This document shows positions 1 through 32,497 of a stretch of 32,497 nt of DNA, in pieces (the first letter of the stretch is position 1; every line of letters begins with the position of its first letter). The DNA is from Lysobacteraceae bacterium (GTDB lineage: Bacteria > Pseudomonadota > Gammaproteobacteria > Xanthomonadales > Rhodanobacteraceae): NCBI GenBank assembly GCA_028866435.1, contig JAGWIC010000032.1:1-32497 (forward strand), given 5' to 3'. The notes beneath the pieces are model-generated. The model had not been told where the DNA came from. It searched no databases and saw only the letters and a program-made list of their open reading frames with translations. The position numbers were made by a program, and so were the translations under genes.

Positions 1-401
1 GCGCGCGCCGCCACCGGAGTGGCGACAACGGCGGCGGCCGCCGGTGCGGCAGCCGGTGCCGGTGCCGGTGCCGGTGCTGCCGGCGCGGGCGCGGCAGGTT
101 TCGCTGCCGCAGCGGCCGGCGCCGGGCTGGCGGGCGCGGTGGCGGCGGCCGCCGATTCGGCCCCCTCGGCCTCGATCAGGGCGATCACCGTGCCCTCGGA
201 AACTTCGTCGCCCACCTTGAGCTTGAGCTCCCTGATCACGCCGGCAAACGGCGCGGGCACTTCCATGGTCGCCTTGTCCGACTCCAGGGTGATCAGGCTT
301 TGCTCCTTCTCCACCCGGTCGCCGACCTTGACCAGCACTTCGATGACAGGGACGCCCGCATGACCGATGTCGGGAACGAGGGCTTGTTTGAGGTCGGCCA
401 T
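1..401 (-). CDS. aceF: Pyruvate dehydrogenase E2 (dihydrolipoamide acetyltransferase), N-terminal part, cut by window edge
   Basis: This is the E2 core of the pyruvate dehydrogenase complex, which carries acetyl groups on lipoyl-lysine to CoA. The 133 visible codons start [13 protein letters not shown] and hold one complete lipoyl domain (residues about 4-78). The lipoylation site is [10 protein letters not shown], so the modified Lys is about residue 43. A flexible Ala/Pro linker follows, rich in PAP repeats. The start is fixed by GGAGA five bases before the ATG. The catalytic domain lies beyond position 1. A lipoyl-domain-bearing dihydrolipoyl dehydrogenase, also found in this order, is the alternative, but the N-terminus ([15 protein letters not shown]) and the long Ala/Pro linker fit E2 better. 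The E1 gene aceE lies about 10 kb away on the same strand, not adjacent. Confidence 0.85.
53..76. repeat. Hexanucleotide tandem repeat (CCGGTG)x4
   Basis: Four perfect CCGGTG units lie in the E2 linker and encode alternating Pro-Ala on the minus strand. Degenerate Ala/Pro codons flank them. Because the unit is six bases, any change in copy number keeps the reading frame and would only change linker length. Confidence 0.8.
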
Positions 402-463
402 GATGTCTCCTGCGAATGGCGGTGGCGTACCGCTCGGGGATGGCGGTCGCATGCAAGGGATCC

Positions 464-469
464 ATCATA
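464..469 (-). promoter_or_regulatory. Possible -10 element (TATGAT) for the E2 gene
   Basis: The minus strand reads TATGAT here, which would place the transcript start about 55 bases before the E2 start codon. No convincing -35 hexamer is visible 16-18 bases upstream, so this is only a candidate. The 199-base gap (402-600) shows nothing else convincing. Confidence 0.3.
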
Positions 470-600
470 ACGAACGGACGGCCATTCCGCATGGCACAAA
501 TGCATCGGCGCGGCGGCCGACATCATCCATGCGCCAGCGTATGCATCACCGCGTGCCCAGGCCGGCCTGCGCGCACCGGCGGCGATCCGCGCGGCGAGGT

Positions 601-1443
601 TCAGCCGGGCTTGACCGGCAGGCTGCCCTGCACCACGGTCAATTCGCGCTGCGGGAACGGAATGCTGATGCCGACCTCGTCGTAGTGTTCCTTGATCGCA
701 CGCAGCAAGTCGGCCTTGGCTGCGAGGAAATGCTCCGGCCGGGTCCAGGCCCGCACGACCAGGTCGACCGAGCTTTCGCCGAGGCCCGACGTCCACACGC
801 CCGGCGCCGGCTCCTTCAGGATGCGCTCGTCCTGCTCGAACAGCTTCCTGATCTCCGCCATCGCCGCGCCGATATCGTCCTTGTAGCCGATGCCGACGGT
901 AAGCTCGAAGCGGCGGGTACCGCGGCGGTTGTAATTGAGGATCGCGTCGCTTCCCACCTTGCCGTTCGGGACGATCGCCTCGCGTCCGTCCGGCAGCGAG
1001 AGCAGGGTATGCATGAGGTTGATGCTCTCCACCGTGCCGTCGATACCGCCGGCGGTGACGAAGTCGCCGACCCGGAACGGGCGGAAGACGATCAGCAGCA
1101 CGCCCCAGGCCAGGTTGCTGAGCGACCCCTGCAGCGCCAGGCCGAGCGCCAGCCCGGCGGCACCCAGCGCGGCCACCAGCGGCGCGGTCGACACGCCGGC
1201 GGCATTCAACGCGATCACCACCAGCAGCGCGATCAGGATGCCGTAGACCACCTTGCGCAGGAAACCGACCAGGGTGATGTCGACGGAGGCGCGCTCCATC
1301 GCCCGCTGCAGCACATTGGCCAGGCGCGTCGCCAGCCAGCTGCCGACCAGCAGGATCAGCAGCGCCAGCAGCACATTCAGGCTGGCGCTGATGGCCGTAT
1401 CGGCAATCCTGGCGCCAAGCAGACGGGCAAGAAAGTCATGCAT
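601..1443 (-). CDS. Small-conductance mechanosensitive channel, MscS family
   Basis: This inner-membrane channel would open under membrane tension and release solutes during hypo-osmotic shock. The 280-residue length is close to E. coli MscS (286). Three hydrophobic segments fall near residues 18-40, 62-84 and 88-118. The third is the Gly/Ala-patterned pore helix (AALGAAGLALGLALQGSLSN), followed by the family signature FRPFRVGDFV. The soluble beta domain and C-terminal cytoplasmic vestibule domain follow, with VPNGKVGSDAILNYNRR as the typical beta-domain segment. It lies upstream of the E2 gene on the same strand, 199 bases away, and is probably transcribed independently. The family assignment is secure; which paralogue it corresponds to is not. 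Confidence 0.95.
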   Translation of the reverse strand: MHDFLARLLGARIADTAISASLNVLLALLILLVGSWLATRLANVLQRAMERASVDITLVGFLRKVVYGILIALLVVIALNAAGVSTAPLVAALGAAGLALGLALQGSLSNLAWGVLLIVFRPFRVGDFVTAGGIDGTVESINLMHTLLSLPDGREAIVPNGKVGSDAILNYNRRGTRRFELTVGIGYKDDIGAAMAEIRKLFEQDERILKEPAPGVWTSGLGESSVDLVVRAWTRPEHFLAAKADLLRAIKEHYDEVGISIPFPQRELTVVQGSLPVKPG

Positions 1444-1530
1444 GGTGATCGACTCGTGTAGAAAGCACCGGACAGACTAGCAAATCGCGAGCGGAATATT
1501 TCCCGATCGCGGCAGCGGTGCCGACCGCCG

Positions 1531-1833
1531 TCAGTCGCGTCGATCGTCGATCGCCGCAACCCTGCCATCGACGATGGTCACCACCGTCACGTGATCGCCG
1601 CGCCGATAGCGCCATTGCTCGCCGCCGTCGTACCTGCCCAGCACACGAACGCCGCGGCGGCTGCCGCCCCGTGCCTTGCGCACGTGCGATTTCGAGGAAG
1701 GCTTGCCGAGCAACTCGAGTACCCGTTCGCGGCTGTCACCGGCGGTCAGCACCTGGTTGCCCACGCGAAGCGTACTCGACGCCTGCGCCAGGGTGCTGAG
1801 GAAAAACAGAGCGAACACGAGGAAAATGCGCAT
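1531..1833 (-). CDS. Small secreted protein, DUF2845-like
   Basis: This 100-residue protein has a clear signal peptide (MRIFLVFALFFLSTLAQA, cleavage expected after AQA). The mature part has the pattern LRVGNQVLTAGDSRERVLELLGKP, then a basic stretch (KARGGSRRGVRV), then WRYRRGDHVTVVTIVDGRV. That arrangement, a GDS..V...G.P turn followed by W.Y and a hydrophobic strand ending in G.V..I, is typical of DUF2845 and loosely of the SmpA/OmlA fold. The start is supported by GGGAG six bases before the ATG; a longer open frame upstream is not needed. It probably resides in the periplasm and its function is unknown. DUF2845 members often carry cysteines, but none is present here after the signal peptide. 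Confidence 0.75.
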   Translation of the reverse strand: MRIFLVFALFFLSTLAQASSTLRVGNQVLTAGDSRERVLELLGKPSSKSHVRKARGGSRRGVRVLGRYDGGEQWRYRRGDHVTVVTIVDGRVAAIDDRRD

Positions 1834-1919
1834 GACCGACTCCCTGGTTGCTGATGAAACGGACGTCCATCCCGCGGCGGCGATCCTTTCTGCCGGCCCT
1901 ACTGCCGTCGATGGCCGCC

Positions 1920-2510
1920 TCAGAACCCCGCGCCGGTTTCGGCGAGATACCGCGCCTCTTCCGCGCTGCTGGCGCGACCGAGCGCGGCGTTGCGATGCGG
2001 GAACCGCCCGAATCGCGCAATCACATCCCGGTGCCGCCGAGCATAATCCAGGTAGCCGGCGAAGCGTTCGCGCTGTGCCGGGCCGACCTCGGCCGCCAGC
2101 GCCTCGAACAATGCCACCGAACGCTGCTGCAATGCGCTGTCCTCGGCGTGTTCCAGCGGCAGGTAGGCGAACACCCGCTGCTGCGCCGGCAGTTGCCGGT
2201 CCATGCCACGGGAAAGGCCTGACAAGGCGAGCCGGCTGGCCCTTACGTCGCCGGCCCAGGCCGCGGGCGTGCCGCGATGGATATTGCGTGGAAACTGGTC
2301 GAGCAGGAGCAACAACGCCAGCCATCCGCCGGCGGCGTCCGCCCAGCCATCCAGCCGCCCGTCCAGGGCCGCGCCGACCGCGGCGGCGAAACGCCGGCGA
2401 ATCCTCTCGTCGAACGCCTCGCTGGCCGCAAACCAGTGCCTGGCCTGGGCCGGAGCAAACCAGAAATCGACCACCTCGCGCGCGTCGACGGCCGGCGCGG
2501 CATGGCTCAT
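1920..2510 (-). CDS. DUF924 family protein
   Basis: This 196-residue soluble protein is recognisable as DUF924 by VVDFWFAP near the N-terminus, the LLLLDQFPRNIHRGTPAAWAGD segment in the middle, and the FGRFPHRNAALGR motif near the C-terminus. The family is all-helical with a TPR-like fold; a biochemical role is not established. The start is the ATG inside an ATGA overlap with the upstream DUF2383 gene, which implies translational coupling. An upstream extension of the open frame exists but would lie inside the preceding gene. Confidence 0.9.
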   Translation of the reverse strand: MSHAAPAVDAREVVDFWFAPAQARHWFAASEAFDERIRRRFAAAVGAALDGRLDGWADAAGGWLALLLLLDQFPRNIHRGTPAAWAGDVRASRLALSGLSRGMDRQLPAQQRVFAYLPLEHAEDSALQQRSVALFEALAAEVGPAQRERFAGYLDYARRHRDVIARFGRFPHRNAALGRASSAEEARYLAETGAGF

Positions 2511-2944
2511 CGCGCCGGACCAGCCAGGCTGTGCATGTCCATGTGGATGCCATGCAGCCGTGGCAGCTGGCGCATCAGGCCGCGCGCGGTCTCCGTCGGC
2601 AGGGCGGCAATCGCTCGCTCGAAACGGTGCAGCAGCGCGCTCTCGCGATGGGCGAGCAGCCGGAGCCAGGCTCCCTCCGGGCGGGCGGCAAGGCGTAGCA
2701 GCCACGCCGCCAGCCGGCATTGCACCGCACCGCGCCAGCTGCCGCCGCCATGCGGTTTGCCGCCGGCGGCACGCAGTTGGGCCTGCAGGTCGGCGATCAG
2801 CAGATCCAGGGTCTGGGCATTGTCATTGAGCACCAGCCGCATGCCGGGTTCGCTCGCCGCCGCCGCGTGGCGATAGAGCTGGCCAAGATCGATGCTGCGC
2901 CGGATCAGGGCATTGCATGCGGCCTGCTGGGCATGCAGCGGCAT
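2507..2944 (-). CDS. DUF2383 / PA2169-type four-helix-bundle protein
   Basis: This 145-residue protein with a ferritin-like four-helix pattern begins MPLHAQQAACNALIRRSIDL. Family landmarks are the N-terminal LIRRSIDLGQLYRHAA helix, the central AAGGKPHGGGSWRGAVQ turn, and a C-terminal helix with ERAIAALP. The start was chosen at the internal ATG because GGAGAA lies six bases upstream; the frame stays open 19 codons further without a ribosome-binding site. Its stop overlaps the start of the DUF924 gene by ATGA. The acidic ExxH pairs of true ferritins are not obvious, so metal binding is doubtful. DUF2383 proteins are often stress-associated, but no function can be assigned here. Confidence 0.8.
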   Translation of the reverse strand: MPLHAQQAACNALIRRSIDLGQLYRHAAAASEPGMRLVLNDNAQTLDLLIADLQAQLRAAGGKPHGGGSWRGAVQCRLAAWLLRLAARPEGAWLRLLAHRESALLHRFERAIAALPTETARGLMRQLPRLHGIHMDMHSLAGPAR

Positions 2945-3065
2945 CGCGTTCTCCGGTTCGGTCGGCAAGGGGCTCACGTCGGCATCTTGGCCCCCACCCA
3001 CTTAGCGGAGCATAAACCACGCCGGAATTCCCCGGACCCGGCGGCGGCCGGCCTCGGGGCACCGG

Positions 3066-3824
3066 TCACGAGCCGACATGCAGCAGCTCGAGCGGCCTGC
3101 CCCTGGCGTCCCTCAGGCCTTGCTGCAGCTCGGCTAGGCGCGTGATGGCCGGGCACAGAGCCTCGACCTGCGGGCGCAGCACCTGCAGCCGCCGGCGCAG
3201 GCGCGGCTGCAGGTCGGTCGCCATCGACGCGGCGCGATCGCGCAACGCGGCGGCGGCCTGCATGTCGCCCGCGAGCGCGGCATTCAGCGCCTGCTGGCCA
3301 AGATCCGTGGCCACCACGGGCAGCAGGTCGGCGGCCATCTGATTGGCATACTGGTTGGCCGCATCGCCTTGCCAGTCGCGCGAGCTTCGACTGGCCGCGA
3401 TGCGCTGCTTCAGCTCGCGCGCGTGGTTCGCGAGGCGGTGGTCGAAATCGGCCTGGGCATCGGCGCTCAAGCCCAGGCCGGCGGCGTCGGCGCGCAGGCC
3501 CTGCACGACGATGTCGACCCCTTGCTGCGCCAGCGCGCGCACGCGCGGCGCCAGTGCCCGCACGTCGCGCTCGAACAGCGCCAGCCGATCGCGACCTTCC
3601 GCATCCAGCGGCACCGTCGCACCGTCGGTGCGCAGCACGCCAGCGGCCATCGTCACCTGCAACGGCGCGGGTGCCGCCCGATCGAACTGCAGCCGGTCCG
3701 GCGTCAGGGTGATGTCATAACTGCTGCTGGCGTGGCAGGTGGCCGCCAGGTCCTGGGCCCGCACCGGCGACGGCAGCACGGCGAGCCCGGGCAACAGGAT
3801 CAACAGGTAACGGAGAACGCGCAT
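3066..3824 (-). CDS. Secreted DUF2884 (YggN-like) protein
   Basis: This 252-residue protein has a signal peptide (MRVLRYLLILLPGLAVLPSPVRA, then QDLAA). The mature region starts with a short beta-rich segment (SYDITLTPDRLQF, VTMAAGVLRTDGATVPLDAEGRDRLALFE), followed by long helices rich in Ala, Arg and Gln (DFDHRLANHARELKQRIAA through LQPRLRRRLQVLRP). This matches DUF2884, whose E. coli member is YggN. Two cysteines, one just after the signal peptide (ATCHAS) and one near the C-terminus (EALCPAI), could form a disulfide. The start is the ATG at the signal peptide; the upstream open extension lacks a signal. It is periplasmic and of unknown role. Confidence 0.85.
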   Translation of the reverse strand: MRVLRYLLILLPGLAVLPSPVRAQDLAATCHASSSYDITLTPDRLQFDRAAPAPLQVTMAAGVLRTDGATVPLDAEGRDRLALFERDVRALAPRVRALAQQGVDIVVQGLRADAAGLGLSADAQADFDHRLANHARELKQRIAASRSSRDWQGDAANQYANQMAADLLPVVATDLGQQALNAALAGDMQAAAALRDRAASMATDLQPRLRRRLQVLRPQVEALCPAITRLAELQQGLRDARGRPLELLHVGS

Positions 3825-3947
3825 CGTTGGGTATCCGCATGGAGTGGGCCCGCAAGCGATAACCGGCAACCCAGCAACCCCGGCTGAACATGCTGGCACG
3901 GCGCCAATACCGACCGCCAGGAACAGGTCGCCGTCGCCACGCCGTGG

Positions 3948-4799
3948 TCAGGTGCCGGCGAGCGGTGTGGTCAGGCGCAGACTCTTCGCCACGGGGTAGA
4001 CCCCGCCGTCGGGTAGCGCGTCCACGCCGCCGGAGAGCATCCGCTGATCAAGCCACGGCACCGGCTGCAGCGGGCCCGGTACATAGGCTTTCCAGTGACC
4101 ATAGTCCTCGCCAGGCCGAGGGTCGCCGAAGCGGTGCAGGTTGAAGGTGACCGGCACCCGCGCGATCCGATAAGGTGCTCCGGCCTCCTTGCCGGGATCA
4201 CACGGAGCAAAGGTCCAGCGCCGGGCAGCGGACAGCGAGGCGTCCCCCAGAATGCGCCGCCAACGGGCCAGTTCAGGGTCGCTGGCGATCTCGCCGATAT
4301 TCACCTGCTCGACCGCCGAGTCGGCCACCTTGCCCTGCCGATCCACGCGCAGCACCAGATACACCGTGCCAGTGACCCCCGCGCGAATGGCCGCCCGCGG
4401 ATAGCTCGGCGGTTCGCGTCGCATCGCGCTGCGCATCTGGCCGGGGGAGCGTTGATGGAAATTCGCACCTTCGATGCCGATCGAATAATTCCCGCTGCCG
4501 ATCGGCCTGGCCACGATGCGCAGATTCATCTCGGCTTTCGCGATCACCGGCCGGCCATCGCGAACGACCGCTGCGAAACGCCAGGTCGGCACGTTGCGCT
4601 CGATCAAACTGACGACCGCTGCAGGCAGCTTGTCCGGGTGATCGATGACATCGCTTTTCACCGTTCCATCCGGCGCCACCGTGATCGAGCCGCTGACCAG
4701 CATGCTCGCCTGCACGCGCTTTCGCACCGCATGGGGCCCGGCCGCCAGTGCGACACCGGCGAGCCATAGCGCTACCACTCCCAGGGCCACGCGTTTCAT
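3948..4799 (-). CDS. Periplasmic protein with TonB C-terminal-like domain(s)
   Basis: This 283-residue protein has a signal peptide (MKRVALGVVALWLAGVALAA) and no other membrane segment. Residues about 130-220 form a TonB C-terminal-like domain (PPSYPRAAIRAGVTGTVYLV, VDRQGKVADSAVEQV, AARRWTFAPC). An N-terminal stretch (residues about 34-97) shows a similar but degenerate pattern (GSITVAPDGTVKSDVI, IERNVPTWRFAAVVRDGRPV), suggesting an internal duplication. A true energy transducer needs an uncleaved N-terminal anchor contacting ExbB/ExbD and a Pro-rich spacer. Neither is present, so it is unlikely to be a working TonB despite the label that automatic annotation would give. No exbB or exbD is in the window. 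Confidence 0.7.
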   Translation of the reverse strand: MKRVALGVVALWLAGVALAAGPHAVRKRVQASMLVSGSITVAPDGTVKSDVIDHPDKLPAAVVSLIERNVPTWRFAAVVRDGRPVIAKAEMNLRIVARPIGSGNYSIGIEGANFHQRSPGQMRSAMRREPPSYPRAAIRAGVTGTVYLVLRVDRQGKVADSAVEQVNIGEIASDPELARWRRILGDASLSAARRWTFAPCDPGKEAGAPYRIARVPVTFNLHRFGDPRPGEDYGHWKAYVPGPLQPVPWLDQRMLSGGVDALPDGGVYPVAKSLRLTTPLAGT

Positions 4800-4924
4800 C
4801 GAAGCGACTCCTCCTGAGCAGATCCTGACGGTCGACAGCCACGGTGCGATGCGTGACAGCCTTGCCCGCCTACTCCAGGCGCGGCGACAGCGCTGCCGAT
4901 TCTAGGCGCGTACCTGTTCGATAG

Positions 4925-5431
4925 TCATGATATCCCCTGCTTCGATCGCTTGGCAGCGGCGGCTCCGCGCCACGACCGGAACTGCGCACGCACGTCCGCA
5001 CGTCCCAGCCCCCAGGCCAGCCACGACAGCAAGGGGATGGCGGCGGCCTTGAGGGCCAGCGCCACCGTCCAGGTGCGCTGCGCGCGCGCGATCAGCCACA
5101 GCGCGACCGGCGCCAGTTGTGGCTGGGCCAGTGCATGCTGCCGCGCGATTTCGAAATCGCCCCACTGCCGCAGCATCCAGGCGCCGCTGAGCAGCGCCCA
5201 CAGTGCCAGCAACAGCGCCAGCCACTGCATCGCCGGCCGCGCCCATGCCTGGCGCATGATGCAGCTGGCGCTGACCACGACCACCACCAGCGCGGCGCCG
5301 AGATAAAGGTAGTCGCCATGCCGCAGGTATTGCACCATGCCCATGCCGGCCAGCAGCAGCACCACCCACGGCCCGATCGCCCACGACGAGAATCCCGATG
5401 CCGATGCCTGTGCCCGTCCTGCCACGGCCAT
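4925..5431 (-). CDS. Unrecognised integral membrane protein, about four helices
   Basis: I do not recognise this 168-residue protein. It has four hydrophobic segments, near residues 18-34, 43-60, 68-88 and 118-140, separated by short charged loops (QYLRHGDYLY, RQAWARPAMQ, RQWGDFEIARQHAL). It ends in a basic tail (RAQFRSWRGAAAAKRSKQ). The tail being positively charged suggests a cytoplasmic C-terminus. No catalytic or binding motif is visible. The ribosome-binding site before the chosen ATG is weak (GAGG at 11 bases), so the start is uncertain. The neighbours on the same strand are secreted proteins of unknown function and give no clue. Confidence 0.6.
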   Translation of the reverse strand: MAVAGRAQASASGFSSWAIGPWVVLLLAGMGMVQYLRHGDYLYLGAALVVVVVSASCIMRQAWARPAMQWLALLLALWALLSGAWMLRQWGDFEIARQHALAQPQLAPVALWLIARAQRTWTVALALKAAAIPLLSWLAWGLGRADVRAQFRSWRGAAAAKRSKQGIS

Positions 5432-5610
5432 CAGCCGTCGGCCTCGGCGGTCGTCGGATGGAGCAGCCAGGTGATGACGGGCAGGCGGCGCACACGAAGC
5501 ATCGAACCATCTCCGGCGGCAAGCAGGGACCGCCCTATCCGCGCCAGTTTACGCCGCCGCTTGCAAAAGGGCGCCTGGCGGCGTCCCCGCCGTCGCCGTG
5601 GGGCCGCGAC

Positions 5611-6069
5611 TCAACGCCTGGAGATGGTGAACTTGCCCGCCGAGATGCCGAGGTTGAAACCCTCGCCGGTTCCCGCCAGCGCCAGGGATACCGTGCCCTT
5701 GGTCAGCACCTGGGCCTGCGAACTCTTCACCACGCCAGCATCGGCACCAGCCTGCGCATAGTCGCCGAACACTTCGTCGATGCCGTGCACGTTGCTGATT
5801 TCACCCTTGCCGTTGTCGATGTGGTATTTGCCGGCGGTAAGGCCGCCACCGACCACGGTGATCTTCACGTTGGCATGCTGACCGTTGTTGCAGCTGATCG
5901 TGCCATGGCCTTCGGCATGCTTGTAGATCAGCGACCAGCCGGACAGGCTGTAGACCAGATCGCACTTCACCGTCGCCTCGCTGGCGCGCGCATGGCTCGT
6001 CGGCAGCATGGTCAGGGTGCCGGCACAGGCCAGGACCAGGACAGCCAATCCAAATGTATGTTTGATCAT
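5611..6069 (-). CDS. Unrecognised secreted protein, glycine-rich
   Basis: This 152-residue protein has a clear signal peptide (MIKHTFGLAVLVLACAGTLT, probable cleavage after SHARA). The start is well supported by AAGGAG nine bases upstream. The mature part has two cysteines about 25 residues apart (VKCDLVYS and TISCNNGQ), which could form a disulfide. Alternating beta-type segments rich in Gly follow: ITVVGGGLTAGKYHID, EVFGDYAQAGADAGVV, GTVSLALAGTGEGFNLGISA. The pattern recalls small periplasmic beta proteins such as the EipA/DUF1134 or DUF992 groups, but no diagnostic motif lets me choose. Two hairpins lie in its leader. Function unknown. Confidence 0.7.
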   Translation of the reverse strand: MIKHTFGLAVLVLACAGTLTMLPTSHARASEATVKCDLVYSLSGWSLIYKHAEGHGTISCNNGQHANVKITVVGGGLTAGKYHIDNGKGEISNVHGIDEVFGDYAQAGADAGVVKSSQAQVLTKGTVSLALAGTGEGFNLGISAGKFTISRR

Positions 6070-6103
6070 CTGATTTCTCCTTCGGCTCTCGATGGAATCG
6101 GAT

Positions 6104-6145
6104 GCCTTGCCGTGGCCGTCGCGGCAAGGCGGGGCGCATGGCCCC
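6104..6145 (-). promoter_or_regulatory. Tandem hairpins in the leader of the secreted protein gene
   Basis: A perfect 9-bp stem (6104-6112 with 6122-6130, 9-base loop) is followed immediately by a 5-bp GGGGC/GCCCC stem (6131-6135 with 6141-6145). They lie about 35 bases upstream of the start codon at 6069. They could be a leader structure, a terminator-like element without a T-tract, or chance in GC-rich DNA. Nothing else is seen in the 296-base gap 6070-6365. Confidence 0.4.
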
Positions 6146-6365
6146 AAGGCACTTTCATGGTGCGTCGATCCTGTGCAGCCAGGCGTGATTGCCGCGTGCA
6201 CGCGCCCATCGTTCCGTTCAGCTTGCGACGTTCGGCGGCAGCGTGGATCCGCGCCCGGGCGCGCCCGAAATCCCTTGCCGCGCGGGCGGATCGGCCGACC
6301 GCTCAAGCAGGGCCGGCGGGCTGCTAGACTGGTCCCGCCTCGCGGCCGGTGCGCAGGACAAGATC

Positions 6366-6782
6366 ATGACCAAGTATTCGCTGGTGGGTTACGACGGCTC
6401 GGAGGCATCCCGACGCGCATTCCAGTTCGCGATCGACCTGGCCCGTTGCGGCCACGGCCGGGTACGGGTGGTGTCGGTGGTGCAGATCACCGAGGGGGGT
6501 GCCGATGCCTGCGCCCTGATGATGGCCGACTGCGGCACCGATCGGGCGAGGGAATTGCTGCAGGAGCTGACCGCGATCGTCGCCGACGCCGACCAGCTGG
6601 TCGATGTGGAATTGACCCACGGCAGCCCGTGCGAGGTGCTGCTCGACCAGGTCGACCGTTACGGTATCGATCACATCGTGATCGGCCATACCGAACGCGG
6701 TGTGCTGGCGCGCTGGCTGCTCGGCTCGGTGTCCAGCAATGTGCTCGAGCGGGCACGCGTGCCGGTCACCGTCGTGCCCTGA
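6366..6782 (+). CDS. Universal stress protein, UspA family
   Basis: This 138-residue single-domain UspA protein starts MTKYSLVGYDGSEASRRAF, with the canonical nucleotide-pocket Asp in GYDGSE. The C-terminal signature is IGHTERGVLARWLLGSVSSN. In ATP-binding members this segment fits G-2x-G-9x-G(S/T). Here the first Gly and the final Gly-Ser are kept at the right spacing, but the second Gly is Glu (GHTE), so nucleotide binding may be altered. The ATG was chosen because AGGA lies seven bases upstream and the domain begins there; the open frame extends further upstream without homology. It acts in the cytoplasm and typically responds to starvation or oxidative stress. Confidence 0.92.
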   Translation: MTKYSLVGYDGSEASRRAFQFAIDLARCGHGRVRVVSVVQITEGGADACALMMADCGTDRARELLQELTAIVADADQLVDVELTHGSPCEVLLDQVDRYGIDHIVIGHTERGVLARWLLGSVSSNVLERARVPVTVVP

Positions 6783-6919
6783 AGCGGAATCCAGGGCGCT
6801 GTCTCGCGGCGTCAAGTCGGTGCGTGTTAATCCACCACCACGCCGAGGCCTTATCCTGTACCGACTTTTGAACATGACGCGACATGGCGCCGGCGTTGGC
6901 TGCCTGCGGTCATGCGGGA

Positions 6920-7747
6920 ATGCATTTGAGTTATGACCATGAGGTGCCGTGGACGCTGGAAAGCCTCGATCCGGGCCGGATCGAGCGGGCCCGGGTCCGC
7001 CACGATGAAGATCTGTTCTTCCTGCTGTGCAGTTCGTCGTTTGTCGAGAGCGGCTCGGATCTGTACACGCGGAGCCTGATCGACCACTTCGCCGGCGATG
7101 AGCCGCTGCAGGCCTGGCTGAGCCAGCATTGGGAGCAGGAGGAACTGCAGCACGGTCGCGCGCTGGCCGCCTATGTCAGGAACGTCTGGCCGGAGTTCGA
7201 CTGGGACAAGGGCTTCGGCGCGTTCCGGGACGAGTACGGCGCGGCGCGCACGGCCAGGCGACTGCAAGCCAGTCGCGGCCTCGAGCTGGCCGCGCGCTGC
7301 GTGACGGAGACCGCCGCGGCCAACCTGTACCGGGCGCTGCACGAGATCACCGACGAGCCGGTGCTGCGCCGGCTGACCGATGGCATCAAGAACGACGAGG
7401 TGCGCCACTACAAGCACTTCCACCAGCACTACTGCCTGTATCGGCAGCGCGAGGGCTTTGGCCGCTACAAGGCGTTCCGGGCGATCCTGCGGCGGGTCAA
7501 CGAGATCCGCAGCGAGGACGGCGACATCGCCCTGCGCCACGTGTTCCAGCAGTGCTACCCGCAGCACCTCGGCAACCGGCGCGAGTTCCGGCGCGTCAGC
7601 GACCGGGTGCGGGGCCTGCTGCGCCGGCATGTCCCGGCCACGATGACGGCGAAGATGCTGCTCAAGCCACTGGATCTGCCGCCTCGGCTGCAGTCGAGCA
7701 TGGAAAAGCCGCTGGCGCGGATCACCGAAAACCTGTTCCTGCGCTGA
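6920..7747 (+). CDS. Ferritin-like di-iron domain protein
   Basis: This 275-residue protein (starting at MHLSYDHEVPW) carries a complete ferritin-like ligand set: Glu43 (FVESGSDLY), Glu75-x-x-His78 (EELQHGRAL), Glu130 (VTETAAANLY) and Glu160-x-x-His163 (NDEVRHYKHF). These E, ExxH, E, ExxH residues on four helices are what a carboxylate-bridged di-iron centre needs. An oxidase, desaturase-like or iron-handling activity is therefore likely, but the substrate is unknown. The C-terminal 110 residues are Arg-rich and helical. The start is uncertain: the frame is open to an ATG at 6884, and neither start has a good ribosome-binding site. It converges with the DUF6491 gene with a 12-base gap. Confidence 0.82.
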   Translation: MHLSYDHEVPWTLESLDPGRIERARVRHDEDLFFLLCSSSFVESGSDLYTRSLIDHFAGDEPLQAWLSQHWEQEELQHGRALAAYVRNVWPEFDWDKGFGAFRDEYGAARTARRLQASRGLELAARCVTETAAANLYRALHEITDEPVLRRLTDGIKNDEVRHYKHFHQHYCLYRQREGFGRYKAFRAILRRVNEIRSEDGDIALRHVFQQCYPQHLGNRREFRRVSDRVRGLLRRHVPATMTAKMLLKPLDLPPRLQSSMEKPLARITENLFLR

Positions 7748-7759
7748 ATCCTGCCCGCG

Positions 7760-8215
7760 TCAGGCGCCCGCCGCGGGCGATGCCCGATCGCGCGGCCGGC
7801 TGTCGATCTGGCGCTGCGCCTGCTGTTCGAGCTTCAGCCGTGCCACGTCCACCGGACGGATCCGCTGAATCGTGCAGGGAAAATAGCGGCGCCCGGTGAG
7901 CACCTTGTCGAAGCGGATCGAGACCTCGCCAAAACTCGAGGTCAGGCCGATCGCATTGGTGTACTGCAGGTTCTGGCAGGGCCCATCCAGGTCGAGCAGC
8001 CACGCCTGGTTGGGCCGGGTATAGATGACGACCTGGCTGTCGCCCAGCGGCTCCCACGACCACAGGCTCAGGAAGCGGAAATGCGGCACCGGCGCACCAG
8101 CCGCGGCGAGATAGGCGGCCTCGCGCTGCTGCTGGCGCTGGGCATAGGGCACGCTGGAACAAGCGGCCATGCCAGCGGCGAGTACCGCGACGATCAACCA
8201 ACGCAGCCCGGCCAT
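7760..8215 (-). CDS. Lipoprotein, DUF6491 family
   Basis: This 151-residue protein has a signal peptide ending in a lipobox (VLAAGMAACSS, lipidated Cys at about residue 19). The mature domain contains HFRFLSLWSWEPLGDSQVVI, then YTRPNQAWLLDLDGPCQNLQ, then CTIQRIRPVDVARL, the layout of DUF6491. The two cysteines (GPCQNL and FPCTIQ) are the conserved pair and probably form a disulfide. The ATG was preferred over a GTG nine bases upstream because GAGGTG sits six bases before it. It likely sits in the periplasm anchored to a membrane. Function unknown. Confidence 0.8.
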   Translation of the reverse strand: MAGLRWLIVAVLAAGMAACSSVPYAQRQQQREAAYLAAAGAPVPHFRFLSLWSWEPLGDSQVVIYTRPNQAWLLDLDGPCQNLQYTNAIGLTSSFGEVSIRFDKVLTGRRYFPCTIQRIRPVDVARLKLEQQAQRQIDSRPRDRASPAAGA

Positions 8216-8293
8216 CAGCACCACCTCGCATGGGAACCTGGGTCCGATAACGCCTGAGACGGCCCGGCGTGCACACGGCCGCCGGGCGTGGCG

Positions 8294-9031
8294 CTACCGC
8301 TTCTTGCCGCCGCCGGGCAAGGGCTGCCACCGGGCGGGATCGAAACCGGCCAGCTCGTAGACCAGGGTCTGCTTCTTGTCGCCGTCGGCGAAGGTCACCT
8401 CGAGGCTGAGCTTGCGGGTCTTCTTCAGCAGGGCCAGGAAGGCCTTGTCGTTGATGATCATCAGCGCCGGCTCGCCGGTACTGGGCGCAAACGCCTTGAT
8501 CCGCACAGTCTTGCCATCGGCATGGCCGAGGATCGTGCAATTGCCGCGGCAGACGAAGCCCGGCTTGCTGCCGTAGAGGAAGACGCTCTGCCCCCAGCTG
8601 GTATGCCGGCGCAGCACCAGCTGCACTTTGTCGCCGGTGACCGGCTCGCTGTTGTAGATCGCGGCCGTGGACTGCGTGCCACCGGCCATCGGCGCCACCT
8701 GGTACACCCACAAGCCCGCCAGACGGTTCTTCTCGCGCTTCGCGGCATAGCGCTGCTCGATCGCCGGCAGGGTCTGCTGCACTTCCTTGGCGGCGTCGCT
8801 GCCGGGGAAGCGGCTGAGGATGTCCTTGCCCATCGCCACCACCATCTCGTCATCGCCGATGCGCACCAGTTGCCGGTACGTGGCCAGGTTGCGCGCCGCC
8901 GTCGCGGCGTCGGCCTGGGCCTGCTGCTGGGCGGCGGTCGGCGCCGGCGCACCGGATGGCTGCGAGCAGGCAGCGAGGGCCACGCCGGCGCAGAGCGCGA
9001 GCGGCAGCAAGGAACGCAGGGCAGATTTCAT
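8294..9031 (-). CDS. Lipoprotein of unknown function
   Basis: This 245-residue protein has a signal peptide and lipobox (LALCAGVALAACSQPS, lipidated Cys at about 22). A low-complexity Ala/Gln spacer (AAQQQAQADAATAARN) follows, then a helical segment (YRQLVRIGDDEMVVAMGKDI) and a C-terminal beta-rich domain. That domain includes a Cys pair (GFVCRGNCTILGHADG) and WGQSVFLYGSKPGF. I do not recognise the family. The CRGNC pair and the VRIKAFAPSTGEPALMIIN strands suggest a periplasmic beta sandwich. No strong ribosome-binding site precedes the ATG, but the signal peptide fixes the start. It is divergent from the MFS transporter gene, with 139 bases between the two start codons. Confidence 0.75.
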   Translation of the reverse strand: MKSALRSLLPLALCAGVALAACSQPSGAPAPTAAQQQAQADAATAARNLATYRQLVRIGDDEMVVAMGKDILSRFPGSDAAKEVQQTLPAIEQRYAAKREKNRLAGLWVYQVAPMAGGTQSTAAIYNSEPVTGDKVQLVLRRHTSWGQSVFLYGSKPGFVCRGNCTILGHADGKTVRIKAFAPSTGEPALMIINDKAFLALLKKTRKLSLEVTFADGDKKQTLVYELAGFDPARWQPLPGGGKKR

Positions 9032-9170
9032 CGACGCGATACCGATCCGGAACAGGCCGCTAGCTTGGAACGCGCCACCGGTCCGGCGCAACCCCGCCGT
9101 CGCCCGGACGTCCGGCACTGTGCGGCCAGCGACGGCGGCCCGATAATGGCCGCCCACGCAAGGACCACCG

Positions 9171-10433
9171 ATGCCCCCAGCCACCAAGCCCGCGGCCGAT
9201 TCGCTGCTCAGGCACCGCGCCTTCGTCGCCTTCTGGCTGGCCAGAACCGCCTCCGGCTTCGGCTTCCAGATGCTGGCGGTGGCGGTCGGCTGGCAGATCT
9301 ATGCGATCACCGGCCGCGCGCTCGACCTGGGCCTGATCGGCCTGGCGCAGTTCATCCCCTCGCTGCTGCTGGCGTTGCCGGCCGGGCACCTGGCCGACCA
9401 GTTCGAGCGGCGCCGGATCGTGCTGTACGGGCAAATCGTGGAATGGCTGGCGATCGCGGTGCTGGCGGGCATGAGCCTGGCGCAGGGGATCCACGAGCTG
9501 GGCATCCTCGCCCTGGTGTTCGTCATCGGCACCGCCAAGGCGTTCGAGTTTCCCGCGCTGCAGTCGATCGTGCCGGCGCTGGTCCCGGCGCGGATCCTGC
9601 CGCGCGCGATGGCGGTGAACGCCTCGGCCGGCCAGGCGGCGATGATCATGGGTCCGGCGCTGGGCGGCTTCCTCTATATCGCCGGGCCGGGCGTGGTCTA
9701 CACGGTGGCCGCCGTGCTGTATCTGATTTCGGTGGTCCTGCTCAGCCGCCTGCGCTACGAGCAGGCGCCACCGCGACGCGAGCCGGCCACGCTGAAAACG
9801 CTGTTCGCCGGCGTGCATTTCATTCGCCGCCGACCCGATGTGCTGGGCGTGATCTCGCTGGACCTGTTCGCCGTGCTGCTGGGTGGCGCCACCGCGCTGC
9901 TGCCGATTTTCGCCAGGGACATCCTGCACACCGGCCCCTGGGGGCTGGGCCTGCTGCGCGCCGCACCGGCGGTGGGCGCGCTGCTGATGTCGCTGTGGCT
10001 GGCGCGCAACAGCATGGAGCGCCGCGTCGGCCCGATCATGTTCGCTTCGGTGGCGGGTTTCGGCGTGGCCACCCTGGTATTCGCGCTGTCCACCACGCTG
10101 TGGCTGTCGCTCGCCGCCCTGTTCGCGCTGGGCGCGTTCGACATGGTCAGCATGGTGATCCGCGGCGCCCTGGTGCAGCTGGACACGCCGGACGAGATGC
10201 GCGGCCGGGTCAGCGCGGTCAATGCGATCTTCATCAATACCTCCAACCAGCTGGGCGAGTTCGAGTCGGGCCTGCTGGCGGCGCTGGTCGGCGCCGTGGG
10301 CTCGGCGGTGATCGGCGGCATCGGCACCTTGCTGGTGGTGGGCGCCTGGATGGCGATGTTCCCCGCGCTGCGGCGACGCCAGCGCCTGCATGTCGAGGTG
10401 GCCACGGCCGACGATGCCGCCGCCACGATCTAG
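9171..10433 (+). CDS. MFS transporter, EntS/MFS_3-like
   Basis: This 420-residue inner-membrane transporter has about 12 hydrophobic helices and the MFS loop 2-3 signature in GHLADQFERRRIVLYG. The N-terminus (FVAFWLARTASGFGFQMLAV, GWQIYAITG) and the NQLGEFESGLLA motif near helix 11 are typical of the EntS/MFS_3 group. That group includes siderophore and macrolide exporters. The substrate cannot be told from sequence, and no siderophore genes are nearby. AAGGA seven bases before the ATG supports the start. It is followed 86 bases later by the ElaB/DUF883-like gene on the same strand. Confidence 0.92.
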   Translation: MPPATKPAADSLLRHRAFVAFWLARTASGFGFQMLAVAVGWQIYAITGRALDLGLIGLAQFIPSLLLALPAGHLADQFERRRIVLYGQIVEWLAIAVLAGMSLAQGIHELGILALVFVIGTAKAFEFPALQSIVPALVPARILPRAMAVNASAGQAAMIMGPALGGFLYIAGPGVVYTVAAVLYLISVVLLSRLRYEQAPPRREPATLKTLFAGVHFIRRRPDVLGVISLDLFAVLLGGATALLPIFARDILHTGPWGLGLLRAAPAVGALLMSLWLARNSMERRVGPIMFASVAGFGVATLVFALSTTLWLSLAALFALGAFDMVSMVIRGALVQLDTPDEMRGRVSAVNAIFINTSNQLGEFESGLLAALVGAVGSAVIGGIGTLLVVGAWMAMFPALRRRQRLHVEVATADDAAATI

Positions 10434-10519
10434 GAGCGTGGGTGGCGCAGTCGCGCGCATTTACGCATCGCTCACGGCGGCGGTGGCAGGCTGCATCCCG
10501 CATACCGAGGAGAGCCGCC

Positions 10520-10852
10520 ATGCGCCACCGTGACATCGAGCGCCAGATCCGCGACAGCGCCGAGCGCGCGGGAGAGCGTGCACGCGAATACGCCGATGGC
10601 GCCGGCAGCGGCGCGCAGGGCCTGCTGGAACGCGGACGCCGACGCATCAACGAACGTTTCGGCACGCGCGGCAGGAACTATGGCCGCCAGCTGTCGCATG
10701 CGGCCGAGGACTTCGCCGACGAGGCGCAGTACCAGTATCGCCGGATGCGCCGCCAGGTCAGCCGCCACCCGGCGGCAACCCTGGCGATCGTGGCCGGAAC
10801 CATCGGCGCGTTCCTGCTGCTGCGCCGCGCGTTCCGCAGCGACGACGACTGA
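10520..10852 (+). CDS. ElaB/YqjD/DUF883-like membrane-anchored protein
   Basis: This 110-residue, strongly charged protein is helical and Arg-rich (MRHRDIERQIRDSAERAGER) over residues 1-80. It has a single C-terminal hydrophobic helix preceded by the family hallmark RRMRRQVSRHPAATLAIVAG and followed by LLLRRAFRSDDD. This is the layout of ElaB/YqjD/DUF883 proteins, tail-anchored inner-membrane proteins reported in E. coli to bind ribosomes in stationary phase. GAGGAGA eight bases before the ATG is a strong ribosome-binding site. The following 17-bp perfect hairpin ends the transcript. Confidence 0.8.
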   Translation: MRHRDIERQIRDSAERAGERAREYADGAGSGAQGLLERGRRRINERFGTRGRNYGRQLSHAAEDFADEAQYQYRRMRRQVSRHPAATLAIVAGTIGAFLLLRRAFRSDDD

Positions 10853-10873
10853 TCGTTGCGCGGTGCCAGGCCC

Positions 10874-10911
10874 GACATGAAGAGCCCGCCTTGCGGCGGG
10901 CTCTTCATGTC
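10874..10911. terminator. Bidirectional hairpin terminator, perfect 17-bp stem
   Basis: Positions 10874-10890 pair perfectly with 10895-10911 around a TTGC loop. It lies between the convergent ElaB-like gene (stop at 10852) and aceE (stop at 10923), so it can serve both. There is no T-tract on either side, so it may act with Rho or mainly as an RNA 3'-end stabiliser. Confidence 0.85.
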
Positions 10912-10922
10912 GCGAGGGTCGT

Positions 10923-13616
10923 TCAGACCGTCATCGGGTTGGGCTTGTCCTGGTCGAGCTTGTATTCCTTGATCGCCCGGCTGACGTCCTTGGCGTTGAC
11001 CTTGCCGTCCTTGGCCAGCGCCGCCAACGCGGCGTGGGCGACCCAGTAGCGGTCGACCTCGAAGAACCCGCGCAGGTGCGCCCGCGTGTCCGAACGGCCG
11101 AAGCCGTCGGTGCCGAGCACGGTGTAGCGCATGCCCTCGGGCAGGAAGGCGCGGACCTGGTCGGCGAACTCGCGCACGTAGTCGGTGGCGGCGATCGCCG
11201 GCCCCTGGCGACCTTCGAGCAGGCCGGTGATGTAGGGGACGCGCTGTTCCGACTCCGGATGCAGGCGATTCCAGCGCTCCGCGTCGAAGCCGTCGCGACG
11301 CAGCTCGATGAAGCTGGGGCAGGACCAGATGTCGGACTTCACGCCGAAATCCTTCTCCAGCAGCTCGGCGGCGGCGATCACTTCGCGCAGGATCGTGCCC
11401 GAACCCAGCAGCTGCACGCGCGGCTCGCCCTTCTTCGGCTTGCCACCGTCCTTGAACAGGTACATGCCCTTGATGACGCCCTCCTCGCAGCCGGCCGGCA
11501 TGTCCGGATGGGGGTAGTTCTCGTTCATCACGGTGACGTAGTAGTAGATGTCCTCCTGCTCCTGCATCATCCGGCGCGTGCCGTCCTGCAGGATCACCGC
11601 CACTTCGTACGAGAACGTGGGGTCGTACGCCTTCACGTTCGGGATCGCGCCGGCCATCAGGTGCGAGTGGCCGTCCTCGTGCTGCAGGCCCTCGCCGTTG
11701 AGCGTGGTGCGGCCGGCGGTACCGCCGACCAGGAAGCCGCGCGCGCGCATGTCGCCCGAGGCCCAGCACTGGTCGCCGATGCGCTGGAAGCCGAACATCG
11801 AGTAGTAGATGAAGAACGGCAGCATCGCCTGGTTGCTGACCGAATAGCTGCTCGCCGCCGCCATCCACGAGGCCATGCCGCCTGCCTCGCTGATGCCCTG
11901 CTGCAGCACCTGGCCCTTCTGGTCTTCGCGGTAGTACAGCAGCTGGTCGGAATCCTGCGGCTTGTACTTCTGGCCGAACGGCGCATAGATGCCGATCTGG
12001 CGGAACATGCCCTCCATGCCGAAGGTGCGCGCCTCGTCGGCGACGATCGGCACCACGCGCTCGCCCAGCTGCTTGTCGCGCAGCAGCAGGTTGATGCCGC
12101 GCACCAGCGCCATCGTGGTCGAGATCTCGCGCTCGCCGGAGCCGCGGGTGATCTGCTCGAACGCCGACAGCTCCGGCGCCTTCAGCTTCGCCTCGGCCTG
12201 GCGGCGACGCTGCGGCAGGAAACCGCCCAGCGCCTTGCGCCGTTCCATCATGTACTGCACTTCCGGGGAATCCTTGCCCGGGTGGTAGTACGGCACGTCC
12301 TTGAGCTTGTCGTCCGGGATCGGGATCTGGAAGCGGTCGCGGAAATGACGCACCGAATCGCTGTCCAGCTTCTTCTGCTGGTGGGTCGGGTTCTGCGACT
12401 CGCCGGCCGAGCCCATGCCGTAGCCCTTGACCGTCTTGGCCAGGATCACCGTGGGCATGCCCTTGGTCTGGGTCGCCGCGTGATACGCCGCGTAGACCTT
12501 GTGCGGATCGTGGCCACCGCGGTTCAGGCGCCAGATGTCGTCGTCGCTGAGGTTGGCGACCATCTCGCGCGTTTCCGGGTACTTGCCGAAGAAATGCTCG
12601 CGCGTGTAGGCGCCACCGAAGGCCTTGCAGGCCTGGTACTCGCCGTCGACGGTCTCCATCATCAGCTTGCGCAGCACGCCCTTGTGGTCGCGGGCGAGGA
12701 GCGGATCCCAGTAGCTGCCCCAGACCAGCTTGATCGTGTTCCAGCCGCCGCCACGGAACGCGCCCTCCAGCTCCTGGATGATCTTGCCGTTGCCGCGCAC
12801 CGGGCCGTCCAGCCGCTGCAGGTTGCAGTTGATCACGAAGATCAGGTTGTCCAGGCCCTCGCGGCCGGCCAGCGAGATCGCGCCGAGCGACTCCGGCTCG
12901 TCGCACTCGCCATCGCCCATGAAGCACCACACCTTGCGGTCGCTCTTGGGGATCAGGCCGCGGTGCTCAAGGTACTTGAAGAACTGCGCCTGGTAGATCG
13001 CCTGGATCGGGCCCAGGCCCATCGACACCGTCGGCACCTGCCAGTAGTCCGGCATCAGCCACGGATGCGGGTACGACGACAGCGCGCGGCCGTGGCCGAC
13101 CACTTCCATGCGGAACAGGTCGAGCTGGTCCTCGGCCAGGCGGCCTTCGAGGAACGAGCGCGCATAGATGCCGGGGCTGGAATGGCCCTGATGCAGGATC
13201 AGGTCGCCCGGATGGTCGGCCGAGGGCGCGCGCCAGAAGTGGTTGAAGCCGACGTCGTACAGGGTCGCCGAGGAGGCGAAGCTGGCGATGTGGCCGCCGA
13301 GTTCGCCCGGCTTGCGGTTGGCGCGCACCACCATCGCCATCGCGTTCCAGCGGATCAGGGTGCGGATGCGCCACTCCATCGCCGCGTCGCCGGGGCTCTT
13401 CGCCTCCTGCCCGGGCGCGATGGTGTTGACGTATTCGGTGGTCGGGTCGAATGGCAGATAGCCACCCGAACGACGTGTCGTGTCGACCATGCGCTCGAGC
13501 AGGTAATGCGCGCGCTCGGTGCCGTCGTGCTGGATCACTGCGTCGAGCGAGTCGACCCACTCGCGGGTTTCGGTGGGGTCGATGTCCTGGTTGAGGATAT
13601 CGTCGAGCTGATCCAT
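10923..13616 (-). CDS. aceE: Pyruvate dehydrogenase E1 component, homodimeric type
   Basis: This thiamine-diphosphate-dependent subunit decarboxylates pyruvate and passes acetyl to the lipoyl domain of E2. The 897-residue length matches E. coli AceE (887). The ThDP/Mg motif is GDGECDEPES followed by INCNLQRLDGPVRGNGK. Other conserved blocks are LGGHIASFASSATLYDVGFN, QGHSSPGIYARSFLEGRL and PTVSMGLGPIQAIYQAQF. The N-terminal QDIDPTETREWVDSLDAVI is the E2-binding region. The start at MDQLDDIL is supported by GGAGAA six bases upstream; an extension of 22 codons lacks support. The E2 partner is about 10 kb away. A candidate promoter lies at 13689-13718. Confidence 0.97.
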   Translation of the reverse strand: MDQLDDILNQDIDPTETREWVDSLDAVIQHDGTERAHYLLERMVDTTRRSGGYLPFDPTTEYVNTIAPGQEAKSPGDAAMEWRIRTLIRWNAMAMVVRANRKPGELGGHIASFASSATLYDVGFNHFWRAPSADHPGDLILHQGHSSPGIYARSFLEGRLAEDQLDLFRMEVVGHGRALSSYPHPWLMPDYWQVPTVSMGLGPIQAIYQAQFFKYLEHRGLIPKSDRKVWCFMGDGECDEPESLGAISLAGREGLDNLIFVINCNLQRLDGPVRGNGKIIQELEGAFRGGGWNTIKLVWGSYWDPLLARDHKGVLRKLMMETVDGEYQACKAFGGAYTREHFFGKYPETREMVANLSDDDIWRLNRGGHDPHKVYAAYHAATQTKGMPTVILAKTVKGYGMGSAGESQNPTHQQKKLDSDSVRHFRDRFQIPIPDDKLKDVPYYHPGKDSPEVQYMMERRKALGGFLPQRRRQAEAKLKAPELSAFEQITRGSGEREISTTMALVRGINLLLRDKQLGERVVPIVADEARTFGMEGMFRQIGIYAPFGQKYKPQDSDQLLYYREDQKGQVLQQGISEAGGMASWMAAASSYSVSNQAMLPFFIYYSMFGFQRIGDQCWASGDMRARGFLVGGTAGRTTLNGEGLQHEDGHSHLMAGAIPNVKAYDPTFSYEVAVILQDGTRRMMQEQEDIYYYVTVMNENYPHPDMPAGCEEGVIKGMYLFKDGGKPKKGEPRVQLLGSGTILREVIAAAELLEKDFGVKSDIWSCPSFIELRRDGFDAERWNRLHPESEQRVPYITGLLEGRQGPAIAATDYVREFADQVRAFLPEGMRYTVLGTDGFGRSDTRAHLRGFFEVDRYWVAHAALAALAKDGKVNAKDVSRAIKEYKLDQDKPNPMTV

Positions 13617-13688
13617 GAAGTTCTCCACGGCACGCTTGGAAGTGCCTGCAAGGGGCGCGCCGCCGGGGATGCGGCGCGGCAACGGTTA

Positions 13689-13718
13689 AGTTTAGCGGGA
13701 CGCCGCGGCGCGCGCCAA
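13689..13718 (-). promoter_or_regulatory. Candidate sigma-70 promoter for aceE
   Basis: On the minus strand TTGGCG (13713-13718) and TAAACT (13689-13694) are separated by 18 bases in the 142-base gap between maeB and aceE. The predicted start would give a leader of about 65 bases, long enough for regulation. Confidence 0.4.
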
Positions 13719-13758
13719 ATGGACGTCCGTACGCTCGCGCACGGGTATCTTCGCGCGC

Positions 13759-16047
<2,289 letters not shown>

Positions 16048-16102
16048 GGGTGTGCTTTTGTCGGGAGGGGGTAGTCACCGCGCCAGTGCCGATGACCGCC
16101 CG

Positions 16103-16111
16103 ATATTAGCA
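16103..16111 (-). promoter_or_regulatory. Candidate extended -10 promoter for maeB
   Basis: The minus strand reads TGCTAATAT, an extended -10 (TGn plus TAATAT), about 56 bases before the maeB start codon. No good -35 is visible, which is typical of extended -10 promoters. Confidence 0.4.
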
Positions 16112-16155
16112 TCCGCAAGCGGCTGGAGATGGCGCCCTGCCACCCCCTGTTTGTC

Positions 16156-17445
16156 TCATGTACTGAGCAGCAGTTCGTCTTCCTGCACCCGGTTCATGTG
16201 GATGCGGTTGATGAACAGCGAGAAGGCGAGCTTGCCGGCCAGCCCGTGCACGCGCTGCATCCAGGGCGGCAACCACAACGGCGGCAGGATGACGCCGCTC
16301 TCGAAGTGCGGCTGCAGGCTGATCACGTCGGCCAGCGCCAGCTTGCCGGCGAACAGGTGCCGCAACAGGTCCATCCGGCGCTGCTTCAGCGCCCAGCGGA
16401 AGAAGGTGTGCACGGTGAGCAGGCCGGACAGGTAGACGTTGTCCTTGGCGAACGCCGCGCCGCCGCCGAGCGGCACGCCGCGGAATACCCGCTGGGTCGA
16501 ATGGAAGCTGTCCGCCACCGTCTGCCCGCGCTCGCTGAAAAAGCGGTAGACCTCGACGAAATCGGCCCCCTGCAAGGCCATGTCGATCGCCAGGATGCGC
16601 AGGCTGATGCGCTTGAGCCGGGTGATGTCGATGGCGCCGGACATCAGCTCGGCGAACACTGCCAGGCCCTCCTGGGTGGCCGTGACCCGCGGCGACGTGC
16701 GCCCCATCGAGGCCAGCAGCGGCTGCCGGCGGCCATTGAGCGCGGTCAGCGAATGCACGAAGGCCTCGTGCGCCAGCAACTGGTGGCGGTCGTAGTCGCT
16801 GAAGCAGGCGCCGCCGCGCAGGCGGATCCGGGTGGCGCCGGCGGCGGCCTTCGCGGTGAGCTCGGGATCAACCTCGACACTGATCTTGCCGGCCCCGAAA
16901 AAGGCATCGAGGGTGCCGGCCAGGTCGGCCCGCAGCACGTCGGCCGGGATGTTGATGCTGCTGTCGTCGGCCAGCAGGTCGGCACCCAGCTCGTCCGACA
17001 GCTCGACGAAATAGCGGGCGGCGTCGAGGTTGCTGCGCTGGCTGCCCGGAATCATGTCGTCCGGGCGGCCGTAAAGCGCGATGGAGGGCGCGGTCACGCC
17101 GGCGGTGCCGACCGCTTCCAGCATGCCCGCGGCGATCCGCCAAGACTCGGCGCTGCGCCGCAGGTACTCGCCCAGCGGGTCGACATCCGCCGGGTCGCTG
17201 CCGCCGGCGGCCGCTTCGATCGCCGCCAGCTCGGCACGCGCCTCGCCCAGGTCGGGCACGCTGTAATGCACCGTGGGCAGGGTGAACCGGCCCCGGTCGT
17301 AGGCCTCGATCATGCGGTTTTCCAGCGAGGCCGGCCAGGCCACGGTGGACAGCACGTGGATCGGGCGCACCGCGGCCAGCAGGCGCTGGTCCAGCGCCGC
17401 GTAGCGTTGCAGCCCGGCCGCCACCGGCTTGCCGGGGGCACTCAC
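16156..17445 (-). CDS. QEGLA-motif protein, DUF1704 (flavohemoglobin expression-modulating / metallocarboxypeptidase-like)
   Basis: This 429-residue protein is named for its motif TQEGLAVFAELMSG and carries the gluzincin-like pair of that family: a helix LLAHEAFVHSLTAL (HExxxH) followed by QEGLA with the downstream Glu. This arrangement is shared with eukaryotic MATCAP/KIAA0895 tyrosine carboxypeptidases, so a metallopeptidase activity is plausible; the bacterial substrate is not established. The start is a GTG, chosen because GGAGGG lies eight bases upstream (GGAGGGTATCGCG-GTG) and homologous-looking sequence starts there; the frame is open 70 codons further but is unconserved in character. 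It lies 108 bases upstream of maeB on the same strand. Confidence 0.9.
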   Translation of the reverse strand: MSAPGKPVAAGLQRYAALDQRLLAAVRPIHVLSTVAWPASLENRMIEAYDRGRFTLPTVHYSVPDLGEARAELAAIEAAAGGSDPADVDPLGEYLRRSAESWRIAAGMLEAVGTAGVTAPSIALYGRPDDMIPGSQRSNLDAARYFVELSDELGADLLADDSSINIPADVLRADLAGTLDAFFGAGKISVEVDPELTAKAAAGATRIRLRGGACFSDYDRHQLLAHEAFVHSLTALNGRRQPLLASMGRTSPRVTATQEGLAVFAELMSGAIDITRLKRISLRILAIDMALQGADFVEVYRFFSERGQTVADSFHSTQRVFRGVPLGGGAAFAKDNVYLSGLLTVHTFFRWALKQRRMDLLRHLFAGKLALADVISLQPHFESGVILPPLWLPPWMQRVHGLAGKLAFSLFINRIHMNRVQEDELLLST

Positions 17446-17632
17446 CGCGATACCCTCCGCAGGCTGTCGACGCGCCCGAAGCGCGAGCCGGTGCGCGTCG
17501 GCAGCCGCCACGGCAAGGTGCCGGCCAAGGCCGCAACGGCGGGCCGCGGCGGCGGGAAAACCCGCCTGTGCAACACGGTGGACGATGAGGACAATCGACG
17601 CATGGCTCGACCCCTGGTGTGCGGATGGTAGC

Positions 17633-17658
17633 GCCTTGCGGCCACGCTGCCGCAAGGC
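17633..17658 (-). terminator. Hairpin terminator after rsgA
   Basis: A perfect 10-bp stem (17633-17642 with 17649-17658) with a 6-base loop lies ten bases after the rsgA stop codon. There is no T-tract. The rest of the 222-base gap to the QEGLA gene shows nothing else clear. Confidence 0.7.
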
Positions 17659-17667
17659 TTGGCCGGG

Positions 17668-18723
17668 CTAGTCGCGCTCGCGCTGGCCGCGATGCCCTCG
17701 CGGCGGCTCGATCGGGCGACCGCCGCGCTGGCGGCGCAGGCGCGCCTCCAGCGTGGCCGCCTGCTCCTCGCGCTCGTCGTGCAGCTTCAGGTAGTTCCGC
17801 CAGCGGCCCGCGGTCAGTTCGCCATTGCCCAGCGCCACCTGCACCGCGCAGCCCGGCTCGCTGCCGTGGCCGCAATCGGCAAACCGGCATTGCTCGGCCA
17901 GGACCTCGATGTCGGCAAACAGGTCGAGGTTCTCCTCGCCGGTGAGCTTGAGCTCGCGCATGCCGGGGGTATCGATCAGGCAGCCGCCACTGGGCAACTG
18001 CAGCAAGGCGCGATGGGTGGTGGTGTGGCGGCCGCGGCTGTCGTGGCTGCGCACGGCGGCGGTGGCCATGGTGGCCGTCCCCAGCAAGGTGTTGGTCAGG
18101 GTCGACTTGCCGGCGCCGGAGGACCCCACCAGCACCGCGCTGTCGCCCGGCTGCAGGTACTGCGCCAGCAGCGCCGCGCTCGCCGGGTCCTTGCAGTTGA
18201 GCGGGTGGATCGGCGTGCCGTGGGGCAATCGCTCGCGCAGCGCCGCCGTCACGGCGGCGGCGTCCTCATGGGTATCGAGCTTGCTCAGCAATACCACCGG
18301 CTGGGCGCCGGAATCCTCGGTCAGGGACAGGTAACGCTCGATCCGGGCCGGGTTGAAATCGCCGTCCAGCCCGGTCAGCACCAGCACGTAGTCGATATTG
18401 GTGGCGATCAGCTGGCGCTCGTAGCGCTCGCCCGCCGCCGCCCGCGACAGCACGGTGCGGCGGGGCGCCACCGAGACGATATGCGCCGGCGTGCCGGCGG
18501 CCACTTCGACGAAATCGCCGACCACCGGACGCTCGACCGGGTCGATCCCGCGCTTGAGGAAGCGCCCGTCCGGCTGCGCGCCGAACAGGGTGGCGCCGTC
18601 GTGCAGCTCGTAGCCCGCGCGGTGCTGGGCAACGACCCGGGCCAGGCGCAGCCCGGCGCCGGGCAAGGCGTCACCACGCCAGCCGATATGCCGCAGTCGT
18701 GCAATGGTCTCGGCATCACTCAT
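17668..18723 (-). CDS. rsgA: Ribosome small-subunit-dependent GTPase A
   Basis: This circularly permuted GTPase helps mature the 30S ribosomal subunit. The order is as expected: an OB-fold N-terminal domain, then the G4-like motif VVLLSKLD, then the P-loop GSSGAGKST, then the G3 motif DTPGMREL, then the C-terminal zinc site CRFADCGHGSEPGC. The length of 351 residues is normal. Two starts are possible: MSDAE at 18723 (used) and MHTDN at 18741; neither has a Shine-Dalgarno. A possible -10 (CATAAT) at 18751-18756 would start the transcript near 18744, leaving only about 3 bases before 18741, which favours 18723. It is divergent from the aminotransferase gene. Confidence 0.95.
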   Translation of the reverse strand: MSDAETIARLRHIGWRGDALPGAGLRLARVVAQHRAGYELHDGATLFGAQPDGRFLKRGIDPVERPVVGDFVEVAAGTPAHIVSVAPRRTVLSRAAAGERYERQLIATNIDYVLVLTGLDGDFNPARIERYLSLTEDSGAQPVVLLSKLDTHEDAAAVTAALRERLPHGTPIHPLNCKDPASAALLAQYLQPGDSAVLVGSSGAGKSTLTNTLLGTATMATAAVRSHDSRGRHTTTHRALLQLPSGGCLIDTPGMRELKLTGEENLDLFADIEVLAEQCRFADCGHGSEPGCAVQVALGNGELTAGRWRNYLKLHDEREEQAATLEARLRRQRGGRPIEPPRGHRGQRERD

Positions 18724-18750
18724 GGCGTTGTCTGTGTGCATGGTGGGGCG

Positions 18751-18756
18751 ATTATG
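18751..18756 (-). promoter_or_regulatory. Possible -10 element (CATAAT) for rsgA
   Basis: CATAAT on the minus strand lies 28 bases before the chosen rsgA start in the 163-base divergent gap. No good -35 element is seen. It is the only A/T-rich hexamer close to the gene. Confidence 0.3.
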
Positions 18757-18886
18757 CCCTGCCTTAAGGCTGCCAGACGATGAACCGCCCAGGCGCCCAC
18801 AAATCCTCGCGCTGCACTGCATCACGCTGCTAGCATCCAGTGCCCCGCCCCGTGGCCGGATTCCCACCTACCCGAAGGAACCTGCG

Positions 18887-20134
18887 TTGGCTTCAATCAC
18901 ACCCAGTGCGCACCTGGCAGACGTTCGCTACGAGATCCGCGGCGCGCTGGCCCGGCGCGCCCGCGAACTGGAAACCCATGGTCGCGAGATCATCAAGCTC
19001 AATATCGGCAACCCCGGCCGCTACGGTTTCGAGGCCCCCGCGCACCTGCGCGAAGCCATCGCCTGCCACCTGCACGACAGCGAAGCCTACGGCCATGAAC
19101 AGGGCCTGGAGCTGGCCCGCGAGGCCATCGCCCAGCAGCAGCGGTCGCGCGGCGCCCGCGGCGTCGATCCCGAGCGGATCTTCATCGGCAACGGGGTCAG
19201 CGAGCTGATCGACATCTCCCTGCGCGCCCTGCTGCAACCCGGCGACGAGGTGCTGCTGCCCAGTCCGGACTACCCGCTGTGGAGCGCCGCCACCATCCTC
19301 AACGGCGGTCGGCCGCGCTATTACCCCTGCCCGGCCAGCCGCGGCCACCTGCCCGACCCGGACCAGGTCGAGGCGCTGATCACCCCGCGCACGCGCGCGC
19401 TGGTGCTGATCAACCCGAACAACCCGACCGGCGCGGTGTATCCGCGCGAACTGCTGCAACGGCTGGTGGCGATTGCCGCAAGGCATCGCCTGCTGCTGCT
19501 GTCCGACGAGATCTACGACGAGATCCTTTACGACGGGGCCCGGTTCCAGCCGCTGGCCGCCGTCGCCGACAACGTGCCGTGCCTCAGCTTTGGCGGACTC
19601 AGCAAGGTCCATCGCGCCTGCGGCTACCGGGTCGGCTGGATGAGCCTGTCCGGCGACCCGGCCCTGGGCGCCAGCTATCGCGATGCCCTGCAATTGCTGG
19701 CGGCCCTGCGCCTGTGCGCCAACGTCACCGCGCAGTGGGCGGTGGAGCCGGCGCTGCACAGCGGGGCGACCATCGGCTCGCTGACCTCGCCCGGTGGCCG
19801 CCTGCACGAGGCGCGCCGGGCCGTGATGGAAGGCGTGGCGGCCAGTGCCTATCTCGACCTGGTGGCACCCGCCGGTGCGCTGTACGCCTTCCCGCAGGTG
19901 CGCGCCGACCGCATCGATGCCTTCGACGACGAGTCCTTCGCCCTGCGCCTGCTGGAGGAAGAGTCGGTGCTGGTGGTGCCGGGGAGCAGCTTCAACGTGC
20001 CGCGCAGCCGGCATTTCAGGCTGACCCTGCTGCCCCAGCCGGCGCAACTGCACGAGGTGTTCGTGCGGATCGAGCGGGTGCTGGCGCGGATGGCCGGCGA
20101 GCAGCCGGTCGCCGGCCGCGTCGCGCTCGCCTGA
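18887..20134 (+). CDS. Class I/II aminotransferase, AlaA-like (glutamate-pyruvate type)
   Basis: This PLP enzyme probably transfers an amino group between alanine and 2-oxoglutarate. Seen in the 415 residues: IKLNIGNPGRYGFEAP near the N-terminus, the NPNNPTGAVY block, LLSDEIYDEI with the pyridine-N Asp, and the PLP lysine (about Lys240) in SFGGLSKVHRACGYRVGW. RHFRLTLLPQP holds the carboxylate-binding Arg. This combination is typical of E. coli AlaA and its relatives. The start is TTG, chosen because AAGGA lies eight bases upstream and the domain begins there; an upstream ATG would run through the rsgA promoter region. The SGNH hydrolase starts 17 bases after its stop. Confidence 0.88.
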   Translation: MASITPSAHLADVRYEIRGALARRARELETHGREIIKLNIGNPGRYGFEAPAHLREAIACHLHDSEAYGHEQGLELAREAIAQQQRSRGARGVDPERIFIGNGVSELIDISLRALLQPGDEVLLPSPDYPLWSAATILNGGRPRYYPCPASRGHLPDPDQVEALITPRTRALVLINPNNPTGAVYPRELLQRLVAIAARHRLLLLSDEIYDEILYDGARFQPLAAVADNVPCLSFGGLSKVHRACGYRVGWMSLSGDPALGASYRDALQLLAALRLCANVTAQWAVEPALHSGATIGSLTSPGGRLHEARRAVMEGVAASAYLDLVAPAGALYAFPQVRADRIDAFDDESFALRLLEEESVLVVPGSSFNVPRSRHFRLTLLPQPAQLHEVFVRIERVLARMAGEQPVAGRVALA

Positions 20135-20151
20135 GCCGGCCGGCCCGACCG

Positions 20152-20772
20152 ATGCCCGCCACCGCACCACCGTTGCCGATCTACCTCGCCCTCGGCGACT
20201 CCTACACCATCGGCGAGCGGGTGGCGGCCAGCGAGCGCTGGCCGGCCGTGCTGGTCGGCCGGTTGCGGGCGGTGGGCGTGGCGCTGGACGAGCCGCGGAT
20301 CGTGGCGGTCACCGGCTGGACCACCGACGAATTGGCCCAAGGCATGGAGGCCGCCGCACTGGCGCCATCCTACGACCTGGTCAGCCTGCAGATCGGCGTG
20401 AACAACCAGTACCGCGGCCGCTCAAGCGAGGACTATCGCCAGCAGTTCGCCAGCCTGCTGGCCCGCGCCATCGCGCTTGCCGGTGGCCGGCCCGGCCGGG
20501 TGGTGGTGGTATCGATCCCAGACTGGGGTGTCACCCGCTTCGCCCGCGAGCAGGGCCGCGACCCGGCGCGCATCGCGGCGGAACTGGATGCCTACAACGC
20601 GATCGCCCTGGCGCAATCCCTGCGCGATGGCGCCCGTTTCGTGGATGTCACCGGCATCTCGCGGCAACACCCCGATGCGCTGGCCGACGACGGCCTGCAT
20701 CCCTCCGGCGCGCAGTACGCGTGGTGGGCGGAGCGGATCGAGCCGGTGGTGCGCGAGGCGCTCGGCCACTGA
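20152..20772 (+). CDS. SGNH/GDSL hydrolase
   Basis: This 206-residue hydrolase is probably an esterase or lipase and has all four family blocks: GDSY with nucleophile Ser17, Gly55 in VTGWTT, Asn84 in IGVNNQY, and the Asp180/His183 pair in DDGLHPSG. No signal peptide is visible, so it probably acts in the cytoplasm. The gene starts 17 bases after the aminotransferase stop, and the two are probably one operon. The substrate cannot be read from sequence. Confidence 0.9.
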   Translation: MPATAPPLPIYLALGDSYTIGERVAASERWPAVLVGRLRAVGVALDEPRIVAVTGWTTDELAQGMEAAALAPSYDLVSLQIGVNNQYRGRSSEDYRQQFASLLARAIALAGGRPGRVVVVSIPDWGVTRFAREQGRDPARIAAELDAYNAIALAQSLRDGARFVDVTGISRQHPDALADDGLHPSGAQYAWWAERIEPVVREALGH

Positions 20773-20873
20773 CGACGGCCGCGGGCACGGCAACGCGCCT
20801 GCAACCTGTTCGCCATCGGGCGGTGATTTGGCGCCCGCATACTGGCGCCCCGGCCACCACCGGGATCCCCGCC

Positions 20874-21731
20874 ATGAAAACCTTCCACTGTCGCAGCGCC
20901 TTCATTTCCGATGTGCATCTGGGCACGCCCGACTGCAAGGCGGATTACCTGCTCGACTTCCTGCGCCAATTGCGCTGCGAGAAGCTCTACCTGGTCGGCG
21001 ACATCATCGACATGGAGGCCCTCGCCAGACGCCCCTGGTGGCAGCCGCGGCACACCGCCGTGCTGGCCGAGGTGCTGGCCCTGGCGCGACGCGGGGTGGA
21101 AGTCACCTACATCCCCGGCAATCACGACGCCCCGCTGCGTGCCCTGCAGGGGCAGGATTTCGCCGGCATCAGGATCGCGCTGGACGCCGTGCATGTCGGC
21201 GCGGACGGCCGGCGCTACCGGGTCAGCCATGGTGACGAATTCGACCCCGGCCACGTCGGTCGCGGCTGGATGCTGCACCTGGGCGATGCCATGCACCGCT
21301 TCATCAGCTGGGGCAATCGCCGCCTGCATGCGGTACGACAACGCCTGGCGCTTCCCTACCTGCCGCTTTCGATCATCATCAAGTCGCATGTCGGCAAGGC
21401 GCTGGCGTATATCCGCGCGTACGAGGAGCGCGCCGCCCGCGCGGCGCACGAACAGGGCTTCGACGGCCACATCTGCGGCCATATCCACTTTGGCCAGGTG
21501 CGCCAGATCGGCACCGTGCTCTACCTCAACGACGGCGACTGGGTGGAACACTGCACCGCCCTGGTCGAGGACCACACCGGCGCGATGGAGCTGCTGCACT
21601 GGAGCGAACAAGCCACCGCGCTGGGCCGCGCCAGCCGCGAACTGGTGCTGCCCTCGCCCGCCGCCGCCCTGGCACTGGCGCCACTGGCCATGACCCAACC
21701 CGATCTCGGCGCACTGCACCTGGCCGCCTGA
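20874..21731 (+). CDS. LpxH-like calcineurin-type metallophosphoesterase
   Basis: This 285-residue protein has the full dinuclear metal motif set: Asp13-x-His15 (SDVHLG), Asp43 (VGDIID), Asn83-His84 (GNHD), His119 (VSHGDEFD) and His203/His205 (CGHIHFG). It resembles UDP-2,3-diacylglucosamine diphosphatases of lipid A synthesis. True LpxH carries GNRD where this protein has GNHD, so it may be a paralogue acting on another phosphoester. The central segment with two Arg/His-rich helices (HRFISWGNRRLHAVRQRL) is typical of this group. About 60 C-terminal residues are Ala-rich and unconserved in character. The start was chosen where the domain begins (MKTFHCRSAFISDVHLG). Confidence 0.85.
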   Translation: MKTFHCRSAFISDVHLGTPDCKADYLLDFLRQLRCEKLYLVGDIIDMEALARRPWWQPRHTAVLAEVLALARRGVEVTYIPGNHDAPLRALQGQDFAGIRIALDAVHVGADGRRYRVSHGDEFDPGHVGRGWMLHLGDAMHRFISWGNRRLHAVRQRLALPYLPLSIIIKSHVGKALAYIRAYEERAARAAHEQGFDGHICGHIHFGQVRQIGTVLYLNDGDWVEHCTALVEDHTGAMELLHWSEQATALGRASRELVLPSPAAALALAPLAMTQPDLGALHLAA

Positions 21732-21805
21732 ACATGGGCTTGAAAGCCGGCCGGAGCACCGCATGTCCAGCGGCGTATCATGTCGTCCTTTGCCGGAGTT
21801 TCCCC

Positions 21806-22729
21806 ATGTCCCTGGATAGCGCAACACGCGAACGCATCGAGACCCTGCTCACCAGCCACCGCGTGGTGCTGTTCATGAAGGGCACGCGCCAGCAACCCAT
21901 GTGCGGCTTCTCCGCCGCCGCCACCAATACGCTGAACGAGCTGCTGCCCGAATACCACACCGTCAACGTGCTGGAGGACCAGGAAATCCGCGAGGGCATC
22001 AAGCTCTACGGCGAGTGGCCGACGATCCCCCAGCTTTACGTCGACGGCGAGCTGATCGGTGGCGCCGACATCATCAGCCAGATGTACGGCAGCGGCGAGC
22101 TGCACACGCTGTTCGGCGCGGCGGCACCGGACCGCACGCCGCCGGAGATCACCATCACCGACGCCGCCGCCGAGGCGATCCGCCAGGGCACGGCCAACGC
22201 CCAGGGCGCGGCCCTGCATCTGGAAATCGGCCCCGACCACAGCGCCGGATTCCAGCTCGCACCAGCCGGCAAGCACGACATCGTCGCGCACGCGAACGGC
22301 CTGGAGGTGCATTTCGACCCGGCCAGCGCCCAGCGCGCGCGCGGCATCGTGATCGACTGGGTCTCCACGGTGCAGGGTGAAGGGCTGAGCCTGAAGTTCC
22401 CGGGCGCGCCAGAAATCAAGTCACTCAGCGTGCAGCAGCTGCAGGCGCGACTGGCCGCCGGCGACATCACCCTGATCGACGTGCGTCCCGCGGCGAGCCG
22501 CGCCATGGCCGCACCACTGTCGGCGGCGCGGGTGCTGGAGGAGGAGGGCTACGAGAGCCTGGCCAGCCTGCCCAAGGACACCGCGCTCGCCTTCATCTGC
22601 CACCACGGCATCTCCAGCCGCGCGATGGCCGAACGCTTTGCCGCCCACGGCTTCAGCAACGTGCACAACGTCGAAGGCGGCATGGACGCCTGGGCCAGCG
22701 AGGTGGATCCGGGCGTGCCGCGTTACTGA
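21806..22729 (+). CDS. Monothiol glutaredoxin (Grx4) fused to A-type carrier-like and rhodanese domains
   Basis: This 307-residue protein has three domains. Residues 1-105 are a CGFS monothiol glutaredoxin (Cys33 in QPMCGFSAA, then WPTIPQLYVDGELIGGADI), which binds a [2Fe-2S] cluster with glutathione. Residues about 113-200 look like an IscA/HesB A-type domain (ITITDAAAEAIRQ, GIVIDWVSTVQGEGLSLKF), but the three cluster-binding cysteines are all missing. Residues about 205-300 are a rhodanese domain with an active-site loop beginning at Cys265 (CHHGISSRAM). The start has GGAG nine bases upstream. It likely works in iron-sulfur cluster trafficking in the cytoplasm. It is the last gene of the plus-strand run and is closed by a terminator. 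Confidence 0.93.
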   Translation: MSLDSATRERIETLLTSHRVVLFMKGTRQQPMCGFSAAATNTLNELLPEYHTVNVLEDQEIREGIKLYGEWPTIPQLYVDGELIGGADIISQMYGSGELHTLFGAAAPDRTPPEITITDAAAEAIRQGTANAQGAALHLEIGPDHSAGFQLAPAGKHDIVAHANGLEVHFDPASAQRARGIVIDWVSTVQGEGLSLKFPGAPEIKSLSVQQLQARLAAGDITLIDVRPAASRAMAAPLSAARVLEEEGYESLASLPKDTALAFICHHGISSRAMAERFAAHGFSNVHNVEGGMDAWASEVDPGVPRY

Positions 22730-22753
22730 CCCCTCGCCATACACGACATTCGA

Positions 22754-22783
22754 GGGCCGACGTGCCAGTGAGCACGTCGGCCC
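22754..22783. terminator. Bidirectional hairpin terminator, perfect 12-bp stem
   Basis: Positions 22754-22765 pair with 22772-22783 around a 6-base loop, between the convergent Grx4 gene (stop at 22729) and the hydroxylase gene (stop at 22793). No T-tract is present on either side. Confidence 0.85.
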
Positions 22784-22792
22784 CACGGTCGT

Positions 22793-24115
22793 TCAGGCGC
22801 TGACCGGCGGCAGCTCACAAGACTGGTTGAAGTCGCCGATGGCCTCGACCAGGTCGGTCACCGCCAGCCGCTCGGCTTCGCTGAGGTCCGGATTCCAGGT
22901 ATCCAGGATCAACACCACGCGGGTCTTGTCACTGTGGTTCCACGCTTCGTGCTCGAAGGTATCGTCGAAGGTCACGCAATGCCCTTCCTGCCACACGTGA
23001 TCCTCGCCACCCACACGGATCGCGCAGTCGTTCGGCACTATCAACGGCAGGTGGGTCACCAGACGGGTATTGGTCACGCCCGTATGCAAGAGGATATGTG
23101 TGCCTGGACTGAGTACTGAAAAGAGGGTTTCCGGCGAATGATCACGAATGCGCACCAGCGGCAGTGCATCCAGCAGAGCCGTGGTCTGCGGGCAGCGCAG
23201 GCAATGCTCGTCGTAGCGGATGCCATGGCGATAGAAGAAAAAGGCATCCCACGAGGCCGGCCGCTCGCCTGACGAATCAAGCAGTTCCTTCGTCTGCCCT
23301 GGCGACTGCACGCCAAGGAACGCCTCCAGTTGCTGGCTCTGCGCAAGCACCTCACGCAGCTCCTCCCGTACGGTAGCGGTGGCTGCTTCAAGCGCGTCCA
23401 GCCACGGGAATCGTTCACGCGGATAGAACGGCTGGCTGGGGATATCCGGGAAATAGAGAAACTTCGGCTTCTGCCGCGGATCGGGAATATCTGCCGACCG
23501 CTCGCCAAAATAGATGGCCAGGCTGCGCTCGACACGCACCAGCTCGGCGCTGCCGTAGCGGTCGCGCAGCGGCTCGAACGACGCGCGAAACAGCTGGTGG
23601 CGGCCTTTGTTCACGTAATTCATGGCGTAGCGCACCGCCCCGCGTAGCCCCGGTGCGGTGGTGGCGTCACTGACCCAGCGACCTTGCGCGTGCGCGCCCT
23701 GGATGGCCATGAAGTAGGCCTTGAGCGCCTCATGCGACTGCCCGAGTTGTTCCAGCGCGACGCCCAACTGCAACCTCGCCACGAATACGCCAGGCGCCAA
23801 CGCCAGCCCGCGTCGCAAGCTGTCCGCTGCTTGCGCGAAGTCCCCGGCGCCCGACTGCGCGAAGCCCAGCTGGTTCCAGATCGTGGGATCCTCAGGCCTA
23901 GCCCGAGCAGCGACCTGCAACGCACCTATCGCCAGCTGATGTTCGCCGCGCGAAACATGCTGGCCGGCGATGAACAACAGCGCCTGCACGTCATCCGGCA
24001 CCAGCGCAAGCAGCCTCCTGAAACAGTGTTCCGCCGCATCCGTGTCATGGCGGCGCAGATGGTCCAGCGCCATCGAGCGGCTTGCCGCGGGATTGGGATC
24101 GTAGGGCTTGTTCAT
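22793..24115 (-). CDS. TPR protein with aspartyl/asparaginyl beta-hydroxylase domain
   Basis: This 440-residue protein is predicted to be cytoplasmic, with no signal peptide or membrane segment. Residues about 15-145 form three to four TPR units (DDVQALLFIAGQHVSRGEHQ, DPTIWNQLGFAQSGAGDFAQ). Residues about 215-410 are a 2-oxoglutarate/Fe(II) aspartyl/asparaginyl beta-hydroxylase domain. The iron ligands His344 (LLHTGVTN) and His389 (FEHEAWN) and the 2OG-binding His355 (THLPL) and Arg399 are all present, and the spacings 11, 34 and 10 closely match human AspH as I recall it. It should therefore be active. Substrates may be protein side chains or a small molecule. It is divergent from the first TPR-sulfotransferase. 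AAAGG nine bases upstream supports the ATG. Confidence 0.92.
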   Translation of the reverse strand: MNKPYDPNPAASRSMALDHLRRHDTDAAEHCFRRLLALVPDDVQALLFIAGQHVSRGEHQLAIGALQVAARARPEDPTIWNQLGFAQSGAGDFAQAADSLRRGLALAPGVFVARLQLGVALEQLGQSHEALKAYFMAIQGAHAQGRWVSDATTAPGLRGAVRYAMNYVNKGRHQLFRASFEPLRDRYGSAELVRVERSLAIYFGERSADIPDPRQKPKFLYFPDIPSQPFYPRERFPWLDALEAATATVREELREVLAQSQQLEAFLGVQSPGQTKELLDSSGERPASWDAFFFYRHGIRYDEHCLRCPQTTALLDALPLVRIRDHSPETLFSVLSPGTHILLHTGVTNTRLVTHLPLIVPNDCAIRVGGEDHVWQEGHCVTFDDTFEHEAWNHSDKTRVVLILDTWNPDLSEAERLAVTDLVEAIGDFNQSCELPPVSA

Positions 24116-24190
24116 CGACACGCACCTTTCTTCGCTCGGGGTAAATCGGGCCGGCCCCCGGTGACCGGACACGGGCCATGACTGTGCGGG

Positions 24191-24197
24191 CATAATA
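24191..24197. promoter_or_regulatory. Possible -10 element in the hydroxylase/sulfotransferase divergent gap
   Basis: The sequence reads CATAAT on the plus strand and TATTAT on the minus strand at overlapping positions. Either could serve the divergent pair (starts at 24115 and 24318). No clear -35 is seen on either strand. Nothing else is recognisable in the 202-base gap, and there is no peptide-coding frame with a tyrosine in it. Confidence 0.25.
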
Positions 24198-24317
24198 CGC
24201 GTTGGCGAGGTGCCACATCGGCAACACCACCAAACGCGCACGAATGGCGAAGCTGCGGCACAACACGCATCGGTAACGCGGCGAGTGATCGCCCGTGGTT
24301 GAATTCCTGGAGGTTGA

Positions 24318-25892
24318 ATGTCCCTGCTACTGGATGGGTTGACGCCGGTCGCCGCGAGAAGCGTGATAGCGGCCGGACAGGCGCTGGATGCCGGGCGGGT
24401 GGACGACGCCTGGCGCCATCTGGTCGAAGCCTCCGTATCGCACCCGGACCACCCGGAAGTACTGCGCATGCTGGCCGGCATCCATGGCATGCGCGGACGG
24501 CATCAGGATGCGATAGCGACCATGCGCCGCGCACTGGAGCGACGCCCGGACGTGGCCGCCTATCACAACACGCTGGGCAGCCTGCTGGGTCAGGCCGGCG
24601 AGTACGACGCGGCGATCGCCGCCTTGCGCCGCAGTTGTGAACTGCAACCGGGCATGGCCATCGCCTGGTACAACCTCGGAGTCATGCTGGTACGCTGCGT
24701 GCGCAATGAAGAAGCCCTCCTGGCACTGGAACGGGCCGTTTCCTTGGCACCGGATCACATGTCGGCGCGCGCGCTGCTGGCCGACATGCTGCGCATGCGT
24801 GGGCATGTCACGCAGGCCGCCAGCACATATCGCCGGGTGATCGCGGAACAACCGTGGGCCGGCATGGCCTGGTGGGGTCTGGCCGACCTGAAATCGGTGA
24901 GGTTCCAGGAGAACGACATTTCCCTGATGCGGCAGGCGATGCAGGATCCTCACGCCACCGTCGATGACCAGATTGCCATCGGGTTCGCCCTCGCCAAGGC
25001 ACTTGACGATGGCGGCCAGCACGAAGGTGCGCTGGCGGCCTTGGCCGGCGCCAACGCCATGGCACGACGGCGACAGTCATGGAACCGGAGCGGCTATTCG
25101 GCCGCGGTCGACGCGCTCAACGCGGCCTTCACGCCACCGCCACCCGGTGCCGATGCCGCGCTTGGCCGGGAGGCGATCTTCATCGTCGGCCTGCCGCGTT
25201 CGGGATCGACCTTGATCGAGCAGATACTCGCCTCGCACTCCGATGTCTGTGGAGCCGGTGAACTGCCCGACCTGCCGCAGGTGCTGGCCGAGGAATCACG
25301 CAGCCGTGGCGAGCCGTTTCCACGCTGGGTCGGGTCGATGCAGCCGACAGACTGGCAACGTCTGGGACAACGTTACCTGGAGCGCACAGCCTATTGGCGG
25401 CGCGAACACCGCGTGTTCACCGACAAGTTGCCCAGCAACTGGGTCTACATCGGCGCCATCCGCGCCATGCTGCCGGGTGCGCACATCGTCGCAAGCAGCC
25501 GCGACCCGCTGGAAACCTGCTTTTCCTGCTACAGGCAAAGGATGGACAACAACGAATATACGCGCGACTTCGACGACCTGGCCAGCTTCTGGCGGGACTG
25601 CGACCGCAGCCTGCGTCACTGGACCAGCCTGCATCCCGATCATGTCATGGTGCATGAATATGAAGCGATGCTGGCCGATCCGCAGGATCGGATTCGCCGC
25701 CTGTTGGCATTCTGCGGATTGCCGTTCGAGGACGCCTGTCTCAGCTTTCACCTGAACCAGCGCGAGGTCCGCTCGCCGAGTGCCACCCAGGTCCGCCAGC
25801 CATTACGTAACGACACCGCCCGCGGGCCTGTATATGGCGCCTTGCTCGACCCATTGCGCAAGGCATTGGGGATGCAACCATGGCCAGCCTAG
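24318..25892 (+). CDS. TPR-sulfotransferase protein 1
   Basis: This 524-residue protein has no signal peptide. Residues about 15-270 are TPR repeats (DVAAYHNTLGSLLGQAGEYD, MAIAWYNLGVMLVRCVRNEE, DHMSARALLADMLRMRG). Residues 286-490 are a Sulfotransfer_3-type domain: the PAPS 5'-phosphosulfate loop FIVGLPRSGSTLIEQIL at about 288, a Glu in GAGELPDL (about 315) at the place of the catalytic base in tyrosylprotein sulfotransferases, DKLP, and the 3'-phosphate motif SSRDPLETCFSCYRQ at about 393. It would transfer sulfate from PAPS to a hydroxyl group. GGAGG five bases before the ATG is a strong ribosome-binding site. The next sulfotransferase starts 76 bases downstream on the same strand. Confidence 0.93.
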   Translation: MSLLLDGLTPVAARSVIAAGQALDAGRVDDAWRHLVEASVSHPDHPEVLRMLAGIHGMRGRHQDAIATMRRALERRPDVAAYHNTLGSLLGQAGEYDAAIAALRRSCELQPGMAIAWYNLGVMLVRCVRNEEALLALERAVSLAPDHMSARALLADMLRMRGHVTQAASTYRRVIAEQPWAGMAWWGLADLKSVRFQENDISLMRQAMQDPHATVDDQIAIGFALAKALDDGGQHEGALAALAGANAMARRRQSWNRSGYSAAVDALNAAFTPPPPGADAALGREAIFIVGLPRSGSTLIEQILASHSDVCGAGELPDLPQVLAEESRSRGEPFPRWVGSMQPTDWQRLGQRYLERTAYWRREHRVFTDKLPSNWVYIGAIRAMLPGAHIVASSRDPLETCFSCYRQRMDNNEYTRDFDDLASFWRDCDRSLRHWTSLHPDHVMVHEYEAMLADPQDRIRRLLAFCGLPFEDACLSFHLNQREVRSPSATQVRQPLRNDTARGPVYGALLDPLRKALGMQPWPA

Positions 25893-25968
25893 GCGTGTCG
25901 CCTTGCCGCCAGTACCCGCCCCCTTGCCGGCTGCCGTTCACGACAGGCTGGGGCAAGGTTGCTCGATC

Positions 25969-27612
25969 ATGACCCCATCGACCGCCTCCCCCGCTACCGG
26001 CATCGCCCCCAAAACGGAGACCCTGCGCGCGCCCAGGCAGAGCAGCGCACGCGGTCAAGCCGATGCCACCGGGCTGCTTGGCGCCCTCCATGGTGCCGAC
26101 GAGGACGGTTGGCTGGAGTGCGCACAGGCATTGGTGCTACGAGGTGACCACGAGATGGCATTGCTGGTGCTCGATCACGCCATGGCCGCCCATCCCCGCT
26201 CGGCCCGGATCAGGCTGGCGCTGGGCGGGAGCCTGCTGCACCACGGCAATGAGCCGGCGGCCGAGACCGTGTTGCGAGCTCTGCTGTGCGACGTCCCCGA
26301 GCATGCCGCTTGCAGCCTGCTGCTGGCGGGAATGCTGAAGGAGCAGGGACGCATGAAGGCGGCGGCGACGACGGTGGTCGACACGTTCGCGCGCAAGCGC
26401 CAGGACGTCGAGTCACTGCTGCTGGCGATCGAACTGCTTGACGATGCCGGCCACCAGCAGGAGGCCGCCACCCTGTGCGAGGCAGAGATTGCTGCGGGCA
26501 GCGGCGACGCCCGCTTGTTTGCCCACGCCGGCATGCTGCTTTCCCAGCTGGGCAAGTTTGAGCAGGCGCGGGTGTATCAGGAATCGGCGTTGGCCATGAC
26601 GGCGCAGGCGCTCGACTGGCATGTGCCACTGGGCATGGCCGGCCTGCAGCGTTACCGCCAGCCTGACCACCCTGACTTGTCCCTCTTCGCGGGTTACCTG
26701 CAGCAGTCGGGCCTTGGCTCGTGGGCGCGCGCGGGCCTGCTGTTCGCCCTGGGCAAGGCTCGCGACGACCTCGGCGACTACGCGCAAGCGGCGGCTCTCC
26801 TGCGCGAAGCCAATGCGCTGGTGAACGCGATGACTCGCTGGCCGCGCAAACAGTGGCGGCGCAGCATCGAGGCGCGGCTCAAGCGCAAGCCGCCCGCCGG
26901 CCGGCTCGTCTCACCGATGGACTGGATCCCGGTATTCATCGTCGGCCTGCCCCGCGCAGGAACCACCCTCCTCGCCGAGCTGCTCGGACGCCATCCAGCT
27001 GTCCGCCACCGCGGGGAGTTGCCCTGGATGCCCACCCTGGCCGATCAGCTGGCGACCGCCGGCGACCGCGATGACGGCGCTCTGGAACGGGCCGCTGGGG
27101 CGTATGCCGCGCAGCTGCGGCAGGACGACGGGGGCGCTGGCTGGCTGATCGACAAACAGCCACACAACTTCATGCACGTCGACCTGATCCTGGCGATGTT
27201 CCCCAATGCCAGGATCATCCATTGCCAGCGCAACGCGCGCGACAACGCGCTGTCGCTATGGATGCAGTCCTTCCAGGCGGGCAAGCAGGGCTTCGCCTAC
27301 GACTTCACCGATATCGCTGCCGTGATCCACGGCAGCCGGCGCTTGATGCAGCACTGGCGGCTGCGCTATCCGGATTCGATCCGGGCAGTGCGGTACGAGG
27401 CCCTGATTGCGGATCCGGCCAGCGTGCTCGACGCCTTGTGTACTTGGCTGACACTGCCCTTTCACAACCTGGTTGATGCGCACCCCGAGGACGGGGCGAT
27501 CAGCACGGCCAGCCTCTGGCAAGCACGTCAGCCGATCCACTCAGGCTCGATTCAACGCTGGAAGCACTATGCCGTCCTGCTACCCGAATTGCTGAGCCTA
27601 CCCGACATCTGA
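25969..27612 (+). CDS. TPR-sulfotransferase protein 2
   Basis: This 547-residue protein follows sulfotransferase 1 by 76 bases, probably in one operon. Residues 35-280 hold TPR-like helices that are less regular than in its neighbours (SARIRLALGGSLLHHGNEPA, GDARLFAHAGMLLSQLGKFE). The sulfotransferase domain starts at about 320: PAPS loop FIVGLPRAGTTLLAELLGRH with Ala where the other two have Ser, Glu350 in RGELPW as likely base, DKQPHNFMHVDL, and a 3'-phosphate motif CQRNARDNALSLWMQSF. The C-terminus SLWQARQPIHSGSIQRWKHY is the TPR-sulfotransferase signature. The start is uncertain: only a distant AAGG precedes the ATG, and the frame is open upstream to 25780 inside the preceding gene. Confidence 0.9.
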   Translation: MTPSTASPATGIAPKTETLRAPRQSSARGQADATGLLGALHGADEDGWLECAQALVLRGDHEMALLVLDHAMAAHPRSARIRLALGGSLLHHGNEPAAETVLRALLCDVPEHAACSLLLAGMLKEQGRMKAAATTVVDTFARKRQDVESLLLAIELLDDAGHQQEAATLCEAEIAAGSGDARLFAHAGMLLSQLGKFEQARVYQESALAMTAQALDWHVPLGMAGLQRYRQPDHPDLSLFAGYLQQSGLGSWARAGLLFALGKARDDLGDYAQAAALLREANALVNAMTRWPRKQWRRSIEARLKRKPPAGRLVSPMDWIPVFIVGLPRAGTTLLAELLGRHPAVRHRGELPWMPTLADQLATAGDRDDGALERAAGAYAAQLRQDDGGAGWLIDKQPHNFMHVDLILAMFPNARIIHCQRNARDNALSLWMQSFQAGKQGFAYDFTDIAAVIHGSRRLMQHWRLRYPDSIRAVRYEALIADPASVLDALCTWLTLPFHNLVDAHPEDGAISTASLWQARQPIHSGSIQRWKHYAVLLPELLSLPDI

Positions 27613-27696
27613 TGGTGGCCATGCCGGGGCGCACCTTGTACTCGCAGCAGCATATTGACCTGGCCGATCCCGCATGAAGGCAATAGCTCGTTTCGG

Positions 27697-29517
27697 TCAG
27701 TCGGTCGAATAACCCCAGTGATCCAGCATCGGCTTGAGTATCGGCAATGCCGGCTGCAATGCATCACGGTAACGTAGCCAGCGATTGAGGCCCTTGCGGT
27801 TTACCGGCTGGATCACCTGCGAATAGCTTGGTGTGGCGATATAACCCTTGTCTCGCGCGTGCTGATGAAAATTCAGCATCGGCGAGGCATCAGCTACACC
27901 GAGAAACTGGGCGATACGACCACTATGCGCAGCAGGATCCGCTACCAGATCCTCGTAGCGGGACACCAGCAGGTTCGGCTGAAACACTTCGACGTGATGC
28001 AACCAGCACTCCATCGCCGTGACATAGGCGCTGGCCAGTCTCTCGATCGACGAACAGGCCAGGGCCAACACGCTGGAGCGGAAGTTCTGCATGTAGTTGC
28101 TGACCAGCACGTCGCAAGGATGCCGCAGGGCAAGAATGAACTTGGCCTCGGGAAACAGCCTGTGGATCATAGGGAGCCAAAGCATGTTCAGCGGGTTCTT
28201 GTCGACCAGTCTGGCATCCCAGCGCCGCGGGATCTTTGAGCACACCAGTTGCAAATAGCCCTTGCGTAGTTCGTCGCAGTCGCGTTGACTCAGCTTGCCC
28301 AGGTCGCGCGGAATCTCCGCTCCGAAGTCGGATAACTGGTCGGCCAGGATGTTGAAAAACGGCCGCTCGTCCATCGACTGCATGCCTGGATGCGCATCCA
28401 GCATCTGCTCCAGCAAGGTGGTGCCGGAGCGGGGGAAACCAACGATGAAGATGGGCGAGTGGTCGGCATCGGGTGCCGAATAACCGGGCCAGTCGAGGTA
28501 CTCCGCACGACTGACCTTGCCCACCGCCGCAGGCAGCACCGGCGCATCCGGCTCAAAGCGGTAGGGAACCACCGCTTTGAGCTCGTCCATCTGCAGGGCA
28601 TGCGCCGTCTGCAGACTGGCCAGGGCGGCTGGCAAGTCGCCCAGCTTGTCGCACGCGTCGGCGTTGACGAAGTAGTGCGCATAGTCCAGCTGGTGACGCG
28701 GACCGGACCGGGCGAGGATGTCGCGTGCCTCCGCCGGCTTGGAGCGGCGCAGCGCGAGTACCGCTTGCTGATGGGCAATTTCGAGCATGGTCGGCGGATC
28801 CGCCGCCGTCGACTGCGACGTGATCCGATCCAGCAAGGTATCCGCGTCGGCAAGCCGGTTCACGCGCTCGTAGACGGCGGCCAGGAGCAGCCTGGCCTGG
28901 TGATGGGCTGGCGTGCGCTGCAGCAGCTGTTCCAGCAGGATCTGCGCGGTGCCGGCATCTCCCTGCACCAGGTGTAGGTCGGCCAGCTCGAACAACAACG
29001 AGTCGTTGAGCTGACCCCACTCGCGCCACGGCTGGATCAGCGCTTCGGCGCGGTAGTCGCGGCATGCGGAGCACGCGCGCGCGGCGTTGATGCAGGCGAT
29101 CGCAGATGTCGGGTCCAGACCCACCGCCCTGAGCAGGCTCTCGCGGGCTGCCATGTAATCGAGCTGCTGCAGCTGCAGCAGGCCAAGGTTGATCCATTGC
29201 AAAGCATCGTCGGGCGCCAGTCGAAGCGCGGCCCGGTAGGCCACGACCGCTTCGTCCTGCCGACCGACCTCGCGCAGGGCCGTCGCATAGTTGCCCCAGT
29301 GCAAGGCGCTGTCGGGAAACATCCCGGCAAGCCTGGCGTAGGTTTCGACCGCCTGTTCCAGCCGGTGCTGCTGCTGCTGCGCCAGGGCAAGCAGAAACAG
29401 CACATCCGCGTTGCGGGAGTCCTGCTTGAGTGCGGCATGGCAGAGCCGCTCGGCCTCATCGGGTCGAGCAGCCTGCAACGCCGAAAGAATGGGTTGGGAG
29501 GTATTTATGGTCGTCAT
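27697..29517 (-). CDS. TPR-sulfotransferase protein 3
   Basis: This 606-residue protein has long, regular TPRs at residues about 5-310 (ADVLFLLALAQQQQHRLEQA, SALHWGNYATALREVGRQDE, DALQWINLGLLQLQQLDYMA). The sulfotransferase domain starts at about 357 (FIVGFPRSGTTLLEQMLDAH), with Glu384 in SMDERPFF as likely base, DKNPLNMLWLPMIHRLFP, and a 3'-phosphate motif LRHPCDVLVSNYMQNF with Ser473. It converges on sulfotransferase 2 with an 84-base gap that shows no clear terminator. The start ATG has almost no Shine-Dalgarno and lies six bases after the T-tract of the receptor gene's terminator. Translation may therefore depend on read-through from the receptor transcript or on an unusual leader. Confidence 0.92.
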   Translation of the reverse strand: MTTINTSQPILSALQAARPDEAERLCHAALKQDSRNADVLFLLALAQQQQHRLEQAVETYARLAGMFPDSALHWGNYATALREVGRQDEAVVAYRAALRLAPDDALQWINLGLLQLQQLDYMAARESLLRAVGLDPTSAIACINAARACSACRDYRAEALIQPWREWGQLNDSLLFELADLHLVQGDAGTAQILLEQLLQRTPAHHQARLLLAAVYERVNRLADADTLLDRITSQSTAADPPTMLEIAHQQAVLALRRSKPAEARDILARSGPRHQLDYAHYFVNADACDKLGDLPAALASLQTAHALQMDELKAVVPYRFEPDAPVLPAAVGKVSRAEYLDWPGYSAPDADHSPIFIVGFPRSGTTLLEQMLDAHPGMQSMDERPFFNILADQLSDFGAEIPRDLGKLSQRDCDELRKGYLQLVCSKIPRRWDARLVDKNPLNMLWLPMIHRLFPEAKFILALRHPCDVLVSNYMQNFRSSVLALACSSIERLASAYVTAMECWLHHVEVFQPNLLVSRYEDLVADPAAHSGRIAQFLGVADASPMLNFHQHARDKGYIATPSYSQVIQPVNRKGLNRWLRYRDALQPALPILKPMLDHWGYSTD

Positions 29518-29523
29518 GGTCCG

Positions 29524-29555
29524 AAAAAAAAGCCGCGCGGGATCACCGCGCGGCT
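29524..29555 (-). terminator. Intrinsic terminator with T-tract, after the receptor gene and abutting the sulfotransferase 3 start
   Basis: On the minus strand a perfect 10-bp GC-rich stem (29546-29555 with 29531-29540, 5-base loop) is followed by seven T residues (29530-29524). It is the best Rho-independent terminator in the window. The receptor stop is at 29591, upstream in this direction, and the next start codon is at 29517, six bases after the T-tract. Confidence 0.92.
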
Positions 29556-29590
29556 CGTCAATCACTAGCCTGTCGAACCGGCTAGGTCGA

Positions 29591-32497
29591 TCAGAACTTC
29601 ACCGTCACACGTGCCCAGTAGTAGCGGCCGATGAGATCGAAGTCGCTCGGATCGGTGTTGGCGTTGAGCGTGTTGTTCGCGTACAGGAACGGCGGCTGCT
29701 TGTCGAACACGTTGTTCACGCCAAAATCCACGCGCGTGTTGATCGGTTCGATATTGTAGCCAATCGACATGTCGTTGTAGACCGTCGCACCGTACTTGAA
29801 CACGACGTTGCTCAGGTAGCTACCCGCCGGATGGGTATCCTGCGTCGCGTTGAGCGAACCGTTCTGGAAGCGGCCGATGTAACGCATGCGCCACGACGCA
29901 TCCCAGTTGCCGAGGTTCCAGTTCAGGAAGCCCTGCGCACGCCAGCGCGGGAACAGGCACACGCCACCATTCGGAGTCGGGCAGGTCGAAGCCTGCGACG
30001 AACCGAACGGCAGGAAGTGACCCGCATCGTGGTAGACCTGGTTGGCGGTGGTACCCGGCGCCGTGGCCTGGTTGTAAAGCCCCAGGTAAGTCGCGTCCAC
30101 GCCCAGGACGAAGTTGCCGAAGGAGAACTGCGGCAGCTTATAGCGCAGCGACATGTCGACGCCGTTGGTGTCGGTACGGCCCAGATTGCCGGTCGGCTCC
30201 GTGATCTTGTCGATCTGGCCGGCATTGAGGCTGCCGGCCGGGAAGCGGGTGATCAGCGGGCAGTACTTGGTGACGCCGGCGTAGCACAGGTCGAGCACGG
30301 TCTGCGCGCCGATGTTGGAGATGGTGTTCTTCAGGTACACCTTCCACAGGTCGACGCTGACCGACAGGCCCTGCACATAGCTCGGGGAATAGACCACGCC
30401 CCAGTCGAAGGTCTTGCCATTCTCCGGCCCAAGCGGGAAGTTCGCGTAGGCGGAACCAGAGGCGACGGCGTTGATCTGCTGTCCGAGCTTCACGTCGGAG
30501 TTGACGAACGAGCCGTTGGTCGGCACACCGACGCAAGCCGGGTTGCCGGCCGTGGTGATGCCGTTGCAGGGATCATTGCTGAGCTTGGGCGCATCGCTGA
30601 CCGGCGCGCCGTACACGTCGCCGATCGACGGGGCACGGAACACCGAGGCCACCGTGCCGCGGATCAGCAGGTCGCTGATCGGGCGGAACTCGACGCCGAT
30701 CTTGGTGCTGTTGTTGCTGCCGAAGGTGCTGTACTTGGAGTAGCGATCACCCAGGGTCACGTTCAGCGAGTTGATGAAGGGCAGGTTGCTCAGCACCGGG
30801 ATGAACGCTTCGGCGTAGCCTTCCTTCACGTTGTAGCCGCCCTGCAGCGGCGAGCTGCACTGGCTGCCCAGAGTGCAGTTGCCGGTGGCCGGGTCGATCA
30901 TCAGCAGCGGATCGATCTGGCTGTGGACGTACTCGGTACGGTAGGAAGCACCGGCGCCGAGCTGGACCGTACCGGCCGGCAGATCGAACAAGCCGCCGTT
31001 GACGTCGAGGGAGTAGGTCTTCTCGATACCCAATGCGGTGCTGATCGCCGGTGTGGCGGCGGCCTTCAAGGCGGCGGTGGAGGTCGGGTCTGCCAGGTTG
31101 AACGGGTTGAACGGCGTGCAGCCCGTGGTGATCGGCGCAGCAGCGGTGCCGCAGGTCACCACCCCGTTGGACGCCATGAACGACGGCCCCATGTCCAAGT
31201 TCAGCTGCGTCACGTTCGGCAGGCCGTAGGTCACCGTCGTCTGCGAGGTGTGGCCGTAGCCGAAGCCGAGATCCCAGTTCCAGGCCTGGTTCAGGAAAGT
31301 AAAGTCACCCTTCAGGCCGGTATGGATCTGATCGGTCGCCGTACCGTAGGCGGCGGAGCGATTGCCGGCCGGAACCAGGCGCACGCGGTAGGTCAGGCCG
31401 GTGGAGGAAAACTCCTGCCCGAACGGGTTGTAGTAGCTGTTCGCCGAGATCACCGCGCCGGTGCCGGTGCCGAACACGGCCGGCGCCAGTTGGAACGCCG
31501 AGGCGGTCTTGTTGTGGTACGCGTCCAGATAGGCGGTGACGTTGTCGCTCAGGTTGTAGGTGCCATTGAGGAACATGCTGGTGCGTTCCTGCGGCGTCTC
31601 GATCAGGTTGACGCTGGCATAGTTGTACTTGTCGCTGTTGCCAAAGCAATGGTAATCAGTCGCGGGATTCTGACCGGACGCACCGGTGTTTGCCGATACA
31701 TGCGAGCAACCGTACTGGGCTGCGAGAGCAGTCGGCAGCTGAATGTAACCGTGCTGTGCGTAGCTCGAACCACCGACATAGGAATAGATCGGGGTCTTGC
31801 TGCTGCCGGTGATCGACACCGAATTCTGGGAATACTTGCGGTTCTTGGCTTCGATCTGGTCCTGCTGGTTGTAATCGATGCCACCCATGATGCTGCCCTT
31901 GTCGGACGTCTGACCAAAGGTGAAGCGGTAACCGGTCTGCGCACCATCATTGTGATCGGACTCGCCGTAATTGGCCGAGAACGTGGCGCCCTGGTAGTCC
32001 TTCTTCATGATGAAGTTGACGACGCCGCCGATTGCATCCGAACCATAGGTCGCGGAGGCGCCGGTGGTGAGCACCTCGATCCGCTCGATCATGTCGGCGG
32101 GGATGGAGTTCGGATCCTCGTTGATGATGCGCTTACCATTGATCAGGACCAGGGTGCGGTTGGCGCCCAAGCCGCGCAGACCGATGCTCGATGAGCCGGT
32201 GCCGCCGCTGTTGTTGACCTGAGGGTTGGTGTTGCCGCCGGTGACGGCCGGCAGTTCCTGCACGATGTCGCCCAGGGTCATCTTGCCGGTCGCCTTGATC
32301 GCGGCCGCGTCAATGGTGACCACCGGGTTGGAGGTTTCCAGATCCACACGGCGGATGTGCGAGCCGGTCACCACGACCGTCTGCAGCGTCTGCGCCTTCT
32401 GCGGACTGGCGGACTTGCTAGAAGCGGCCTGCCCGCTCGTATCCTGTGCGAAGGCGGTGCTGGTCGCGCCGACCGCGATGACGGCACCCAGCGAAAG
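29591..32497 (-). CDS. TonB-dependent outer-membrane receptor (5' end beyond the window)
   Basis: The 968 visible residues lack only the first part of the signal peptide. The visible start reads LSLGAVIAVGATSTAFAQDT, with cleavage expected after AFA. A TonB-box-like segment (TLQTVVVTGSHIRR) is followed by the plug domain (NPVVTIDAAAIKATGKMTLG, SSIGLRGLGANRTLVLINGK, IERIEVLTTGASATYGSDAI). A large 22-strand barrel follows and ends in the aromatic C-terminal strand YYWARVTVKF recognised by the BAM complex. Twelve cysteines fall into six close pairs, probably disulfides in surface loops. No FecA-type N-terminal signalling domain is present. The ligand is unknown. Sulfotransferase 3 follows directly, separated by the intrinsic terminator. 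Confidence 0.95.
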   Translation of the reverse strand, partial: LSLGAVIAVGATSTAFAQDTSGQAASSKSASPQKAQTLQTVVVTGSHIRRVDLETSNPVVTIDAAAIKATGKMTLGDIVQELPAVTGGNTNPQVNNSGGTGSSSIGLRGLGANRTLVLINGKRIINEDPNSIPADMIERIEVLTTGASATYGSDAIGGVVNFIMKKDYQGATFSANYGESDHNDGAQTGYRFTFGQTSDKGSIMGGIDYNQQDQIEAKNRKYSQNSVSITGSSKTPIYSYVGGSSYAQHGYIQLPTALAAQYGCSHVSANTGASGQNPATDYHCFGNSDKYNYASVNLIETPQERTSMFLNGTYNLSDNVTAYLDAYHNKTASAFQLAPAVFGTGTGAVISANSYYNPFGQEFSSTGLTYRVRLVPAGNRSAAYGTATDQIHTGLKGDFTFLNQAWNWDLGFGYGHTSQTTVTYGLPNVTQLNLDMGPSFMASNGVVTCGTAAAPITTGCTPFNPFNLADPTSTAALKAAATPAISTALGIEKTYSLDVNGGLFDLPAGTVQLGAGASYRTEYVHSQIDPLLMIDPATGNCTLGSQCSSPLQGGYNVKEGYAEAFIPVLSNLPFINSLNVTLGDRYSKYSTFGSNNSTKIGVEFRPISDLLIRGTVASVFRAPSIGDVYGAPVSDAPKLSNDPCNGITTAGNPACVGVPTNGSFVNSDVKLGQQINAVASGSAYANFPLGPENGKTFDWGVVYSPSYVQGLSVSVDLWKVYLKNTISNIGAQTVLDLCYAGVTKYCPLITRFPAGSLNAGQIDKITEPTGNLGRTDTNGVDMSLRYKLPQFSFGNFVLGVDATYLGLYNQATAPGTTANQVYHDAGHFLPFGSSQASTCPTPNGGVCLFPRWRAQGFLNWNLGNWDASWRMRYIGRFQNGSLNATQDTHPAGSYLSNVVFKYGATVYNDMSIGYNIEPINTRVDFGVNNVFDKQPPFLYANNTLNANTDPSDFDLIGRYYWARVTVKF

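Follow-up and report, generated by a model that had tools for sequence, protein, structure and literature searches.

At 22.8–32.5 kb of the window, the 32,497-nucleotide stretch of DNA analysed here, three TPR-sulfotransferases (ST1–ST3) and a TPR-hydroxylase (OH) are encoded beside a TonB-dependent receptor (TBDR), and TPR-sulfotransferases of this sort are linked to two unrelated kinds of TBDR. Our leading reading, held tentatively and with less than even confidence, is that the cassette serves as a protein-modification module dedicated to its receptor, whose most likely client would be the TBDR precursor. The kinds of enzyme are known, and joining them with TPRs and TBDRs appears to be new. 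No description of a TPR-sulfotransferase/TBDR linkage was recognised in full-text searches (subscription papers and preprints lying outside their scope, and a passing mention being possible). The window is the entire contig C26 of a 3.08 Mb genome in 128 contigs, and its relevant features are the following.

22793..24115, minus strand: OH, TPR protein with a C-terminal oxygenase of the aspartyl/asparaginyl beta-hydroxylase family, 440 aa (PF05118, 161.5 bits)
24318..25892, plus strand: ST1, TPR-sulfotransferase, 524 aa (PF13469, 141.7 bits)
25969..27612, plus strand: ST2, TPR-sulfotransferase, probable start codon ATG 25969 (PF13469, 136.2 bits for the full ORF)
27697..29517, minus strand: ST3, TPR-sulfotransferase with a TPST-like domain, 606 aa, adjoining the TBDR (PF13469, 126.0 bits for the full ORF)
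29530..29556, minus strand: GC-rich, terminator-like hairpin of 11 pairs with a T-run, between the TBDR stop and the ST3 start (terminator scan)
29591..32497, minus strand: TBDR, a long (about 980 aa) TonB-dependent receptor (PF00593, barrel, 88.7 bits; PF07715, plug, 79.1 bits)
31652..31654, minus strand: Tyr282 in the TBDR ORF, within DYHC; weak candidate for a modified residue (post hoc column comparison)

The Pfam searches confirm the gene content that a preliminary description of this DNA had proposed. The catalytic and receptor domains of all five genes pass their cut-offs, with the names Asp_Arg_Hydrox plus TPRs for OH and Sulfotransfer_3 for ST1–ST3; the TPR evidence is weakest in ST2, where two TPR models are above cut-off. 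The full ORFs extend over 22793-24490 (-) for OH, 25780-27612 (+) for ST2 and 27697-29565 (-) for ST3, and the starts at 24115, about 25969 and 29517, respectively, were chosen by alignment with relatives. As the window is a whole contig, the contig end cuts off the 5' end of the TBDR; measured against the full-length paralogue on contig C13, some ten N-terminal residues are lost. A single-operon cassette is ruled out, since ST1 and ST2 are encoded on the other strand. The same description had stated that the TPR enzymes lack signal peptides, and simple hydropathy agrees, no signal-like N-terminus being found in the four enzymes; the maximum over 12 residues is 0.57–1.36 for them, with ST1 the least clear, versus 1.9–2.0 for TBDRs. 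Beside the cassette, at 21734-22729 (+), one protein combines Glutaredoxin, Fe-S_biosyn (below cut-off) and rhodanese domains, and this combination also adjoins the cassette in loci L013 and L022. Elsewhere in the window, 16156-17655 (-) encodes a bacterial protein of the MATCAP type (PF08014, 355 bits; microtubule-associated tyrosine carboxypeptidase family).

The ST3 domain resembles animal TPST1/2 (PDB 8w5z, 3ap1, 5wri) most closely. Against PDB, the tick TPST is the best match, with an E-value of 5.2e-18 over 253 residues, compared to 1.2e-7 for the best non-TPST, which amounts to a preference over other solved sulfotransferases of about ten orders of magnitude. In the alignment the two share the Arg within PRSGTT, a Glu, the Lys within DK-P and the Ser within the S..QV segment. 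The corresponding residues of ST3, R363, E384, K440 and S564, are invariant in 31 ST3 sequences, and we take them to be the counterparts of the catalytic Arg, Glu (general base), Lys and Ser of TPST. The preference is modest for ST2 (TPST1 best, E 4.2e-8, versus 1.8e-5 for the best other), and the matches of ST1, at E 1e-5 to 7e-4, are to TPSTs as well as to CurM/polyketide sulfotransferases, with TPST not preferred. Judged from the alignments, a strong likeness to tyrosine sulfotransferases is therefore seen in ST3 only. What sets ST3 apart from animal TPST1/2 is that it is bacterial, with putative activity, that no signal peptide is seen and that a long TPR superhelix is fused to it. Its AF2 model (pLDDT 92.0) gives Foldseek matches to the TPR superhelices of SPY (SPINDLY)/OGT and to TPSTs. 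Also in OGT and SPINDLY a TPR superhelix precedes a group-transfer enzyme acting on proteins, but these are glycosyltransferases while ST3 is a sulfotransferase. APS kinase is encoded in the window's genome.

For OH, the best match in PDB is human AspH (E 3.3e-28), with the metal- and 2OG-binding motifs aligned. Residues H344, H389 and R399 are invariant in 23 sequences and aligned to AspH; the two histidines are presumably the metal-binding ones and R399 the 2OG arginine. Human AspH (PDB 6yyu, 5apa) has likewise TPRs and an oxygenase, and the HTG-TN-RL and FEHE-W motifs are common to both proteins. It differs from OH, for which no signal peptide is seen, the domains are placed differently and no EGF-like client is known. 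The human AspH oxygenase plus TPR fills Foldseek ranks 1–10 for the AF2 model of OH (pLDDT 92.7), and the TM of about 0.4 and rmsd of 19 Å are the reason for reading the relative placement of the two domains as different. With ST3 nearest to TPST and OH nearest to AspH among solved structures, it is plausible that the two enzymes modify proteins.

We now turn to the genomic linkage. In the window's genome, Sulfotransfer_3 gives seven matches at five loci and Asp_Arg_Hydrox four matches at four loci. Contig C13 carries a second cassette, in which TBDR, ST3 and OH are consecutive on one strand and are 44%, 40% and 67% identical, respectively, to their counterparts in the window, and on contig C103 a different TBDR comes immediately after another TPR-sulfotransferase. 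No TBDR of the window's kind was found near the TPR-sulfotransferases on C1 and C36 or the hydroxylase-family genes on C46 and C85, and the PF00593 listing of the genome has no entry on these contigs. Three of the five TPR-sulfotransferase loci thus adjoin a TBDR; there are 27 TBDRs in the genome, so that a random gene adjoins one with a probability of about 0.018, and the binomial value is about 6e-5, both based on an estimated gene number. Downstream of the second cassette (L006 on C13, 9770-15047) the genes have low GC3, two of them at 0.57–0.59 versus about 0.85 upstream, and this stretch is possibly a mobile island. Contig C113, which carries none of the three receptor pairs, encodes a strong MbnB/TglH/ChrH-family protein at 46534-47322 (PF05114, 360 bits).

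Among relatives, the OH-pair scan kept the best 80 of at least 538, which together with the window and C13 gives 82 OH loci. The 80 are mostly from Rhodanobacter and Dyella, the others from Frateuria, Rudaea, Tahibacter, Dokdonella, Lysobacter, Pseudoxanthomonas, Steroidobacter, Nevskia and unplaced MAGs. Going by its closest named kin, the host of the window is probably a Rhodanobacteraceae-like bacterium. In this set of best-scoring loci, a TBDR is present in 52, a sulfotransferase in 62 and both in 47, and at 45 of these 47 the TBDR and a sulfotransferase are neighbours on one strand. The layout TBDR>ST>ST<ST<OH> is found at fifteen of the 82, window included; others are TBDR>ST>OH> (7), OH>TBDR>ST> (7) and OH>ST<TBDR< (4). 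The gene calls of L006, L017 and L018 have TBDR, ST and OH consecutively, which means that these three alone can form a cassette. With stricter score limits, 26 of the 82 loci are without a strong sulfotransferase or strong TBDR; OH therefore also occurs outside the cassette, and these loci count against a strict link between OH and the TBDR. Several of them are short contigs, and at three that were scanned OH has beside it a TPR-only protein or TPRs with a just sub-threshold sulfotransferase domain. At the Lysobacteraceae loci L074 and L088, TBDR and OH are neighbours without a sulfotransferase. The distances of TBDR and ST3 correlate (r 0.727, 0/2000 permutations), as expected from co-inheritance.

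Some loci hold additional genes. Asp_Arg_Hydrox and Sulfotransfer_3 are joined in one neighbour protein at L081 11249-13030 (+) and, among the class-level loci treated below, at L190 11786-13870 (-), and at L077 3748-4830 (-) a methyltransferase gene stands between the TBDR and the TPR-sulfotransferase. Peptidase-family genes occur at L017 2655-4064 and 11390-13660 and at L027 6682-9943: M17 (L017, L027) and M1 (L027) upstream of the second cassette type and a tail-specific protease (L017) downstream, all of which may be chromosomal neighbours only.

In the order census, profile searches for ST3, TBDR and OH were made in 121 order-level genomes. ST3 homologues exceeding 440 bits occur at 25 places. 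At 21 of these a TBDR of at least 985 bits is no more than 800 bp away; at another the distance is 2 kb, and at the remaining three no such TBDR is nearby. The arrangements can be co-oriented, reversed or convergent. None of 13 weaker ST3 places (350–404 bits) adjoins a TBDR among the matches listed, the nearest being about 5 kb away in G286. Seen from the receptor side, 21 of 32 TBDRs with at least 985 bits have ST3 within 800 bp and 11 do not, and the receptor can accordingly work without ST3. Ten orphan receptors, that is, without an adjacent ST3, were fetched, nine of them from these 11 and one with 940 bits. In nine of the ten, neither a sulfotransferase nor OH lies within about 8 kb, and the tenth (L174) has a sulfotransferase about 4 kb off, while for five of the ten an ST3 exists elsewhere in the genome. 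The orphans are scattered through the tree of the TBDR clade, implying repeated loss or gain of ST3.

The pair on C103 belongs to a second family. Its receptor has 17 homologues (E<=1e-150) in the 121 genomes, and a homologue of the TPR-sulfotransferase is adjacent to all 17, co-oriented with the sulfotransferase upstream in twelve cases and divergent in five. Conversely, 17 of the 20 sulfotransferase places of this type with at least 640 bits are these TBDR-adjacent ones. As the window-kind and C103-kind receptors barely match (26% over 196 residues, E 9e-5), the link between TPR-sulfotransferase and TBDR exists in two distinct receptor families.

At the class level, TPR-OH (E<=1e-60) was found in 6 of 185 genomes, namely the window's own and five others, in five families. 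All five other loci have a TBDR and at least one sulfotransferase nearby, in differing orders; the sulfotransferases of G118 are located on the adjoining stretch L157, and the TBDR calls were made with an in-house plug profile and an in-house barrel profile (469–820 bits), not Pfam. Eight of these sulfotransferases were compared (531–675 aa); for seven the alignment to a TPR-sulfotransferase of the window's genome spans at least 514 residues, and for the eighth (G040_STc) about 450. Among the ten neighbour proteins scanned there are PF13759 2OG-Fe(II) oxygenases in three of the five loci, at L188 10840-12666 (-), where it is TPR-fused, L189 8464-9213 (-) and L190 8633-9340 (-). The notion that TPR-sulfotransferases generally accompany TBDRs is rejected, since a TBDR plug is present in only 3 of 26 class-level TPR-sulfotransferase stretches, some of which are short and which were searched with the in-house plug profile. 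The difference from the 5/5 TPR-OH loci has a Fisher value of 3e-4, for sets that partly overlap, as L146 and L157, two of the three plug-bearing stretches, come from the genomes of two of the five loci. The co-occurrence across related genomes on which the preliminary description had staked its proposal is hence found at the order, class and second-family levels. Its view that the genes form one system is borne out in so far as they are co-inherited in several of these comparisons, and weakened by the OH loci that have neither partner in strong form.

It is important to point out that the hairpin between TBDR and ST3 is conserved as well. A T-run beside a GC-rich hairpin is present in 30 of 44 cassettes (own detector), and in the window it ends a few bases ahead of the ST3 start. 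Compensatory change is seen at 7 of the 11 pairs in a selection of 30 of the 44 cassettes; those left out are L017, L023, L035, L036, L037, L038, L041, L044, L065, L076, L082, L084, L085 and L087. The terminator scan as a whole gave 3 sites versus 4.7 in shuffles. A hairpin also follows the receptor stop in nine of the ten orphans (permissive detector), three of these being GC-rich with T nearby. A regulatory role is for this reason disfavoured, and the simplest explanation is that the hairpin is probably the terminator of the receptor gene. Low-level readthrough into ST3 would fit the combination of an abundant receptor and a catalytic partner.

In the mechanism that we propose for the cassette, the TPST-like ST3, the AspH-like OH, and ST1 and ST2 as further sulfotransferases would all be cytosolic, and their TPR superhelices would grip a polypeptide in extended form, in the manner of OGT and human AspH. 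It speaks against this mechanism that in animals TPST and AspH work in the lumen of the secretory pathway. The C-terminal domain of the sulfotransferases would transfer sulfate from PAPS, probably to tyrosine, and that of OH would put a hydroxyl group on an Asp or Asn side chain. The client would most likely be the precursor of the partner TBDR, unfolded in the cytosol ahead of Sec export, and the loops of the exported receptor would then carry modifications that alter ligand binding or recognition. In its fullest form, which we consider possible but rather doubtful, this reading has TPST/AspH-related TPR enzymes sulfating and hydroxylating the TBDR chain before export in Gammaproteobacteria, with Tyr282 as a candidate site. 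Such receptor editing would involve at least two unrelated kinds of TBDR, with some loci adding 2OG oxygenases, a methyltransferase or hydroxylase-sulfotransferase fusions. We know of no counterpart to a receptor-maturation pathway of this sort. If the enzymes do act on proteins, bacteria would possess an equivalent of the tyrosine sulfation and aspartate hydroxylation of animals, coupled to nutrient receptors of the outer membrane. Ligands, phages and bacteriocins could be recognised differently where receptor loops are modified, and proteomics blind to +80 and +16 Da would miss such modifications.

The main rival to the receptor precursor as client is a peptide or small ligand. The enzymes would then tailor a RiPP (lasso peptide, chalkophore) or a siderophore, which is exported and re-imported via the TBDR, with the precursor encoded elsewhere; we regard this as unlikely, though if it were so the cassette would mark a class of sulfated, hydroxylated molecules. 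It draws on the C103 receptor, the second partner of a TPR-sulfotransferase, for which the best NCBIfam model is a siderophore-receptor subfamily, below its cut-off. RaxST of Xanthomonas, which counts among the closest known systems, has to our knowledge no TPRs. PMC4216712 reports in vitro tyrosine sulfotransferase activity for RaxST of Xanthomonas oryzae, a bacterial PAPS sulfotransferase like those of the cassette, and describes for raxSTAB a secretion and peptidase system, whereas the window has a TBDR. A precedent for the ligand rival comes from methanobactin: according to PMC3621798, a sulfotransferase (MbnS) and a TBDR (MbnT) share one methanobactin operon in some species, but MbnS is a PF00685 protein while the window enzymes are TPR-fused, and no MbnB-family gene was found in the cassette. 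PF05114 (the MbnB family) is above cut-off on C113 alone, with one sub-cut-off fragment on C4. A second precedent is a table in PMC10040529 in which the cluster numbers of lasso B2, sulfotransferases, aspartyl beta-hydroxylase, PqqD and asparagine synthase are close to one another, from which their adjacency is deduced; lasso, PqqD and asparagine-synthase domains are, however, absent among the subset of cassette neighbours scanned. The spacers of eleven minimal-cassette loci (107–151 bases) contain short ORFs, none of them evidently shared on visual inspection, although up to 151 bases could still encode a very short peptide, and the commonest small ORF in the OH-ST1 spacer of 17 loci is mostly antisense to the ST1 start, none occurring in more than six loci. 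A RaxX-like peptide, which the preliminary description had already noted as absent from the window, is found neither in the OH-ST1 spacer nor in the minimal-cassette spacers, and no RaxST-type linked peptide or exporter/peptidase is present among the scanned window proteins or spacers, the contig ending at the TBDR. Since TBDR, ST and OH suffice as a cassette and the spacers hold no convincing shared ORF, the receptor precursor would be the most economical client.

Another option is that lipid A, ornithine lipid or a surface glycan is the substrate of the enzymes, the TBDR being linked to them because it imports or senses that envelope material. Lipid hydroxylases also belong to the family of OH, and in NCBIfam the best models for it are those of the lipid hydroxylases OlsC, with 118 bits, and LpxO in second place, with 73 bits, far under their cut-offs of 450 and 500; the polyketide/CurM matches of ST1 point the same way, as does MlaA, which adjoins sulfotransferases at one distant locus. 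However, OH has TPRs like AspH and aligns with it in both domains, ST3 clearly favours TPST, and no lipid or glycan biosynthesis genes besides MlaA are present among the neighbours covered by a partial scan, so that we find this option improbable. Finally, TPR-sulfotransferase and TBDR might merely be genomic neighbours kept by descent, with no shared function. The 44 cassettes represent one TBDR clade and are not independent, and TPR-sulfotransferases without a TBDR exist on C1 and C36. The two unrelated TBDR families, the reshuffled gene orders, the distant TPR-OH loci and, with its partly overlapping sets, the Fisher comparison with class-level TPR-sulfotransferase loci all speak against mere neighbourhood, which we judge to be very improbable.

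To look for a receptor residue that goes with ST3, we have compared 50 ST3-linked receptors with the orphans, searching for Tyr, Ser, Thr, Asp or Asn columns above 80% in the former and more than 50 points lower in the latter. With the ten orphans pooled, no such column was found and only three glycine columns passed; nor is there a difference between linked and orphan receptors in the counts of Tyr, [DE]Y, acidic-flanked Tyr or Cys. In a post hoc repeat limited to the five orphans from ST3-free genomes, columns 282 and 959 (Tyr to Phe) stand out, along with eight others within the window's receptor, three of which are Gly. Tyr is not enriched among the lost columns (2/16 Tyr vs 8/213 others, Fisher 0.15). 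Column 282 is Tyr in 45 of the 50 linked receptors and Phe in the other five; it is Phe in 4/5 orphans from ST3-free genomes and Tyr in 4/5 orphans with ST3 elsewhere. The Fisher value of this association is 0.002, uncorrected for phylogeny or for the number of columns, there being 16 conserved Tyr columns. Three of the five orphans from ST3-free genomes form one branch, and Tyr–Phe is a common exchange. Tyr282 is consequently a weak candidate for a sulfation site and adds only slightly to our confidence in the receptor as client. The Tyr is absent from this column in all five class-level receptors, and receptors outside the clade have either Tyr or Phe there. The loop motif around it, DY[RH]C, also occurs, minus its cysteines, in receptors outside the clade.
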